Origin: Nitrosopumilus sp.
GTDB lineage: Archaea; Thermoproteota; Nitrososphaeria; Nitrososphaerales; Nitrosopumilaceae
Reading direction: 5' to 3'
DNA: 64,000 bases
NCBI RefSeq assembly: GCF_025699255.1
Contig: NZ_JAILWA010000005.1
Coordinates: 33,611 to 97,610, forward strand
A model generated the notes under the pieces. That model had not been told where the DNA came from and made no database searches. It saw nothing but the letters and a program-made list of their open reading frames with translations. Made by a program: the position numbers and the translations under genes. The stretch's first letter is position 1. Every line of letters begins with the position of its first letter. This document shows positions 1-64,000 of this stretch, in pieces.

Positions 1-834
1 AGGATAAATTCTGCAATACCTGTTACTGTAAATGGAAAACATGAGTTTATGTTTGGAGTAGTCACACCTACCCAGTCAATCAATCAAGAGATTGATGAAA
101 TAATCTTTTTCACAAAAATTCAGACTGTTTTCTTGCTGTTATCTACAATTACTGTCTTGTTGATCTTTTTGTTAAAACGTACACAGAACTTTAAAAAAGA
201 AAAGCTTACTGTTATCGGGCAGCTCTCATCTAACATTGCTCATGATATACGCAATCCATTGGGAACAATAAAAAATGCAGGAGTTATAATCGGAAAAGAA
301 AATGACTCCGAAAATGAAATTATCTCAAGAGAACTAAACCGCATTAACCTATCTGTACGACGCATTTCACACCAAATTGAAGAGGTGTTAAACTATGTCA
401 GAACAACACCTTTGATATTAAAACCCCATTCAGTAAACCAAACTCTTCAGGAGGCAATAGATGCATTAGACGTGCCATCAAATATCAAAATTAACATTCC
501 TAAAAATGATGTAACCATAAAGTTTGATCATGAAAAGATGCTAATAGTGTTTGTAAACATAATTCTAAATGCAATACAATCAATTGGCAAAGATGATGGG
601 ACTGTTGCAATTATCTTAACTGAGACCTCCTCTTATGTAACAATAATATTTGAAAATTCTGGTCCAAACATTCCTAGAAAAGATTTGAAGCATATTTTTG
701 ATACGTTGTTTACTACCAAGCTGGAGGGTACAGGACTTGGCCTTTCTAGCTGTAAAAACATTGTAGAACAACATAAAGGAACAATACAGGCATCTACAGA
801 TCCCGTGATATTTTCAGTTAGGTTGCCAAAATGA
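1..834 (+). CDS. Sensor histidine kinase, C-terminal part (5' end outside window)
   Basis: The reading frame is open from base 1, so the true start lies upstream; an internal ATG at 49 is not the likely start. The visible part has a hydrophobic helix (FLLLSTITVLLIFLL), then a HisKA dimerisation region with the phospho-acceptor His in NIAHDIRNPLG. An HATPase_c domain follows, with an N box (NIILNAIQ), a weak G1 box (FENSGPNI, Asn where Asp is usual), an F box (IFDTLFTTK) and a G2 box (GTGLGLS). It should autophosphorylate and pass phosphate to the response regulator that follows 39 bases downstream. The input signal cannot be inferred because the sensing region is missing. Confidence 0.88.
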   Translation, partial: RINSAIPVTVNGKHEFMFGVVTPTQSINQEIDEIIFFTKIQTVFLLLSTITVLLIFLLKRTQNFKKEKLTVIGQLSSNIAHDIRNPLGTIKNAGVIIGKENDSENEIISRELNRINLSVRRISHQIEEVLNYVRTTPLILKPHSVNQTLQEAIDALDVPSNIKINIPKNDVTIKFDHEKMLIVFVNIILNAIQSIGKDDGTVAIILTETSSYVTIIFENSGPNIPRKDLKHIFDTLFTTKLEGTGLGLSSCKNIVEQHKGTIQASTDPVIFSVRLPK

Positions 835-873
835 ATATTCCATTATTTACCAGTCCAAAATTGAGGAGAAAAG

Positions 874-1236
874 ATGTCAAATCCTAGAATTTTGTTAGTT
901 GATGATGACACTCAGTTTTTGGAGGCTACAGAATACATGCTAAAATATGAAAATTATGAGGTAATTACTGCCAAAAACGGGGAGGAAGCCATCAAAAAAT
1001 ACAAAGAATCTAGTCCAGATATTGTTTTGATGGACTTGAAGATGCCCATAATGAACGGATATGATGCATTTTTTAGAATCAAAAGAGATGATCCTGATGC
1101 AAAAATTGTCTTTACATCTTCATATGCTATCAACAATGAGGAATTTGCAAAGGCAGAGGATTCAGGTTTGTTTGGTTTGCTTACAAAGCCCTTTGATCTT
1201 AATGAATTAAACGACATTATTGATTCCAAAAGTTGA
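874..1236 (+). CDS. CheY-like single-domain response regulator
   Basis: This 120-aa protein is a bare receiver domain. The acidic pocket is Asp10-Asp12, the phospho-acceptor is Asp54 in IVLMDLKMP, the switch Thr/Ser lies in FTSS near 81-83, and the conserved Lys is Lys105 in LLTKPF. There is no output domain, so it would act by protein contact or by phosphorelay. It follows the histidine kinase directly and is its obvious partner. An AGGAG ribosome-binding-type sequence lies about 10 bases upstream of the ATG. Confidence 0.93.
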   Translation: MSNPRILLVDDDTQFLEATEYMLKYENYEVITAKNGEEAIKKYKESSPDIVLMDLKMPIMNGYDAFFRIKRDDPDAKIVFTSSYAINNEEFAKAEDSGLFGLLTKPFDLNELNDIIDSKS

Positions 1237-1238
1237 TT

Positions 1239-2090
1239 CTATTTTCCTATCTCTGATTTTTTTAAAACATTGTATCTTTCATAATAATATTTTTTTGATT
1301 CTCTAAAAAAAACCAGAAACCATTTTTTCAACTCTGCATCTTCTTCAAATATTTTATTTAAACTGTATATCTTGCTTTTCTCTTTTTGAATCGGCTGATA
1401 TAGCAAATTGATATAAAACCAATATGATATCTGTTCTGCAAGTTTTTCTTCTGAAATGTTTTCAAAATTTCTTTGATATTTTATGTGCACATATGACATT
1501 AATTCATAAAATGGAATTCCTTGTTGGACTTGAATTTGAGGATTGTCTGCAAGTAATCCGTTTGCCAACAATTTGATTCCGTATATCTTGTCTCCTATTT
1601 TTGATTTGACAGATTCCCACTTGCCAAAAACTTTTGGTAGAACGTTGTGGTATTTTTCTGCAATTTTATCCATCTCTTTTTTATCTAGGTCTAACACATC
1701 AATGCAATACAAAATACCGTACAGTGATAGTCTGTACTTGTCAGCTACTCCTGTCTTGAAACTCTTCCCGTCTTTTACTGCCAACCCTAAATCTAAAATT
1801 CCATCTGAATGTCTTCCTTTTTCTTTTCTGCCAATTAACAGTCTTCTGTAAATTTTTTCACGTTCGCGCAGTTTGGATGTGTCGTTTGGTATGGATATCT
1901 TTGCCAAATCCCAAGTCGTCATCGGTTCATTTTTACTCATTATTTTTAGCAGACTCTGAACATTTTGTTGGTGCTTGCTTAATGCTGATTTCTTTTTTTC
2001 TGGTGAACCATAATGTGCATGTGCATTGGGGCGGAGATACAGTTTGTAATTTTGTAAATTTCCATATGTCACATCATTTTCTAAAGGCAT
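1239..2090 (-). CDS. Hypothetical protein with probable winged-helix N-terminal half
   Basis: This 283-aa protein is soluble, has no signal peptide and is rich in Lys and aromatic residues. Residues about 40-125 (QQNVQSLLKIMSKNEPMTTWD..., then KIYRRLLIGRK and a YRLSLYGILYCIDVL segment) resemble a winged helix-turn-helix followed by a helical scaffold. The C-terminal half is helical with no motif I recognise. It is convergent with the response regulator (2-base gap) and divergent from a microprotein cascade. An inverted repeat sits on its start codon and a TATA box lies about 26 bases upstream. It could be an autoregulating transcription factor; this is inference from context, not from a named family. 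Confidence 0.6.
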   Translation of the reverse strand: MPLENDVTYGNLQNYKLYLRPNAHAHYGSPEKKKSALSKHQQNVQSLLKIMSKNEPMTTWDLAKISIPNDTSKLREREKIYRRLLIGRKEKGRHSDGILDLGLAVKDGKSFKTGVADKYRLSLYGILYCIDVLDLDKKEMDKIAEKYHNVLPKVFGKWESVKSKIGDKIYGIKLLANGLLADNPQIQVQQGIPFYELMSYVHIKYQRNFENISEEKLAEQISYWFYINLLYQPIQKEKSKIYSLNKIFEEDAELKKWFLVFFRESKKYYYERYNVLKKSEIGK

Positions 2091-2105
2091 ACCGATATAC
2101 GGTAT
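2089..2105. promoter_or_regulatory. Inverted repeat ATACCG-ATATA-CGGTAT over a start codon
   Basis: The two 6-bp arms are perfect reverse complements around a 5-bp spacer. The element covers the start of the minus-strand gene beginning at 2090 and lies just inside the shared TATA box. Its position at the transcription start of a leaderless gene suits a repressor operator. No binding protein is proven; the adjacent winged-helix-like protein is the natural candidate. Confidence 0.5.
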
Positions 2106-2110
2106 CTCTT

Positions 2111-2122
2111 GTTATATATAAC
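2111..2122. promoter_or_regulatory. Palindromic TATA box shared by two divergent genes
   Basis: GTTATATATAAC is a perfect 12-bp palindrome. Its centre is about 26 bases from the ATG of the minus-strand gene (2090) and about 24 bases from the ATG of the plus-strand microprotein (2140), which is the box A to transcription-start spacing of leaderless archaeal genes in both directions. No other TATA-like sequence is present in this 49-bp gap. Confidence 0.55.
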
Positions 2123-2139
2123 TCAGGCACAATAATTCC

Positions 2140-2307
2140 ATGAAGCAGCAAATCATGCACAACTGGCAACACTCGCCTTCTGAAATTCAGGTTGCAAGCA
2201 ACCCTGTAAAAGCAGTGCAAAAACACTTGCAACAAACAAAACAAGTTACATTCTCTGTTGAGGATCTAATGGGTCTATCTTGGGTTTTGTTTGAGGAGAG
2301 AAATTAA
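2140..2307 (+). CDS. Small hypothetical protein, 55 aa
   Basis: ATG at 2140 opens a 55-aa frame starting MKQQIMHNWQHSPSEIQ and ending LSWVLFEERN. It is polar and probably helical, with no Cys pairs or signal peptide. It begins about 24 bases after the shared palindromic TATA box. It heads a tightly packed set: the next start lies 2 bases beyond its stop and the two later genes overlap by ATGA. No family recognised. Confidence 0.5.
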   Translation: MKQQIMHNWQHSPSEIQVASNPVKAVQKHLQQTKQVTFSVEDLMGLSWVLFEERN

Positions 2308-2308
2308 A

Positions 2309-2413
2309 ATGCCTGTACAATCCTTGTCCCCTAATAATCAGATTGTATGTGACATGATGATTTGTCGTAGACAACTGCACCGACTAGCCAATAATGAGGA
2401 GATGATTAGATGA
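2309..2413 (+). CDS. Microprotein, 34 aa
   Basis: ATG at 2309 directly follows the previous stop, and its own TGA overlaps the next ATG (ATGA at 2410-2413). The peptide starts MPVQSLSPNNQIVCDMMICRR and has two Cys four residues apart from the Met pair. It is too short for family assignment. The support is the gapless packing and translational-coupling geometry on both sides. Confidence 0.4.
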   Translation: MPVQSLSPNNQIVCDMMICRRQLHRLANNEEMIR

Positions 2414-2598
2414 ATCCTTTGGACAACAGATTTTTCCCCAGAGGAGGATTTTCATCTTCACAATGGAACTGCAAAAAAACAAATGATGACAATCTGATGC
2501 ATACCTCTTGTAAGAGTCATCTATACTGTGATGATTTCAAAAAGCATCAAAACAAGTCAAAAAGTCATCTGAGATTTGAGTGTGGTTTGTCAGCATGA
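2410..2598 (+). CDS. Small Cys/His-containing protein, 62 aa
   Basis: This 62-aa frame overlaps the upstream stop by 4 bases (ATGA) and overlaps the ATG of the next gene the same way (2595-2598). It carries Cys and His residues in spaced positions (NWNCKK-like segment, HTSCKSHLYCDDFKKH, FECGL), which could bind a metal, but there is no classical CxxC knuckle. No known family recognised. Confidence 0.45.
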   Translation: MNPLDNRFFPRGGFSSSQWNCKKTNDDNLMHTSCKSHLYCDDFKKHQNKSKSHLRFECGLSA

Positions 2599-3074
2599 GT
2601 GTAATTTCTGCTTCTAACCCCTTGAGAACTTGTAACTCTGGATACGCAAAAAGTTTAGCAACATTGTGTTTTTTTGGAATGATGTTGAGCATGTCTGTTT
2701 TTTTGTTTGACGTGCCAGTGTTTGCAGAGACATCTCAAACTACAACATTGAAATTGGATGATGAGTTAAGTCTTGAAAAAACTGTAACTGTCATGAGTAT
2801 TCCTGAAGACAATACCCTGCCATGGGGCGCAGTCAAAGGCAAAGTCAATGATCCTGCTCAAGGATATCCTGTGATTATCCAATTCTTCAAATCAGTAGAA
2901 GACGATCCTATTCATGTTGCACAGGTAAATTTGAGAGGTGATGACTCTTTTGAATACAAGTTTCGAGTGTTGTCAATAGATGAAGGCAATGTAAACCGTT
3001 TTTTTGAAGGTGACTATGTTGTAAAAATCTTCAAGGTGGTAAATACACCAAGAGATGATCTAGACCATGTCTAG
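2595..3074 (+). CDS. Secreted hypothetical protein with beta-sandwich-like domain
   Basis: I chose ATG 2595 because it overlaps the previous stop by ATGA; a GTG at 2580 is an in-frame alternative. The 159-aa product has an N-terminal hydrophobic segment (ATLCFFGMMLSMSVFLF) and a signal-peptidase-like VFAET site. The mature part is beta-rich and contains WGAVKGKVNDPAQGYPVIIQFF, a pattern seen in many thaumarchaeal surface proteins with Ig-like domains. It is the only exported member of the 2140-3074 chain. Function unknown. Confidence 0.65.
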   Translation: MSVISASNPLRTCNSGYAKSLATLCFFGMMLSMSVFLFDVPVFAETSQTTTLKLDDELSLEKTVTVMSIPEDNTLPWGAVKGKVNDPAQGYPVIIQFFKSVEDDPIHVAQVNLRGDDSFEYKFRVLSIDEGNVNRFFEGDYVVKIFKVVNTPRDDLDHV

Positions 3075-3126
3075 ATTCTCTTCATCTATTTTTTTATATT
3101 CTATGTAATTTTTATTTAATTTCTTC

Positions 3127-4704
3127 TCATAACAATGTGATCATTACCAATCCTGCATCATTTGGAACAAATCTTATCATTGTGATTTTTTCTCCCAAAA
3201 CATCTCTTTCTATACTAATGTCTTCTGGAAGGTGACCGTCTACTGTCACAATCATTTTTGCAGTAACAAATTCTTGTGGAACATACATTGCAACATACTG
3301 TGGTCTGTCAATAGAAAACGAGATGATTCCAGCTTCTGGGATGAATTTAAAGTCCGAAATCTTTGCTGGACTTTGTATGTCGATTACCTTTACAGTACCT
3401 TCAATAAACTGAGGTTGAAATTTTTCTCTTGTATCTTCTGTTAGTGGTGTAACCTCATATTTTTCTGAATCTTGAATCTCTAACCTTAATCCTTCAATGC
3501 AGTATTTCTGACCTTGATCATCTTCAATCAGTTTGCATGATTTTGAACCATTTTCCATGTCATGGTTAGTGAAAAATGCTAATGTTGTTCCTGTAGACAT
3601 GTTGCACTCTATAAAATCAATATCGCTTAATTCAGACTCGTTGCAAAGATCAGACATTGTTTCTTCTGTTATACCATTTCTTGTTAACATGTTGTCAGTG
3701 TATTGCATCATGACTCCTTTGACACATAATCGGTTTTGATAAAATGACATGTCATGACACATTTCCAATGAAGAAGACAGGTCATCACCAAAATAGTGAA
3801 CTAATCCATGTCCTAATCCGTGAATGCAGTCTTGATAGTTTGAAGAGCCTATCAATTCATTACAAATTGTTTTGTAGTCTGATGGAAGGGATTGATTTTT
3901 TTCTTGTACATCATGAAAATATGCAGCCAATACGCCGTGATAATATCCACCTCTACACATGGTACCATCAATACCAATCAGATTTTCAATTACATTTGGT
4001 TTTTCAGTAAATGCAACATGTCCTATCTCATGAGAAACAAAGTGACAATCATCTATCGTGCCAATCTTGGATAGTGCTATTGACAGCTCAAGTGCATCCG
4101 TGTTGTTTTCCTCCTGTTCTGCAAGCTTGCCAAAAAACTGAGAGTAGCATACAAGGCGTAGTGTTCCATCATCCATGTCTGCACATGTACGTATATCCTG
4201 CAGATATCTAATGGCTAGGGCTTCAGAAGATAACAAAGGAATGGAATCTTCTTCGTCTAAAATTCCATCATTATCATCATCAGGGTCTTGAGATGAACCT
4301 ATGCCATCAAAGTCAAAATCTGCCCAATCAGCAGGATCTGTATCAAATTGGTCAAGAGAATCTGAAATTCCATCATTATCATCATCAGTATCTTTGTTGT
4401 CTCCTATCAAATCAAAGTCAAAATCTGCCCAATCAGTAGGATCTGTGTCAAACAAATCTATATCATCTGAAATTCCATCATTATCATCATCAGTATCACA
4501 TTCATCCCCTAGTTTGTCAAAGTCAAAATCAGCCTGATCAGAATTTGAATTTGTGGGGCAATTATCGATGGAATCTATGACTCCGTCTTTGTCTGAATCT
4601 GCAAAAGATATGATTTCAGACCATGCTAAAAATGAAATTCCCATACTGATGATCAGTAAACCTAACAGTAGTTTGATTTTTTTATTAACTAAAAATGCAG
4701 TCAA
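3127..4704 (-). CDS. Large secreted protein: Ca-binding TSP3-like repeats plus His/Cys-rich domain
   Basis: The protein is 525 aa with a TTG start and an N-terminal membrane/signal segment (LLLGLLIISMGISFLAW). Residues about 33-155 are thrombospondin-type-3-like acidic repeats (DSDKDGVIDSIDNCP, then three units with DxDxDD and DNDGISD) that should bind calcium. The middle, about 165-380, carries repeated Cys/His motifs: CHFVSHEIGHVAF, CRGGYYHGVL, CIHGLGHGLVHYFG, CVKGVMM. HEIGH resembles a zinc-metalloprotease HExxH helix, but the third ligand is not obvious. The C-terminal ~80 residues are Ig-like. No C-terminal anchor is seen. Probably extracellular or S-layer associated; activity unknown. 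Confidence 0.75.
   Translation of the reverse strand: MTAFLVNKKIKLLLGLLIISMGISFLAWSEIISFADSDKDGVIDSIDNCPTNSNSDQADFDFDKLGDECDTDDDNDGISDDIDLFDTDPTDWADFDFDLIGDNKDTDDDNDGISDSLDQFDTDPADWADFDFDGIGSSQDPDDDNDGILDEEDSIPLLSSEALAIRYLQDIRTCADMDDGTLRLVCYSQFFGKLAEQEENNTDALELSIALSKIGTIDDCHFVSHEIGHVAFTEKPNVIENLIGIDGTMCRGGYYHGVLAAYFHDVQEKNQSLPSDYKTICNELIGSSNYQDCIHGLGHGLVHYFGDDLSSSLEMCHDMSFYQNRLCVKGVMMQYTDNMLTRNGITEETMSDLCNESELSDIDFIECNMSTGTTLAFFTNHDMENGSKSCKLIEDDQGQKYCIEGLRLEIQDSEKYEVTPLTEDTREKFQPQFIEGTVKVIDIQSPAKISDFKFIPEAGIISFSIDRPQYVAMYVPQEFVTAKMIVTVDGHLPEDISIERDVLGEKITMIRFVPNDAGLVMITLL
4261..4550 (-). repeat. Three 105-bp in-frame tandem repeats coding for acidic Ca-binding units
   Basis: The string AATTCCATCATTATCATC recurs at 4261, 4366 and 4471, an exact 105-bp (35-codon) period. 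Each unit encodes D-x-D-x-D-D-N-D-G-I loops followed by a WADFDFD-like segment. Repeat identity at DNA level is high between the second and third units, suggesting recent duplication or ongoing copy-number change. Confidence 0.8.
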
Positions 4705-4837
4705 CTAGAGTCCTACCCATCAACATAGATATTTTTGTTTTTAAATTAAAAATTATTTAAATTCAATATGGGTTGATCTTATTTTAAACAAAGTCAATTC
4801 ACACATATCTTAAATACTTCTGTTTTGTCTCTCCGAT

Positions 4838-4921
4838 ATGAAATGTCAATGTACTGATAATTCTGTGTGTATGTTTCATTATATCATCCAAAACCCTAAT
4901 TCAGTATTACCAAAAAACTGA
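4838..4921 (+). CDS. Possible 27-aa CxC microprotein
   Basis: In the 314-base gap 4705-5018, ATG 4838 opens a 27-aa frame starting MKCQCTDNSVCMFHY. A TTAAATAC box lies about 26 bases upstream, which fits a leaderless gene. The Cys pattern recalls the other CxC microproteins in the window. The rest of the gap shows no coding sequence. Confidence 0.25.
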   Translation: MKCQCTDNSVCMFHYIIQNPNSVLPKN

Positions 4922-5060
4922 ATTTCATTTAACCCATACAAACCAACTACGCCTGTGAGTCTTATTCTGTTCAAAAATTTATTCCCAAATTAGATTCTGA
5001 ATAAAAACAAAAGTATCTTTGTGTATCAATGGTTTTATTTGCAGATGGTTTTATCAAAAT

Positions 5061-6476
5061 ATGAAACCTTTTCTTATTTTTCTTTTTTTGGTATTATTTA
5101 CTGGTTTAATTTCTTCTACTGCCTTTGCAAACATAGATTCTCCACGAAAACAAATGGAAAATGGCATAGCTGCAGAAGATGTTGTGTGTAAAAAAGAATT
5201 ACAATTAATGATTCGAAGTAATGGAACTGCAATATGTGTAAAATTACTCTCTGTAGAAAAATGGATTGACTCAAAAAGGGCAGAAATTGTAGATGTTTCT
5301 CTTAGAGATGTAGAAAATGACAAGGAAGAAACATTAGAGGAAGTCCAAATAGATACAGACATTTCCCCTGAAAAAATCATGATACAGTCTGCACGTGATA
5401 CGTATGTTTTAGGTTCTACAATGGTTTTTACAGGAGAATCTGTGCCAAACACAAGTCTTGAGGTAGAACTAGAAGATTCCAAAGGCAATAAGGTTTACGC
5501 CGATATTTTAGAGATTGATGATTCTGGTCTAGTACGTTTTGAGATAAAAACTGATGATTCTTTTACTCAAGGGGCATATTTTTTAATTTTAAAACAAGAA
5601 GATGACTCTGAAATAGTGCCTATCCAAATTGGTGAATCGACAGGAGAAATTGCAGCTGTTATTGAACAATTCCACTTTGATTTTGACTCAAAAGCTTCAA
5701 TTGAAATTTTTGGACCTGTTTCATCAAATATCTCATTAACGGTTTTTGACTTTCGTGATAATGTACGTTTTGAGGATACAATACTGCTTGACAAAACAGG
5801 CTATGCTGAATATTTGCTTGATCTTTCAGGCTACAAAAAAGGGAATTATTACTTAGCACTGAACCATGCTTCTGAAGAAACAATTGAGGAGTTTACAGTT
5901 GGACTGGGTGTAGGAACTGCACCTATTGAAATCCAAGTAGATGATAATTATTACAAAATTGGTGAAACAGTTCTTCTAATTGGAAAATCCTCAGACAATA
6001 CACGAATTAGAATAGACTTGATTGATCCTACTGGAGAAGTTATTGATAAAATTGAATATTATACTGATAATGATGGTAAATTCACATATCCATTAGAGCT
6101 TTCACTTGGAAAACAAAACGGATTGTGGAGAATTCAGGTTAGCAATGGTGAAAGACTTTCTGAAGTAACCTTTGAGGTGGTAGGAGAAGAAAAAATCCTA
6201 ACTGTAAAATTAGATAAAGACGAACCATACAGACATGGGGAATTTGTAACCATTTCAGGAACAGGAATAAATTCAGAATCTCAAGCTATAATTCAGATTA
6301 CGTCTCCTGAAAAAAACTTTGAATTAATTCCAGAGGTTACAAAAGATGGTACTTTTTCTGAAATATGGCAAGTTCCAGAATCTTTGACTCCTGACACTTA
6401 TACTGTGATAGTTGATGACGGTATCAATAATGCTACGACCAAACTTCAAATCACATACAAAATTGAAATGGATTAA
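5061..6476 (+). CDS. Secreted multi-domain Ig-like surface protein
   Basis: I prefer ATG 5061, since it places a classic signal peptide (FLIFLFLVLFTGLISSTAFA) at the N-terminus; a TTG at 5019 is in frame. The product is 471 aa. After the signal it has at least three related beta domains of about 80-90 residues, each with a phrase like Y-x-x-G-x-x-x-x-x-[IFV]-x-G-x-[ST] (YVLGSTMVFTGES, YKIGETVLLIGKS, YRHGEFVTISGTG). This is the layout of repeated bacterial-Ig or MG2-like modules in thaumarchaeal cell-surface proteins. There is no C-terminal anchor. Its stop overlaps that of the phosphate transporter by 4 bases. Confidence 0.7.
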   Translation: MKPFLIFLFLVLFTGLISSTAFANIDSPRKQMENGIAAEDVVCKKELQLMIRSNGTAICVKLLSVEKWIDSKRAEIVDVSLRDVENDKEETLEEVQIDTDISPEKIMIQSARDTYVLGSTMVFTGESVPNTSLEVELEDSKGNKVYADILEIDDSGLVRFEIKTDDSFTQGAYFLILKQEDDSEIVPIQIGESTGEIAAVIEQFHFDFDSKASIEIFGPVSSNISLTVFDFRDNVRFEDTILLDKTGYAEYLLDLSGYKKGNYYLALNHASEETIEEFTVGLGVGTAPIEIQVDDNYYKIGETVLLIGKSSDNTRIRIDLIDPTGEVIDKIEYYTDNDGKFTYPLELSLGKQNGLWRIQVSNGERLSEVTFEVVGEEKILTVKLDKDEPYRHGEFVTISGTGINSESQAIIQITSPEKNFELIPEVTKDGTFSEIWQVPESLTPDTYTVIVDDGINNATTKLQITYKIEMD

Positions 6477-7459
6477 ACAAACAAGTGAATCAGATATGTA
6501 AAACCAATTCCCATTAATGCCGCACCAGGGATGGTGATGAGCCAAGAAAATACTATCTGTCTGCTGACTTTCCATCTTACGGCACGTTTTCTTCTTGCAG
6601 CACCTGAACCCATTATTGTTCCAGTAATTGCATGTGTGGTACTAGCAGGAATACCCAATACTGCAAATATTGCAAGCATTAATCCTCCACCAGTTTCTGC
6701 TGCAAATCCCTGATATGGTCGAAGTTTAGTAATTTTTACACCCAAAGTTTTGATTACTTTGTATCCTCCAAAGAAGGTACCCAAACCCATGGCAGTTGCA
6801 GCAGCAAAAATTACCCATAATGGCATATCTAGTTCAGGAATCATTCCTGCTGAAAATAGAATTAATACAATAATACCCATGGTCTTTTGTCCGTCATTTG
6901 CTCCATGAGTTAAAGCAAACCAAGCTGAAGAGATAATTTGTAATTTACCAAACGTTTTGTTGACAGGTCCTGGCTTGTAATTAGCAAATATTGTAATTAT
7001 CAAAGTTGTTAACAATAGACCGAAAATAATTCCGCCAATTGGGGCAATTACAATTCCTGCAAATACTTTGGTTAATCCCCCATAAACTAGTTTTTCAAAT
7101 CCTAACCCTGCAATACCTGCCCCCATTATTCCACCAACTAACGAATGACTGTTTGAAATTGGCAATCCAAAATAAGTACAAAGAGTACTCCATCCTATTG
7201 CTCCTGCCAATCCACCCACAATCATGTAAACAGTAATGTCATCAGGACTGACTATTCCTTTTGCAATGGTAGTTGCAACTGCAACCCCGAAAACAAAGGG
7301 TCCGATGAAATTCATTGCAGCAGACAAGCCTACAGCATGAATTGGTTTTAGAACACGGGTTCCAATTACAGTTGCAACAGAATTTGCAGAATCATTAAAA
7401 CCATTTACAAAATCAAAGATTAATGCAACAATGATTGCACCTATTGCTATCTCTATCAT
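6473..7459 (-). CDS. pitA: Inorganic phosphate transporter, PiT family
   Basis: This 328-aa membrane protein belongs to the PiT/PHO4 family. Both signature regions are visible: FDFVNGFNDSANSVAT near the N-terminus and LTHGANDGQKTMGI near the middle, each inside hydrophobic helices. About ten membrane segments can be drawn. It should import phosphate (or metal-phosphate) driven by H+ or Na+. The PhoU-like gene ends 9 bases upstream and is probably co-transcribed, the usual PiT-DUF47 pairing. Confidence 0.9.
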   Translation of the reverse strand: MIEIAIGAIIVALIFDFVNGFNDSANSVATVIGTRVLKPIHAVGLSAAMNFIGPFVFGVAVATTIAKGIVSPDDITVYMIVGGLAGAIGWSTLCTYFGLPISNSHSLVGGIMGAGIAGLGFEKLVYGGLTKVFAGIVIAPIGGIIFGLLLTTLIITIFANYKPGPVNKTFGKLQIISSAWFALTHGANDGQKTMGIIVLILFSAGMIPELDMPLWVIFAAATAMGLGTFFGGYKVIKTLGVKITKLRPYQGFAAETGGGLMLAIFAVLGIPASTTHAITGTIMGSGAARRKRAVRWKVSRQIVFSWLITIPGAALMGIGFTYLIHLFV

Positions 7460-7468
7460 TTTGCCATC

Positions 7469-8098
7469 TCATGTATATTTTAGAACAATATCTTCAATGA
7501 CATCTGCAACATCAACACATCTGTCTGATGCTGTTTCCATCGTTTCATAGATGTCTTTTAGCTTGATGATTTTGATTGGATCATCGGTTTCAAATAGTTC
7601 TTTGATTGCCTCTCTGTACAAATCATCTACCGTGTGTTCAATATCGCTTGTATTTCTACAATGTTCAATCATGTCTCTGGGATTTTTGATACGTTGTAGC
7701 TTTGAAACCATGTACTCAACTTCTTTTGTGGCTTTAACCAGTTCATGAGCCATCTCAACAGTATATGGGGGAGGGGTGGTGATTTTATAGCTGTAAACTC
7801 TGGCAGCAATTCCATCCATAAAGTCAATCACATCATCAATTTTAGATGCAATTCTTTGCATGTCTTCACGATCTAGTGGAGTGATGAATGTCTTGTTTAA
7901 CTCAGAAAAAATATCTCGTGTCAAAACATCCGCTTCAGTTTCAAGTTCGTGAATCTTTTTTCCTTGTTCTATATCTGATAGATCTTCAAATAAAACCACC
8001 ACTGCTTCAGAGGTTTCAACTGCTTTTTTTGCCAAATCATCTAGAATTTTTAATAGTTCTTTTTCATTGGATTTTATCCATGATAACCATTGACCCAT
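7469..8098 (-). CDS. PhoU-like phosphate transport regulator (DUF47 family)
   Basis: This all-helical protein of 209 aa belongs to the DUF47/PhoU-related family. It has charged helices and the DUF47-like regions LETEADVLTRDIF, FITPLDREDMQRIASKIDDVIDFMDG and DDLYREAI. I chose ATG 8098; an in-frame TTG at 8110 would add four residues. It sits immediately upstream of the PiT gene on the same strand. In other organisms such proteins control PiT activity. Confidence 0.85.
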   Translation of the reverse strand: MGQWLSWIKSNEKELLKILDDLAKKAVETSEAVVVLFEDLSDIEQGKKIHELETEADVLTRDIFSELNKTFITPLDREDMQRIASKIDDVIDFMDGIAARVYSYKITTPPPYTVEMAHELVKATKEVEYMVSKLQRIKNPRDMIEHCRNTSDIEHTVDDLYREAIKELFETDDPIKIIKLKDIYETMETASDRCVDVADVIEDIVLKYT

Positions 8099-8196
8099 GA
8101 ATTGTTGCAAAAATTATGTAATTAAAGACTAATCTATGGCATCTATGTGTAACTATATAGGTCAGCGATCAAATATAATTTGATTTGAGAACACAA

Positions 8197-8325
8197 CTAC
8201 AAATTTTCTACGTCTATTAATGTGACAGGACAATTTACATTTTCAACTATTTTTCTCGACACACTTCCTAACGATAGTATCTTTTTTACTCCTTTTAGTT
8301 TTCTAGTTAATTTTGGATATTGCAT
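8197..8325 (-). pseudogene. Remnant C-terminus of a universal stress protein (UspA)
   Basis: The minus strand encodes 42 residues, MQYPKLTRKLKG, then VKKILSLGSVSRKIVENVNC and PVTLIDVENL. The GSVS-R-K-I-V-x-x-x-x-C-P-V stretch is the hallmark C-terminal strand-helix-strand of UspA proteins. The N-terminal ~100 residues, with the first ATP-binding Asp and the G-x2-G-x9 part, are missing upstream. It is best read as a decayed gene; translation of a 42-aa fragment is possible but unproven. It occupies most of the 8099-8411 gap. Confidence 0.6.
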
Positions 8326-8411
8326 TATTCATGAATATTAAAACAATTAGTAGAACTAATTCTAATTATTTCTACGAATTCCTCTTAAGTAATTTTTAAT
8401 TTTTATGTTCA

Positions 8412-9248
8412 ATGACAAAACTACTTCCTGCCTTCATTATTACTGCTATAATCACGCTATCTGCATTTACTCCAAATGCTCTTGCTCAGTCTGATTTTAA
8501 CAAAATTGAAGGCAGTGACATACAAAACAATCCTGTCTTTCGAGACATTCTTGACAAAATAGAATTTTCAAAAAAACAATATCTGAAATCCCAAGAAGAG
8601 AAGATTGCACGTGATAAACATCAAAAATTCATTGATGAACAACGTATTGCTGCTCAAGAATCAACAAAACAAGAACTTCAAAGAATGGAAAAAAATTATG
8701 AAGAATTTACGCCTAGAAATGCATTTGCAAAATATGTTTCGAGTCTGAATGCAACAAATCATGACATTTTCTGGGATCAATTTGACTATCTACAAACAAA
8801 AATATCTTTAGCAAAAGATGCCCGAGATTTAGTTCTTAGTCAGGGAGGCACATATTTTGACGCAATGAAGAAATATGTTGAATTTGCAAAAATGCCAAAA
8901 GTTGAAATGCAAAATATCGTCAGAGAACTCAACATAAAACATAACCTTGCACAAAGTGACATACAATCACATTTTGATATTAATGGCAAACTTCCAAGAT
9001 ACGAAAATGATCTTGAAACTCCCTGTTATGGATGTGATGCTAAAATTTCCAAAGTAAAAATTAATTCCGAACAATCAGTTCCAATAAAGAGAACGTCACT
9101 TGATTCAAAACCTACACAAATAGATAATCTAAGAGAATCCCTTTCTGAAATTCAAAACAATTTCTTAAAGTCAAAAAATGTCATAGAACAAAAGAAGATG
9201 GTATTTGAGATGAATAAAATTGTCAAAACTATTCAGGATCTTAAATGA
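8412..9248 (+). CDS. Secreted helical (coiled-coil) hypothetical protein
   Basis: The 278-aa product starts with a signal peptide (LLPAFIITAIITLSAFTPNALAQ). The mature protein is highly charged and helical (EKIARDKHQKFIDEQRIAAQE and more), with one CYGCD pair near residue 200 that could form a disulfide or metal site. There is no TM anchor. No family recognised. It is preceded by an AT-rich region and followed by a T-rich sequence that recurs about 450 bases downstream. Confidence 0.6.
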   Translation: MTKLLPAFIITAIITLSAFTPNALAQSDFNKIEGSDIQNNPVFRDILDKIEFSKKQYLKSQEEKIARDKHQKFIDEQRIAAQESTKQELQRMEKNYEEFTPRNAFAKYVSSLNATNHDIFWDQFDYLQTKISLAKDARDLVLSQGGTYFDAMKKYVEFAKMPKVEMQNIVRELNIKHNLAQSDIQSHFDINGKLPRYENDLETPCYGCDAKISKVKINSEQSVPIKRTSLDSKPTQIDNLRESLSEIQNNFLKSKNVIEQKKMVFEMNKIVKTIQDLK

Positions 9249-9257
9249 TCTATCTTC

Positions 9258-9298
9258 ATTTTTTATTTTTGTAATTTGATTTACAGTCCAAATATTCT
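9258..9298. repeat. Copy 1 of a 41-bp direct repeat, probable terminator element
   Basis: The copy starts 10 bases after a stop codon. It reads ATTTTTTATTTTTGTAATTT then GATTTACAGTCCAAATATTCT, and recurs almost unchanged at 9712-9751. T-runs at both ends suit an archaeal transcription terminator. Confidence 0.55.
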
Positions 9299-9335
9299 TT
9301 TTTTATTCTAGATAAAAAATAAAGACCTCAAGAGA

Positions 9336-9410
9336 CTATTTCTTTTTTGAAGCCTTGGTTGTTTTTTTTGCTGCTGTTTTTTTAATGGTTGTTTTTTTGG
9401 CTGTTGCCAT
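9336..9410 (-). CDS. Tiny Lys/Ala/Thr-rich basic peptide, 24 aa
   Basis: The sequence is MATAKKTTIKKTAAKKTTKA plus SKKK. It looks like a fragment of a histone H1-type AKKT tail and would bind nucleic acid nonspecifically. The start codon is clean and the composition is strongly non-random, but a 24-aa frame cannot be proved coding from one sequence. It lies in the otherwise gene-poor 9249-9912 interval. Confidence 0.4.
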   Translation of the reverse strand: MATAKKTTIKKTAAKKTTKASKKK

Positions 9411-9659
9411 GAAACCTGTACAAAACAGTTGGATTTCTATAGGTGAAATTAACAAAATTACACAAAATGAGTACTATCCAGATAACAAATTTTCAAGATC
9501 ATATTGTGGGGGATAGTGGTGTGATTACTGTAGGAATACCCTGAAATGAAAATTAGGATTCTTGATTTTATCTAGATTGACATGAATAGCTATTTTGATA
9601 TTGATTTGTCAAAGAATATTCAGATTCAAAATTAACTACTTTTTTACAAATAAAGCAAC

Positions 9660-9710
9660 ATGATAAAAAAATTCTTTGAATTTATCTGGGATTTAATATC
9701 AGGAAACTGA
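9660..9710 (+). CDS. Possible 16-aa amphipathic peptide
   Basis: ATG 9660 opens MIKKFFEFIWDLISGN. The pattern of bulky hydrophobics alternating with K/E/D is amphipathic, like small membrane-active peptides. The terminator-like repeat copy 2 begins one base after its stop. It may be chance; the rest of 9411-9912 holds no other convincing gene. Confidence 0.15.
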   Translation: MIKKFFEFIWDLISGN

Positions 9711-9711
9711 T

Positions 9712-9751
9712 ATTTTTTATTTTTGTAATTTGATTTTAGTCCAAATATTCT
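9712..9751. repeat. Copy 2 of the 41-bp direct repeat
   Basis: It matches 9258-9298 except for one small indel/substitution (GATTTTAGTCC against GATTTACAGTCC). Similarity continues weakly to 9762. Like copy 1 it directly follows a stop codon. Confidence 0.55.
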
Positions 9752-9912
9752 CTTTTTCTTCTATATGCCCACCCATTTTGTTTATAAACAAAATTAGATT
9801 TTTTAAAATTTTGAGTCAAACTAGTATACTCAATCCATTTGATGGCTCAAAATCTCTTCAATAACAGTTCAATTTTCTAAGATTAATATTTTCAATAACT
9901 TTTTCTTCAATT

Positions 9913-10956
9913 ATGTTGGAGAAATCTTTTGATGAAGAACTTGTAGATATTATGAACAAGTCTGCTTTGGCATTAATGATATCAATTGGTCATCGAACAA
10001 AACTTTTTGATATTATCTCTGAACTTCCACCATCTACAAGTAATGATATTGCAGCAAAGGCTGGCCTTAATGAAAGGTATGTTCGAGAATGGCTAGGTGC
10101 ACTAGTCACTGCAAGAATAATTGATTATGATCCTGAACCTAAACTATACTCTATCTCTAAAGAAAAGGCTGACCTTCTTACCCGTAATGGCTCTTTTAAT
10201 TTTGCAACATCAATGCAATTTATTCCTGTAATGGCAAATGTTGAAGAACAAATCCTTGACTGTTTTAAGAATGGCGGTGGAGTTCCATACGAATCATTTC
10301 ATAGATTCCATGATGTAATGGCAGAAGATAGTAATCAGACAGTATTGTCTGAATTAATTGATGGAATTTTACCTATTGTTCCAGGATTAACTGATTTGCT
10401 TAAACAACAAATCAAAGTACTGGATGTGGGATGTGGAAGTGGAAAAGCAATTAATCTAATGGCAAAAACATTTCCTTCTTCTCATTTTATTGGATATGAT
10501 TTTTCAAATGAAGCAATTCAAAATGCAAAAAATGAATCTCAAAAACTAGGAATCTCTAATACCTCTTTTGAAAAACAAGATGCAGCAAACTTTGATCATC
10601 ATGAACAATTTGATTTAATCACTGCTTTTGATGCAATTCATGACCAGGCAGATCCCGAAAAAGTTCTCAAAAATATTCGAAATTCCCTAAAACCTGATGG
10701 TGTTTTCTTGATGCAAGACATTGCTGGTTCCTCAAATCTTGAAAATAACATGGCTCATCCTTTTGCACCATTTCTGTATACCATATCTTGTCTTCACTGC
10801 ATGACTGTTTCTCTATCCCTTGATGGAAAGGGGTTAGGTGCAATGTGGGGAAAAGAACTTGCTACTCAAATGCTAAAAGATGCTGGATTCTCGAGTGTTG
10901 AAGTAAAACAACTCCCTCATGATCCGATGAATTATTTCTATGTCGCAAAACCATGA
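9913..10956 (+). CDS. SAM-dependent methyltransferase with N-terminal winged helix (Rv2258c-like)
   Basis: The protein is 347 aa. Residues about 10-90 form a winged-helix domain (LFDIISELPPSTSNDIAAKA then NERYVREWLGALVTARI), typical of Rv2258c-type methyltransferases. Residues about 165-320 are a class I methyltransferase fold with motif I VLDVGCGSGKAINLMA and motif II/III regions (FDLITAFDAIHDQADPEKVL). The substrate is unknown. The NTF2-like gene overlaps its stop by ATGA, so the two are translationally coupled and probably act on the same small molecule. Confidence 0.85.
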   Translation: MLEKSFDEELVDIMNKSALALMISIGHRTKLFDIISELPPSTSNDIAAKAGLNERYVREWLGALVTARIIDYDPEPKLYSISKEKADLLTRNGSFNFATSMQFIPVMANVEEQILDCFKNGGGVPYESFHRFHDVMAEDSNQTVLSELIDGILPIVPGLTDLLKQQIKVLDVGCGSGKAINLMAKTFPSSHFIGYDFSNEAIQNAKNESQKLGISNTSFEKQDAANFDHHEQFDLITAFDAIHDQADPEKVLKNIRNSLKPDGVFLMQDIAGSSNLENNMAHPFAPFLYTISCLHCMTVSLSLDGKGLGAMWGKELATQMLKDAGFSSVEVKQLPHDPMNYFYVAKP

Positions 10957-11333
10957 CAGACCAAGAATTAATAAAAAATTTCTATATTGCTTTTAAAAAT
11001 AAAGAGAATGATTTCTCAAAGTTTTGTCATGATGATATAGAATGGATAACAATGGATGGAATGCCAAGTGGTGGAAGATATGTTGGCATAAAATCTATTT
11101 TTGAGGAATATTTCCCAAAAATGTTATCTCATTTCAAAGAATTTCATACCATTCCAGAACAATTTCTTGATTTCAAAGATCATGTGATGGTCACTGGAAA
11201 ATATCGTGGAATATCATTCAAAAACAAAGAATTTGATGTGTCTTTCTCTCATGTATATTTAATCAAACAAAACAAAATAGTTCAATTTAGACAATTTACC
11301 GACACAAAAATTATTCGAGATTCTTTGAATTAA
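10953..11333 (+). CDS. SnoaL/NTF2-like small-molecule protein
   Basis: This 126-aa protein has the NTF2-like layout: an N-terminal helix (DQELIKNFYIAFKNKE), then WITMDGMPSGGRYVGIKSI, then beta strands HVMVTGKYRG and IVQFRQFTDT. Such proteins bind or isomerise small hydrophobic compounds. It starts within the stop of the methyltransferase (ATGA) and converges with the RHH gene, sharing 4 bases of stop. Confidence 0.75.
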   Translation: MTDQELIKNFYIAFKNKENDFSKFCHDDIEWITMDGMPSGGRYVGIKSIFEEYFPKMLSHFKEFHTIPEQFLDFKDHVMVTGKYRGISFKNKEFDVSFSHVYLIKQNKIVQFRQFTDTKIIRDSLN

Positions 11334-11998
11334 TTTAAAAATATTTTGTGAATGCTTTCTTTAGTGATGTTAAGTTTGTAAATTTCATCATTTTTTAAAA
11401 CAAAGATTCTGTCATGCATCAAAAACAACTCAATCATGTCAGTTATGTCTGATTTTGACAAATCACTTGCTTTGTATGGACAAAACATCAATCCTGGTAG
11501 TCTTGTCATATCATAAGTTCTTTCTAACTCCATTGCATGGGAAAATGAATGTTCTGCAATATCTGTTATGACAAAATCTACACAACAAAGAGGTTTTTTC
11601 TCTGATGATTTTACTATGTTTTGAATTATTTTATTACAATATTTTGAACCATCTTTTCCATGAGGCTTATATGGTTTGATTGTTCCATTAAACCAATCAA
11701 GTTTTGAAAGTGTTTTTTCTGTACTGTGTTTTGGTGGAATTGCATATGACCTAAACCATTCAGTTTCATTTGTCATTCTATCAAGAGATTTGAGAAAACT
11801 TTCAATTGATTTCTCATCTGAATAAATCAACAAGTCATGAACATGCGGTGTTGGTGCTTTTTTATCAAGCCATTGTTCCACTGCATCTTTTACTATGCTA
11901 TTTATTGAAACTCCCATCTGCTCTGCTTTTTTTCCAAGCTCTGAATGAGTTGAATTATCAAATCCACGAATTAGAATGTCTTTTGCCAATGTTATCAT
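11330..11998 (-). CDS. RHH-type DNA-binding protein with a C-terminal domain of unknown function
   Basis: Of the 222 aa, residues about 1-48 look like a ribbon-helix-helix unit: a basic beta strand (DILIRGFDNSTHSEL) and two helices (GKKAEQMG, SINSIVKDAVEQWLDKK). The remaining ~170 residues include CCVDFVITDIAEHSF and HAMELERTYDMTRLPGLMFC, and have no motif I can name. The gene is divergent from an OsmC gene across an 81-bp region with two TGATATCA-type palindromes. This fits an RHH repressor controlling itself and osmC, with the C-terminal part as a possible sensor. Confidence 0.6.
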   Translation of the reverse strand: MITLAKDILIRGFDNSTHSELGKKAEQMGVSINSIVKDAVEQWLDKKAPTPHVHDLLIYSDEKSIESFLKSLDRMTNETEWFRSYAIPPKHSTEKTLSKLDWFNGTIKPYKPHGKDGSKYCNKIIQNIVKSSEKKPLCCVDFVITDIAEHSFSHAMELERTYDMTRLPGLMFCPYKASDLSKSDITDMIELFLMHDRIFVLKNDEIYKLNITKESIHKIFLN

Positions 11999-12022
11999 TG
12001 ATGATTATAACTATATAAATTA

Positions 12023-12038
12023 TGATATCATGATAGCA
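12023..12038. promoter_or_regulatory. Operator copy 1: TGATATCATGATAGCA
   Basis: Two adjacent 8-mers, the first TGATATCA and the second differing at one base. It is offset by 37 bp from a perfect copy near the osmC start. Adjacent short palindromic half-sites are the usual target shape for RHH dimers. Confidence 0.55.
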
Positions 12039-12055
12039 TTTAGAGTAATGTTAAT

Positions 12056-12079
12056 ATAATGATATCATGATATCATTAT
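12056..12079. promoter_or_regulatory. Operator copy 2: perfect 24-bp palindrome abutting the osmC start
   Basis: The core is TGATATCATGATATCA, two identical self-complementary octamers, flanked by ATAA/TTAT so that 24 bp are perfectly palindromic. It ends one base before the ATG at 12080 and overlaps the box A (TTAATATAA, 12051-12059). Protein bound here would block TBP/TFB and the transcription start. Confidence 0.7.
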
Positions 12080-12649
12080 ATGCAAACAGCAAAACTTGAA
12101 ACAAAAATAGTAAACGGTGTGGACGTCAATCAACTTTTTGATACGATTGAACACATCAAAGAACACAAAGAAATTGCAAAGTTCAATTTCTGTGCAAAAA
12201 ACAAGTGGATCCGAGGAACTGAAAACCGTACCACTGTAAATGAATATTATGGCGCTTGCAAGACTCACAAAAGAAGCAAACTTCATGTGTTTGTAAAAGA
12301 CGAACCCGAAATTTTGCTAGGCAATGACAACGGTGCAAATCCTGTTGAATATCTATTAGCAGGGTTAGCCGGCTGTGTTACAACTAGTTTGGTTTGTCAT
12401 GCAGCAGCTAGAGGAATCAAGATTGATTCAATTGAATCTACACTTGAAGGTGACATTGATCTGCAGGGATTATTACATATTGACAAGTCAGTGAATCCTG
12501 GATATCGTGGAATAGATATCAAATTCAAGATAGAGTCTGATGCCTCAGATGAAACGCTGCAAGAGCTAATTGATCTTGCAAAAAATGTCTCCCCTGTAGC
12601 CAACACTGTCTCACGACCTACCCCAATTAATGTGAGATTAGAAAAGTAG
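12080..12649 (+). CDS. OsmC/Ohr-family protein lacking the second catalytic cysteine
   Basis: The 189-aa protein has an N-terminal extension of about 65 residues followed by the OsmC domain: GANPVEYLLAGLAGCVTTSL, then helix and strands to SPVANTVSRPTPINV. OsmC/Ohr proteins reduce organic hydroperoxides using two cysteines. The first (LAGC) is present, but the second motif, usually like [KT]-C-P-[VY]-[SA]-N-T, reads NVSPVANT here, with Ser for Cys. The activity may therefore differ. Leaderless start right behind the palindromic operator. Regulation by the divergent RHH protein is likely. Confidence 0.85.
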   Translation: MQTAKLETKIVNGVDVNQLFDTIEHIKEHKEIAKFNFCAKNKWIRGTENRTTVNEYYGACKTHKRSKLHVFVKDEPEILLGNDNGANPVEYLLAGLAGCVTTSLVCHAAARGIKIDSIESTLEGDIDLQGLLHIDKSVNPGYRGIDIKFKIESDASDETLQELIDLAKNVSPVANTVSRPTPINVRLEK

Positions 12650-12652
12650 GTG

Positions 12653-12790
12653 ATGATTTTGGTGAGTGTTTTACAGAAAACTAGTGTTCATACATCAACA
12701 AAATATTATGATATGTTTGATGCTATGGAACAATGTCATTTAGTAAAATACGATGATCCAAATTCTATTCTTTTGGGAGCATGCAAATGA
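12653..12790 (+). CDS. Small hypothetical protein, 45 aa
   Basis: The frame starts 3 bases after the osmC stop (ATG 12653; GTG 12650 also in frame) and its TGA overlaps the ATG of the following HTH gene by ATGA at 12787-12790. The sequence (MILVSVLQKTSVHTSTKYYD, ending SILLGACK) has no known motif. The packing suggests an osmC-microprotein-regulator operon. Confidence 0.45.
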   Translation: MILVSVLQKTSVHTSTKYYDMFDAMEQCHLVKYDDPNSILLGACK

Positions 12791-13113
12791 ACAATATAAC
12801 TCTGCGTTCAATTCATACAGAGTCTCATCCAGAGACAAAAATAATTTTTTGGTATCTATTTGCAACATCAAAAGGGGCCAAAACACGAATTCGAATCATG
12901 AATTTAATACAAAACCAACCCTACAACACTCATCAAATCTCTCAAGAATTGATGATGGATTACAAGGCAATTAAACATCATATGGAAATTTTAGAAAAAA
13001 ATAACATTATTGGAAAGTTTAACGCTCAATACGGTGCGACATTTTATCTATCTTCTATTTTTGAAAAAAATAAAATCCTCTTTGATGAGATTGTATCAAG
13101 GATTTCTGTATAA
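12787..13113 (+). CDS. ArsR-like winged-helix transcriptional regulator
   Basis: The start at 12787 (ATGA overlap) gives 108 aa; an ATG two codons earlier is possible. The winged helix has TRIRIMNLIQNQPYNTHQIS then QELMMDYKAIKHHMEILEKN and a wing GKFNAQYGATFYLS. It is clearly paralogous to the regulator at 32453 (shared PYNTHQ, DYKAI-HHM, LEKNN, YGA-F-LS). No ArsR metal-binding Cys motif. Effector unknown. Confidence 0.8.
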   Translation: MNNITLRSIHTESHPETKIIFWYLFATSKGAKTRIRIMNLIQNQPYNTHQISQELMMDYKAIKHHMEILEKNNIIGKFNAQYGATFYLSSIFEKNKILFDEIVSRISV

Positions 13114-13193
13114 TTTTTTTAAAATACAATTTGGGTATTATTCTGGGATTATTTGGTAAAAACATCTTAAACAATATTGAAGTTTATTTTTCA

Positions 13194-14471
13194 ATGACAA
13201 GAACGAAACTTATGGGAATGTCTGTAACAATTCTATCAATATCTTTGATGGCTTTGTTTGTTCAACCTTCAGAAAATGTCTCACAAGAAGTGTTTGCAGA
13301 ACAAAATTCTATGATACAAGATTCTATACCAATGATAGGGCAGATTCAATCACAAGAAAACATTTCAGTAGAATTCAATGTGCCTGAAATAATTGTAGCA
13401 GGGAAATTAGTTCCAATTAACGCAAAAGTTGTTGATTCCAATCTCGATGCAAATCTTTCACATACTGATTGGGCATATGCAATAATTGGTCTTAATGGAG
13501 AAATTGTTCATAAAACCACCACACTTCATGGGCATTTTGGAGTAATGAACTTTAAAGATAGTTTTCCTGAAGCTGGAACATATACGATAAAGTATACTGT
13601 GTCCTCATCTGGACCTTTCATGCTTGGGTTACCAATACCCGAACTAGGTCAAACAAGAGCAGTAGTATCAGGAGACATATTGAAATTTGAGCAAGACCCA
13701 AAGAACAATTTTGGTTCAAGAACCTTTGAATTTTCAGTAGATGTAGTTAATCAAGGAAAAACTATTGCTTTAGCAGGTTCTCAACCTGATACTGAAGTCT
13801 TAGTTAAGTTCACTACAAAACCTGAAAGAATTGTTGTAGGACAACCAACTACTATACTCATTGACGTAAATGATGCAAAAACTGGAGAAGATGCAACCCA
13901 TGTAGATGGCCAGTTGACTATTAGCAGAGGATACTATCATTATCCATCATCTTCTGCAGACCAACCCGATGCACCAATTCCATTACATGGTGCATATCAT
14001 GGTCACAAAGGTGCAATGGCAACTACACATACATTTTCACAACCCGGAACATACTTGATTACAGCAGATTTGAGTTCCATACCCTACTCAATACCAAATT
14101 TTGGTGAATCCTCAACCCTATTTGTAATTCAAGTTCATGAAAATGAGGAGACCTCTCAAATCATGCAAAGCATGAGACCTGTAGAAAATGTAAAAGAAAA
14201 TGCCGTTGACATTGTAGGATTGGAATCTCCATTTTATGTTCCAAATATGATCAAAGTGACTTCTGGCCAAACTATTACCTTTGATAATGTGGATGGAAAT
14301 CAACACACTGTCACATCTGTTAAATCTGGAACTACTGAATTTGATGGAAAGTTTGATAGCAGTCTTTTGCAACCTGGAGAAAAGTTTGATCTAACTCTCA
14401 ATGAGAAAGGAACGTATGACTATTTTTGTGCACTGCATACTAGTATGCAAGGAACAATCATAGTTTCCTAA
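13194..14471 (+). CDS. Secreted blue-copper (cupredoxin) protein with long N-terminal domain
   Basis: I chose ATG 13194, which gives 425 aa with a signal peptide (MGMSVTILSISLMALFV, cleavage near VFAEQ). The middle holds two beta domains, one with an unusually His-rich stretch (YYHYPSSS, GAYHGHKGAM) that could also bind metal. The last ~90 residues are a plastocyanin-like domain with type-1 copper ligands visible: His in GNQHTVTS, and Cys, His and Met in YFCALHTSM. Such proteins serve as extracellular electron carriers in ammonia-oxidizing archaea. Physiological partner unknown. Confidence 0.85.
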   Translation: MTRTKLMGMSVTILSISLMALFVQPSENVSQEVFAEQNSMIQDSIPMIGQIQSQENISVEFNVPEIIVAGKLVPINAKVVDSNLDANLSHTDWAYAIIGLNGEIVHKTTTLHGHFGVMNFKDSFPEAGTYTIKYTVSSSGPFMLGLPIPELGQTRAVVSGDILKFEQDPKNNFGSRTFEFSVDVVNQGKTIALAGSQPDTEVLVKFTTKPERIVVGQPTTILIDVNDAKTGEDATHVDGQLTISRGYYHYPSSSADQPDAPIPLHGAYHGHKGAMATTHTFSQPGTYLITADLSSIPYSIPNFGESSTLFVIQVHENEETSQIMQSMRPVENVKENAVDIVGLESPFYVPNMIKVTSGQTITFDNVDGNQHTVTSVKSGTTEFDGKFDSSLLQPGEKFDLTLNEKGTYDYFCALHTSMQGTIIVS

Positions 14472-14643
14472 TTTTCTTTTTTTTATTTTTCTGACTATCA
14501 TAATCTGCAATGCATTTGCTACAAAGATAAGCAGGATCAGTAAGGAGATTGATGCTAGCTTGTAGGTTATCTTTTGATTTACAGCACATGCAAAATTTTT
14601 CTTTATTTGCTTTCTTTTTCACTTGTATCGAACAATTACTCAT
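14458..14643 (-). CDS. Small zinc-ribbon-like protein, 61 aa
   Basis: Basic protein with two Cys pairs: FCMCCKSKDN and YLCSKCIADYD, spaced about 22 residues, forming a four-Cys zinc site. The C-terminus is a Lys tract (KNKKKKIRKL). It overlaps the preceding gene by 8 bases on the same strand and the cupredoxin 3' end by 14 bases antisense. Last gene of a three-gene Zn-protein operon. Confidence 0.65.
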   Translation of the reverse strand: MSNCSIQVKKKANKEKFCMCCKSKDNLQASINLLTDPAYLCSKCIADYDSQKNKKKKIRKL

Positions 14644-14860
14644 TACTCATATTAGAAGTGTGACTAGGATCATTTCTAACTGCTTCTCTGGCCCTCTTTT
14701 CAATATTTACAATAAATGAATCTCTACACCCTTGAGAACAAAATTTTTCTCTATCCCCTTCAAAAGATTTTCCACAATGTACACAAATCATTTCCATTTT
14801 TCTATGATTCATCTCACACCTCATAAAAATAGATGGTTTACTCGGATTATCTTCTTTCAT
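14636..14860 (-). CDS. Small zinc-finger protein, 74 aa
   Basis: The core MICVHCGKSFEGDREKFCSQ then GCRDSF is a CxxC...CSxxC knuckle resembling the short treble-clef (MYM/FCS-like) fingers that mediate protein or nucleic-acid binding. It sits between two other small zinc proteins on the minus strand, overlapping by 4 bases upstream (ATGA) and 8 bases downstream. No enzymatic motif. Confidence 0.7.
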   Translation of the reverse strand: MKEDNPSKPSIFMRCEMNHRKMEMICVHCGKSFEGDREKFCSQGCRDSFIVNIEKRAREAVRNDPSHTSNMSNE

Positions 14861-15042
14861 GCAGTCATTTGTTTTTGCTGATGTTTGATGGCACTAACAG
14901 TATACAATATGTTATCTCCTTCAGGCATTGGGTTTGCACACTGACCACATTCAGGCAATATCACAGTTGCATCATAATCAATTTCTCCTATGGTTTTTCC
15001 ACAGCTTCTACAACAAACTGATTTTGTATCATAAATATTCAT
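14857..15042 (-). CDS. Small zinc-ribbon protein, 61 aa
   Basis: I chose ATG 15042 because AAAGGTGA lies just ahead of it, a strong Shine-Dalgarno match; ATG 15069 is in frame. Cys pairs SVCCRSCGKTIG and LPECGQCANPMP make a four-Cys ribbon. The C-terminus (SAIKHQQKQMTA) is helical. First gene of the three-gene zinc-protein operon (14458-15042). Confidence 0.7.
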   Translation of the reverse strand: MNIYDTKSVCCRSCGKTIGEIDYDATVILPECGQCANPMPEGDNILYTVSAIKHQQKQMTA

Positions 15043-15161
15043 TTTTTCACCTTTTGAATATTCTACCATGATTTTGATATTAAAGGAGGAGAGAAATTGA
15101 TTTCATTTAGAATCAAGTCAACTTGTTATCTCTTTAATTCCATCATCTCATAATATCACCC

Positions 15162-15542
15162 ATGAACAAAGTAAAACTTGTAGATCAAGAAAAATTCCTA
15201 AATAGCATCATGAATGTTTCAGCAAACATACGATATGTCATGATTTATGATTTGAAAGGAAATGTGATTCATAAACGTAAAATGGATGGAGTGACAGATT
15301 TGCTAACAGAAGAAGAAAATAAAACTGCTTTAAAGCACACTATAGAGTCTTGGAACTTTAGAAATACAATTTCAGAAAAAATTGGAAATGCAAATTATAC
15401 ACTACAGGTATATGACAACTTGATGAGATGTATTTTTCCATTTGGTGAGGAAATGCTTCTCATAGTTACACTGGATAATGCTGGAGGTCCAAATAATATT
15501 ATTCATAGGATCCAGACCATCTTGTCAGGGCATTTGAAGTAA
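15162..15542 (+). CDS. Hypothetical protein, possible profilin/roadblock-like fold
   Basis: The 126-aa protein has the pattern helix, IRYVMIYDLKGNVIHKRK, helix, YTLQVYDNLMRCIFPF, EEMLLIVTLDN, then a C-terminal helix. Beta-strand pairs holding -YDLKGNVI- and -LLIVTLD- resemble small sensory folds (roadblock/LC7-like), but I cannot confirm the family. Such proteins are common in Nitrosopumilus genomes. The first CxC microprotein begins 10 bases downstream. Confidence 0.6.
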   Translation: MNKVKLVDQEKFLNSIMNVSANIRYVMIYDLKGNVIHKRKMDGVTDLLTEEENKTALKHTIESWNFRNTISEKIGNANYTLQVYDNLMRCIFPFGEEMLLIVTLDNAGGPNNIIHRIQTILSGHLK

Positions 15543-15552
15543 TATTGCAACC

Positions 15553-15651
15553 ATGAATACAGCTAGATCCTACTATCAAAAAATTTGCTCAGACTGTAAG
15601 AGAGTGCATTGCAGAGAAGGATGTAATTGTGATTGTCATTGGGAACCTTAA
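15553..15651 (+). CDS. CxxC...CxC microprotein, 32 aa
   Basis: Sequence MNTARSYYQKICSDCKRVHC then REGCNCDCHWEP. It has seven Cys and two His in 32 residues, a composition that can only be structural (Zn or Fe-S). It shares the CxxC-n-CxC plan with the 31-aa proteins at 16635 and 16894. It begins 10 bases after the previous gene and is probably co-transcribed. Confidence 0.55.
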   Translation: MNTARSYYQKICSDCKRVHCREGCNCDCHWEP

Positions 15652-15658
15652 GATAATT

Positions 15659-15778
15659 TTGGCAAATAGTTTACTGACTACAAAAACTTGTTATCACGAT
15701 GCTAAAGTCAAGATGGCAGGATACAAGGATATGTATGAATGCACACGTTGCCACAAATTTATCCACTTATCAAATTAA
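15659..15778 (+). CDS. Small zinc-binding protein, 39 aa
   Basis: With a TTG start at 15659 the product is 39 aa and contains CYHDAKVKMAGYKDMYECTR then CHKFIHLSN, i.e. C-x-H...C-x2-C-H...H. An internal ATG at 15713 would give 21 aa and lose the first Cys/His. It follows the CxC microprotein by 7 bases. Confidence 0.4.
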   Translation: MANSLLTTKTCYHDAKVKMAGYKDMYECTRCHKFIHLSN

Positions 15779-15857
15779 AAATTTGATAAATAAATTGTAG
15801 ATTCATCTACTATTTGGGATTAGGTGATATATTTTCCAATCTGACTCTTATTCTCAT

Positions 15858-16007
15858 TCATTCACCGTGAACTCGAAGATCCTTATCAATATCCAAAATT
15901 TTCCATTTTTTGCCAAACAAGGTTAGCGTTTCAAATTCTTTCATCTTGTTTACAAGATGTTTTGGCAAATCATCAAAACTATCATATTTCACCAATTTTT
16001 TCAGCAT
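15858..16007 (-). CDS. Small basic hypothetical protein, 49 aa
   Basis: ATG 16007 opens a frame MLKKLVKYDSFDDLPKHLVN then KMKEFETLTLFGKKWKILDI and DKDLRVHGE. It is a compact, charged, probably folded helix-strand peptide with no Cys. A second short frame (27 aa, 15982-16065) overlaps its 5' end; it may be a coupled upstream peptide or chance. Confidence 0.4.
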   Translation of the reverse strand: MLKKLVKYDSFDDLPKHLVNKMKEFETLTLFGKKWKILDIDKDLRVHGE

Positions 16008-16105
16008 TATTTTCCCAGCAGGTAAATCTTATCTCTACTGCTTCAAGGAACTCCTCATCAGGCATTGTGTTTTTTAAACAAATTTCTTTCCAATCTTGCT
16101 TGAAA

Positions 16106-16291
16106 TTATGAGACGTTTAAGTGCTGAATTTCCTGATTTACCTGTTCTGATACAGTCTTTTCATTAGATAATGCATCACGATATTTCAAGAATGTTACAG
16201 TATCCATTTTAGCTTGGAAAAATAGAAATTCTAATTCTAATCTTTTTAATCGATTCATCTCTGCTAATTCTTCTTCTATTCTTTTTGACAT
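16106..16291 (-). CDS. Small coiled-coil protein, 61 aa
   Basis: An almost wholly helical, charged sequence (MSKRIEEELAEMNRLKRLEL then EFLFFQAKMDTVTFLKYRDA) with heptad-like Leu/Ile spacing. Divergent from the zinc-microprotein operon starting at 16414. No known family recognised. Confidence 0.5.
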   Translation of the reverse strand: MSKRIEEELAEMNRLKRLELEFLFFQAKMDTVTFLKYRDALSNEKTVSEQVNQEIQHLNVS

Positions 16292-16413
16292 AATTGTATT
16301 AGAAAATCATTGCACTTAAGGATGCATATTTTTTTGCATTGTTGATAATCTGTATTAATCCTTGGATTTTGCCATATTACGTCGGTATATATCAGAGATA
16401 AACTAGATAAAGT

Positions 16414-16527
16414 ATGTTTAAAAAAATACTTGGAAAATTGAAATTTGGTTCTTACAAAACTAAAGCCACTGACGTAAATTCATTTGCAGAATCTGAGACA
16501 AAGAATCCAGAGGATTTAGAAAAGTAA
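16414..16527 (+). CDS. Small basic protein, 37 aa
   Basis: MFKKILGKLKFGSYKTKATD followed by an acidic tail (FAESETKNPEDLEK). GGTATATATC at about 16385-16394 lies 24-28 bases upstream, fitting a leaderless promoter. It heads a run of four genes with no gaps: the next frame starts at the base after its stop. Confidence 0.45.
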   Translation: MFKKILGKLKFGSYKTKATDVNSFAESETKNPEDLEK

Positions 16528-16635
16528 TTGACATATCATTGCAAATATTGTAGTTTTACTTGGGATCCAGTGGAAGGTAATATACAAAAATTACTTTTAC
16601 ATGAAAAGACTCACAAAGAGAGAGTTTTAGCATAA
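16528..16635 (+). CDS. C2H2-type mini zinc finger, 35 aa
   Basis: TTG start directly after the preceding TAA. The whole protein is one finger: YHCKYCSFTWDP, then HEKTHKE, i.e. C-x2-C-x17-H-x4-H with the aromatic and Leu core of C2H2 domains. Its TAA overlaps the next ATG (TAATG, 16633-16637). Confidence 0.6.
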   Translation: MTYHCKYCSFTWDPVEGNIQKLLLHEKTHKERVLA

Positions 16636-16730
16636 TGGTAATTTGTAATAAATGCTATAACGAACATCATGATCAATGTATGGGGAAAGCTGGAATGTTT
16701 GATTGCGAGTGCAAGTGTTTTAAAAAATGA
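16635..16730 (+). CDS. CxxC...CxC microprotein, 31 aa
   Basis: MVICNKCYNEHHDQCMGKAG then MFDCECKCFKK: six Cys and two His in 31 residues. Overlaps its neighbours at both ends (TAATG upstream, ATGA downstream). Same plan as the products at 15553 and 16894. Confidence 0.6.
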   Translation: MVICNKCYNEHHDQCMGKAGMFDCECKCFKK

Positions 16731-16858
16731 AATATCAATGCTCTGAATGCGATTTTCATTGGATTGGTACCTCATATACCTTTGATGAGGTACGCGAACA
16801 CGAAAAAATCCACTTGAAAAAGAATAAACCTAAAACAATTAGGACTAATTTTTCATAA
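16727..16858 (+). CDS. C2H2-type mini zinc finger, 43 aa
   Basis: MKYQCSECDFHWIGTSYTFD then EVREHEKIHLKKNKPK, giving C-x2-C...H-x3-H with a basic C-terminal tail. Starts inside the previous stop (ATGA). Closely similar in plan to the finger at 16528 (aromatic after the knuckle, HEK-x-H), so probably a paralogue in the same operon. Confidence 0.65.
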   Translation: MKYQCSECDFHWIGTSYTFDEVREHEKIHLKKNKPKTIRTNFS

Positions 16859-16893
16859 AAAAAGGGGAAATACTATAACATACTTGGTGATGT

Positions 16894-16989
16894 GTGTCAA
16901 ATCAACTATACTGTGAAGTATGTCACAAACTAAAATATCCAAGATTTGCCAATCAAAGTAAATGCGAATGCAAGGAATCTATTCTTTAA
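16894..16989 (+). CDS. CxxC...CxC microprotein, 31 aa (GTG start)
   Basis: The GTG at 16894 is preceded by TTGGTGAT (16884-16891), a good anti-Shine-Dalgarno match. Product MSNQLYCEVCHKLKYPRFAN then QSKCECKESIL: a CxxC-H knuckle and a CxC separated by 14 residues. Third member of the microprotein family. Confidence 0.55.
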   Translation: MSNQLYCEVCHKLKYPRFANQSKCECKESIL

Positions 16990-17031
16990 TTTAAAAATCT
17001 GACTTAATAGCAATGAAGTGTTACATAATTC

Positions 17032-17280
17032 ATGAAGATTAGAAAAAATATGACAAAAGAAAAATGGAAATCTGAAAAGGAAGTTTTGAAATCTCAAAAG
17101 GCCATGCTAAAAGCTAGCGAAGCGGAAATTGATGCAAAAAGAACTGCAACAAAAATTGGTAGTCCGCAAAGACTTGCCCTAACAAAAAAACGAAAAGCAA
17201 TCAAAATCAAATTAGACAAATGGAAAGCTAAAATGTCATTATGGAAAGCCGAAAAAGCTATTTGGGATTCAAAACACTAG
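17032..17280 (+). CDS. Lys-rich coiled-coil protein, 82 aa
   Basis: MKIRKNMTKEKWKSEKEVLK onward is about one-third Lys, with regular Trp/Leu/Met heptad positions (KWKAKMSLWKAEKAIWDSK). It would be a basic helical hairpin, possibly nucleic-acid binding. No family recognised. No gap-free linkage to neighbours. Confidence 0.55.
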   Translation: MKIRKNMTKEKWKSEKEVLKSQKAMLKASEAEIDAKRTATKIGSPQRLALTKKRKAIKIKLDKWKAKMSLWKAEKAIWDSKH

Positions 17281-17362
17281 TTACACTTAGCACAGATTAG
17301 AATAAAAAAATCATAATCCAAAATGTTTCTAATTTATGTAAATAATAAAAAGAAATTTGTTG

Positions 17363-17512
17363 CTAACCGAAGATTCCGCTAGCAACAGAGTATGCTCCAA
17401 TTCCAATTCCCATTACTACACCGATTCCCATGCAGATGAGGTCGAATTTTACAACCTTTTTGAAGGGAGCATGAACCATTTTATCCCAATTTGAGATTTG
17501 TTGTGATTTCAT
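17363..17512 (-). CDS. Small single-pass membrane protein, 49 aa
   Basis: The cytoplasmic N-terminus MKSQQISNWDKMVHAPFKKV is followed by one Gly-rich hydrophobic helix (LICMGIGVVMGIGIGAYSV). Such short proteins are often accessory subunits of membrane complexes, but I see no family signature. Divergent from the 59-aa zinc protein at 17662, with two perfect palindromes between. Confidence 0.6.
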   Translation of the reverse strand: MKSQQISNWDKMVHAPFKKVVKFDLICMGIGVVMGIGIGAYSVASGIFG

Positions 17513-17554
17513 GATTATTGTTAGTTCTAGTTAGCAATAGAGTATAGTAAGCTT

Positions 17555-17579
17555 GTCAGCTGACTTGTCAACATGTTGA
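17555..17579. promoter_or_regulatory. Two adjacent palindromes GTCAGCTGAC and TCAACATGTTGA
   Basis: 17555-17564 and 17568-17579 are perfect 10-bp and 12-bp palindromes 3 bp apart, in the divergent region between the 49-aa membrane protein and the 59-aa zinc protein. A 14-bp direct repeat (TAATTAGCTT-TATC / -CTTC) follows at 17591-17618. A TTTAAATAA box about 24 bases before ATG 17662 serves the plus gene. Confidence 0.45.
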
Positions 17580-17661
17580 TTTTTATTTTTTAATTAGCTT
17601 TATCTAATTAGCTTCTTCTAATTTTAGAACGATTTTTAAATAATTTTTACTAAACTATTAC

Positions 17662-17841
17662 ATGAACAACAAATCATGTCAAATATGTTCTTCTTCATTA
17701 GAAGTTGAAAGCACATGCAAATTTTGTGATGAACCAACACGACTATTTTGTCATACATGTGGTGTAATGGCTGAAAAAACAGCACATCCAGCTTGTATGG
17801 TAATTGATGTAAATAGAATGTTGTTGGAAACTACACAATAA
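17662..17841 (+). CDS. C6HC-type small zinc protein, 59 aa
   Basis: Three CxxC knuckles plus H-x2-C: CQIC, CKFC, CHTC and AHPACM. Alignment with the 60-aa protein at 22222 gives the shared pattern C-x2-C-x8-C-x2-C-x6-C-x2-C-x7-H-x2-C-M, so they are paralogues. Two zinc ions could be bound in a cross-brace. Leaderless start downstream of TTTAAATAA. Molecular role unknown. Confidence 0.7.
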   Translation: MNNKSCQICSSSLEVESTCKFCDEPTRLFCHTCGVMAEKTAHPACMVIDVNRMLLETTQ

Positions 17842-17906
17842 TTTTTTCATTTTTTATTCCTGTAAATGTTAATTCAAAATTATGTTTGATAAAATACCCC
17901 AAATTT

Positions 17907-17999
17907 TTAATGCTTTGTGATGTCTTCTCCGCAATGTATGCAAAAATATGTTCCATTTGCACTCCAATAATGTTCACACTCTAAATTTTTCACATTCAT
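17907..17999 (-). CDS. Mini zinc-ribbon protein, 30 aa
   Basis: MNVKNLECEHYWSANGTYFC then IHCGEDITKH: C-x-H ... C-x2-C with a Trp/Tyr core, a half zinc ribbon. The only plausible coding frame in the 353-base interval 17842-18194. Confidence 0.4.
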   Translation of the reverse strand: MNVKNLECEHYWSANGTYFCIHCGEDITKH

Positions 18000-18194
18000 T
18001 TTCTAAAAAATCCTCATAAGAACAAATGTATGCAAAATTTACAACATATTGAGTGATAAATATTTGATAAAATCAAGTAGGGATTTAGGACAATGTTTTC
18101 TGATTAATTCTTAGGTATTAGATTGAATAACGTTTTAAAAATGATTTTAGTTTCTAGGTGTTCAATTCTTAAGTCATAATGGTGTATTGGATTT

Positions 18195-18647
18195 ATGGAA
18201 AACATTACAATCAAAAAAATATCTAAAAATGATATTCCGATAATTCTTGGATTGTTATATGATCTAGGACGTCCAAAACCACAAAAAGATTCTGATGTTG
18301 ATTCATTTAAAAAATTAGTAATGACATATGTCACAGATTCAGACAAACAAATTCTTGCTGCAGTTTATAATGATGTGAAAATTGTTGGCATGATAAGTAT
18401 GATGTTTTTATCTAGATTAAATCGTGACACCTTGGAGATGTATGTTCCAGAGTTGGTAGTTCTTGAAAAATATCATAATCAAGGAATAGGAAAAAAACTA
18501 ATTAATTCTTGTATTGAATTTGCAAAAGAAAAAAATTGCCATAGAATTAGACTTGAATCTGGAAATTCACGAAAAAACTCTCATGAATTCTACAAACATT
18601 TAGGATTTGTACAATCTGCATTTTCATTTACAAAGGATTTGGATTAA
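18195..18647 (+). CDS. GNAT-family N-acetyltransferase
   Basis: The 150-aa protein shows the GNAT fold order: N-terminal ITIKKISKNDIPIILGLLYD, strand VPELVVLEKY, acetyl-CoA pyrophosphate loop HNQGIGKKLI, and C-terminal RIRLESGNSRKNSHEFYKHL then GF. Substrate unknown. ATG 18195 is chosen since the preceding in-frame region is AT-rich without a better start. Confidence 0.88.
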   Translation: MENITIKKISKNDIPIILGLLYDLGRPKPQKDSDVDSFKKLVMTYVTDSDKQILAAVYNDVKIVGMISMMFLSRLNRDTLEMYVPELVVLEKYHNQGIGKKLINSCIEFAKEKNCHRIRLESGNSRKNSHEFYKHLGFVQSAFSFTKDLD

Positions 18648-18791
18648 CATTAAAAATTAGGACAATCTTTTATGACTGATCTTTGTTTTTTATAAAACTC
18701 TGAACGGGTGTGTGTAATTGGTTTGATGCCGCTCCATTTTGTTTATAAAGAAATCCTAATTTTTTAATTAGTATATCTTTGAAACAAATCT

Positions 18792-21209
18792 ATGAAAATA
18801 TTTTTTCTTGTATTTTTTGGAATAATTTTAGTTTCTCAAAGTTTTATCCTCTCGTATGGTCAATGGACTGATTACAACGAACATGATCCTGGAATTTCTC
18901 AAAATGTGATGCCTGAGTGGTTTAAAACAAATGCAAAGTGGTGGCAAGATGGACTTATTTCTGATGCTGATATGATAAATGCCCTAGAAAGTTTGATTGA
19001 GCAAGATGTCATTCCTCTTGATAACTTTTTGAAAGACTCTTCTGGAATTGAACATCAGGCGGGTGTACAAAAAGGTGGAACTTTCTACATTCCAAGTTAT
19101 CAAAAAGATGTCTTTGGTTTTTGGAGTGAAGGTCTAGTATCTGATGGTGAAATTGTAAATTCTATCGGTCATCTTATTGGTGAAGGAATAATTGATTCAG
19201 AAATAATTAGAGAAAAACGAACAAGTTTTTCAGAAATTTCAGGCTTGGAAATTGAATCTCCTCCAATTGATTATCGCTCAGGATCTGAAGATGTTTCTGT
19301 AACAAAAATGCCTGGATTAAAAAAATACGCTGATATTACATTAAAGCGTGGTACAGTTTCTGCAATCAATGAAGCACAACAATGGAATAAACTTGCATCT
19401 GAAATGCTTTTCAAACTAAAAGATGGTGAAGAAAAGATTCACAAAAAAAGTTATGAAAATTCTTTACTGATGTATTCTGAATCAAAAACGTTTGAACATT
19501 TGAACCAAATGTTGATTTACAAAGAAAAAAGTGAAAATGCACAAAGTGATGCGTTACTAGCTGTTGAAAATTACAAGAAAATAAAGGAACTGTCTGAACT
19601 TACTGAAGATGAGTATTTGCAAATAGAACGTGATCTTCCTTTGGAATTTGATTTAGAAATTATTGATTCTATAACAAATGAATCTGAATATTTTGAGGCT
19701 TTGGAAAAAATTCAAGAATTTGCAGAAAATGCCTTACGTAAGGCTGAAGAGTCAGTAATTCAACTAAAACAGCAAGCTGATGAAGAATATCCTCGAACTC
19801 ATCCTGATTTTATTTGGGATCCCACATACAATTATGATTCTTCTTTGGGAACAACATCTACTGGTATTAAATGGATTGATTTGAAACTCATATTGGATTC
19901 AAATGATCAAAGAGATTCTACAGTGAAGATAAGGACACCATTTTTGCTTGAACGGTTGTTTGATCCTTCAATTATTCAAACTCATTCCATGATTGAACAA
20001 CTTGATGAAAATCCATTTGACTCTACTTACAAACTAGATTCTACAGATCTCTACCAATATCCTGAAGATGTGGCAAGAATTTTACAATCTATAATTATTA
20101 TTGGCCCTCATGATACCTCAAACTTTTGGTTACCTGTATCATTTACAACCACTGTGTTCATCTCGAATTCATCAATCCAAATTGCAATTTTTGATTCTGA
20201 CGGAAATAATATTTCTGATTTTGTAGAGATAATGTCAAATGATGACCATCAAATCATCTTTTTACCTGCTGAACATGATTTGGTTTTCATCTCTCTTACT
20301 AATCCGAATTCTGATTACACTACATTTGAAACTGCCATAGAGTATTCTGAAATTACGTCCAATCCTGAATTAGTAATGACTCCTATTGATTCACCTTTAA
20401 TTGAGTTTGGAACAAACACTCCTCTCTATGAAATTCCACCTGGTTTTGATGCTGTATATTCTTCATTTGATGATTTCTCATCTGCTGAATTTGAATATGA
20501 ATCTGAAATGTCATTGATGGATTATTTGAAAAATGAACAACTATTCTTCTCTGAATGTCTTTTACCTCCTGCAGGAAGTACTCTAAGTGGACCAACCCCT
20601 CCTGAAAAATCTAGACATAATGCAAACTATTGTGGTATTAGCGCATTTATTCATTCTATGGAAACGACTTTCCCCGGAGCATTATCTCATGATATCAGAA
20701 CAAACTCTGCACAATGGGACAGGCTAGGAGATAACCTAGATCACTCTAACACTTTTGGTGAAAGAGGGGGAAAGTTTGTTGAAAATGTCAACAAGAATTT
20801 TGGAAACAAAGTCATTACTGGCAATGGAAAGAAATATTGTGCAGCTGAAATTGAAGACACAACTCCTGCTAATCTTGAAGCATGGAACGATATTTGCAAT
20901 GTCAAAATGTTAGTCTATGATATCCCTTCATTTGGTCATTGGGTTGACCTCACATCAATTAGCGGAAATAAAATAACTTATCAGGATTATGGTCATAACC
21001 ATCCTGCAACTTTTGATGGTAAAGTGGTTGATTTTTCAAACTCTAATTTGGGAGGACCTATGAAAGATCATTTTAGAGGAAACAATGCAAAGGCAGGAGA
21101 TGGATTTTTTGAATCTGTACAGTTTTACGCTGTTTGTGAATGTGATAAAAATTCCTCATCCAAAATGCCTACAAAAAATTCCAAGGGACAGACTCTAAAA
21201 TTAGAATAA
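18792..21209 (+). CDS. Large secreted protein with W-rich modules and a papain-like peptidase domain
   Basis: The 805-aa product has a signal peptide (FFLVFFGIILVSQSFILSYG). Two W-rich helical modules follow: MPEWFKTNAKWWQDGLISDA at about 37-75, then FWSEGLVSDGEIVNSIGHLI at about 108-134. Similar modules flank many thaumarchaeal secreted domains. A charged helical region and beta domains come next. The C-terminal ~190 residues have a papain-like dyad: Cys614 in NYCGISAF and His716 in FGHWVDLTSI, with YQDYGHN following. This suggests a secreted C39/transglutaminase-like cysteine peptidase; the substrate is unknown. Confidence 0.7.
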   Translation: MKIFFLVFFGIILVSQSFILSYGQWTDYNEHDPGISQNVMPEWFKTNAKWWQDGLISDADMINALESLIEQDVIPLDNFLKDSSGIEHQAGVQKGGTFYIPSYQKDVFGFWSEGLVSDGEIVNSIGHLIGEGIIDSEIIREKRTSFSEISGLEIESPPIDYRSGSEDVSVTKMPGLKKYADITLKRGTVSAINEAQQWNKLASEMLFKLKDGEEKIHKKSYENSLLMYSESKTFEHLNQMLIYKEKSENAQSDALLAVENYKKIKELSELTEDEYLQIERDLPLEFDLEIIDSITNESEYFEALEKIQEFAENALRKAEESVIQLKQQADEEYPRTHPDFIWDPTYNYDSSLGTTSTGIKWIDLKLILDSNDQRDSTVKIRTPFLLERLFDPSIIQTHSMIEQLDENPFDSTYKLDSTDLYQYPEDVARILQSIIIIGPHDTSNFWLPVSFTTTVFISNSSIQIAIFDSDGNNISDFVEIMSNDDHQIIFLPAEHDLVFISLTNPNSDYTTFETAIEYSEITSNPELVMTPIDSPLIEFGTNTPLYEIPPGFDAVYSSFDDFSSAEFEYESEMSLMDYLKNEQLFFSECLLPPAGSTLSGPTPPEKSRHNANYCGISAFIHSMETTFPGALSHDIRTNSAQWDRLGDNLDHSNTFGERGGKFVENVNKNFGNKVITGNGKKYCAAEIEDTTPANLEAWNDICNVKMLVYDIPSFGHWVDLTSISGNKITYQDYGHNHPATFDGKVVDFSNSNLGGPMKDHFRGNNAKAGDGFFESVQFYAVCECDKNSSSKMPTKNSKGQTLKLE

Positions 21210-21253
21210 TTGATTGCATTTTGATTTAAAAATTCAAATTTCTATGATCTTAA

Positions 21254-21457
21254 TTATCTTGATTCGATAAAAACCACATCAACAAGATCATTGTTGCTTC
21301 TCTTAGTTATAGTATCTCTACTTGCGTTGTGGAAATTTTGCAGATGTGCTTTTCTTGTCTTTATCCCATATTCTCTACATAGCCTGCAAAAGTAGGTTAC
21401 CTGTCTTTGAGATCTAGGCATTGATTGTTTTTCATATTCTAAAATTGCAGTTTGCAT
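21254..21457 (-). CDS. Small C2H2-type zinc-finger protein, 67 aa
   Basis: The core YFCRLCREYGIKTRKAHLQN then FHNAS gives C-x2-C-x11-H-x4-H, a clear C2H2 finger, with basic flanks. It is divergent from Hsp20 across a region with repeated ATATTGTCA elements, making it a candidate regulator or co-regulated gene. Confidence 0.65.
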   Translation of the reverse strand: MQTAILEYEKQSMPRSQRQVTYFCRLCREYGIKTRKAHLQNFHNASRDTITKRSNNDLVDVVFIESR

Positions 21458-21485
21458 GGGATGTGATAATAAACCAGATATTTTA

Positions 21486-21551
21486 ATATTGTCATAAATA
21501 TGACATATTGTCAGGTATAGATAATATATGCATAATTTTTATATATTGTCA
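21486..21551. promoter_or_regulatory. Three ATATTGTCA repeats and an inverted repeat upstream of Hsp20
   Basis: ATATTGTCA occurs at 21486-21494, 21505-21513 and 21543-21551, i.e. offsets of 19 and 38 bases (twice 19). Between the first two lies TGTCAT-AAAT-ATGACA (21490-21505), an inverted repeat with 6-bp arms. The set sits between the divergent zinc-finger gene and the Hsp20 gene and overlaps TATA-like sequences (ATAATATATG, TTTATATATT). It looks like a multi-site operator. Confidence 0.55.
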
Positions 21552-21581
21552 TCACTATTACATTAATTTGGTGATTAAAAG

Positions 21582-22073
21582 ATGTTTGATGACCACTTTG
21601 AAAAAACATTTCGAAGATTATCGAGCCCCTTTTTTTCAATGGGAGATGTTTTCGAAAATCCAAATGGAACAGTCCAAACTTTTGAACCATACTACTATGG
21701 TTATGTGAAGACTGTAGGTGAAGATGGTATTCCCCATGTAACAGAATGGGGCAATACAAAACCATCTAGTTCTCTTGCAGATTCTACAGTGAGAGATCCA
21801 TACGTTGACGTTTCAGTCAATGAGCAAGAACATACTCTCAAGATAGTATCTGAGATGCCAGGAATTGAAAAGTCTGACATCAAACTAAATGTGTCAGATA
21901 AACTGGTATTGTTTTCAGCCGAACATGGCGATAGAAAATACAAAAAGAAAATTCCTCTACCCTCAAAAGTAGATGAAAATTCTGCCAAAGCCAAATATAC
22001 AAACGGAGTCTTGGAGCTGACAATATCTCTTGCCAAGGAAAAACCTCAGGGCAAGTTGGTGTCAGTGGAATAA
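21582..22073 (+). CDS. Small heat-shock protein, Hsp20/alpha-crystallin family
   Basis: The 163-aa protein has an N-terminal region rich in Phe (HFEKTFRRLSSPFFSMGDVF) and an alpha-crystallin domain from about 70: DPYVDVSVNEQEHTLKIVSE, MPGIEKSDI, and the family signature NGVLELTISLAK. The C-terminal I-x-I-type tail is short. It is an ATP-independent chaperone holding unfolded proteins. Three very small genes follow closely and may share its transcript. Confidence 0.9.
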   Translation: MFDDHFEKTFRRLSSPFFSMGDVFENPNGTVQTFEPYYYGYVKTVGEDGIPHVTEWGNTKPSSSLADSTVRDPYVDVSVNEQEHTLKIVSEMPGIEKSDIKLNVSDKLVLFSAEHGDRKYKKKIPLPSKVDENSAKAKYTNGVLELTISLAKEKPQGKLVSVE

Positions 22074-22085
22074 CTGGAGGGAAAA

Positions 22086-22211
22086 ATGATGGATTATAAT
22101 TCATCCCTAAAGCAAGTCAAAGACTCTTTCAAATCTTCTATGGAGAGAGTTTCCTCAGAATGTGAGGAAGTTTTTTCCAAATGGAAGTTTGGCAGGAGAA
22201 ACTTTCCCTGA
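22086..22211 (+). CDS. Small helical protein, 41 aa
   Basis: MMDYNSSLKQVKDSFKSSME then RVSSECEEVFSKWKFGRRNF: charged, amphipathic, one Cys. Starts 12 bases after the Hsp20 stop, with GGAGG (22077-22081) just ahead as a ribosome-binding site. Its TGA (22209-22211) adjoins the next reading frame. Confidence 0.5.
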   Translation: MMDYNSSLKQVKDSFKSSMERVSSECEEVFSKWKFGRRNFP

Positions 22212-22221
22212 TGTGAAAAAA

Positions 22222-22404
22222 ATGCCAGACACTTTGTGTAGACAATGTGGTGGTGAACTAGATACAGAAAAGCAATGCTTGCATTGCCATCAACCAGTTC
22301 AGCTAGTTTGTACAAAATGTTTGCAACCCACAGAAGTTAGATTTCACAGTCAATGCATGTACAGTGAGGAGATGTTATGTCACACAGTCGCAGCACTTGC
22401 ATAA
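22222..22404 (+). CDS. C6HC-type small zinc protein, 60 aa
   Basis: The start is taken at ATG 22222; a GTG at 22213 immediately after the previous stop is an alternative. It contains CRQCGGELDTEKQCLHC, CTKC and FHSQCM, matching the Cys/His spacing of the 59-aa protein at 17662. The C-terminus overlaps the next gene by 28 bases. Its place behind Hsp20 suggests a stress-related or chaperone-accessory role, which is inference only. Confidence 0.65.
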   Translation: MPDTLCRQCGGELDTEKQCLHCHQPVQLVCTKCLQPTEVRFHSQCMYSEEMLCHTVAALA

Positions 22405-22547
22405 GTCATAGAACACCTGATTCAAACATATGGGGAGTCCCTTCCTCTCCATATGTTCCAATTTTTATGGGTATATGTCATAGATGTTGGGCAAACAATG
22501 TCCAAGTAACATTGACTGAATCATGTGAGATATTTTGTAGTAAATGA
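22377..22547 (+). CDS. Small Cys-rich protein, 56 aa
   Basis: The frame MSHSRSTCISHRTPDSNIWG ends with GICHRCWANNVQVTLTESCE then IFCSK, i.e. C-x2-C and C-x3-C pairs that can form one zinc site. It overlaps the previous gene by 28 bases in another frame, consistent with coupling. Last of the hsp20-linked small genes. Confidence 0.5.
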   Translation: MSHSRSTCISHRTPDSNIWGVPSSPYVPIFMGICHRCWANNVQVTLTESCEIFCSK

Positions 22548-22725
22548 TGAAAAATAACTTTCATGTCTATCTGCGTCCATTTTCATCCCCAAAACAATAA
22601 CTGAGTCCACATGAAGTTGAACTCATTTGCGGTGTTGAAGTTTTAGTTTGATACCGTAAAAAACTGCCTAGTTTTGCATAGTTGTATACTCTGATTGGGT
22701 TTCAAACTATGTATTTTCCAAAAAT

Positions 22726-22745
22726 GGCATAGTTTGGCATAGTTT
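22726..22745. repeat. Tandem 10-bp direct repeat GGCATAGTTT x2
   Basis: Perfect tandem pair, with degenerate relatives nearby (GCCTAGTTTT-GCATAGTT around 22666-22683). It lies between the tRNA 3' end and the small-gene cluster, in a 245-base stretch (22548-22792) where I see no convincing gene. Function unknown. Confidence 0.5.
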
Positions 22746-22792
22746 TGAACCTGTAATGTGAGATCTTGCACTTGATGTTGTAGAATTTTGTG

Positions 22793-22907
22793 TGCCGGGG
22801 GCGAGTTTCGAACTCGCGACCTCCAGATTATGAGTATTGCCTTAGTTGGAGAACCGTTAGAGTTTACCAATTTAACTGGCACTCTAACCAGGCTGAGCTA
22901 CCCCGGC
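22793..22907 (-). tRNA. tRNA-Met(CAT), elongator type, with a 40-nt noncanonical intron
   Basis: On the minus strand the acceptor stem GCCGGGG pairs with CCCCGGC, followed by discriminator A. The T-arm is GCGAG-TTCGAAA-CTCGC. After removal of 40 nt (TTAAATTGG...GGCAAT) the anticodon arm becomes CCAGA-CTCATAA-TCTGG with anticodon CAT. The intron interrupts the anticodon stem about one base before the loop, not the usual 37/38 site. Mature length about 75 nt. A tRNA-Ile2 with modified C34 is the alternative, but acceptor and arm sequences fit elongator Met. CCA is not encoded. Confidence 0.88.
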
Positions 22908-22944
22908 ATAATTAATGCCTAAAAATTTGGGAAATTAAATGATT

Positions 22945-24612
22945 CTAATTTTGTTTTATTTCATTCCAAGACGCATTCTCATTTTTTACCCAGAGGAATT
23001 TCTTTTGTAGTGCTGATGTGTACAATTTTTCCCATTCGGCACCAACTTCATCAGTCCATGCCTTAAAGACACGTGGATCAATGTAATTTCTTAAAGATGT
23101 GCCGATGTTGTAATCTTTAGTTTTTTCAGATAAATCGATTTGCAACTCTAATTTTTCCAGTCTTTCTTTGTGTTTTGTTTTTTGCTTTTTAATTTGTTCA
23201 TTTAATGTCTTGATTCTTTTTGTTTTGCTTTTCTTTTGAGTTTCTGTTTTAGGCTCACTTGATTCTACCTTTCTGAGAGTTTCTTGTGTTTTCTTCCAAA
23301 CTTGATCTTTTTCTACCTTTTTGAGAGTATCTCGTTTCTTTTGTAATGATTGCTCAAATGTTTTTGGAATTGTTCTTTTATGATTACACATCATAGCAGC
23401 TTCAAGATTTGCCAATTTTGCATGGTATATTTTCTCAGTTGCAGTCTTGCCTTTCATATTATCGTGTTTGATAAGATAGTCTTTGACTACTGTTGTTGCT
23501 AGATATGTTCTGAACACTTTTGCCGTGAGACCTTTTACAATACTAGAATAGTATTGATTAACATGTCTTGATGTGATATCGTCAAAAATTTCATCCTTTG
23601 GTTTTTTCTTTTCAACTAGTTTCTTGAGATTTTCATGAAACTGTTTATCGTGACCTTCTGCAACTACTGTCTCTTGCCATCTGACACTATCTTTACCTAG
23701 GAAATCAAATTCAATGGAATTTGGTGTGATTTTGATATGTTCTTTTCTTAGGGTTGTAGCACCTACTGTATCAGCTTCATCTGGATCTTTCTCGTCTCCC
23801 ACTCTCATTGCAGTTCTATAAATTAAATAACATGCAGTAGCAATCCTACTGATTTTAGGATCTTTACTTTTCATGTCTTTGACAATTCTGTCTTTGATTT
23901 TTTCAATTTCTCTTGCAAGTTTAACAGCTTTTTCGTACTTTTCTTTGTCTCTGTCTTGTTTTAGTCCTGCAGTATCTGCCAGCCAGACGTATTTTCTTTT
24001 TTGTGTAAGAAAGTCCATCCAACTAGCTAACCACATTGAATTTTTATCATGAATGATCTTTCCCCATTTCCCTTCTGGAACTTTGGCTTCTTTTCCAAGG
24101 TTTAATGTGACATCTTTTGCAGTAACTCTTGGTTTCCATCTTCCTCTCAGTGGATGTTCTCCTCTTCCGATAAATATTCCAGGTGGTTCTGCCATGTAAT
24201 TTCCAACTTCAACTTCTTTTCCGTCCATGATGGCGATTCCATATTTTGCCTTTAATTTTTCTCGTAATTCTTTTCTTTTTGCAGCAAGGGATTTCTTTTC
24301 TTCCTTACTCATCATCTCTTTGAGATCTTTTTCTTTGTCAACAATTTTGTATGCGTTTGAAAAATCAATATCTTCATAAGATATTTTTTTAAATTTAGAA
24401 TCTAACGTTTTTGCAAAATCTGCTGTAAAGTTTTTCTGAAAAACTTTGTCTTGTGCATACGGGGTGTCTTTCTTTTTTGCCCATTGATACACCATTTCTT
24501 CCTGGTTTAGATCAAGATTTACTGTCTCTCCTTTTATCTTGATCTTGATTCCTTGAGCCTCGTATGCAGGCGGAAACAAAATTCCATTATGTTGCAGAGT
24601 TTTCCATTTCAT
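22945..24612 (-). CDS. DNA topoisomerase IB (eukaryote/thaumarchaeal type)
   Basis: This 555-aa enzyme relaxes DNA supercoils by a transient 3'-phosphotyrosine. The N-terminal core-domain sequence (WKTLQHNGILFPPAYE, GIFIGRGEHPLRGRWKPRVT) and catalytic region (YRTAMRVGDEKD, then FDFLGKDSVRW) match eukaryotic Top1. The active Tyr is Tyr510 in SLRNYIDPRVFKAW. A Lys-rich coiled linker (KKRDTLKKVEKDQVWKKTQE and following) connects core and C-terminal domains. Presence of this gene is a hallmark of Thaumarchaeota among archaea. Confidence 0.95.
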   Translation of the reverse strand: MKWKTLQHNGILFPPAYEAQGIKIKIKGETVNLDLNQEEMVYQWAKKKDTPYAQDKVFQKNFTADFAKTLDSKFKKISYEDIDFSNAYKIVDKEKDLKEMMSKEEKKSLAAKRKELREKLKAKYGIAIMDGKEVEVGNYMAEPPGIFIGRGEHPLRGRWKPRVTAKDVTLNLGKEAKVPEGKWGKIIHDKNSMWLASWMDFLTQKRKYVWLADTAGLKQDRDKEKYEKAVKLAREIEKIKDRIVKDMKSKDPKISRIATACYLIYRTAMRVGDEKDPDEADTVGATTLRKEHIKITPNSIEFDFLGKDSVRWQETVVAEGHDKQFHENLKKLVEKKKPKDEIFDDITSRHVNQYYSSIVKGLTAKVFRTYLATTVVKDYLIKHDNMKGKTATEKIYHAKLANLEAAMMCNHKRTIPKTFEQSLQKKRDTLKKVEKDQVWKKTQETLRKVESSEPKTETQKKSKTKRIKTLNEQIKKQKTKHKERLEKLELQIDLSEKTKDYNIGTSLRNYIDPRVFKAWTDEVGAEWEKLYTSALQKKFLWVKNENASWNEIKQN

Positions 24613-24687
24613 ATCATTTCACTAAAATTGTGGACTTTGATGAAATTCTATCCTATCTGTATATCAATTTAGCGTACAAGTACGATG

Positions 24688-25518
24688 TCAGCTAGGAAAT
24701 AGCTCTTTACTCATGTATTTTTCAAATTCTAGGTCTGTTTTCATCTTTTTTGCCTCCATAAACATCGCAGCATCAGTACCTACCACGTATCTAGGCAACA
24801 TTTCATCATCATGAATTGCTTTCATAACCACATCTGCTACTTGCGAAGGCGCAGTTCCCATTTCTACCATCATTTTCAGTCCTGCTAAAATATTGTCTGT
24901 TAATGTCTTGTATTTTGGATCTATTTTTGATTCTGGAACTTTCATTGAATTAAAAAAGTTTGTTTTGATAACTCCTGGCTCTATCATGGTGGTCTTGATT
25001 CCAAATTGACCAAGCTCATATCTTAGACATTCTCCTAATCCTTCCAATGCAAATTTTGAGCTGATATAAGCTGGAGAACCTGGTAATCCCATTCGTCCTA
25101 CAACTGAACTGATGTTAATTATCTTGCCAGAATTTTGTTTTCGCATAATTGGGGCAACTTCTTGAATTATTCTTACAATGCTAAAAAAATTTGTTTCAAA
25201 CTGTTTTCTAAAATCATCTACTGCTAGATCCTCAGTACATCCAAACTGACCATATCCTGCATTGTTAACTAGTACGTCTAATCTTCCACTATCTTCAATG
25301 ATTTTTTTAATTGCAGAAATGATTGATTCTTCTTTATCTACATCCAATTCAATTACTTCTATTGGAAGATTTTCTTTTTCTGCTGCATGTTTTAACTCTC
25401 CTGATTTTTTAACATCTCTCATACTTGCAAATGTATGATATCCTTCTCTTGCTAGTGATAACGCAGTCTCTAAACCGATTCCGGATGAACTGCCTGTGAC
25501 AAGAGCAACTTTTTCCAT
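24688..25518 (-). CDS. Short-chain dehydrogenase/reductase (SDR)
   Basis: A classical SDR of 276 aa: NAD(P)-binding TGSSSGIG at about 8-15, NNAGYGQFG, catalytic Ser in NISSV and Y-x-x-x-K in YISSKFAL, then the substrate-cap region. A basic Arg/Lys after beta-2 (MRDVKKS) hints at NADPH. Substrate unknown. Stands alone between topoisomerase IB and the helicase. Confidence 0.9.
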   Translation of the reverse strand: MEKVALVTGSSSGIGLETALSLAREGYHTFASMRDVKKSGELKHAAEKENLPIEVIELDVDKEESIISAIKKIIEDSGRLDVLVNNAGYGQFGCTEDLAVDDFRKQFETNFFSIVRIIQEVAPIMRKQNSGKIINISSVVGRMGLPGSPAYISSKFALEGLGECLRYELGQFGIKTTMIEPGVIKTNFFNSMKVPESKIDPKYKTLTDNILAGLKMMVEMGTAPSQVADVVMKAIHDDEMLPRYVVGTDAAMFMEAKKMKTDLEFEKYMSKELFPS

Positions 25519-25560
25519 ATTGATTGTAAATTCTTGTTATATTTATCCCATTTTGATTAA

Positions 25561-28071
25561 TTACACAAGTGGCTTGTCTCCTTCAAGAGGATCAACCAAT
25601 TCTGTTTTCTCTCCATCATTTATCCGCTCCAAAATCTCTAATGCTGAATGTTTGTGAAGATATTCATTGTTGTTTCCACATCTGTATGAAAATGTACATC
25701 TGGGACAACCTGATTCATTTTTGCATGGGCATTCTTTGACAATAAACATACTTCTTTCTAATGATTTTTCAAATCTGTCGTAAAGGGCTTTACTGGCTCC
25801 GCTGCCTCCAATTGCTCCATCGTAAATGAAAATTAAGCCTGAGGTGCCTAATGATATGCCTCCTAAATCTTGAGAAACCCCTCCTGTTATCATGTTGCTG
25901 CCCTCAATTACTACATGTTCTGTTGCATGATATCCACTAGCTTCAGTATATTCTTCATCTTCTGCTTCATCCATTGTTTTCATTGGTCTTGGTGCATGAA
26001 ATACAATTCCCTTTGTAATAAAATCATATTCTAATGGGATGTCTAGTTGAACTTTTTCTCCCTGAGTGATTTCTTGCCCTAACTCTATGTTGACATAACC
26101 GTATACTTTTTTCTCAATATGTAATTTACAAAACGCAATTTCTATGCCATTAGCTTTTCTTCTCTCGTAGATGGTTTCAATTGTTGGCCATTCTTCAGTT
26201 AATGACTTTGTATAGTATGGATAATCTCTTGGAATTCTTTCCAATTCTACATAATTGTTTTTTGGATAATCAAATTCTTTCACCCTATAACGAATTCCAG
26301 CTAGAAAATAGATTGCATCTTTATGTAATTCTTCTAATGCGATTGGCAACACTCTGTCTCCAACTTTTTTTCCATCTAAGAAAATATCAATTGATTTTCC
26401 AATCCCTCTGATGCTGTATTCGTTTAGCATTGAATTAATTTTATCAAAATTTGGAATTATTCTATTATTGAATTCTTTTAAATTTTCATTTATGATGTGA
26501 CGTTCTATAATCTCTTGGTGTTCTTTAAGCTCATGTTTTGATATTGGTCTATCACATGCCATTGCTAAAACCTGAAATTCTTCCACAAAGGGGTTTTTGG
26601 GATCTATGTATGTTTTTTCAATATCTTCAAAATAATCATCAGGATGATTTTTGTAATATTGTGATATCGGATCATTTCCTAATGCTAAGAATGCATATCC
26701 TCTTTGTCCTTTTCTTGCAGCTCTTCCTATCCTTTGAATTAGTCTATTCACTGGAATTGTTGATGATATTACACAGTCGACATTTCCTACGTCTATGCCT
26801 AATTCAAGCGTAGGTGTGCATGAAATTGCTTGCAGTTTATCTTCTTTGAATTGTTTCTCAACTGATGTTCTATAATTTGCCATTAAACCAGCTCGATGAA
26901 CTTTGATGTTTACTTTTTGTCTTTTTGCCTGCATTGCTAGAAGTTCTGAGTTTAGATGAGAGTTGTTAAACACCATTGTCTTATGATTTTTCTGGGTGAG
27001 TTTTTTTGTTAATTCTACCATAAGTGCCCTTTGTGTTCGAAGAGATGGAAATAACATTGCAAAATCTGTTTTTCCTTTTTTGCCCGAACCTTGAATCTTA
27101 TTCATTTTTTCTCCAAATAATTTTTGACAAAATTCTTTTGCATCATCAAGTGTTGCTGATGCTGCGACAAATTGTAGTTTGTTAGTACAAATCCTCTTTA
27201 ATCGTTTTATGATGTAATGTACATTTGTTCCAAAAATTCCTGAATATACATGGGCTTCATCTGTTACAAGAATTCTAACTGATGTTAACAATGTTGAAAA
27301 CTTTGTTTGGTGCCACATGTGATAATGTAGTACATCAAAATTTGTAATTAGTATTTGAGGAGGATTGTCTATTATTTCTCTTCTTTCATTTATTTTAGTA
27401 TCTCCATCAAAGACTTTTACTTCAACATCAATTTTTTCTGCAAATTTTTGGATTTTTGGATATTGATCACGTGATAATGCTTTTGTGGGATATACAAAAA
27501 TTGCAAAAACATTTCCTTCGTTTGCATCTTTTTTTATTCTTTGAATAACGGGAATCAAAAATGCTTCAGTTTTCCCAGATGCTGTAGGTGCTTCTATGAT
27601 CACATTTTCTCCAAATGAAATTTCTTCAATTGCTTCTTGTTGGAATTTATAAAATTGCTCAATTTTTAATTCTGTGAGATGTTGTGTTATTGATTCATCT
27701 AGTCCTAAATCTTCTACTTTACAGCCCATTTTAGGCTCAGGATTACTCAATATTTTGTATTGTGAAATGTAATCTTTTTTTGAATAAAGAATTTCCTCAG
27801 TGATTTTGTCTGGCTTGTTTTTGCCAATCATTTCTTTAATTTCGCTTTCTCCTCTTACGATTCCTTCATCTTTTAGTCCTTCAGACAATCCTTCTTTTGT
27901 GACTAATCCCTTGTCGAATCTGGATAAGAATTCAAGAAAAACCTCGTCTACATTTTTTGAGAATTCCAACAAATCCTCGATCCCACATTTTTCACATGAG
28001 ACGTGCATTTTTTTGTTGAATGTTTTTTGGATTTCAATTTTTGATTTGCATTTGGGACATGAAAATTTCAA
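25561..28071 (-). CDS. SF2 DEAH-type helicase with C-terminal DUF1998 (MrfA/Hrq1-like)
   Basis: The 836-aa protein starts at TTG 28071. Order: N-terminal zinc ribbon (SCPKCKSK, SCEKCG); helicase core with motif I APTASGKTEAF, motif II TDEAHVYSG, motif III AASATLDD and motif VI QRIGRAARKGQ; then a C-terminal DUF1998-type domain ending in a four-Cys cluster (CPCKNESGCPRC...YRCGNNNEY). Hrq1/MrfA helicases act 3'-5' on DNA repair substrates such as crosslinks. It is divergent from a DNA methylase 80-95 bases away. Confidence 0.88.
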   Translation of the reverse strand: MKFSCPKCKSKIEIQKTFNKKMHVSCEKCGIEDLLEFSKNVDEVFLEFLSRFDKGLVTKEGLSEGLKDEGIVRGESEIKEMIGKNKPDKITEEILYSKKDYISQYKILSNPEPKMGCKVEDLGLDESITQHLTELKIEQFYKFQQEAIEEISFGENVIIEAPTASGKTEAFLIPVIQRIKKDANEGNVFAIFVYPTKALSRDQYPKIQKFAEKIDVEVKVFDGDTKINERREIIDNPPQILITNFDVLHYHMWHQTKFSTLLTSVRILVTDEAHVYSGIFGTNVHYIIKRLKRICTNKLQFVAASATLDDAKEFCQKLFGEKMNKIQGSGKKGKTDFAMLFPSLRTQRALMVELTKKLTQKNHKTMVFNNSHLNSELLAMQAKRQKVNIKVHRAGLMANYRTSVEKQFKEDKLQAISCTPTLELGIDVGNVDCVISSTIPVNRLIQRIGRAARKGQRGYAFLALGNDPISQYYKNHPDDYFEDIEKTYIDPKNPFVEEFQVLAMACDRPISKHELKEHQEIIERHIINENLKEFNNRIIPNFDKINSMLNEYSIRGIGKSIDIFLDGKKVGDRVLPIALEELHKDAIYFLAGIRYRVKEFDYPKNNYVELERIPRDYPYYTKSLTEEWPTIETIYERRKANGIEIAFCKLHIEKKVYGYVNIELGQEITQGEKVQLDIPLEYDFITKGIVFHAPRPMKTMDEAEDEEYTEASGYHATEHVVIEGSNMITGGVSQDLGGISLGTSGLIFIYDGAIGGSGASKALYDRFEKSLERSMFIVKECPCKNESGCPRCTFSYRCGNNNEYLHKHSALEILERINDGEKTELVDPLEGDKPLV

Positions 28072-28165
28072 GATCTATTTAGCTAGAGAAGATTCATGAT
28101 TTATTGGTTGATGAGGTTTATGACCCATGACATTATTAAGATAGGACGGAGTGTTGAATTTAAAA

Positions 28166-28942
28166 ATGAAAAAAATAGAAATTAACAAAATTTACAATCA
28201 AAATTGTATAGAAGGAATGAGTTTAATTCCTAAAAATAAAATTGACCTTGTCATTACTGATCCGCCATTCGCTATTGATTTTAAGGCAAAAAAGGCAAAT
28301 TATAACAGAACCTCGTCTAGAGTATTATCTGGCTATAATGAGATAAAGCCTCAAGACTATTATGATTTTACATTTGATTGGATGAGTGAGGTATATCGAA
28401 TTCTAAAAGATTCTGGAAGCATGTATGTTTTTTCTGGATGGAATAATCTAAAGGATATTTTACGTGTATTGGATGATGTTGGATTTACCACTGTAAATCA
28501 TATAATTTGGAAATACCAATTTGGTGTTGTTACTAAAAGAAAATTTGTAACTTCCCACTATCACTGTCTTTATGTTTGTAAAAATGATAAGAAACGAAAA
28601 TTCTTTCCCTTTACTAGATTCAAAAAAGATGATAAAACTAAAGATGGACGCAGCCTTCATTATAAAGACAAAGAAGATGTTTGGAATATCAAAAGGGAAT
28701 ACTGGACAGGAGATGAAAAAACCCCCACGAAACTTCCTTCTGAAATAATTCAAAAATTATTAGAATATTCAAGTGAAAAAAATGATCTTATATTTGATCC
28801 ATTTCTTGGTTCTGGACAAGTGGCAGTAGTAAGCAAGTCTCTTAAGAGAAAGTTTCTGGGATTTGAAATTGTTCCAGATTATTACAAATTTGCTAAAAAA
28901 CGACTTGATACTGATAGTTACAGGATCAAAAAGTCAAAATAA
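28166..28942 (+). CDS. DNA (N4-cytosine/N6-adenine) methyltransferase, beta class
   Basis: About 258 aa from ATG 28166 (GTG 28151 is in frame). Catalytic motif IV DLVITDPPFAIDF is near the N-terminus, and the SAM-binding motif I DPFLGSGQVAVVSKSLKRKF near the C-terminus, the beta-class order. There is no adjacent restriction endonuclease, so it is a solitary methylase that could mark DNA for regulation or host protection. Divergent from the DUF1998 helicase. Confidence 0.9.
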   Translation: MKKIEINKIYNQNCIEGMSLIPKNKIDLVITDPPFAIDFKAKKANYNRTSSRVLSGYNEIKPQDYYDFTFDWMSEVYRILKDSGSMYVFSGWNNLKDILRVLDDVGFTTVNHIIWKYQFGVVTKRKFVTSHYHCLYVCKNDKKRKFFPFTRFKKDDKTKDGRSLHYKDKEDVWNIKREYWTGDEKTPTKLPSEIIQKLLEYSSEKNDLIFDPFLGSGQVAVVSKSLKRKFLGFEIVPDYYKFAKKRLDTDSYRIKKSK

Positions 28943-29290
28943 TTATTTTTTCTCTTCTACTTCATCTGTTCTTTTTTGACCAATTTTTGAAGCAATACTT
29001 TGTCGCAACTCATCATCTGTCTTGCCTTCAATTTTCACTCCTGCTGATTTTGCAATCATTTCTAATTTCTCACGTTCTGATTCAACTGGACCTGAAATTT
29101 TGGGAGTTTCTTCTGTGACTTCTTTCATCTGCTCTTGAATTTCGTTTTTAGCTTTGTTATATTCATTGACTGCTTTTCCCATTTTCTTTGCTGCTCCTGG
29201 AAGTTTACCTGTTCCCAAAATCAAAACCAGCGCTACAAAAATTATAATCATCCATTCACTTCCACCAATGTTTAGTGAATTTTCTAACAT
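28943..29290 (-). CDS. tatA: Twin-arginine translocase subunit TatA/E
   Basis: 115 aa with the canonical layout: one N-terminal membrane helix (EWMIIIFVALVLILG), a Gly hinge in GTGKLPGAAKKMGKAV, an amphipathic helix and a long charged tail. TatA oligomers form the conduit for folded proteins, such as cofactor-containing exported enzymes. Its stop abuts that of the methylase; convergent. Confidence 0.92.
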   Translation of the reverse strand: MLENSLNIGGSEWMIIIFVALVLILGTGKLPGAAKKMGKAVNEYNKAKNEIQEQMKEVTEETPKISGPVESEREKLEMIAKSAGVKIEGKTDDELRQSIASKIGQKRTDEVEEKK

Positions 29291-29415
29291 GTTTTGATGA
29301 TCTTTAATTTGAAATTAAACCTAATGTCTCAATCTATGCCTAAATTAGTAATTTATTGAATATCATTACTGAGAAGGACTAATTGATTTAAATAAATTCA
29401 GAACTATGAATTCTT

Positions 29416-29730
29416 ATGAAAAAAATCGAAGCGATTGTTCGAACTGATTTAAAAGATGCAGTTATTGCTGCAATCAAAAAAGTTGGTGTTGGCGGTGTAA
29501 CTGTACATCAAGTTCAAGGGCAAGGTGCTCAGGATCCTCCTTTGGTTGGACAGTTCTTCAGCAGAGATATGATAATCTGTGTTGTTGATGATCCTAAACT
29601 GGATGAAATCTTAGATGCAATAGCAAATGTTGCTTGTACTGGAACTAAAGGAGATGGCAAAGTCTTTGTGACTCCTATTGATGATGCACTTGATCTTTGC
29701 ACTAAAAAACGTGGAACAATGGATATCTAA
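29416..29730 (+). CDS. PII-family signalling protein (GlnB/GlnK-like) with altered T-loop
   Basis: 104 aa. It has the PII frame: KIEAIVRTDLKDAVIAAIKK at the N-terminus, the B-loop TGTKGDGKVFV and the C-terminal RGTMDI. The T-loop region reads GQGAQDPPLVGQFFSRDMII, shorter than the usual loop and without the uridylylated Tyr51 or nearby basic residues. It may sense ADP/ATP or 2-oxoglutarate but contact a different target. No ammonium transporter is adjacent. Confidence 0.85.
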   Translation: MKKIEAIVRTDLKDAVIAAIKKVGVGGVTVHQVQGQGAQDPPLVGQFFSRDMIICVVDDPKLDEILDAIANVACTGTKGDGKVFVTPIDDALDLCTKKRGTMDI

Positions 29731-29732
29731 TT

Positions 29733-30881
29733 TTAGATTCTCTGTGGTTCTAGTTTCTTTCTCGCATTTATTGCAAATAGTGAAACACCAATTCCTATGA
29801 TACAAAAGACAACATATGGTGTTTCATTTCCAAATGACTGTGTAATGGGACCTCCTATGGTTGGTCCTATAGCCCATCCCATACCAAATATTGTTTCATA
29901 TGCACCAATAATTTTACCTGAAATTCCTTTACGTGTTTTACTCAAAATTATTTCTAATGTTAATGGGAAAAATATGCTAAATCCAAACCCCATCAAAACT
30001 AAAGCTATTCCAAAAGTAATAATTGAATCTGCAACGACTGATAGTGCCAATCCTGCAGAAACTGCTATTGTTCCTGCAATCAACGTTTGACTCGTTCTTC
30101 TTGCAAATTTTCCTACCAGTGCAAGAGATGCCACACGTGAGATTCCAAAAATAAAATACAATAACAAAATGTCTGATGCAGACATTCCGTTGTCATTGAG
30201 AAAAGCTGGATATATTGTTAGAATAATTCCAAAAGATGAAGTACAAAATATCAACAAAATAATTACTTCGGGAAATCGTTTCATTTCCTTAATTGATGAA
30301 AATGAAAATCTTTCATGATGTTTTTTTACGCTCTTTTGTGATGCTAATAGAGAGGTGATTATTGCTGCAGCGAGGATAAATGCTGCAATTTGGAACAGAA
30401 TTCTATATGTTGTATCCAATCCTTCCAGCAAAACTGTGCCTAATAATGGCCCTGCCATAAACCCAATTACAAAAAACATTGTAAACCATGAGATGTGTTT
30501 TACTCTATTTTGCTCCGAACTTTGATTTGAGATAATTGCTTCACAAGGAGGCCAAAAAAATGCATGAGCAATTCCGGTCATGATTCTAAATCCCATTATT
30601 TCTGGAACTGATTGTGCTATTGACAGAAGATAGATCGATGCAGAATTTATTGCAACTCCTAAAGATAACAAATACCCATTGTTGAATCTATCAAGTAAAA
30701 TTCCTACAAAAAGAGGAATGAACATGTATGGGATGAAATTTGTTAATCCGATTAATCCTAATTCAGAATATGTTGCACCTATGATATTTTTTGCAAATAC
30801 TGGAAGAATTGGACCATGTAATCCATATGAAATTCCAATGATTAAACCTGTGATATTGATTAGTATGAGAACTTTGTTCAT
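29733..30881 (-). CDS. Major facilitator superfamily (MFS) transporter
   Basis: 382 aa, about 12 hydrophobic helices. MFS signatures are visible in loop 2-3 (GILLDRFNNGYLLSLG) and the inter-half loop. Substrate unknown. It overlaps the stop of the upstream methyltransferase by 4 bases (ATGA), so the two form an operon. Confidence 0.85.
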   Translation of the reverse strand: MNKVLILINITGLIIGISYGLHGPILPVFAKNIIGATYSELGLIGLTNFIPYMFIPLFVGILLDRFNNGYLLSLGVAINSASIYLLSIAQSVPEIMGFRIMTGIAHAFFWPPCEAIISNQSSEQNRVKHISWFTMFFVIGFMAGPLLGTVLLEGLDTTYRILFQIAAFILAAAIITSLLASQKSVKKHHERFSFSSIKEMKRFPEVIILLIFCTSSFGIILTIYPAFLNDNGMSASDILLLYFIFGISRVASLALVGKFARRTSQTLIAGTIAVSAGLALSVVADSIITFGIALVLMGFGFSIFFPLTLEIILSKTRKGISGKIIGAYETIFGMGWAIGPTIGGPITQSFGNETPYVVFCIIGIGVSLFAINARKKLEPQRI

Positions 30882-31567
30882 TTGTATGCGGCAACCATTA
30901 TTGCTCCGCCCATAAGATCTTTCTCAAACTCTACTCTTGAAAATTTTTCAAGAATTAGTCTTTCCAGTTTTTTATTTTGTGGCCATCTTTTGTATGTTCC
31001 ATACAAAGTTCCAAATTTTAATCCTAATCTGCCCCCTGCTGCAAATGCTAGAATCGGCAGAATACATCTGAGATAAAATGAAACTCCTGCTCTGAAGAAT
31101 GATTCATCTGGTTTTCCTAAATCCACAATCACAAATCTTCCTCCTTTCTTCAACACCCTGTGAATTTCAGAAATTGCTATTCTTAGATTAATTGCATCTC
31201 TTAATGAGTACCCGCATAATACCGCATCAAATTCTTCATCTTTGAATGGAATATGTTCAAAAACACCATTTGCCATGTCTGGAGTTTTCTCAAAAAATGT
31301 ACCTGTATTTTTTAACATGGGTACCAGAGGATCATATAGTGTAATTGAGATCTTACCCCCTGTAAGTCTTGAAGCTGTTTTAGACATATTTCCAAAACCA
31401 GACCCTGCATCTAAGATTTTGTTTCCTGGAAGGACTCTTTTTGAAATTCCTCTAACTCTATGTTCTTTGTCTTTACCTAGTGAAATAATTGAATTTACTT
31501 TATCATAAATTGGAATGATTTCTCGAAGTACTTCCATTACTTCTCCCCAATAACTTCCTAAACCCAT
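30878..31567 (-). CDS. Class I SAM methyltransferase, UbiE/MenG-like
   Basis: 229 aa. It has UbiE-type features: YDKVNSIISLGKDKEHR near the N-terminus, motif I ILDAGSGFGNMSKTA, and FDAVLCGYSLRDAINLRIAI then EIHRVLKKGGRFVIVDLGKP. Enzymes of this kind methylate quinone precursors, and a menaquinone/thermoplasmaquinone role would suit an aerobic archaeon. Coupled to the MFS gene. Identification as quinone methylase is inference. Confidence 0.75.
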   Translation of the reverse strand: MGLGSYWGEVMEVLREIIPIYDKVNSIISLGKDKEHRVRGISKRVLPGNKILDAGSGFGNMSKTASRLTGGKISITLYDPLVPMLKNTGTFFEKTPDMANGVFEHIPFKDEEFDAVLCGYSLRDAINLRIAISEIHRVLKKGGRFVIVDLGKPDESFFRAGVSFYLRCILPILAFAAGGRLGLKFGTLYGTYKRWPQNKKLERLILEKFSRVEFEKDLMGGAIMVAAYK

Positions 31568-31616
31568 AATCTATCGTCTCAGTATACTTGTTTGAATAGT
31601 TTTCAAATCAAAGAGT

Positions 31617-32342
31617 TTACTGTGAAGCAAACTTTGATGAATTTTGAGAATAATTTTGTAAATCCGATTCTGAAACTTTCTCAAAGACTTTTGCTTCAGA
31701 TGTAACTTTGGCCATTTTGATATGATTAATTCCTTCTTTTGCTTCTGTTTTAAGATTAATTGCTGCTATTGCCAAAGACGCTGCATCTTCTAAACTCAAA
31801 TCATTGTTGTAATGTTTTTCCAAGAATGCATTAACATCATCAGAACCTGCACCAATTGCAATCGCTGCAAATTGAACATATGTTCCACTAGGATCAGTCA
31901 CATAGATTGATTCTCCTTTTTGATCAATTCCTGCAATGATCATAGAGACTCCATTTGGTCGCACTCCTCCATATTGTGTAAACTGATGTGCTTGATCAGC
32001 TAAATGTTTAGCAACTGTTGCAACTTCTACAGATTCATCATATGTCATTCTATTTCCTTGTGAGAAAAACCTTGCACCATCTACTTGAACACGTGCATCT
32101 GGAATGTAACCTGCTGCTGCAACTCCAATGTGATAATCAACTTGAAAAATTTTCTGAGTAACATTGCTAGTTTGTAAAGTTCGTGGTTTTTCTTCAACTG
32201 CCATGATTACTCCTTGTTTAGTGGCAATGCCTATTGCTAAAGTTCCTCTTTTTACGGTCTCAATAGCATATTCAACTTGGTAAATTCTACCGTCTGGAGA
32301 ATACATGGTTGGAGTCATATCATACCCACGTGATGCCATCAT
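31617..32342 (-). CDS. psmA: Proteasome subunit alpha
   Basis: 241 aa with the alpha-subunit signature RGYDMTPTMYSPDGRIYQVE and the conserved YAIETVKRGTLAIGI. The N-terminal helix gates the 20S chamber. It does not have the beta-type catalytic Thr. Starts at ATG 32342 or 32339 (MMASRG). Single gene here; the beta subunit is elsewhere. Confidence 0.96.
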   Translation of the reverse strand: MMASRGYDMTPTMYSPDGRIYQVEYAIETVKRGTLAIGIATKQGVIMAVEEKPRTLQTSNVTQKIFQVDYHIGVAAAGYIPDARVQVDGARFFSQGNRMTYDESVEVATVAKHLADQAHQFTQYGGVRPNGVSMIIAGIDQKGESIYVTDPSGTYVQFAAIAIGAGSDDVNAFLEKHYNNDLSLEDAASLAIAAINLKTEAKEGINHIKMAKVTSEAKVFEKVSESDLQNYSQNSSKFASQ

Positions 32343-32452
32343 AATATCACGAGTTCTTTCTCAGTCAATTTAAGGGTAATTGTCCTGCCTGAATTTGGAT
32401 GAGATCTGGAAATACTGTTTTAAGCAAAATTGACTAAATTAATTCAAGAAAT

Positions 32453-32836
32453 ATGGTTAACCAACTACTAGAATTCAAAGAAATCATCAAGTCAAAACAG
32501 ATTTCAGAGCAAAGAAAAACCGATAAACAGACTAGGAAGCTTTTGTTGTATTTGTTTACAAGTACAAGGGGAGGATTTACAAGATTACGAATAATCATTC
32601 ACCTTCTTGAGAAACCATACAATACTCATCAATTGGCTAAAGAATTAGATCTTGATTACAAGGCAATCCAACATCACATGAAAGTACTAGAAAAAAATAA
32701 CATGGTTTCAAGAATAGGTGAAAAATATGGTGCTATCTTTCATCTGTCTAATTTCCTGGAGATAAATATTGGAGCACTTGATGAAGCAATTGACAAATTA
32801 GATAGAAAGATGAATCACACCAAAATTTACATGTGA
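32453..32836 (+). CDS. ArsR-like winged-helix transcriptional regulator
   Basis: 127 aa; N-terminal helix then winged helix with RLRIIIHLLEKPYNTHQLAK, DYKAIQHHMKVLEKNN and wing GEKYGAIFHLS. Paralogue of the regulator at 12787. Divergent from psmA and upstream of glutamate dehydrogenase (71-base gap), so either could be a target. No metal-site motif. Confidence 0.82.
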   Translation: MVNQLLEFKEIIKSKQISEQRKTDKQTRKLLLYLFTSTRGGFTRLRIIIHLLEKPYNTHQLAKELDLDYKAIQHHMKVLEKNNMVSRIGEKYGAIFHLSNFLEINIGALDEAIDKLDRKMNHTKIYM

Positions 32837-32906
32837 TAGTTTCTTAATTTGCGATCTGATTTTATGAACTAAACTTAATATAATATGCTCCGTTTTCAAA
32901 ATTATC

Positions 32907-34181
32907 TTGGTCAAGAATGATCCATTTGCAAATGCAACAAAACAAGTTAATGATGCATGTGATATACTAGGAATAAAGGACAAAGGAATTCGTGAATATC
33001 TTGCAATTCCTAACAAAGTTTTGAGAGTAAAAATCCCAGTAAAGATGGATAATGGTAAAATTAGAATTTTCACAGGTTTTAGAAGTCAACATAACAATGA
33101 CAGAGGTCCATACAAAGGTGGTATTCGTTACTTCAATCCAGAAGGTGGAGTTGAGTACATGGAAAGAGAAGTCATGGCATTATCTTCATGGATGACATGG
33201 AAATGTGCTATTGTTGACGTTCCACTTGGTGGAGGAAAGGGTGGAATCTATGTTAATCCTAAAACCGAAAAACTCAGTGAAGCAGAACTTGATAGATTAA
33301 CTCGTGGATTTGCATTTAAGATCTCTGAAATAATTGGTCCCAACAAAGACATTCCAGCTCCTGATGTTTACACAACAGGTAAAGAGATGACACAAATCAT
33401 GGATACTTTTAGTAAACTAAATGGTAATGAATATTCTCCAGGTGTGATTACAGGTAAACCAATTTCCATGGGAGGTTCTCTTGCAAGAAATGTTGCTACT
33501 GGATTAGGTGCAGCATATACTGTTAGAGAAGCTGCTAAGACATTGAAAGTTAATTTGAAAGGTGCAAAAGTAGTTTTACAAGGTTTTGGAAATGCATCAA
33601 CATTTGCTGGTGAATATCTTGAAAAAATGGGTGCAAAAGTTATTGCTGTTAGTGACTCTAAAGGTTCAATTTCAATTCCTAAAGGTGCTAAAACAAGTGC
33701 AATTTTAGCTCATAAACAAAAGAAAGGTTCTGTTGTTGGATTTCCTGGAAGTAAAAAAATCTCTACTGAAGAACTACTTACTACTAAATGTGATATTCTA
33801 GTTCCAGGTGCACTTGAGAATCAAATCGATGCAAAGATTGCAAAGAATCTCAAATGTAAAATCATTGCAGAAGCTGCCAATGGTCCTACGTTACCTGAAG
33901 CAGATCCTATTATCTATCAAAAAAAAATTCTAGTAATTCCTGACATCTTGGCAAATTCTGGAGGTGTTTGTATTTCGTATTTAGAATGGGTACAAAATAA
34001 CATGGGTTACTATTGGACTTTTGATGAGGTTGCAAACAAAATGGAAGCAAATATCACAAAAGGATTCAAGGATGCTTATGCCCTTAGTAAAAAACACAAA
34101 ATTGACATGAGAAAGGCAACCATGGTTTTGGCCGTTGAAAGAGTGCTGGAAGCCTTTGATCAAAAAGGCATTTGGCCATAG
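32907..34181 (+). CDS. gdhA: Glutamate dehydrogenase
   Basis: 424 aa with a TTG start at 32907; box A TTAATATAA lies about 26 bases upstream, supporting this start. Catalytic/substrate regions are GPYKGGIRYFNPEGG, MTWKCAIVDVPLGGGKGGI and the Rossmann GFGNASTFAGEYL. It interconverts 2-oxoglutarate + NH4+ and glutamate, a key entry point for ammonia nitrogen. Cofactor (NAD or NADP) is not decided from sequence. Confidence 0.95.
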   Translation: MVKNDPFANATKQVNDACDILGIKDKGIREYLAIPNKVLRVKIPVKMDNGKIRIFTGFRSQHNNDRGPYKGGIRYFNPEGGVEYMEREVMALSSWMTWKCAIVDVPLGGGKGGIYVNPKTEKLSEAELDRLTRGFAFKISEIIGPNKDIPAPDVYTTGKEMTQIMDTFSKLNGNEYSPGVITGKPISMGGSLARNVATGLGAAYTVREAAKTLKVNLKGAKVVLQGFGNASTFAGEYLEKMGAKVIAVSDSKGSISIPKGAKTSAILAHKQKKGSVVGFPGSKKISTEELLTTKCDILVPGALENQIDAKIAKNLKCKIIAEAANGPTLPEADPIIYQKKILVIPDILANSGGVCISYLEWVQNNMGYYWTFDEVANKMEANITKGFKDAYALSKKHKIDMRKATMVLAVERVLEAFDQKGIWP

Positions 34182-34183
34182 TC

Positions 34184-34561
34184 TTAAGCTAGATAATCTT
34201 CATAATTTACTAATTGTTCAACAAACATTATTTTCCCTTTTGTAATTTTACGAAGTTTTCTCTTAAACGACAGATCTATCTTTGTTCTTCTTTGTAATAA
34301 TTGAATTATTTTCGCTGTTAATGCTCTCCCTTTTTTATCTCTGTCAAAAAGAATAATCACTCTTTCATATTTTGCAACAAAATCTGCAAAATCTACCATT
34401 CCTGCAAACTTGTGAAATTCTAAAATTTTACCTTTGTATCCTATTCTTCTTAATGCATTTGAATCCCTTTTACCTTCAACAATCACTATGCTGTTTTTCA
34501 AAGTGTTTAAATCAAATACAAAATTTTTCAATTCTAAAATTTCTTGTTCTGATATTAACAC
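34184..34561 (-). CDS. Small Toprim-domain protein
   Basis: 125 aa consisting of little more than a Toprim fold: glutamate motif IVIVEGKRDSNALRRIG and DxD motif ILFDRDKKG, plus a basic C-terminal part (RRTKIDLSFKRKLRKITKGK). Comparable to archaeal stand-alone Toprim (RNase M5-like/primase-like) proteins. Likely metal-dependent on nucleic acid; substrate unknown. Convergent with gdhA. Confidence 0.8.
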   Translation of the reverse strand: MLISEQEILELKNFVFDLNTLKNSIVIVEGKRDSNALRRIGYKGKILEFHKFAGMVDFADFVAKYERVIILFDRDKKGRALTAKIIQLLQRRTKIDLSFKRKLRKITKGKIMFVEQLVNYEDYLA

Positions 34562-34589
34562 ATCTTAATTCCTTTATCTCTGTTAAAAT

Positions 34590-34619
34590 ACATCATGTTA
34601 AAAAACATCATGTTAAAAA
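34590..34619. repeat. Two tandem 15-bp repeats ACATCATGTTAAAAA
   Basis: 34590-34604 and 34605-34619 are identical, with a third partial TGTTAAAA upstream at about 34581. They lie between the Toprim gene start (34561, minus) and the 46-aa gene (34659, plus). Each contains CATCATG, so they could also be alternative start regions; an operator is the simplest reading. Confidence 0.5.
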
Positions 34620-34658
34620 ACAATAAATTAATTCATTCTGATAAACTAATGATGCTAA

Positions 34659-34799
34659 ATGAAAACTGAAATAGAAATTGCTGAATATAGAAAAGTGATT
34701 GAAGAAAGATTAGTAAAGTCTGAATCAATGGATGCCATGAAATACTATCAAGGTGTCCTTAGATGTCTTGAATGGGTAGTTACAGGACAAGATGTTTAA
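34659..34799 (+). CDS. Small helical protein, 46 aa
   Basis: MKTEIEIAEYRKVIEERLVK then SESMDAMKYYQGVLRCLEWV: amphipathic helices, one Cys. Ends 3 bases before the amidotransferase start, so probably co-transcribed. No family recognised. Confidence 0.55.
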   Translation: MKTEIEIAEYRKVIEERLVKSESMDAMKYYQGVLRCLEWVVTGQDV

Positions 34800-34802
34800 A
34801 AA

Positions 34803-35486
34803 ATGTCTAAGGTCTTACTAGTACAAAATACTCGGATTGAGGGTTCTGGATACTTGGGCGAACTGCTACAAAATGACGGATTTGAAATTACATCCGTAAA
34901 TGCTAAACATGAAAGACTTCCTGATCAAGATTTTTCTTTAGTTGTGATTCTAGGTGCCCCCGAAAGTGCAAATGATGATTTACCGTATCTTCGCACTGAG
35001 CAACAGTTAATCAAAAATTCTGTTGAAAAAAATATTCCTGTGCTAGGAATTTGTCTGGGTTCACAGTTGATTGCTAAAACATTTGGTGCTAAAGTGTATA
35101 GTGGACCAAGAAAAGAAATTGGATTTTATAATGATCTGAAAATTAGTAATGATTCTCCTTTTTTCAAAGGATTCAAAAATCCTTTTACTGTATTTCATTG
35201 GCATGGTGATACGTTTGATTTGCCATTGGGTTCAATTAAATTGGCCTCATCTGATTATTATCCAAATCAGGCATTTCAATTCAAAAGTGCAATAGGTCTA
35301 CAATTTCATTTAGAAGTCAATGAGGATATGGTCAATTTGTGGCTTGATAATACTGAAGAGAAATTACAAAAAATCCCATACATCGATCCTCAAAAAATTC
35401 GTTCAGATATTGTTGAAAATATTTCAATGGTAAAATCAAATATGAATAATTTTTACAACAATTTCAAATTTGCATTTGGTCTTTGA
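34803..35486 (+). CDS. Class I glutamine amidotransferase-like protein
   Basis: 227 aa, GATase1 fold. Nucleophile Cys in VLGICLGSQLIAKTFGA; catalytic His and Glu in GLQFHLEV; also FHWHGDTFDLP, as in the GMP-synthase-like stand-alone amidotransferases. Could transfer ammonia from glutamine to an unknown acceptor or hydrolyse gamma-glutamyl compounds. No synthetase partner nearby. Confidence 0.87.
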   Translation: MSKVLLVQNTRIEGSGYLGELLQNDGFEITSVNAKHERLPDQDFSLVVILGAPESANDDLPYLRTEQQLIKNSVEKNIPVLGICLGSQLIAKTFGAKVYSGPRKEIGFYNDLKISNDSPFFKGFKNPFTVFHWHGDTFDLPLGSIKLASSDYYPNQAFQFKSAIGLQFHLEVNEDMVNLWLDNTEEKLQKIPYIDPQKIRSDIVENISMVKSNMNNFYNNFKFAFGL

Positions 35487-37646
<2,160 letters not shown>

Positions 37647-37673
37647 ATAACATTTAAGTTTCTCATAACTTGA

Positions 37674-38444
<771 letters not shown>

Positions 38445-38499
38445 CTATTCAAATTTCTTTCTTATTTTATTTATTAAAAAAATTAGAGTTTTTGAAACT

Positions 38500-39024
38500 C
38501 TATTTTACTGTAACTACTCCTACTCTCCATGGATGGAATGAACAATAATAATTGTAAACTCCGCTTTCTTCAAATGTGAACTCAAATCTGTCTCCTGTTT
38601 GAAGTGGGGGACTATTGAACAAATCACTTACTTTTCCCATGTTGTCTTGACTTTGGATGTTATGAGGAACTGAATCATCATTTACCCATGTCACTTTGGT
38701 ATTTTCACTTATTTCTAGATTCAGTGGCAAGTAAAATCCACTACCTGATACATCTGAATTTCCATTAGGAATTATGATCTCTGCTTCCATAATTTCTGCA
38801 ACAACATCTTCGGCAGATTCAATCACTATTACTCCAGTTTCTATCAAAAATTTTATTGCATTGAGAAACTCTGTCTCAGAAATATCTCCTTGACCATACC
38901 ATAATGCATTATTTTTTACCCATTCTGGAACTGATTCTGCAGCTGCCTCATTAGCTGTTAATGAAACTAGTAGAATTGAAAATATCATTGTTATAATTGA
39001 TATTTTTATTGATCTGTGTTTCAT
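38500..39024 (-). CDS. Secreted cupredoxin-like protein lacking the axial Met
   Basis: 174 aa from ATG 39024 (TTG 39030 also in frame). Signal peptide (IITMIFSILLVSLTANEAAA), then a W-rich module (VPEWVKNNALWYGQGDISET), then a plastocyanin-like domain. Copper ligands visible: His in VPHNIQS, Cys and His in YYCSFHP. The usual HPWM becomes HPWR, so the axial Met is replaced by Arg. This may change redox potential or copper binding. Likely anchored or periplasm-like extracellular electron protein. Confidence 0.82.
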   Translation of the reverse strand: MKHRSIKISIITMIFSILLVSLTANEAAAESVPEWVKNNALWYGQGDISETEFLNAIKFLIETGVIVIESAEDVVAEIMEAEIIIPNGNSDVSGSGFYLPLNLEISENTKVTWVNDDSVPHNIQSQDNMGKVSDLFNSPPLQTGDRFEFTFEESGVYNYYCSFHPWRVGVVTVK

Positions 39025-39119
39025 ACTCAAAAATGTCTGTGAAATGATTTATCCCATGAGTATACATTGTCTTGCACTGCAGACTAATTCATTATAACTA
39101 ATTTTGAACCTGTTTTTTC

Positions 39120-39461
39120 ATGCAAGAACTAATTCAATCCCAAAAGATAATGGATGATGAAAGAAAGCAAGTAATTTTGGAAATCCTTGCTGACAAATAT
39201 TGTAAATTAATCCTCCATAATACTTTAGAAAAACCAAAATCTGCTATGGAAATATCTAGTGAAAAAAAGATTCCTATTAGTACTGTATATAGAAGACTTC
39301 AGACCCTATATGATGCAAAATTACTCGCAATTTCTGGTTCCATAAATCAGGATGGCAAAAAATACTTTCTGTACAAGAGTAAAGTAAAATCTATTTCTCT
39401 AAAATGTGATTTAGAAATAACTTCTATTGAACTTGTACCCAATTCTTCACGTGTAGATTAA
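39120..39461 (+). CDS. ArsR-like winged-helix transcriptional regulator
   Basis: 113 aa. The HTH is in KPKSAMEISSEKKIPISTVY then RRLQTLYDAKLLAISG, with a wing NQDGKKYFLYKSKVKS. Divergent from the cupredoxin gene (95-base gap), which may be its target. ATG 39120. Not of the 12787/32453 subfamily. Confidence 0.8.
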   Translation: MQELIQSQKIMDDERKQVILEILADKYCKLILHNTLEKPKSAMEISSEKKIPISTVYRRLQTLYDAKLLAISGSINQDGKKYFLYKSKVKSISLKCDLEITSIELVPNSSRVD

Positions 39462-39485
39462 ACTTTGGAGTCACTGTAGAATAAA

Positions 39486-40088
39486 ATGATGGACAATAAT
39501 CAGACTTCTACAAAGCGACAAATACATTCTTCTAAAAAAGAATCTACTAGAAGTATTACATATCGCCTTCCAGAAAAACTTGTTACTGAATTAGAAACTG
39601 AATCTACACAGAAAGGAATTTCACAAAATGTTCTTGTTAGACAGATTTTAGAAAAGTATGTTCAATGGGATAGATTTTCAAGTAAGATTGGGATGATTCC
39701 AGTTCCCAAAGGAATTCTAGAGTCTCTTGGAGGAGAATTAGATGGCAAAGATATTGATGAAATTATCACTTTGATGTTTCCTTTGATCAAAGACACTGTT
39801 TTATTTATCAAAGGTGGTTATGATCTTAAACGATGTATTGAAACATTAGAAGATTATATGCGAGCATCTGGAATGAATTCTGATCATAGAGTCGAAGGTG
39901 ATATTCATATATTTTTAATTCAACATGATTTGGGATTGAAATGGTCTGTATTTACAGAACAACTACTTACTCAAGTTTTTAGAAGTTTCTTACCTGAAAA
40001 AGAATTGAAATTTCAAACTACTGAAACAACTGTTATCTTATCTGTATCATTAGGTTCTGATTTTAACGAGCATGATTATCATTACTGA
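39486..40088 (+). CDS. RHH-type regulator-like protein, 200 aa
   Basis: Residues about 20-60 (SITYRLPEKLVTELETESTQ, KGISQNVLVRQILEKYVQWD) form a ribbon-helix-helix-like DNA-binding unit. The C-terminal ~130 residues (IGMIPVPKGILESLGG, EDYMRASGMNSDHRVEGDIH) are a domain I do not recognise, perhaps ligand-sensing. Starts 25 bases after the ArsR-like gene. Confidence 0.6.
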   Translation: MMDNNQTSTKRQIHSSKKESTRSITYRLPEKLVTELETESTQKGISQNVLVRQILEKYVQWDRFSSKIGMIPVPKGILESLGGELDGKDIDEIITLMFPLIKDTVLFIKGGYDLKRCIETLEDYMRASGMNSDHRVEGDIHIFLIQHDLGLKWSVFTEQLLTQVFRSFLPEKELKFQTTETTVILSVSLGSDFNEHDYHY

Positions 40089-40132
40089 AATTTAATTCCT
40101 CATTTGAAATATTACTTTACCTAAATCAATCC

Positions 40133-40534
40133 ATGAATTCGTCTGATCCTATCCAAAAAAAAACTTGGGTTAAACAAATTATGAGTAATTCAATTGTCTC
40201 AGTTGATTCATCAGTCACCGCAACTAATGCAGCAAAGATGATGGAAGATACAGGAGTAGGTTCTATTGTAGTTTTAGAAAATAATTTACCTGTAGGAATT
40301 GTCACTGATAGAGATTTTGCAATAAAGATTGCAGCTCATTCTTATCCTATTGACACTCCTGTTAGAAGAATTATGTCCTCTCCTCTCATATCCATTGATC
40401 CAAATTCTGATTTGTGGGTGGCATCTGATTTGATGTCCACTAGAAATGTTAGAAAATTACCTGTAATTGATGATGATAAAGTGGTTGGAATTTTAACCTC
40501 TAGTGATTTGGTTAAACATATAGCTGATCACTGA
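40133..40534 (+). CDS. CBS-domain pair protein
   Basis: 133 aa made of two CBS motifs (VKQIMSNSIVSVDSSVTATN..., and VRRIMSSPLISIDPNSDLWV then ASDLMSTRNVRKLPVIDDDK). CBS pairs bind adenine nucleotides and regulate partner proteins. No fused effector domain. Follows the RHH-like gene. Confidence 0.9.
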   Translation: MNSSDPIQKKTWVKQIMSNSIVSVDSSVTATNAAKMMEDTGVGSIVVLENNLPVGIVTDRDFAIKIAAHSYPIDTPVRRIMSSPLISIDPNSDLWVASDLMSTRNVRKLPVIDDDKVVGILTSSDLVKHIADH

Positions 40535-40625
40535 AATTCAGGTTGAAATTAATCTCATTTCTTGAATTACTAGTATGTCTGGTGGGAAAAACTTATTATA
40601 ATTTGAACCATCATTTTTGTTTATA

Positions 40626-40976
40626 ATGGCAACTGAGCAAACACAAAAGATGGTCACAGTTACAGCAAAAGCAGCTGAAAAGATCCAAGAATTCATGAAA
40701 GAAGAAGCAGAATCTCCTGAATATCTTAGAGTATATGTTCAAGGTGGCGGTTGTTCTGGTCTATCTTATGGGATGGGCTTTGAAAAAGCACCAGAAGAAG
40801 ATGATCTTGTCTTGGAAGAAAATGGAGTCAAACTCCTAATTGACAGCTACAGCGTTGATCATTTGCAAGGTGCAAACGTAGACTATATTGAAAGCCTAAT
40901 GGGCTCTGGATTCAAAATTAACAATCCAAATGTTACAAAATCCTGTTCGTGTGGTCACTCATTTAGCACAGAATAA
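40626..40976 (+). CDS. Iron-sulfur cluster assembly/carrier protein, IscA/HesB family
   Basis: The start is set at ATG 40626 (116 aa; TTG 40617 is in frame), about 30 bases after CTTATTATAA. The three conserved cysteines are in VQGGGCSGLSYGMGF and SCSCGHSF. A-type carriers deliver Fe-S clusters to target enzymes, important for the many Fe-S proteins of this lineage. Confidence 0.92.
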   Translation: MATEQTQKMVTVTAKAAEKIQEFMKEEAESPEYLRVYVQGGGCSGLSYGMGFEKAPEEDDLVLEENGVKLLIDSYSVDHLQGANVDYIESLMGSGFKINNPNVTKSCSCGHSFSTE

Positions 40977-41045
40977 AACTAGATTATTTTTCATTTTTAG
41001 ATTTTATCTTAGCGTTTGCTATTTCATATTTTTAATACAAATTTT

Positions 41046-41067
41046 TGCGATACCCTCATATATCGCA
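41046..41067 (+). promoter_or_regulatory. Inverted repeat TGCGATA-CCCTCATA-TATCGCA upstream of dnaG
   Basis: Seven-bp arms are perfectly complementary around an 8-base loop. It ends 42 bases before the dnaG start. As DNA it could be an operator; as RNA a hairpin in the 5' leader, since dnaG has a Shine-Dalgarno site and so probably has a leader. Confidence 0.45.
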
Positions 41068-41091
41068 GGTAGAACCTCAAAATATGATAAT

Positions 41092-41100
41092 AAAGGAGAT
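41092..41100 (+). promoter_or_regulatory. Shine-Dalgarno site AAAGGAGAT of dnaG
   Basis: Strong match to the 16S rRNA 3' end, 9-10 bases before ATG 41110. It decides the dnaG start and indicates a leadered mRNA, in contrast to the leaderless genes common in this window. Confidence 0.6.
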
Positions 41101-41109
41101 GAATAGTTT

Positions 41110-42252
41110 ATGCCTCAATCAGGAATTGTCAAATATCACGTTAAACTTTCCTATGAAGTCGATGGACTTGTTGAAAGAGCAGATATAATCGGAGCCATTT
41201 TTGGCCAAACAGAAGGACTGTTAGGCCCAGAGATGAATCTGAATGAACTGCAACGAGTTTCTAAAGTTGGTCGTATTGAAGTAAACGCAAAATCCACATC
41301 TAATACTACAAGTGGCGATGCATTAATTCCAATGAGTACTGATATTGATACTTGTGCATTAATTGCTGCAGGTATTGAAAGCATTGACAAAGTAGGACCT
41401 TTTGATTGTGCATTCAAATTAGAAGCTATTGATGATGTAAGAGCAGCAAAGAAAGACGATATTGTTAAACGAGCAAAAGAAATCAAACAAAAATGGGCAA
41501 CTAAAACCGTAAGTGAAGGTGAAAGCATGTTAAATGATGTTCACCAAGGTGACAGTGGTAAATTATCTACATATGGTCCTTCAAAACTAACATGTAGTTC
41601 AGGTCTTGCCGATTCCAATTGGGTAATTCTTGTTGAAGGAAGAGCTGATGTAATCAATCTTTTGAGAGCAGGATATGACAATGTACTTGCAATTGAAGGT
41701 GCAAAAATTGATGAATCTATTAAAGAATTGTGTAATTCTAAAGATACTGTAGTTGCTTTTCTTGACGGTGACAGATCTGGTGGATTTATTCTAAAAGAAC
41801 TCAAATCCTTTGTTACTTTAGATTATGAAATTCAAGCAGATTCTGGCGTTGAAGTTGAAGAATTAACTCCTCAAAGAATTGACGAAATACTGCGACCTAT
41901 TGCTGATGAAATTAAACATGGTAAACCTGCACCTGCGCTAAAAAGTGAAGATGATAAACCTGTTGCAGAAATGGCCACAAAAATATTTCCAAATCTAAAT
42001 GAAACTCTTGAAGCCATTGCATTAGACAGTGATGAAAATGAAATTTTCAAAGTTCCAATCAGTGAAGTAGTAAGTAAATTATCATCCCAATCTGGAATCA
42101 AATATCTTCTATTGGATGGAATTATCACTCAGAGACTTTTAGAGGGTGCCAAAAATGCTGGTGTTGAATGCGTTATTGGACACAGAGTTGCAAAATTATC
42201 AAACTCTGATGGAATGAAACTGAAAACCTTTAGTGACTTAGGCGTATCTTAG
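41110..42252 (+). CDS. dnaG: Archaeal DnaG-type primase
   Basis: 380 aa. N-terminal archaeal DnaG region (GIVKYHVKLSYEVDGLVERA, IIGAIFGQTEGLLGP), central Toprim domain with VILVEGRADVINLLRAGYDN and the metal-binding VVAFLDGDRSGG, then a C-terminal helical part. In archaea this protein is both a primase-like enzyme and an exosome-associated RNA-binding factor. Start fixed by the SD site. The riboflavin kinase gene follows by 5 bases. Confidence 0.95.
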   Translation: MPQSGIVKYHVKLSYEVDGLVERADIIGAIFGQTEGLLGPEMNLNELQRVSKVGRIEVNAKSTSNTTSGDALIPMSTDIDTCALIAAGIESIDKVGPFDCAFKLEAIDDVRAAKKDDIVKRAKEIKQKWATKTVSEGESMLNDVHQGDSGKLSTYGPSKLTCSSGLADSNWVILVEGRADVINLLRAGYDNVLAIEGAKIDESIKELCNSKDTVVAFLDGDRSGGFILKELKSFVTLDYEIQADSGVEVEELTPQRIDEILRPIADEIKHGKPAPALKSEDDKPVAEMATKIFPNLNETLEAIALDSDENEIFKVPISEVVSKLSSQSGIKYLLLDGIITQRLLEGAKNAGVECVIGHRVAKLSNSDGMKLKTFSDLGVS

Positions 42253-42257
42253 AATAG

Positions 42258-42941
42258 ATGACTGAACTAAAAATTCAGCACCTCCTAACTCTGTCTTACC
42301 TGCTTTCAAAGGGAGCTAAATACAATTACGTCTCCATAACTACTTCATTTCTAGGAAAAAATATCAAAAAATCACAACAGGCTGCATCCAAACATCTTCT
42401 TGAATTGGAACAAAATCAATTCATTGAACGTATAATTAATGGACGAAATATTTCTGTAAAAATTACATCAAAAGGTTTTTCTGAAATGGTAAAATTGTCT
42501 GCAATATTACAAAAAAGCCTTGATTCATCTCCTTCTTACGTTGAATTGAAAGGTACTTTGGTTTCTGGAATGGGTGAAGGAGCATATTACATGGGATTAA
42601 AGGGATATACAAAACAATTTCAATCAAAAATTGGATATGTTCCGTATCCTGGAACATTAAACGTTAGATTAGATCAAAAAATTCACCAAGAAGCCATTAA
42701 ACAATTTGAAACTTTGAATGGGATCAAAATTAAGAGTTTCTCTGATGGGAAACGAACCTATGGATGGGTAAAATGCTTTAATGCTAAACTAAATAATTCT
42801 ACAATTTGTGAATTAATTATTCTTGAACGTACACATCATGATGATTCTATAATTGAATTAATATCAAAATATTGTTTACGAAAAACCGCCAAGTTAAAAG
42901 ATGGATCAAAAGTTTCAATAAAAATTCCGATAAATTCCTAA
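42258..42941 (+). CDS. ribK: CTP-dependent riboflavin kinase (archaeal RibK) with N-terminal HTH
   Basis: 227 aa. Residues about 1-90 form a winged-helix (KSQQAASKHLLELEQNQFIE). From about 95 the DUF120 riboflavin kinase barrel: LKGTLVSGMGEGAYYMGLKG, and YVPYPGTLNVRL with the flavin/CTP-contacting region. It makes FMN from riboflavin with CTP, with possible self-regulation by the HTH. It converges with the FAD synthase gene (4-base stop overlap). Confidence 0.92.
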   Translation: MTELKIQHLLTLSYLLSKGAKYNYVSITTSFLGKNIKKSQQAASKHLLELEQNQFIERIINGRNISVKITSKGFSEMVKLSAILQKSLDSSPSYVELKGTLVSGMGEGAYYMGLKGYTKQFQSKIGYVPYPGTLNVRLDQKIHQEAIKQFETLNGIKIKSFSDGKRTYGWVKCFNAKLNNSTICELIILERTHHDDSIIELISKYCLRKTAKLKDGSKVSIKIPINS

Positions 42942-43555
42942 ATTCCGTGGATAGATTCTCCATATTCTTTTTGAATTTTTGAACTAGAGCTTTCAGGAAT
43001 AGGAGATTGCAATCTTGCAACTTTGGCGTCAAGTTTTATTTTTTTACACCCTTCTGTAATGAATTTTTCTTGATGAACTTGATCATATCCAAGTGCAATA
43101 ATTTGTGGTCTCACATGATTTACAGTCTTGAAAATATCATCTTCTTGTCCAATTAAGCAAAGATCAACTGCTGACAATGAATTGACTAATTCTTGTCTCT
43201 GTTTTTGTGTATGAAGGGGTTTTCTCTTCTTCATTTTCACTGCTGTATTGTCAGTTGCTACTACTACTACTAACACATCTCCTAATTCTTTTGCTGCATT
43301 CAAGGTGTAAATATGTCCTGGATGAATGATGTCAAATACACCTCCAGCTAAAACTACACATAATGAATTTCTCCCTGCATTTGTGAGAGTTTCTCTATCT
43401 TCATTTACCAATTCTTTTTTGATTAATTCATCAATCTTTGAATTAATAATGTCTTCAGAAAGTATCGTGTTTTTCTTTATCTCATCAATTGGCTTTTTAC
43501 CCTCAATTTGACAGGTATACATTGTGACTAGAATTGTTTTTTCTGTTTGTTCCAA
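42938..43555 (-). CDS. ribL: FAD synthase (archaeal RibL-like cytidylyltransferase fold)
   Basis: 205 aa with a TTG start at 43555; ATG 43522 is an alternative. A short N-terminal HTH-like region precedes the nucleotidyltransferase domain with VVLAGGVFDIIHPGHIYTLN (the HxGH motif) and the ISSSKIQ-type motif as ESSSSKIQKE. It should convert FMN to FAD, complementing RibK on the opposite strand. Confidence 0.88.
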   Translation of the reverse strand: MEQTEKTILVTMYTCQIEGKKPIDEIKKNTILSEDIINSKIDELIKKELVNEDRETLTNAGRNSLCVVLAGGVFDIIHPGHIYTLNAAKELGDVLVVVVATDNTAVKMKKRKPLHTQKQRQELVNSLSAVDLCLIGQEDDIFKTVNHVRPQIIALGYDQVHQEKFITEGCKKIKLDAKVARLQSPIPESSSSKIQKEYGESIHGI

Positions 43556-43599
43556 TATTTTTTGTATTTCTGTCCCTCTCTTTAATTCATCGCTAAAAA

Positions 43600-44637
43600 T
43601 TACATCTTGGGATCAAGGCCTTTTGCTATTCTTAATGCATCTACAAGACCATCTGCATAACCAATACTCAAAATAGCTACCTCATCTTGCCCATCTTCCA
43701 GAAATTTTTCTGCATCTTTTACATATAGTTCGGCGTTTTCTAAAATATCTTGAAATTCTTTCTGATCTTTGTATAGAGGTTTAACTTCATCAAGAGCTTC
43801 CCTGACCATTGGAACATATTTTTTCATCATTTGAATTGAAATTTTTTCTGTTTTTTCTGTATTATCAAATGGTTCATCTATACATTTGCCAAATATTTTC
43901 AATGCATCTGATTCTGTAAAATGTAATCTTCCAGTAATAATTATTGTATGTGGAGGTTTTCCAAAATCTATTTTTTTTAAACTGGATATTTTACCTGATA
44001 TGATGCTTTGATCTTTGAATCCAATTCTTGATGCTACTATTGCAAATGTAGATGAACTGATAACCTTTCTAATCTGTCCTTTTTCAGTTTCTAATAACCC
44101 CTTTAAGGCATCATTAGGATCTAAGAAAAAATCCTTGTCCTGATTATATTCTAAAAGAAGTATTGTGTGGTTTCCTTCTATGATGTTTTTGTATATTACA
44201 TAGTATGGGGTCGTCAATGATTTCATCTCACTCATGATTGTTGCAATTCTTCCAACTTTGTAAAAATGCAAACCACATTCTCCAATCATTGAAGTAAGAG
44301 AAGATGATGCATGAATTGAATGAGTTTTAATTTTTTCTTCCATAGCTCTAGTTTTCAATTCTATATGTGTAGTGGCAATGTATGGGTCACCATATGCTAA
44401 TAATACCACTTTCTTTTTCTTTGCATTTTCTAAAATTTCCCTGCCGTCTTCAACAAGCCATCTTTTTGCTAGTTTGAATTCTCCTTTTGTTGAATTCTTG
44501 ATTTTAGTTAAATCTGATTTTCCAATTGGACTGGTAAATTGCTCCAAGTATACAATATCTGCTTTTAGCAACACGTCTAATGCTTCACTTGGAATTGATT
44601 TAAATCCCGAAATTCCTAAACCTACAAACCACAGCAT
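43600..44637 (-). CDS. dphB: Diphthine synthase fused to a DUF357-like domain
   Basis: 345 aa. Residues 1 to ~260 are diphthine synthase: LWFVGLGISGFKSIPSEALD, GDPYIATTHIEL, and IIITGRLHFTESDAL near its end. It methylates the diphthamide precursor on EF-2. The extra ~80 residues (KKYVPMVREALDEVKPLYKD, NAELYVKDAEKFLEDGQDEV, GYADGLVDALRIAKG) match the helical DUF357 pattern found separately in archaea. Usual DphB length is about 260. Overlaps the lysK stop (TAATG). Confidence 0.85.
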   Translation of the reverse strand: MLWFVGLGISGFKSIPSEALDVLLKADIVYLEQFTSPIGKSDLTKIKNSTKGEFKLAKRWLVEDGREILENAKKKKVVLLAYGDPYIATTHIELKTRAMEEKIKTHSIHASSSLTSMIGECGLHFYKVGRIATIMSEMKSLTTPYYVIYKNIIEGNHTILLLEYNQDKDFFLDPNDALKGLLETEKGQIRKVISSSTFAIVASRIGFKDQSIISGKISSLKKIDFGKPPHTIIITGRLHFTESDALKIFGKCIDEPFDNTEKTEKISIQMMKKYVPMVREALDEVKPLYKDQKEFQDILENAELYVKDAEKFLEDGQDEVAILSIGYADGLVDALRIAKGLDPKM

Positions 44638-45764
44638 TACTTCATCTTTTTGTCATGAAGTCTTTTTAAATGCTGTAGTGTTTTCTTTAGAATTTCTATC
44701 CCTCTAAGATATTCGTCCACTGAAACTTTTTCATCAATAGTATGTGCCTCGTGTGGATCTCCTGGACCATATGTCACTACTGGAATTCCCCATTGATTTC
44801 CAAGAACATTCATGTCTCCTGTTCCTGTTTTTCTGATTAAAGTTGGTCTGGAATGTTCAGTTTCCATTATTCCTAGAGTGAATGCTCTAACCAATGGTGA
44901 ATTGTGTGGAGCCTCGAATGGTTCAGTTTCATCCAAAATTGAATAAAATGCTTCAACTTCTCTTTCTTGCGAAATTTCTTTTACTAGAGTTGCAATTTTT
45001 TGTTCAATGGATTTGCAATTCATATCTACAGGAATTCTGATATCAAAAGTTGTTTCACAATCTTTAGGTGTAACATTGTGACTAGTTCCTCCTTTGACTT
45101 CTGTCATTGTGGCAGTTAATAACATCCCTTTAGTTCTATCTTCTTGATTTGCTTCTAACTTGTCTTTTAATTCTCTAGCAAAAATCATTGACTCTAAAAT
45201 TGCGTTTTTTGATAACCAAGGTGCACTTGCATGAGAACTATCTGGAACACTGATTTTGAGATTGATTGCTAGTCTTCCTTTGTATGCAATTGTTACTTGT
45301 TTGATCCCACTTGGTTCTCCAAAAACAGCATAATCGATATCCATTTTTTTCTTAACTAAATTTTTGATTCCTGTTGCATTTCCTTCTTCATCAACTGCAC
45401 CAACAAAAATTATAGTTCCATTATTGTTTTGGATTGATGCTGCAGCAAATAACATTGCCATTAGTGGAGCCTTAGCATCTGATGCTCCTCTACCATATAG
45501 AGAATCTCCCTCTTTTCTTACTTTGACTTTTCCAGGAACTACGTCCATGTGTCCGCATAACATAATTTTAGGAGATCCTGAACCCTTCTTTGCTATCATA
45601 TTTCCGACTTCGTCAATTTGAATATCTTCAAAACCTAAATCATCACATTTGTCGGCTAAAAATTCTGCCATTGGTTTTTCACTTAGAGATGGTGTATAGA
45701 GTCTCAATGCTTTCTCTAACATCTTTACTGCAAATCTTGGTGTAACTGTAAAATGAGTGTCCAA
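44637..45764 (-). CDS. lysK: M20 metallopeptidase, LysW-lysine/ornithine hydrolase (LysK type)
   Basis: 375 aa with a TTG start 3 bases after the lysX stop. Zinc ligands lie in MLCGHMDVVPG, LYGRGASDAKAPLMAML and GAVDEEGNATG. In the carrier-protein pathway LysK releases lysine or ornithine from LysW. Sequence alone would also allow a DapE/ArgE-type deacylase; the LysX-LysW context decides. Confidence 0.85.
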   Translation of the reverse strand: MDTHFTVTPRFAVKMLEKALRLYTPSLSEKPMAEFLADKCDDLGFEDIQIDEVGNMIAKKGSGSPKIMLCGHMDVVPGKVKVRKEGDSLYGRGASDAKAPLMAMLFAAASIQNNNGTIIFVGAVDEEGNATGIKNLVKKKMDIDYAVFGEPSGIKQVTIAYKGRLAINLKISVPDSSHASAPWLSKNAILESMIFARELKDKLEANQEDRTKGMLLTATMTEVKGGTSHNVTPKDCETTFDIRIPVDMNCKSIEQKIATLVKEISQEREVEAFYSILDETEPFEAPHNSPLVRAFTLGIMETEHSRPTLIRKTGTGDMNVLGNQWGIPVVTYGPGDPHEAHTIDEKVSVDEYLRGIEILKKTLQHLKRLHDKKMK

Positions 45765-45767
45765 TTC

Positions 45768-46610
45768 TTACTTTTCTATCTTCAGTGCATAATCTAGCAT
45801 TAAGGAAGGAATGTCTACTTCACAGACTCTTACTGTGTTTTTGTATTCAGTTGTATTGTTCACTTCGTGTACAACTAATCCTTTCTCATCACTTTCCATC
45901 AAATCTACACCTACGATATCTCCTTCAATTGCATGTTTTGCCTTTATACACATTTCTTCCATCTCTTGTGTAACTTTACATGGCTCAGCTGTTCCTCCAA
46001 GTGCCATGTTTGTTTTCCAATGTTTAGATGAACGATAAATTGCTGCAACTATTTTATCTCCTACCATTATAGCTCTGATATCTCGTGGTGGTCTTTTTAC
46101 AAACTCTTCTAAATAATGAACTTGGTATATTGGATACATATTTTCTCTACTTTCAATAATGCCTTCGGCTGAATCTCTGTCATTTAATTTTGAAATCAAT
46201 CTTCCCCAACTACCAACAGTTGGTTTGATTACTTTGGGGTATCCTTGTGAATCTAATGCTTCTAATGCAGCTTCTTTTGAAAATGCAACTGTTGCATCTG
46301 GTGTTGGAACTCCAAATTTTTTTAACAACATATGTGTAAATAATTTATTTCCTGCAAAAACCCCTGTGTTAAGACAATTAATTACTTTAACACCAATTCC
46401 TTCAAGTGCTGCAGTTGAATGTAGATTTCTGTAGTAACTTACACATCTTTGAATTACAATTCCATAGTCTTCAGGTTTTTTTTCTAAATCTATTGCCAAT
46501 TTTTTACAATCAACCATCTGGATGTTAATGTTCTTTTTTTTACCGGCTTCTAGTAGAGCTTTTTCTTCCCAACGGATTGTATCGTAAAGAATGGTAACGT
46601 CAGGATTCAC
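45768..46610 (-). CDS. lysX: LysX-type ATP-grasp ligase (amino acid to LysW), lysine-branch copy
   Basis: 280 aa from a GTG start at 46610, chosen because GTGA overlaps the LysW stop; TTG 46619 is in frame. ATP-grasp features: KVIKPTVGSWGRLISKLNDR, VKRPPRDIRAIMVGDKIVAA, KTNMALGGTAEP, VHEVNNTTEYKN. It attaches the amino group of aminoadipate (LysX) or glutamate (ArgX) to the C-terminus of LysW. Assignment to the lysine branch rests on the neighbouring homocitrate-synthase-like gene and LysK. Confidence 0.82.
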   Translation of the reverse strand: MNPDVTILYDTIRWEEKALLEAGKKKNINIQMVDCKKLAIDLEKKPEDYGIVIQRCVSYYRNLHSTAALEGIGVKVINCLNTGVFAGNKLFTHMLLKKFGVPTPDATVAFSKEAALEALDSQGYPKVIKPTVGSWGRLISKLNDRDSAEGIIESRENMYPIYQVHYLEEFVKRPPRDIRAIMVGDKIVAAIYRSSKHWKTNMALGGTAEPCKVTQEMEEMCIKAKHAIEGDIVGVDLMESDEKGLVVHEVNNTTEYKNTVRVCEVDIPSLMLDYALKIEK

Positions 46611-46774
46611 TGTCCCCAATCCTCGCCAACCGTTTGGGCAGGCTTTAGATCGAAACCATTTGAACCTTTAGCTAATTCAAAACTTGCGCCACATTCCGGA
46701 CATGTTACGATTTCTCCTTCAAGTGCATCACTTGGAATGGAAATATCTGCATCACATTCTTCACATTTTGACAT
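46607..46774 (-). CDS. lysW: LysW-type carrier protein with unusual C-terminal Gln
   Basis: 55 aa. Zinc-knuckle pairs CEECDADISIPSD and CPECGASFEL, then an acidic tail ending VGEDWGQ. Known LysW proteins end EDWGE, and the last Glu's gamma-carboxyl carries the substrate. Here the last codon is CAG (Gln), read directly from the sequence, while the second copy (52399) has the normal Glu. Overlaps lysX by GTGA. Confidence 0.85.
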   Translation of the reverse strand: MSKCEECDADISIPSDALEGEIVTCPECGASFELAKGSNGFDLKPAQTVGEDWGQ

Positions 46775-46796
46775 ATTTTCTCTTCATTACTCCTCT

Positions 46797-47963
46797 TTAT
46801 TTATCATTAATTATCTTTTTTTCAAGTCTATCTTCTAGTGGAATTTCTATAAGATCTCCCATTCTCAGACCTTTTAGTCCTGCAGCAACAGCTTTTGCAC
46901 CTTCTTCATCTTTTTCTAATCCTAACAATGACATCAAATATGCAGCACCTGTTTTTCCTGCCAGCTCTCCAAATACTATTCTTCTTCTATTCCCTACTGC
47001 TCTTGGCGGAATTGGTTCATAGGCTGCTGGATTCTTGAGAATTGCTGCTAGGTGTGTTCCTGCTTTATGTTTGTATGCTGATGAACCTACAATTGGTTTT
47101 GAATCATATGGTTTGATGGATGTGTAATTTTCAATTAATCTTGATAAATCAAGCAACATGTCTAATCTGAAATCATTTGGAGACTTGTATAGGTAGGTCA
47201 ATGCCACTGCAACTTCTGCTAATGGAGGAATTCCAGTTCTTTCTCCAATCCCATCTATGGTTGTATGAATTTGATCCACTCCTGCATCACATGCTGAAAA
47301 AGCATTTGCAACTGCAAAACCAATATCATTATGAACATGGGCATCTAATGGTACGTCCACTACTTCTCTTACTTTTTTAACAAAATTATACATTCCAATC
47401 GGACGTAAAATACCAACTGTATCTGGAAGACTGATTCTGTCTACTCCTGCTTCTTCAATAGCTTTACAAACTTTTAGTAAGAATTCTGGTTCTGCTCTAC
47501 TACCATCTTCAACGGTAAATCTAATTTTGAGTCCATGTGATTTTGCATACTCTACTGTTTCAACAGCTCTTTCAAGTGCTTCTTCTCTTGAAATTCGTAA
47601 TTTTTCTTTTAGGTGAATGTCTGAAATTCCTAAATATGCTGCACACCATTTGGCATCACAATCTAACGAAATATCAATATCTTGTTTTAAAGCACGTCCA
47701 TGTGATACGATATCTGCCTTTAGTCCTTGTTTGATAATTGTCTTAGTAGCTTCTTTATGATCATTTGATACTACTGGTGAAATTTCAATTTGATCCACTC
47801 CGAAATAATCTAACATCCATGCGATTTGGATTCTTTGTTTATTTGTAAATGAAACACCTGGGTGTTGCTCTCCTTCTCTTAGAGTGCTATCAAGAATTCT
47901 AATTCTCTTTGGATTTTTTTCATATGCATTATACAGATTTGCATAGTGATTCGGATCTTTCAT
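46797..47963 (-). CDS. Homocitrate synthase-like DRE-TIM enzyme
   Basis: 388 aa. DRE-TIM metallolyase signatures RILDSTLREGEQHPGVSF, HVHNDIGFAVANAFSACDAG and SLPDTVGILRPIG. Among the family (homocitrate, isopropylmalate, citramalate synthases) the short length, lack of a large regulatory domain, and position before LysW/LysX/LysK favour homocitrate synthase (entry to aminoadipate). An isopropylmalate-type activity is the main alternative. Confidence 0.75.
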   Translation of the reverse strand: MKDPNHYANLYNAYEKNPKRIRILDSTLREGEQHPGVSFTNKQRIQIAWMLDYFGVDQIEISPVVSNDHKEATKTIIKQGLKADIVSHGRALKQDIDISLDCDAKWCAAYLGISDIHLKEKLRISREEALERAVETVEYAKSHGLKIRFTVEDGSRAEPEFLLKVCKAIEEAGVDRISLPDTVGILRPIGMYNFVKKVREVVDVPLDAHVHNDIGFAVANAFSACDAGVDQIHTTIDGIGERTGIPPLAEVAVALTYLYKSPNDFRLDMLLDLSRLIENYTSIKPYDSKPIVGSSAYKHKAGTHLAAILKNPAAYEPIPPRAVGNRRRIVFGELAGKTGAAYLMSLLGLEKDEEGAKAVAAGLKGLRMGDLIEIPLEDRLEKKIINDK

Positions 47964-48080
47964 TACTGATATCGCTACCTAAAATTGATGATATAAACAT
48001 ATTCGTACTATCTTCGTTAGAAATTTCTAATTATGATCCTAAATTAGTTTGGAAATTAAATTATGAAACGAAAGTCGTAT

Positions 48081-48500
48081 TTAGATAATTTTTCTTAAGA
48101 TTATGACGGTGTTTGTATCTACAACGCCTGGAATTTTTCTTAATGCGTCAATACTGTTGTTGATTTCTGTAATGCTTGTTGCACTCATTATTGTAGTTAT
48201 GTCGTATTGGCCTGTAATTTCATAGACTGTTTTAACTCCGTCTAATTTTGCAAGTTTTAGTGATACTTTGGAAGTGTCTGTAGCAGAATCTACTGAAACT
48301 AAAACAATTGCACTGGTTGTATTTTCTTCACCTAATTCTAAAGTGAATTTTTTGATGGTTCCGCTATCTACAAGATTTTTTACTCGTCTTCTTACCGCTG
48401 ATTCTGATAACTTTAATTTTTTACCAATATCTACAAACGATTCTCTAGAATCCTCTTTTAGATATCCAATAATCTTTTCATCAACTTTATCCTTGTACAT
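48081..48500 (-). CDS. Lrp/AsnC-family regulator
   Basis: 139 aa. N-terminal HTH (RESFVDIGKKLKLSESAVRR, RVKNLVDSGTIKKFTLEL) and C-terminal RAM ligand-binding domain (VYEITGQYDITTIMSATSIT, KIPGVVDTNTVIIL). Overlaps the lysJ 3' end by 14 bases, so it belongs to the LysW operon. In Sulfolobus an Lrp protein (LysM) controls this pathway, so amino-acid-responsive control is likely. Confidence 0.9.
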   Translation of the reverse strand: MYKDKVDEKIIGYLKEDSRESFVDIGKKLKLSESAVRRRVKNLVDSGTIKKFTLELGEENTTSAIVLVSVDSATDTSKVSLKLAKLDGVKTVYEITGQYDITTIMSATSITEINNSIDALRKIPGVVDTNTVIILRKII

Positions 48501-49668
48501 TTCTTTTTTCTTCCTCTTCAGTTAGTACTATATCTAGAGCATGTAAAACTTTTGTTACATCGTCTTCTGATATCACTAATGGTGGAAGAATTCTTAGAAT
48601 ATTTCTTCCAGAATATAACATTAGAACTCCTTTCTTGATTAACCCCATTAGGATATCTTTAACTTCAAATTTCATTTCAACTCCGATCATTAGTCCTTTG
48701 CCTCTAATTTCTCTAATCATCGTGTGTTTTTCTTTTAATTTTTCTAATCCTTCTCTGAATATTTTTCCCATCTTTTCGGAATTTTCAATCAATCCGTCTT
48801 CTGTAATTGCTTTTAGTGCTGCAATCCCTGCAGCACAAGATATCGGGTTTCCGCCAAAAGTGGATGAATGTTCTCCTTTGTTAATTGAAGATAAGATTTC
48901 TGGTTTTACTAGAGTTGCTCCCATTGGCACACCTCCTGCAATTCCTTTTGCTAGACATAGTATGTCTGGAACAGTATTCCAATGATCACATGCCCATAAT
49001 CGTCCAGTTCTGCCTAGACCAGCTTGTATTTCGTCAAAAATTAACACAATTCCTTTTTCATCACATAATTTTCTAACATCTTGTAAGAATCCGTCTGGAG
49101 CAACAATTATTCCACTTTCTCCTTGAATTGGTTCCAAGATTACAAATGCTGTATCTTCATCTATGACTGAACGTAAAGATTCTATATCTCCGTAAGATGC
49201 AAATGAAACTTTCTCTACAAGTGGTGCAAATGCTTTTCTGTATTTTGGATTAAATGTTAATGATAATGCTCCAAATGATTTTCCATGGTAAGATCCTTTC
49301 ATTGCAATCATTCCGGTTTTTCCCGTAAATTTTCTTGCAAACTTCATGGCTGCCTCTATTGCTTCAGCACCACTGTTGTTTAGATGAACTTGTGTTAGAC
49401 CTTTTGGTGCTAAGCCGATTAGTGTGGACAAAAATTCTTCTCGTGTTTTGTTATACAGAGAACTATGTACTGTAATTATTTTGTCGATTTGTTCTTTGAT
49501 TGCATTATTGACTCTCTCATTTTTGTGACCTACTAAAGCTACTCCATATCCTCCCATGCAATCGATGTATTCTTTTCCATCTGTATCCCATACATGAGAT
49601 CCTACTCCTTTTTCAACCGTAACTGGAAATCTCTGATAAAGATTTCCCATAAATTGATCTTCACTCAT
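48487..49668 (-). CDS. lysJ: LysW-linked semialdehyde aminotransferase (LysJ/ArgD type)
   Basis: 393 aa from ATG 49668 (TTG 49674 in frame). Class III PLP aminotransferase: DTDGKEYIDCMGGYGVALVG, MKGSYHGKSFGALSLTFN, IFDEIQAGLGRTG and the PLP Lys in CLAKGIAGGVPMGA. Transaminates the LysW-bound semialdehyde to the LysW-lysine or -ornithine form. Start overlaps the kinase stop by 8 bases. Confidence 0.88.
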   Translation of the reverse strand: MSEDQFMGNLYQRFPVTVEKGVGSHVWDTDGKEYIDCMGGYGVALVGHKNERVNNAIKEQIDKIITVHSSLYNKTREEFLSTLIGLAPKGLTQVHLNNSGAEAIEAAMKFARKFTGKTGMIAMKGSYHGKSFGALSLTFNPKYRKAFAPLVEKVSFASYGDIESLRSVIDEDTAFVILEPIQGESGIIVAPDGFLQDVRKLCDEKGIVLIFDEIQAGLGRTGRLWACDHWNTVPDILCLAKGIAGGVPMGATLVKPEILSSINKGEHSSTFGGNPISCAAGIAALKAITEDGLIENSEKMGKIFREGLEKLKEKHTMIREIRGKGLMIGVEMKFEVKDILMGLIKKGVLMLYSGRNILRILPPLVISEDDVTKVLHALDIVLTEEEEKRNVQG

Positions 49669-50464
49669 GTTCAATCACCGTACAATTATCATGTGCAATA
49701 GCTGATGATATTGGATTTTCTCTTTGACCATTACCAATCAATGCTTCTTTTACTCCCATATCTAATGCTTCAGTTGATGCCAAAATTTTCTTTTCCATAC
49801 CTGGTCCTATTTTTGGCCTGATTTCTTTTGCTTCTGCCAATGTAAGTTTTGGAACCAATTTATCCTCCATCAATAATCCGTCAACATTTGTGATGAATAA
49901 TACTTTATCACATCCTACCTTGCCTGCAACATATGCTGCGGCTCTGTCTCCATCTATGTTGAGAAACTCTGATTCTTCACTCATTGCTATGGGTGAAATC
50001 ACTGGCGTAAGACCTTGCTCTAAAAGAGATCTGATGAATTTTGAATTTACCTCTTTAATTTTTCCTGTATATCCTCCATCTATTGCTTGTTTTCTTCCTT
50101 TTTCATTCATAATTAGCAATTTTTTCTTTCTATCTGCTTGAATCACTTTGGCATCTACTCCAGAAAGACCAATTGCATTAATGCCATTTTTTTGAAGCAT
50201 TTGAACAATGGTTTTGTTGATTCTGCCTGACATTACCATGGTGAATATTTCTGCAGTTTCTTTGTCTGTGTATCTACTTTTGATTCCACTTGGGGATGTA
50301 ACAAACTTTGGCTCTTTTCCAAGCTGTTCGCAAACTTTGGTAACTTCTTTTCCACCCCCATGAACTATAATTATCCCTTCAGTTTCAGCTATTTTTTTAA
50401 TATCTGAAATTGTTGATGAATGTAAATCGTCTACTACACTTCCACCAATTTTGATAGTAATCAT
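49661..50464 (-). CDS. lysZ: LysW-aminoadipate/glutamate kinase (LysZ/ArgB type)
   Basis: 267 aa amino-acid kinase fold. Glycine loop IKIGGSVVDDLHS and IIVHGGGKEVTKVCEQLGKE; FITNVDGLLMEDK; GPGMEKKILASTEALDMGVK. Phosphorylates the LysW-bound side chain. Two bases from lysY. Confidence 0.88.
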   Translation of the reverse strand: MITIKIGGSVVDDLHSSTISDIKKIAETEGIIIVHGGGKEVTKVCEQLGKEPKFVTSPSGIKSRYTDKETAEIFTMVMSGRINKTIVQMLQKNGINAIGLSGVDAKVIQADRKKKLLIMNEKGRKQAIDGGYTGKIKEVNSKFIRSLLEQGLTPVISPIAMSEESEFLNIDGDRAAAYVAGKVGCDKVLFITNVDGLLMEDKLVPKLTLAEAKEIRPKIGPGMEKKILASTEALDMGVKEALIGNGQRENPISSAIAHDNCTVIEHE

Positions 50465-50466
50465 TT

Positions 50467-51513
50467 CTAAACAGGAGTTAATGGTGTATATCTTAATCCA
50501 TCCATTTCATCAAAACCACACATTACGTTCATGTTTTGAATGGCTGAACCTGCTGCACCTTTCATCAAATTATCTGATGCAGACAATGCAATCAATCTGT
50601 TGTTATCTTCATCTAAATCAAATCCTATATCACAAAAGTTTGAACCAACTAAGAATTTTGGATCTGGGAATTTGTATAATCCTTTTTTATCTCTAATTAA
50701 TCTGACAAATCTCTCATCACCATATGTTTGACGATATAGTTTCCACAATTCTTTTTCTTCAATATCTTTTTTCATAAATGTGTGATTAGTACATAAAATT
50801 CCACGAACTACATCTACTGCATGTGGACTCATTGAAACATGGATTTTCTTTCCTGCAATTTCGCTTAATTCTTGTTCAATTTCACCTGTGTGTCTGTGCT
50901 TTGCTGGTTTGTATGGTCTAATTACTCCTGCTCTCATTGCATGTGCAGTTCCTGAACCTGAACCAGCTCCGGATGAACCAATTTTAGAATCTACTACAAT
51001 ATGTTCAGTATCAATAATGTCATTTCGAATTAATGGAGCTAATGCTAGCATTGATGTTACAGCCATACATCCAGGACAAGAAACTAGTTGAGCATTTTTA
51101 ATTTGTTCTCTGTGTAATTCTGGTACACCAAAAACTGATTTTTCTAAATAATCTGGATGTGGGTGTTCCCATCCATACCATTTGTCATATGCATCCTGGT
51201 TGTGTAATCTATAATCTGCACTCAAATCAATGATTTTTACACCTCTGTCATAGAGTGCTTTTACAATCTCAGTTGCAGTTCCATGAGGAACAGCTGTGAA
51301 AACTAGATCACATTGATCTGTTAATTTATCATAATCTAATTCTGAGAATGTCAGATCGGTAAATCCTTTCAAACTTGGTTGAACTCTGTGTAAATATTCG
51401 CCTACGTGTTGTCTTGATGTTACTGTGGTAATCTCTACATCTGGGTGATTAACTAGCAGACGAAGTGTCTCTCCTCCTACATAACCTGATGCTCCTACAA
51501 CACCTACTTTCAT
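50467..51513 (-). CDS. lysY: LysW-phosphoaminoadipate/phosphoglutamate reductase (LysY/ArgC type)
   Basis: 348 aa. N-terminal NADP-binding GVVGASGYVGGETLRLL, catalytic Cys in LVSCPGCMAVTSMLAL, and GSSGAGSGSGTAHAMRAG. Reduces the acyl phosphate to the semialdehyde. Between lysZ and the second lysX/argX. Confidence 0.9.
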   Translation of the reverse strand: MKVGVVGASGYVGGETLRLLVNHPDVEITTVTSRQHVGEYLHRVQPSLKGFTDLTFSELDYDKLTDQCDLVFTAVPHGTATEIVKALYDRGVKIIDLSADYRLHNQDAYDKWYGWEHPHPDYLEKSVFGVPELHREQIKNAQLVSCPGCMAVTSMLALAPLIRNDIIDTEHIVVDSKIGSSGAGSGSGTAHAMRAGVIRPYKPAKHRHTGEIEQELSEIAGKKIHVSMSPHAVDVVRGILCTNHTFMKKDIEEKELWKLYRQTYGDERFVRLIRDKKGLYKFPDPKFLVGSNFCDIGFDLDEDNNRLIALSASDNLMKGAAGSAIQNMNVMCGFDEMDGLRYTPLTPV

Positions 51514-51541
51514 GATAAACCTCCTCGTAATGGAGTATAAT

Positions 51542-52399
51542 TTATTTCCTAACGTAGTTTATGGCGAATTCTACCATTTCTTTTGGTATATTTCGTTGTG
51601 CAACTCTTGCCAATCCTTTGAATTCTACTGTATTGTTTACTTCATGTACAACCAACCCGTTTTCCTCATCTTCCATCATGTCAATTCCTAAGATCCCACC
51701 ACCCATGGCTTTTGATGCTTTTGCAGCCATATCTTCCATCTCTTTTGTGATCTCACATAGTTCTGGATCTGCTCCGAGTGCTATATTCGTCTTAAATCCT
51801 CCTGATGATTTTCTATACATAGCTGCAATAGGTTCATCACCTATCGTAATTACTCTGATGTCTCGTGGTGGTCTTTTGATTAATTCTTGCAAATAGTATA
51901 TTCTATCATGAGGACTATCTGTAATATCTCTAATTTCAAAAACAGCTTCCATAGTGTCTTTATCTTTTAATGGCATTACTCCTCTTCCCCAACTACCAAT
52001 TACTGGTTTAATCACTAATGGAAATCCTACCTTTTCTAAATTTTCAGCTGCACTTTCACTTGAAAATGAAAAATATGTTTTTGGTGTTGGAATGTTATTT
52101 TTCTTTAAAAGTAATGTCATAAACATTTTATTTCCACAAATATTTGCAACTTCAAATTTATTTAGAACTGGAATATCCATGAATTCTAAACTTGCAGTAA
52201 AGTGAAGTCCTCTAAAATAACTAACACATCTTTCTAAAACAACATCTCCTAAACCATAATCCTCTTTTTTGCTGTCTGTATTAATTTGGGTGATTTTTGC
52301 ATCTAACATTAATGCATCGTGTCCTAGTTCAGACGCTTCTTTCTGAAGCATCTTTTCTTCCGCTCTTAAGCGGTCAAACACGATACAAACTTTTGACAT
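51542..52399 (-). CDS. argX: Second LysX/ArgX-type ATP-grasp ligase, probable glutamate-LysW ligase
   Basis: 285 aa. ATP-grasp with FPLVIKPVIGSWGRGVMPLK, LIKRPPRDIRVITIGDEPIA, FKTNIALGADPELCEI and VHEVNNTVEFKGLARVAQ. Its start overlaps the LysW2 stop (TAATG). The neighbouring argininosuccinate synthase suggests it serves the arginine branch (LysW-glutamate), which I infer from context rather than from specificity residues. Confidence 0.83.
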   Translation of the reverse strand: MSKVCIVFDRLRAEEKMLQKEASELGHDALMLDAKITQINTDSKKEDYGLGDVVLERCVSYFRGLHFTASLEFMDIPVLNKFEVANICGNKMFMTLLLKKNNIPTPKTYFSFSSESAAENLEKVGFPLVIKPVIGSWGRGVMPLKDKDTMEAVFEIRDITDSPHDRIYYLQELIKRPPRDIRVITIGDEPIAAMYRKSSGGFKTNIALGADPELCEITKEMEDMAAKASKAMGGGILGIDMMEDEENGLVVHEVNNTVEFKGLARVAQRNIPKEMVEFAINYVRK

Positions 52400-52566
52400 T
52401 ACTCTCCCCAGTCTTCGCCTACGGTTTCTGCTTGTTTAAGCTCAACATTTGATCCGTCTTTTTTTGCGATTTCAAAGTCAGCGCCACAATCAGGACAGGA
52501 GACAATTTCTCCTACTGAGGCATCGTCTGGGATGTTTAGTGTTGCATCACATTCTGGGCAGTTCAT
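52399..52566 (-). CDS. lysW: LysW carrier protein, canonical C-terminus
   Basis: 55 aa. Zn pairs CPECDATLNI and CPDCGADFEI, then VELKQAETVGEDWGE with the acceptor C-terminal Glu. Overlaps ArgG stop (ATGA) upstream and ArgX start downstream, giving a tightly coupled unit. Confidence 0.92.
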   Translation of the reverse strand: MNCPECDATLNIPDDASVGEIVSCPDCGADFEIAKKDGSNVELKQAETVGEDWGE

Positions 52567-53762
52567 GTTTTTGTTGACCTTTTCTTTTGTAATTTATTAG
52601 CTTCTGTTGATTGCATTCCCCATAATTCCACAAATCCTTTGGCTAGTCTCTGATCAAAAGTTGATTCCACACCATAAGTTGCAATATCGTGACTATACAA
52701 TGAATTATTTGATTTTCTTCCTACTACTCTGAGACTTCCCTTGTACATCTTTAGTTTCACCGTTCCTGAGACTGGTTTTTGTGATGTTTCTATAAATCCG
52801 TCTAGATCTGTTTTTAGAGGATCTTGCCAAAGTCCTGAATAGACCAAATATGCCCATTCATCATCTATCATCGATTTGAATTTGTTTTCATGTTTAGTGT
52901 GAACCATTTTTTCTAAATCCGTATGGGCTTCAATTAGACATGTTGCAGCAGGAGTTTCATATACTTCACGAGATTTGATTCCTACTACTCTATCTTCAAT
53001 ATGATCAACTATTCCCACACCTGCATTTCCTGCTTTTTTGTTGATGTATTCAATTAGTTTTAGGGGCCCCATTGATTTACCATCTACTCCAATTGGAATT
53101 CCTTTGTTGAATTTGATTTCTAAGTATGTTGGTTTGTCTGGTAAGTTTTTTGTTTTAACCCAAATGAATGCATCATCTGGTGGTTCATTATATGGATCTT
53201 CTAGCACTCCTCCTTCTATTGCACGTCCCCACAAATTTTGATCAATACTAAATTTTTTGGCAACCGTATCAATTTCAATCCCATGTTTTTTTGCAAATTT
53301 TAATTCCGTATCTCTGTCCAAATTTTTATCTCTGATTGGAGCTATGATGGGAAGATCAGAACCAGAACGTAATGTAATGTCGAATCTAACTTGATCATTG
53401 CCTTTTCCAGAACAACCGTGTGCAAGTGATGTGACCTTTTCTTTTTTTGCAATCTCTAAAACTTTTTCTGCAATTAATGGTCTGGCTAGTGCTGTCGCAA
53501 GACAATATTTCTTTTGATAAAGAGCATTTGCTTTGATTGATGGAAAAATGTAATCTTTGACAAATTCTTTTTTTGCATCAATATTGTAGTGTTTTTTTAC
53601 TCCAAGTTTTTTTGCTTTTGCTGCAATTTTTTTCCAGTCATCGCCTTGTCCAACATCTACAGTAACTGTAATGACATCCATGTCGTGTTCATCTTGAAGA
53701 TACTTCACAACAACTGATGTATCTAATCCACCTGAAAATGCAAGAATTCCTTTTTGAGTCAT
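52563..53762 (-). CDS. argG: Argininosuccinate synthase
   Basis: 399 aa. PP-loop LAFSGGLDTSVVVKYL, CLATALARPLIAEK, HGCSGKGNDQVRFD and the C-terminal dimer tail. Joins citrulline and aspartate with ATP. First gene of the minus-strand arginine block; its stop overlaps lysW. Confidence 0.96.
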   Translation of the reverse strand: MTQKGILAFSGGLDTSVVVKYLQDEHDMDVITVTVDVGQGDDWKKIAAKAKKLGVKKHYNIDAKKEFVKDYIFPSIKANALYQKKYCLATALARPLIAEKVLEIAKKEKVTSLAHGCSGKGNDQVRFDITLRSGSDLPIIAPIRDKNLDRDTELKFAKKHGIEIDTVAKKFSIDQNLWGRAIEGGVLEDPYNEPPDDAFIWVKTKNLPDKPTYLEIKFNKGIPIGVDGKSMGPLKLIEYINKKAGNAGVGIVDHIEDRVVGIKSREVYETPAATCLIEAHTDLEKMVHTKHENKFKSMIDDEWAYLVYSGLWQDPLKTDLDGFIETSQKPVSGTVKLKMYKGSLRVVGRKSNNSLYSHDIATYGVESTFDQRLAKGFVELWGMQSTEANKLQKKRSTKT

Positions 53763-53870
53763 AAAACATCTTTTCCGTCGTATTTTGGAATTTATCTTTT
53801 GTGATGACCAAAAATTAAATTATTTTTAGATAATTTATGACTAGCTTGAGCTAAAATTCGATGATTATTT

Positions 53871-53892
53871 AACAGCCAAATATAACGCTGTT
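53871..53892. promoter_or_regulatory. Inverted repeat AACAGC-N10-GCTGTT before the ABC operon
   Basis: The arms flank CAAATATAAC and end 2 bases before ATG 53895. The position fits a repressor operator or a start-site hairpin. An AGCTTGAGCT near-palindrome lies upstream at about 53843-53852. Confidence 0.4.
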
Positions 53893-53894
53893 TT

Positions 53895-54929
53895 ATGAAA
53901 ACGCGATCGGTAATTTTTGGAGGTATTGTGACTATTTCTGTGCTGTCGATACTAGCATTTACTTTATCTTCTGATGCAGAATCTGAAACAAAAATTCGTA
54001 TTGCATATTTTCCAAATATTGGACATGCCATTCCGATTGTAGGTATGGAAAAAGGTTTCTTTGAAGCACATATTGGAAATCATACAAAAATTGAAACTCG
54101 TGTTTTTGATAATGGTCCTCAGGCAATAGAATCCTTATTTGCTAATTCTGTTGATTTTGCATATGTTGGTCCTGGTCCTGCCATCAATGGATTTCTGAAT
54201 TCTGAAAATCATAATGTAAAAATTCTTGCTGGTGCTGCAAGTGGTGGAGCAAGTTTTATTGTTCATCCTGATTCTGAAATAAATTCTGTAGATGATTTTG
54301 TTGGAAAGAAAATTGCTGCGCCTCAGATTGGAAATACACAAGACGTATCATTACGTCATTATCTTTCAGAACATGGATTAAAAACTGCTGAAAAGGGAGG
54401 CTCTGTTATTGTGTATAATATTCCAAACCCTGACATTTACACATTGTTTGTAAAAGGAGATATTGACGGAGCATGGGTTGCAGAACCATGGGCAACAATT
54501 TTGGAAACTGAACTAAATGGAAAAAGATTATTCCATGAGGAATCCCTTTGGCCTAATCAAGAATTTGCTTCTGTTCTATTAATTGCAAATACAAATTTTG
54601 TAGAAAAAAATCCTATTTTGGCATCAAAACTCTTAGAATCCCATCGTCAAACAGTTGCATGGATAAATCAAAATCCTACCGAAACTAGAAATGTGTTTAA
54701 TACTTTTTTAAAGTCTCATTTAGGTCAATCCTTATCTGATGATGTAGTAGATATCTCATTATCTAATCTTCAAATTACTGCAGATCCTATCTCTGATTCA
54801 ATTTATTCATTTGCTGAAAAGGCAGATGCACTAGGATATCTTGGAAGAAATGGATATGATTTGTCTGGTATTTTTTACTATTTTGATACAAATTCCATAA
54901 AGGAGGAAATAATCCATGACAAAACTTGA
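53895..54929 (+). CDS. ABC transporter substrate-binding protein (nitrate/sulfonate/taurine class)
   Basis: 344 aa with an N-terminal membrane segment (VIFGGIVTISVLSILAF). Type II periplasmic fold: IRIAYFPNIGHAIPIVGMEK, DFAYVGPGPAINGFLNSENH, DGAWVAEPWATILETEL. Related proteins bind aliphatic sulfonates, taurine, nitrate or pyrimidine precursors; the ligand here is unresolved. First gene of a three-gene importer operon. Confidence 0.85.
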   Translation: MKTRSVIFGGIVTISVLSILAFTLSSDAESETKIRIAYFPNIGHAIPIVGMEKGFFEAHIGNHTKIETRVFDNGPQAIESLFANSVDFAYVGPGPAINGFLNSENHNVKILAGAASGGASFIVHPDSEINSVDDFVGKKIAAPQIGNTQDVSLRHYLSEHGLKTAEKGGSVIVYNIPNPDIYTLFVKGDIDGAWVAEPWATILETELNGKRLFHEESLWPNQEFASVLLIANTNFVEKNPILASKLLESHRQTVAWINQNPTETRNVFNTFLKSHLGQSLSDDVVDISLSNLQITADPISDSIYSFAEKADALGYLGRNGYDLSGIFYYFDTNSIKEEIIHDKT

Positions 54930-55680
54930 GGCTAAAAATATTGTAAAATATTTTCGCCATGATTCTCATAAACTCACAGCTCTTGGTGGAGTAAACCTCA
55001 AAGTTGAGGCTGGAGATTTTGTATGTTTAGTAGGGCCATCAGGTTGTGGAAAATCTACCTTTTTACGTATAGTTGCAGGCTTGGAGAAACCTGATGATGG
55101 TCAAATCCTGTTTGATGGTCATAATGTAACTGAGACTGGACCTGAAAGAATCATGGTTTTTCAGGAGGGTGCATTATTCCCATGGCTGAAAGTTCAAGAT
55201 AATGTTGAATTTGGATTAAAAATGGCTGGTATTCCAAAAGAGGAACGAGCTAAGATATCTCATAGATATTTGGATATGATGCAGTTAACCAAATTTGCGG
55301 ATTCTTACACTTATCAACTTTCAACTGGAATGAAACAACGTGTAGCTATTGCAAGAGCTCTTGTAATGGATCCTGATGTGTTATTAATGGATGAACCATT
55401 TGCAGCACTTGATGCACAAACTCGTGATTTGCTGTTAGTTGAAATGCAATTAATTTGGGAGAAAACAAAAAAGACAATTTTGTTTGTCACTCATAGTGTT
55501 TCGGAAGCTGCAGTTCTTGGAACCAAAGTTGCAATTTTTAGTAACAGACCCTCTGTAATCAAAAAAGAAGTTGACAATAATTTCCCACGTCCAAGAATAT
55601 CTGAAGATGAATCCTTGTTAAAATTTCAACAAGATATTTTATCAGAACTACGACCTGAGGTAAAAAAAAGTAAAGAGTGA
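54916..55680 (+). CDS. ABC transporter ATP-binding protein (SsuB/TauB/NrtD class)
   Basis: 254 aa. Walker A GPSGCGKSTFLR, signature LSTGMKQRVAIARAL, Walker B LLMDEPFAALD, H-loop THSVSEA. Overlaps the binding-protein gene by 14 bases and the permease start by 4 (GTGA). SD GGAGG just before its ATG. Confidence 0.93.
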   Translation: MTKLEAKNIVKYFRHDSHKLTALGGVNLKVEAGDFVCLVGPSGCGKSTFLRIVAGLEKPDDGQILFDGHNVTETGPERIMVFQEGALFPWLKVQDNVEFGLKMAGIPKEERAKISHRYLDMMQLTKFADSYTYQLSTGMKQRVAIARALVMDPDVLLMDEPFAALDAQTRDLLLVEMQLIWEKTKKTILFVTHSVSEAAVLGTKVAIFSNRPSVIKKEVDNNFPRPRISEDESLLKFQQDILSELRPEVKKSKE

Positions 55681-56444
55681 TTGTGATGGTAAAAAACTAT
55701 ACTCCACATAGAATTGCGTTTTACATTGGAATTATCATAGTGTGGCAAATAATTGCAACAGTTGGAATATGGCCTGAAAATATTTTTCCCTCTCCTTATG
55801 AAGTTGCAGAAGATTTGGCATACGGTATATCTGATGGTAGTCTGTTGTATGGAATTGCAACAAGTATGTGGAGGCTATCTGTTGGTTTAGCCATTGCAAT
55901 TGGTGGAGGAATTGTACTTGGAATATTTATGGCAAGAGTGGAAGTTATCAATCAAACTGTTGGCTCTCTTGTTTTAGGATTGCAATCTATTCCTTCTATA
56001 GCTTGGGTTCCATTAGCAATACTTTGGTTTGGGTTAACTGATGGAGGAATTATTTTTGTTACTGCAATAGGTGCCATATTTGCAGTTACCATCAATACGT
56101 ACACTGGAGTCAAAAACATAGATCCTCACTTTATTGAGGCTGCAAGAAATATGGGTGCCAAGGGAAGTCAATTAATTACTGCCGTTTTGATTCCTGCAGC
56201 CTTTCCATACATGATTTCTGGCTTTAAGCAAGGCTGGGCATTTGCCTGGAGGGGCGTTATAGGCGCCGAAATCTTGTTTTCATTCTTAGGATTGGGATTC
56301 TTGCTTAATGCCGGCCGTTCACTAAATGATGTCTCGCAAGTAATTGGAATTATGGTTGTCATCATGGGAATTGGACTTGCAATTGATGGAGTCTTTTTCA
56401 AAAGAGTAGAAAATAAAGTAATGTCTAGATGGGGCTTACGATAA
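55677..56444 (+). CDS. ABC transporter permease
   Basis: 255 aa, about six TM helices. The EAA loop near EAARNMGAKGSQLITAVLIPAA contacts the ATPase. Start at GTG 55677 (GTGA overlap); ATG 55686 also possible. Completes the importer. Confidence 0.92.
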   Translation: MIVMVKNYTPHRIAFYIGIIIVWQIIATVGIWPENIFPSPYEVAEDLAYGISDGSLLYGIATSMWRLSVGLAIAIGGGIVLGIFMARVEVINQTVGSLVLGLQSIPSIAWVPLAILWFGLTDGGIIFVTAIGAIFAVTINTYTGVKNIDPHFIEAARNMGAKGSQLITAVLIPAAFPYMISGFKQGWAFAWRGVIGAEILFSFLGLGFLLNAGRSLNDVSQVIGIMVVIMGIGLAIDGVFFKRVENKVMSRWGLR

Positions 56445-56482
56445 TTTAGAAAATAATTCCAATTGGTATCTCTCTGAATATT

Positions 56483-56917
56483 CTAAGGAATGTAAAGAAA
56501 TGGACATGGTGCATTTTTAAAAACTGCATCTACTGTGCTGTTGTAATACATTTTTTCCGCATGAGTGGATAATTTTGATCTGCTCATAACTATCATGTCT
56601 ACTTTTTCCTTTTTTGCATATTCGATGATTGACTGTGATTCTAAATCACTCTTGATAATTTTTGAATTCATCAAAATTCCTTGTTTTTCAGCAACTTTTT
56701 TTATTATTTCGTGATATTTTTTTGCCTTGTTCTTCTCCTGTTCTATCTCTTTTTTATCTGATTTTGTTTTAAAAAAACCAAATGTTGCTTTATCTCTAAT
56801 ACATGATAATAACACCACTTTTGAACCTTGATTTTCAATTAATGCAAAAATTTTCTTTATTGCTTTTTCACTACTGGGAGTTGCATCATAAGGTACCAAT
56901 ATTTTTTCAATTTTCAT
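56483..56917 (-). CDS. Universal stress protein family, divergent
   Basis: 144 aa. UspA-like start KIEKILVPYDATPSSEKAIK and end STVDAVFKNAPCPFLYIP. The usual ATP-binding G-x2-G-x9-G(S/T) loop reads MSRSKLSTHAEKMYYNSTVD, without the Gly residues, so it is probably a non-ATP-binding type. Confidence 0.85.
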   Translation of the reverse strand: MKIEKILVPYDATPSSEKAIKKIFALIENQGSKVVLLSCIRDKATFGFFKTKSDKKEIEQEKNKAKKYHEIIKKVAEKQGILMNSKIIKSDLESQSIIEYAKKEKVDMIVMSRSKLSTHAEKMYYNSTVDAVFKNAPCPFLYIP

Positions 56918-57020
56918 AATTTCTATGTCTCTTTATTCTATTTAATAATTAAAAAATTCATTCTAGTGGAATTTTTTAAAATCATCAAATTTTTTAATAC
57001 TTGATTAAGAAATATTATTT

Positions 57021-57320
57021 ATGTCGATACGTAAACCTGTAATCAGAAAACCGAAAGTTCCTAAAATAAAGAAACCTCTGATTTCTAAACGAAAACGTAT
57101 TGTAAAAAAATCTCCCTCTCTTGCATTGGGGAGAATCAAATCTACAATTAATCCCACAAAACCCCTGAAAAGTAAAAAAACAACTAAAACTCCTTTGGGA
57201 ACTTGCTATCTTGAAAAAGATTGCAAAGGTGTTCTATCTAGAAAAGTTACAAAAACTCAATGTAGAAGTAAGGGTGGAAAAAGCTGGAAAAAAGTAGGTG
57301 GATTGTGCGAAAAACTATAG
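57021..57320 (+). CDS. Strongly basic Lys-rich protein, 99 aa
   Basis: The first ~60 residues are a disordered Lys/Pro/Ser tail (MSIRKPVIRKPKVPKIKKPL...), the rest a small Cys domain (GTCYLEKDCKGVLSRKVTKT, CRSKGGKSWKKVGGLCEKL) with four Cys. Suggests nucleic-acid binding. No family recognised. Confidence 0.65.
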   Translation: MSIRKPVIRKPKVPKIKKPLISKRKRIVKKSPSLALGRIKSTINPTKPLKSKKTTKTPLGTCYLEKDCKGVLSRKVTKTQCRSKGGKSWKKVGGLCEKL

Positions 57321-57358
57321 TTGATAACTATATTTTAATTAAAATTTACAGAGATTCC

Positions 57359-58477
57359 TTATTGTAATTGAGGTTCTTCTTTTTTTATTTTTAATGATAC
57401 TGCAAATGCACAAACTATTATGATAATTGCAAAGTACATTACTGATACATAGTCAAATGCATATGCGATACTTCCAGCAATTACAGGCCCAACAACTGTT
57501 GCAATTGACAAAGTAGAACTAAAGATTCCAGTAGATGTTGAACGAGGATTGTTTTCCATAAGATGAAAGTTTCCTCCAATAAACAAAAATGCCCATGTTG
57601 CACCAACTAATGCCATAAATGGCATTGCCATCCACCATTCTGTAACTATGGATAATCCAACAAAAACAAATGTTGTGCAACCAATACCAATTTTGAATTT
57701 AGTGATATTTGAGAGATGAATCTTGCTTGCCATTACATTCATTAAAATAAATGCTGTTAGCGTATTTGCAACATATACTATTGAAATGTGATATAATTCA
57801 CCTCCAAGTCTCTCCACAATCATTATTGGAAGAATAACCCACACAGCTGATGCCCCAATATGTCTTAGTAATAATGACAAGAAAAGAAATTTGTTTTTTG
57901 AAATTACTTTTTTTGTGGTTCCTGGAGTTAGTTCTTTAACTTGTTCTGGATTTGGTAGTTTTATTGTAAAAAGTAATCCGATAAGAAATGATACTGCACT
58001 TAACACAAAAATTAATTTAAGATCATTTGCAATTCCAGCAGCTGCAATTCCAGCAAGCCATCCTAATGCATGAAATGAAATTACTGTGGCTGCTCTCTTT
58101 TTGTCAATATTTGCTTCATAGGTATATGCAATCATAGCAGGAATCATGATTCCACTAGCAATTCCAGCGGCAATTCTAACCAAGAAAAACATACCAAGAT
58201 CATCTGCAAAATAGTGTAATCCAAACGCAATTGCGCATCCGATGAATCCAATTCTAATGAATTTGAGCCTAGTTCCTTTCTTGTCTGAATGCCTTCCAAA
58301 ATAAATTTCAGATAAAATCTGAGCAAAACTAAATGATGCCACCAAAAGTCCAATTTCAAAAATAGAGTCTGTTACTCCTTTTGCAATTATGGGCATAAAC
58401 ACAAAGATTATCGAGATTCCGGCATGCTGAAAAAATGTTGCACTACGAACTAAATTGTTAACTTGAGACTTTTGCAT
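57359..58477 (-). CDS. MFS transporter
   Basis: 372 aa, about 12 TM helices, with the MFS loop GRHSDKKGTRLKFIRIG and a central linker (NPEQVKELTPGTTKKVISKN). Substrate unknown. Divergent from the methionine synthase genes across a 107-base gap. Confidence 0.85.
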   Translation of the reverse strand: MQKSQVNNLVRSATFFQHAGISIIFVFMPIIAKGVTDSIFEIGLLVASFSFAQILSEIYFGRHSDKKGTRLKFIRIGFIGCAIAFGLHYFADDLGMFFLVRIAAGIASGIMIPAMIAYTYEANIDKKRAATVISFHALGWLAGIAAAGIANDLKLIFVLSAVSFLIGLLFTIKLPNPEQVKELTPGTTKKVISKNKFLFLSLLLRHIGASAVWVILPIMIVERLGGELYHISIVYVANTLTAFILMNVMASKIHLSNITKFKIGIGCTTFVFVGLSIVTEWWMAMPFMALVGATWAFLFIGGNFHLMENNPRSTSTGIFSSTLSIATVVGPVIAGSIAYAFDYVSVMYFAIIIIVCAFAVSLKIKKEEPQLQ

Positions 58478-58584
58478 AAATATACATGAAATAAGTTTCC
58501 GCCTAATTTCAATATACGTATCAATATTGCATCTCTGGTTTTTCTGAAAAGAGTTAAACTGTGTAGAGATATCTTAAATTTAGA

Positions 58585-59547
58585 TTGACAGAAAAAGAAC
58601 CTTTTCTTGATGCACTAAAGAAAAGAATTTTGTTGTTTGATGGCGCAATGGGTACTGAAATTCAACGACATGATCCAAAGCCTGAAGATTTTCCAAACAA
58701 TCAAGATGGATTTAATGATGGGTTAGTAATAACACATCCTGAATGGATAAAACAAATCCATAGAAATTATTTAGATGCTGGTGCTGATTGTATTGAAACA
58801 AATTCTTTCGGTTCCAACAAAATTAAGCTAGATGAATATGGTTTTGGAGATCAAACAATTGAATTTAATAAAAAAATAGCAAAACTTGCATCAGAAGTAT
58901 GTGATGAATATACTGACAAACCAAGATATGTGATTGGCTCTATGGGTCCTACTGGTTATCTTCCAAGTTCTAATGATCCTGATTTAGGGCAGAAACCTCT
59001 TGATGAAATTAGAGAAGCCTTTGAGTTACAAGCTGAAGGATTAATTCTTGGTGGTGTTGATGCATTACTTGTTGAAACTAGCCAAGACATATTGGAAGTA
59101 AAATTAGTTATTGAGGCATGTCACGAAGCTTTTTCAAAAACTGGCAAAAAAGTTCCAATTATTGCAAATACTACATTAGATCAATATGGTAAAATGTTGT
59201 TGGGAACTAATATTCAAGCTGCATATACCACAGTGTCTGATATGGGAATTGATGTATTTGGATTGAATTGTTCTACTGGTCCAATTGAAATGACTCCAAG
59301 TGTTAGATGGTTAGATGAACAAAATGAGCATAATCTTTTGGTAGTTCCAAATGCTGGTATGCCTGAAAATGATGGAGGACAAGCAGTTTACAAGATGACT
59401 CCTGAAAAAATGGGTGATGCATTAGGTGATTTTCTTAATGAATACAAAAAAGTTCGAATTATTGGCGGTTGTTGTGGGACAAATCCTGAACATATCAGAG
59501 CATTAAGGAAAGTAATTGACGAAAAAGCCAACTCTGTCGAGGGTTAA
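58585..59547 (+). CDS. metH: Homocysteine S-methyltransferase subunit of split MetH
   Basis: 320 aa, TTG start at 58585. Homocysteine-binding barrel: LLFDGAMGTEIQRHDPKPED, the zinc Cys in GLNCSTGP and the C-terminal GGCCGTNPEHIRAL pair. It lacks folate, cobalamin and reactivation domains, which are in the next gene. Together they form a B12-dependent methionine synthase. Confidence 0.9.
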   Translation: MTEKEPFLDALKKRILLFDGAMGTEIQRHDPKPEDFPNNQDGFNDGLVITHPEWIKQIHRNYLDAGADCIETNSFGSNKIKLDEYGFGDQTIEFNKKIAKLASEVCDEYTDKPRYVIGSMGPTGYLPSSNDPDLGQKPLDEIREAFELQAEGLILGGVDALLVETSQDILEVKLVIEACHEAFSKTGKKVPIIANTTLDQYGKMLLGTNIQAAYTTVSDMGIDVFGLNCSTGPIEMTPSVRWLDEQNEHNLLVVPNAGMPENDGGQAVYKMTPEKMGDALGDFLNEYKKVRIIGGCCGTNPEHIRALRKVIDEKANSVEG

Positions 59548-59579
59548 GTATTTAGAAAAACAGATGTGATTTTACTACG

Positions 59580-62078
59580 TTGACAGTTCCAAGAGTTAGC
59601 TCTGCATTAAAGGCAGTAGATCTAAAACAAGTTCCTGCTCCACTGATTATTGGAGAGAGAATCAATACTCAGGGATCTCGTAAAGCAAAGAAATTAGTTC
59701 TTGATGATGATTATGATGGTTTAGTTGAGCTAGGACGAATCCAAGTTGAAGATGGTGCTCATTGTCTTGATGTTTGTGTTGCAACCACAGAACGCGCTGA
59801 TGAACGTGAATTTATGTTAAATTTAGTAAAACGACTAAGTTTGGAAATTGATGCTCCTCTTGTAATTGATTCTACAGATCCTGAAGTAATAGAAGCTGCT
59901 GTTACTCAAATTCCTGGAAGGCCAATCATCAACTCCATTAATCTTGAAGGTGATGGAAGCAGATTTGAAAAATTAGCTCCTCTTATGGCTAAATATGGAT
60001 TACCTGCAATTGCATTATGTATTGGTCCTGATGGTATGGCAAAAACTCCTCAACAAAAAGTTGATACTGCTGAATTACTTTATGAGACTGGAAAAAAATA
60101 TGGATTAAAAATTGAACAATTTATTTTTGATGTTCTTACATTTACTTTGGCTACTGGAGAAGATGAATTTTTAGACGCAGGTAAAAACACTCTTGAAGGA
60201 ATTCGATTGGTTAAGGAAAAATTTCCTAATTCGTTTACTACTTTGGGATTAAGTAACATTAGTTTTGGCTTGGCTCCGTATGCTCGAAAGATTTTGAATT
60301 CTGTATTTCTATATCATGCAGTTAAAGTCGGTCTTGACACTGCAATTGTTAATGCAAAAGAGATTATTCCGTATGGGGAGATTGATGAGAAAGAGAAAAA
60401 ACTTGCAGAAGATTTGATCTTCAATACTTATCCTGATGCTTTATCTAATTTGATTGCATATTTTGAGAATGCTGGACCTAAAAGTGGAACTATTTCAAAG
60501 AAAGTAGATGTAGATCCTTCCTGGCCTGCAGGAAAACGTGCAAACTTTCGAATAGTCAACAGACTTAAAGATGGAATTCAAAATGATGTTGTTTCATCTA
60601 TTGCAGAAAAACTTGGAACATTAGATATAATAAAAAATACTGATGGTGTGTTGTCTCTTGATGCTGCTCCCGAAGTCACTCATGATGGTGCCATTAAAAC
60701 CCTCAATGAGGATTTACTTCCTGCAATGAAGGAAGTAGGTGATAAATTTGGTGCAGGCGAACTAATTCTTCCATTTGTTTTAAAATCAGCTGAATGTATG
60801 AAGGCTGCAGTTGGGGAATTGGAAAAATATTTGGTCAAAGAAGAGGGAACTAGTAAGGGGACACTTGTGTTAGGAACTGTTTATGGAGACGTTCATGATA
60901 TTGGTAAAAATCTTGTCAAAACTATTTTTCAAAATAATGGTTATACCGTACATGATTTAGGAAAACAAGTTCCGCTACAAAAATTTCTTGAAAAAATTGA
61001 CGAAACAAATCCTGATGCAATAGGGCTATCTGCATTATTGGTGTCTACTTCAAAACAGATGAAATTCTTCGTAGAACATGCAAGAAAAAACAACATGACT
61101 ATTCCTATTCTTTGTGGTGGTGCTGCAATTAACAGTAATTACATTAACAGAATTGCAAAAGAAGATGGAATTTACGAACATGGTGTTTTTTATTGTAATA
61201 CTATGTTTGAAGGTCTTAAAACAATGGATGTTTTAATCTCAGATGAAAAACCAAAACTTTTAGCTGAATGGAAAGAAAAACTAGAAAACTGGAAAGAAAA
61301 ATCTTCTGCAGAAATTGACCCTGACACTCTCCCAAAAAGTGACACAAAACCAGTTTTACCTCCAACCCCCAAAGATGTTGGAGTTCCAATTCGGTTAAAA
61401 TCAGATCAAATCAATATGGCTGAAGTTTGGACTATGATTGATAAAAAATCTCTATTCAAATTATCCTGGGGGTTGCGTGGAAAGGCTGGATCTGAATCTG
61501 AATCTGACCATGAACAATTATTGTCTGAATGGAAAATACGCATAATTCGAGAAAAACTTTTTGAACCTGAAGTTGTGTATGGGTATTTCAAATGTCATAA
61601 CAAAGATAGGAAATTACTTATTGAAAATCCAGACGGTAATGACGTCGAATTAGAGTTTCCACGTTCTACTAAACCTGAACATTTGTGTTTGACTGATTAT
61701 TTTGGTGATGATGATGTAGTAGCATTACAATCAGTTACTGTTGGAAACAAAGTTGCTGAAATTATTGAACAATGGAATAAAGAAGACAAGTATACTGATG
61801 CATATTATCTTCATGGGTTAGCTGTTGAAGTTGCAGAAGCGTTAGCTGAATGGGTAAATCGAAAAATTAAATCTGAACTAAATCTTGTAAAAGGTGGCTT
61901 GAGATATAGCTGGGGATTTCCAAGTTGCCCTGATGTGTCTCAACATCATCTAGTATGGAAATTACTAAAACCAGAAAAATCTGGAATGACTTTAACTGAA
62001 TCAGGCCAAATCATTCCTGAACAATCTACTGCTGCAATAGTAGTGCATCATCCTGATGCAAAATATTTTGTGCTCTAA
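59580..62078 (+). CDS. metH: Methionine synthase, folate/cobalamin/activation domains
   Basis: 832 aa, TTG start at 59580, 32 bases after the first subunit. Order: pterin-binding barrel (LIIGERINTQGSRKAKKLVL; LEIDAPLVIDSTDPEVIEAA); cobalamin cap; B12 domain with axial His439 in GDVHDIGKNLVKTIFQ; then an AdoMet activation domain ending near LRYSWGFPSCPD and TESGQIIPEQSTAAI. Uses methyl-tetrahydropterin and homocysteine. Converges with the MetF-like gene by 4 bases. Confidence 0.92.
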   Translation: MTVPRVSSALKAVDLKQVPAPLIIGERINTQGSRKAKKLVLDDDYDGLVELGRIQVEDGAHCLDVCVATTERADEREFMLNLVKRLSLEIDAPLVIDSTDPEVIEAAVTQIPGRPIINSINLEGDGSRFEKLAPLMAKYGLPAIALCIGPDGMAKTPQQKVDTAELLYETGKKYGLKIEQFIFDVLTFTLATGEDEFLDAGKNTLEGIRLVKEKFPNSFTTLGLSNISFGLAPYARKILNSVFLYHAVKVGLDTAIVNAKEIIPYGEIDEKEKKLAEDLIFNTYPDALSNLIAYFENAGPKSGTISKKVDVDPSWPAGKRANFRIVNRLKDGIQNDVVSSIAEKLGTLDIIKNTDGVLSLDAAPEVTHDGAIKTLNEDLLPAMKEVGDKFGAGELILPFVLKSAECMKAAVGELEKYLVKEEGTSKGTLVLGTVYGDVHDIGKNLVKTIFQNNGYTVHDLGKQVPLQKFLEKIDETNPDAIGLSALLVSTSKQMKFFVEHARKNNMTIPILCGGAAINSNYINRIAKEDGIYEHGVFYCNTMFEGLKTMDVLISDEKPKLLAEWKEKLENWKEKSSAEIDPDTLPKSDTKPVLPPTPKDVGVPIRLKSDQINMAEVWTMIDKKSLFKLSWGLRGKAGSESESDHEQLLSEWKIRIIREKLFEPEVVYGYFKCHNKDRKLLIENPDGNDVELEFPRSTKPEHLCLTDYFGDDDVVALQSVTVGNKVAEIIEQWNKEDKYTDAYYLHGLAVEVAEALAEWVNRKIKSELNLVKGGLRYSWGFPSCPDVSQHHLVWKLLKPEKSGMTLTESGQIIPEQSTAAIVVHHPDAKYFVL

Positions 62079-62812
62079 TCCTTTGATTTTTCCAAAAAAT
62101 CATTTAGACTACTAAAATCGCTAGGTGAAGTAAGCAAAACATCTCCAGTAATACTTAGTGTTACTTTGAGTAATTCTTCAAATTCTTGACTATATGATGA
62201 CAAATCTAAATTCAAAAATTTTGCTGATTTTTCATTTTTAGGTGAAGGGTACAAAAGAATTGGAATGATTGAAAATTCTTTGAGATTTTCAAATAATTCT
62301 TGAACTTGTGATGCATTTTGTATAACTTGAGTCATGAACCCTTTGGGTTTTGCATCCAATTTTTTGTTTATTTTTGAAAAATTTGGTTTATTTGAAATTG
62401 ACAAGTATAGATCAATCTTTGAATCTATTCCTTGCTCTCTTAATCTTTTTACAACCTCACTTGGAATTTGTCCTGAGTCTTTTTTTCCTGTTTGAGATGG
62501 ATCTCCCATCAAAATTAAAATCCCTGAAAACCCTATTGAAATACAATTATTTACAAACTCAAAAATTTCTTTTTCTGTTTTGTCTCTTACTCTGAGACTT
62601 ACAGTAATTGGTAACTTTGGTATTTCTTTTCGAATTATTTTACCTACTTCAATAGGTGAAACTCTTTGAAATCCTAAAACATTTTCAGTTAAGTGAATTG
62701 CATCACATTTCTTTGAAATAATCTTAATCTTATCTACAAATTTTTGAATTGATTCATTTGTGTCAATATTCGGTAAAATTTTGGGCGGATTTGCTTCATA
62801 TCTGACAGTCAT
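62075..62812 (-). CDS. Methylenetetrahydrofolate reductase-like (MetF family)
   Basis: 245 aa from ATG 62812; a longer start at 62887 would run into the divergent Nudix gene. A TIM-barrel with VRYEANPPKILPNIDTNESI, KCDAIHLTENVLGFQRVSP and GFSGILILMGDPSQTG resembles MetF, shorter than the usual ~290. It may supply methyl groups to the adjacent methionine synthase; the substrate pterin in this lineage is uncertain. Confidence 0.65.
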   Translation of the reverse strand: MTVRYEANPPKILPNIDTNESIQKFVDKIKIISKKCDAIHLTENVLGFQRVSPIEVGKIIRKEIPKLPITVSLRVRDKTEKEIFEFVNNCISIGFSGILILMGDPSQTGKKDSGQIPSEVVKRLREQGIDSKIDLYLSISNKPNFSKINKKLDAKPKGFMTQVIQNASQVQELFENLKEFSIIPILLYPSPKNEKSAKFLNLDLSSYSQEFEELLKVTLSITGDVLLTSPSDFSSLNDFLEKSKD

Positions 62813-62886
62813 AATCTGATTTCTTTTCTTCTTGGTTAAAACCTTTGAATACCAAAACCCATATGGAATAGTAGGAACGAACCACA

Positions 62887-63435
62887 ATGAAATTGGATGA
62901 ATTAAAGTCTCGCCTTTCTAATACTATTAATCCTGAAATTAAATTTGATGACAAATATCGTTTGGCATCAATACTTGTAGTGATTTATGGTAATGAGCCA
63001 ATTGTTGTAATGACTGAAAAACCAAAACATATGACATTTCATGCTGGTGAAATTTCATTTCCTGGTGGAAAACTTGAATCAAATGATTCGAATCTTTTAG
63101 AAACTGCATTGCGTGAAACAAGTGAAGAAATTGGATTGGAAATACCAAAATCAAAAGTAATTGGACAACTAGAACCCGTTGTTACGTTAAACTCTGGTTT
63201 TATGATTCTCCCCTTTGTTTCTATAGTCAATGAAATTCCAAAACTATCTGCAAATGCTGAAGTTGAAAAAATTTTTCATATCCCTTTAGAGCCATTTTTA
63301 CAAACTCAGACAAAAGATCCCGATCCATATCATAATCGTATACAAGAAATGTATACCTTTGAATACAAAAACCAAATTGTATGGGGAGCATCGGCTAGAA
63401 TCTTAAAACAGATTCAAGATTGCCTGAACACCTGA
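62887..63435 (+). CDS. Nudix hydrolase, CoA pyrophosphatase-like
   Basis: 182 aa. Nudix helix GGKLESNDSNLLETALRETS then EEIGLEI, with the CoAse-type FHAGEISFPGG just before it. Such enzymes cleave CoA and derivatives. Divergent from the MetF-like gene. Confidence 0.87.
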   Translation: MKLDELKSRLSNTINPEIKFDDKYRLASILVVIYGNEPIVVMTEKPKHMTFHAGEISFPGGKLESNDSNLLETALRETSEEIGLEIPKSKVIGQLEPVVTLNSGFMILPFVSIVNEIPKLSANAEVEKIFHIPLEPFLQTQTKDPDPYHNRIQEMYTFEYKNQIVWGASARILKQIQDCLNT

Positions 63436-63472
63436 GATTCATTTAAAAAGAGCTCCACGTGCCTGAAAATCT

Positions 63473-63631
63473 ATGGCTGCACGTAAGTCCTCTCCAAGGA
63501 AAATTCGTTTGCTTAAAAAAACTAAGCAAGCTTCAGCAGTACCTGCATGGATTATTCTGAAAACTAAGAGAAGTGTCAGAACAAATCCAAAGCGCAGAGC
63601 TTGGAGATCAACTGATGTGGAGGTAGGATAG
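63473..63631 (+). CDS. rpl39e: Ribosomal protein L39e
   Basis: 52 aa, all basic: MAARKSSPRKIRLLKKTKQA then VPAWIILKTKRSVRTNPKRR and AWRSTDVEVG. This is the size and sequence of archaeal/eukaryotic L39e in the 50S exit tunnel. Box A CATTTAAAAAG about 26 bases upstream. Its TAG directly abuts the L31e ATG. Confidence 0.96.
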   Translation: MAARKSSPRKIRLLKKTKQASAVPAWIILKTKRSVRTNPKRRAWRSTDVEVG

Positions 63632-64000
63632 ATGTCTCAAGAATTAGAACGCGTTTATACAATTAATTTAGGTAAAGTAAAGCTTTCACAATCCCAACAT
63701 AGATCTGTAAGAGCAATTAACATGATTAGAGAATTTGCTCAACATCACATGAAAGTTGAGACAATCAAAATTGAAGAAGATTTAGCTCATGAAGTTTGGT
63801 CAAAAGGAGTTCGTAATCCTCCAAGAAAAATTAGAGTTAGAATGAGTAAAACTGAGGATGGTTATGTTCTTGTTTCTAGATATGATGAAGATGCTGAATC
63901 TAAAGTAACTCCTGAAAAAGAAACCAAAAAAGTTTCTGATAAGGTAGAAGAACCAGCTAAAGAAGCACCAAAGAAAGAAGAACCAGCTAAAGAAGCACCA
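63632..64000 (+). CDS. rpl31e: Ribosomal protein L31e, C-terminally extended, cut by window end
   Basis: The first ~90 residues are L31e (ERVYTINLGKVKLSQSQHRS, VRAINMIREFAQHHMKVETI). A Lys/Glu/Pro/Ala tail follows with a repeated EEPAKEAP unit (EEPAKEAPKKEEPAKEAP) that runs off the end at 64000. No stop is seen, so the full length is unknown. Confidence 0.95.
   Translation, partial: MSQELERVYTINLGKVKLSQSQHRSVRAINMIREFAQHHMKVETIKIEEDLAHEVWSKGVRNPPRKIRVRMSKTEDGYVLVSRYDEDAESKVTPEKETKKVSDKVEEPAKEAPKKEEPAKEAP

Follow-up and report, generated by a model that had tools for sequence, protein, structure and literature searches.

Positions 14458–17999 of the window, that is, of the 64-kb stretch of Nitrosopumilus DNA analyzed as a whole, hold 10 of the window's 16 ORFs with a zinc-knuckle-like pattern, counted as an ORF of 25–100 aa with CxxC or CxC and then a second [CH]..[CH] pair. 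One of the 10 (17636–17785, minus strand) lies antisense to gene K and is probably spurious. Shuffling the dinucleotides of the zone 500 times gave a mean of 0.54 patterned ORFs and a maximum of 3, and 221 other 3.5-kb stretches of the same genome, in a comparison covering about 456 of 1,649 kb, window included, had a mean of 1.02 and a best of 6; none reaches 10. These counts confirm the density of tiny Cys/His-rich ORFs claimed in the original prediction. Also confirmed are the overlapping stop and start codons: ATGA is common to the stop of C and the start of B, genes A and B overlap by 8 bp, and the stop/start pairs of G/H and H/I share TAATG and ATGA, respectively. Frame conservation and dN/dS signal had been named beforehand as tests that could refute the prediction, and neither refuted it, with low dN/dS in 13 of the 17 ORF families tested. 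The dN/dS values are median pairwise values over pairs with pS of 0.05–0.70, with orthologues and paralogues mixed; each sequence count takes in the window copy, and at least one place was entered twice (L049 and L087). No relative of M, R, or L was found among the relative loci collected for this comparison. Searches of ten zone proteins against Pfam and NCBIfam gave nothing above cut-off, and in Pfam the ten tiny proteins had no match to the DNA-packaging protein Alba (PF01918) or to TBP, the TATA-binding protein (PF00352). Conserved genes of this class carry the label "hypothetical protein" or no name at all.

A mosaic of small modules

The zone is a mosaic of small modules, each of which recurs separately in Nitrosopumilus genomes. 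Of 94 other genomes of the genus, 73 match it somewhere, and the longest piece among the matches listed spans 498 of 3,701 bases. The zone as a single syntenic system was rejected because its pieces match separately. The proposal that it forms one unit thus fails for the full 3.5 kb and holds for 16381–16989, which comprises the second of the two sub-blocks originally singled out (16414–16858) together with gene J and an upstream box.

Three flanking groups, C-B-A, D-E-F, and K with the divergent TM, are separate small-protein modules gathered in one variable genomic region. The first begins with C (14857–15069, minus strand), a Cys4 protein of 61 aa from the start at 15042, or 70 aa in its long form (dN/dS 0.37, 2 pairs), which has a relative near D at locus L038 of genome G093. 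Next is B (14636–14860, minus strand), a 74-aa protein with an FCS/YacG-like treble-clef pattern, whose best Pfam match, zf-FCS (E 0.001, 19.3 bits), falls below the cut-off of 22.4. B has a paralogue on contig C16 of its own genome, with 85% DNA identity across 143 bases, and its coding signal is weak (dN/dS 0.71, from the 1 pair with this own-genome paralogue). A (14458–14643, minus strand) is a 61-aa Cys4 protein with a relative beside D in L005 (dN/dS 0.07, that 1 pair).

D (15162–15542, plus strand; 126 aa, dN/dS 0.32, 17 sequences) lacks a Cys cluster; the five loci found for it come from Nitrosopumilus MAGs. Its AlphaFold2 model (pLDDT 72) has as best PDB match in Foldseek the MglB structure 1j3w (E 6.5e-7, TM 0.70), and nearly all of the 50 ranks listed are MglB, Ragulator-type, and Roadblock chains; D is accordingly predicted by its model to adopt a roadblock/LC7 (MglB-like) fold. 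Directly behind it lies E (15553–15651, plus strand), 32 aa with the pattern CxxC..CxxxCxCxCH (dN/dS 0.13, 9 sequences), found in 59 of 95 genomes of the genus, own included, and then F (15629–15778, plus strand), a CxxC protein of 21–49 aa (dN/dS 0.34, 8 sequences). N (16106–16291, minus strand; dN/dS 0.28, 8 sequences) has 61 aa, no Cys, and by eye a helical character; in relatives it closes a string with the order Alba-finger-H-N. K (17662–17841, plus strand; dN/dS 0.33, 7 sequences) is a multi-CxxC protein of 59 aa resembling a zinc ribbon or B-box, and TM (17363–17512, minus strand; dN/dS 0.15, 9 sequences) has 49 aa with a hydrophobic stretch, by eye a membrane protein. Found in 55 and 29 of the 95 genomes, own included, the two lie within 1.5 kb of each other at 13 of 41 K places, against 0.17 expected. 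Finally, L (17907–17999, minus strand), a CxxC ORF of 30 aa, is unsupported as a gene because it has no relative among the loci compared.

The conserved string at 16381–16989

Positions 16381–16989, plus strand, hold five tiny genes in a conserved string behind a promoter-like box, with G, H, and I overlapping. The box, GTCGGTATATA (16381–16391; pattern GYCRGTATATA), precedes the start of G0 by 33 nt and probably serves a leaderless transcript as its TATA box plus upstream element. Across 851 kb the pattern was found 7 times, with a G0 start 33–35 nt downstream in 6 cases and the seventh at the end of its stretch, a result that leans on 395 kb of relatives picked because they carry these modules. 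Among 30 boxes from other genomes just 9 precede G0; because 14 precede another conserved element (for which two tested loci gave no Rfam match at gathering score) and 7 neither, the idea that the box is a signature private to this operon is weakened.

The leader gene G0 (16414–16527; dN/dS 0.33, 36 sequences) encodes a Lys-rich protein of 37 aa (MFKKILGKLKFG...) without metal ligands and is found upstream of H at 22 of the 41 H loci examined in the genus. Directly behind its stop, G (16528–16635; dN/dS 0.33, 19 sequences) starts with TTG and encodes a predicted C2H2-type single finger of 35 aa; H (16635–16730; dN/dS 0.14, 53 sequences) follows with 31 aa and the pattern CxxC..HxxC..CxCxC, and I (16727–16858; dN/dS 0.26, 38 sequences) is a second predicted finger, of 43 aa. 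The last gene, J (16894–16989; dN/dS 0.11, 4 sequences), has a GTG start and encodes a CxxC..CxC protein of 31 aa. Own genome included, J occurs in 16 of 95 genomes at 17 places, of which 13 (counted by eye) have a finger no more than 2 kb away; in single-contig genomes it is near a finger at 5 of 5 places, against 0.04 expected. Nitrosopumilus cobalaminigenes and Ca. Nitrosopumilus sp. SW are among the strains with these genes.

Classical C2H2 fingers have the spacing C-x2-4-C-x12-H-x3-5-H. G and I depart from it, with 16 residues between their Cys and His pairs (C-x2-C-x16-H-x3-H). C5, C8, H25, and H29 are invariant in an alignment of 20 finger sequences (20 of the 22 rows of an earlier one, the mis-framed row L052 being left out), and the family occurs in 80 of 400 genomes of the order, own included, and in 6 of 66 genera. 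The structure model of I is β-β-α, with pLDDT about 90 across residues 1–30, and predicts a single C2H2-type finger for I and, by similarity, for G. No C2H2-type Pfam model passes for either protein: the best match of I is zf-H2C2_5 (E 0.099, 12.7 bits, cut-off 27), and G matches rubredoxin alone (E 0.019), below cut-off. PDB sequence profiles gave insignificant finger matches only.

H is present in 122 of the 400 order genomes (own included) and 13 of the 66 genera, all of one family, with 54–90% identity in the 12 other genera. A comparison with PDB sequence profiles found none for H, and our literature search found no paper on H or on the finger-H string. Of the 41 genus H loci examined (the window plus 40 of 64 genus H places, the other 23 being left out), 32 have a finger just upstream, 13 adjoin a TBP gene, and 6 lie behind an Alba gene; outside the genus, 22 of 24 loci are without TBP or Alba neighbors. 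A separate count of finger-H spacing in 45 loci gave 33 with a finger, 10 without, and 2 dropped (L089 and L095, which lack the first CxxC pattern). Alba and TBP are counted as neighbors of the tiny genes, not as members. Compared with the other Alba proteins of each genome, the one in the finger string scores lowest in 6 of 7 cases and second lowest in the seventh. In an 18-row alignment, the invariant residues of H include the non-ligands Q14, M16, K18, G20, and M21, which point to contacts and not to mere metal storage.

Possible functions and related systems

Since some relatives lie beside a TBP gene or behind an Alba gene, the tiny proteins probably bind zinc and assist in gene control. 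We tentatively propose, at somewhat under an even chance, that the string encodes zinc-binding proteins that partner with the transcription and chromatin machinery of archaea. Its genes would be co-transcribed from the box as a leaderless mRNA and translated by coupling. G and I may each coordinate a single zinc ion and contact nucleic acid, while H would bind metal via its CxxC/HxxC/CxCxC residues and dock onto other proteins through its conserved center, HDQCMGKAGMFDC. Finger and H as a pair, or H by itself where it adjoins TBP, could then adjust the use of promoters or chromatin by TBP and Alba.

A different reading, which we consider possible if somewhat unlikely, takes the zone for a variable genomic island in which unrelated tiny proteins that bind zinc and serve separate tasks have happened to collect, with no shared function beyond being small and non-core. 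The separate recurrence of the modules fits an island, as does the enrichment of such ORFs at two further places of the genome, contigs C15 and C16, the former encoding a phage-type integrase. Linkage tests, made in 12 single-contig genomes against a uniform null, likewise found no link between H and E (0 of 8), E and TM (0 of 22), or E and K (1 of 22). However, G0-finger-H-I, J, D-E-F, and K with TM recur in a constant order or at close distance, and a finger is near E and near K in 5 of 24 cases each, against 0.14 and 0.17 expected. For these cross-module links the island keeps its weight, because a uniform null takes no account of the tendency of islands to gather non-core genes.

A mobile or selfish nature of the modules, for example as toxin-antitoxin-like pairs or as viral or plasmid remnants, is decidedly improbable. 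The modules are patchy, multi-copy, and rearranged between species, finger and H form overlapping two-gene pairs, and the integrase on C15 would suit such an origin. However, H keeps its identity across genera and its low dN/dS, and its TBP and Alba neighbors are core-type genes. A viral origin found no support: in scans that reach close relatives only, finger and H had no relatives in IMG/VR viral contigs and H was absent from 50,697 phage records. Least probable of all is a metal-handling set for buffering, delivering, or sensing zinc or copper, which would fit the Cys/His content, a cupredoxin-domain protein encoded next door (13131–14471), and a low-scoring cupredoxin match (43 bits) in L004, some 1 kb away from D-E-F, whereas at the other relative loci compared a cupredoxin match is absent or several kb off the module genes (L047, L051) and the invariant residues of H include non-ligands. 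Of the original suggestion of a regulatory or metal-handling system, the regulatory half is thus favored because of the TBP and Alba neighbors; the metal half draws on little more than Cys content and the adjacent cupredoxin gene.

Marine ammonia-oxidizing archaea are very abundant and have several TBP and TFB copies and few known regulators. Our most specific version of the regulatory reading, which we think unlikely in its full detail, is that H is a new 31-residue family of TBP-/Alba-docking metal microproteins that, with coupled single C2H2 fingers, switches the TBP or Alba variant used per promoter in these archaea, its own operon being wired through the GCCGGTATATA box. If this is true, it would be a micro-scale layer of general-transcription-factor control undescribed before in archaea. 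H, found in 13 genera and repeatedly beside TBP or behind Alba within Nitrosopumilus, makes with its coupled fingers a short gene list for tests of promoter choice and DNA packing.

Small zinc-finger proteins of archaea have precedents. Brz of Halobacterium salinarum is a small zinc-finger transcription regulator encoded beside its target gene (PMC2253796); as described there, it resembles in kind what is proposed for the proteins here and differs in organism and gene setting. The C(P)XCG zinc-finger micro-proteins of Haloferax volcanii, 12 of 16 of whose deletion mutants show genetic importance (PMC6562870; the set is also treated in PMC11241148 and PMC10716476), are likewise archaeal, carry CxxC knuckles, and stay below 70 aa; in the zone, G, H, I, J, E, K, A, and L have 30–61 aa, B has 74, and the long form of C 70. 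In contrast, that set is defined in its abstracts by two C(P)XCG motifs, and the zone proteins do not have two: by eye, CxxCG is absent from G, H, I, J, E, A, and F and occurs once each in B, C, K, and L. The abstracts mention neither a finger-H string nor a TBP/Alba neighborhood, and one of them (PMC6562870 or PMC11241148) states that AlphaFold2 cannot tell metal-binding geometry. Close to the fingers in size and predicted β-β-α fold is AFV1p06 of AFV1, a 59-aa single C2H2 finger that binds zinc and DNA (PMC3541406). According to that source, fingers of this type are crenarchaeal-viral, with a distant euryarchaeal group and no homologue reported in Thaumarchaeota. A 2013 survey did not find C2H2-type fingers such as those predicted here in Thaumarchaeota. 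By these descriptions the fingers of the window, with their 35–43 aa, 16 residues from Cys to His pair, and coupling to H, are set apart from the AFV1p06 type.

Coding content of the zone

The zone (14458–17999) lies in a 1.65-Mb genome of 20 contigs. Inspection of its open reading frames (ORFs) recovered those named in the original prediction, and a pattern count found 10 ORFs with a zinc-knuckle-like pattern in 3.54 kb. Across 500 dinucleotide shuffles of the zone the mean was 0.54 and the highest count 3, and the best of 221 other stretches from this genome had 6. Two further spots, on contigs C15 and C16, are likewise rich in pattern ORFs. The predicted frames also carry a dN/dS signal: with putative starts and relatives from the retrieved loci, median pairwise dN/dS was below 0.5 in 13 of 17 families (H, E, J, A, TM, I, N, D, G0, G, K, F, and C; A being one pair and C two). 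The FCS-like Cys protein B gave a weak coding signal (0.71, a single paralogue pair), and for the ORFs M, R, and L the loci used contained no relatives. Gene M (15858–16077) has the appearance of a decayed gene, related frames being broken alike in the window and in L057.

A mosaic of modules

The suggestion that the zone forms a single unit did not survive comparison across the genus. A whole-zone DNA search gave hits in 73 of the 94 other genomes of the genus, but each hit was a short piece standing apart from the rest; of those listed, the longest spans 498 of 3,701 bases. These pieces (16376–16844, containing G0-G-H-I; the roadblock/LC7-like D; E/F; the Cys protein C; A; the Cys-less N; the multi-CxxC K; and the putative membrane protein TM) vary in place and order and frequently occur in multiple copies per genome. 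Relatives of D were found at five loci, all in Nitrosopumilus MAGs. The modules repeated across retrieved loci are G0-finger-H-finger and its variants, D-E-F, a divergent pairing of E-F with G0-finger, and K and TM as a divergent pair. At a distance of up to 1.5 kb in 12 single-contig genomes, H lies close to a C2H2-type finger in 8/8 cases, and K to TM in 13/41 (0.17 expected under uniform placement). The near-absence of linkage of H to E (0/8), E to TM (0/22), and E to K (1/22) argues against one system. Fingers are nonetheless close to E (5/24; expected 0.14) and to K (5/24; expected 0.17), and an island accumulating tiny, mutually unrelated zinc proteins is a serious rival account of such cross-module clustering.

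A second island with the same families lies on contig C15 (L055, 11324–12754 and 4694–10208), containing G0-finger, J, Alba-finger-H-N, and further FCS-like Cys proteins, and adjoins genes for a phage-type integrase and a CopG-type regulator. Downstream of the zone, 18792–21209 encodes an 805-aa protein with, by eye, an N-terminal signal-like stretch, residues 141–207 of which match Phage_T4_gp19 (tail tube, PF06841; E 4.1e-12), and 22162–22404, 4 kb from the zone, an 80-aa weak relative of K (20 bits).

The finger-H string and its putative promoter

The core string comprises a promoter-like box, GTCGGTATATA (16381), the Lys-rich leader G0 (16414), finger G (16528), the CxxC..HxxC..CxCxC protein H (16635), finger I (16727), and the CxxC..CxC protein J (16894, stop 16989). 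G and H overlap by one base (TAATG), and H and I by ATGA. Finger-H spacing is −13 to 12 bases in all 33 pairs measured, 17 of which show the one-base overlap, the window's pair being among them in both counts. J has a finger no more than 2 kb away in 5/5 cases in single-contig genomes and, counted by eye, at 13 of 17 places in 95 genomes.

A finger is close to the box in 14/24 cases (expected 0.12; the same 12 genomes and distance). The box stands 33–35 nt upstream of G0 despite unalike surrounding upstream DNA, a spacing that fits the TATA box of a leaderless transcript. Upstream of the finger in L107 and L108, G0 is apparently cut to ~14 codons, with its start (MFKK...) and the box retained, as if the leader start alone mattered. 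Of the 30 box loci fetched, 14 carried a conserved element, GTCAGTATATAAAATTTTAGAGTGTGATGAAGATCG (with variants), in most cases without a clear ORF behind it (at about position 1500 in L130, L134, L139, L144, L148, L150, and L157); two of these (L134 and L150) gave no Rfam match at gathering score, and the element is possibly the promoter of an undescribed stable RNA.

Neighbors of H and known systems

H occurs in 13 genera, with 54–90% identity in the 12 beyond its own. Its 41 sampled loci within the genus (the window and 40 fetched from among 63 further places) comprise G0-finger-H (20), G0-finger-H-I (2), Alba-finger-H (6, with N in 5), finger-H (4), and solo H (9). Eight of the nine solo copies are divergent from a TATA-binding protein (TBP) gene, 72–81 nt separating the TBP match from the H ORF, and in five loci a G0-finger-H string and TBP converge (gap 41–63 nt). 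Pfam confirmed the identity of a single representative TBP and of two Alba proteins, the remaining copies being called by tblastn or phmmer. TBP identity is 99–100% in the convergent set, 76–96% in the divergent set, and 75–82% between them, suggesting that two TBP contexts arose. On C15, J, Alba, finger, H, and N are consecutive. Each of 22 genomes has 3–5 genes for Alba, a DNA-packaging protein, and the finger-string copy is the weakest-scoring of its genome in 6/7 genomes. Downstream of solo H in L094 and L095 is an ORF that, by eye, resembles a membrane protein carrying CxxC pairs at its C-terminus.

Gene order, overlaps, and the TBP and Alba neighbors of H together make it likely that finger and H are produced by coupled translation, the finger serving as nucleic-acid-binding partner and H as docking microprotein, and that the pair works on TBP and Alba or together with them. 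As readings of the tiny proteins, metal handling and selfish modules have less support. Any such partnership is unlikely to be fixed family-wide, since finger, TBP, and Alba are absent directly beside H in 22 of 24 loci from other genera.

Among open-licence papers, mostly judged by title or abstract opening, none was found on the H family or the finger-H string. To our knowledge, the closest archaeal C2H2 finger is AFV1p06, for which the study concerned found no homologue in Thaumarchaeota (PMC3541406). The zone proteins lack the pair of C(P)XCG motifs that defines the Haloferax zinc-finger micro-proteins (PMC11241148), yet these are the nearest class to them.
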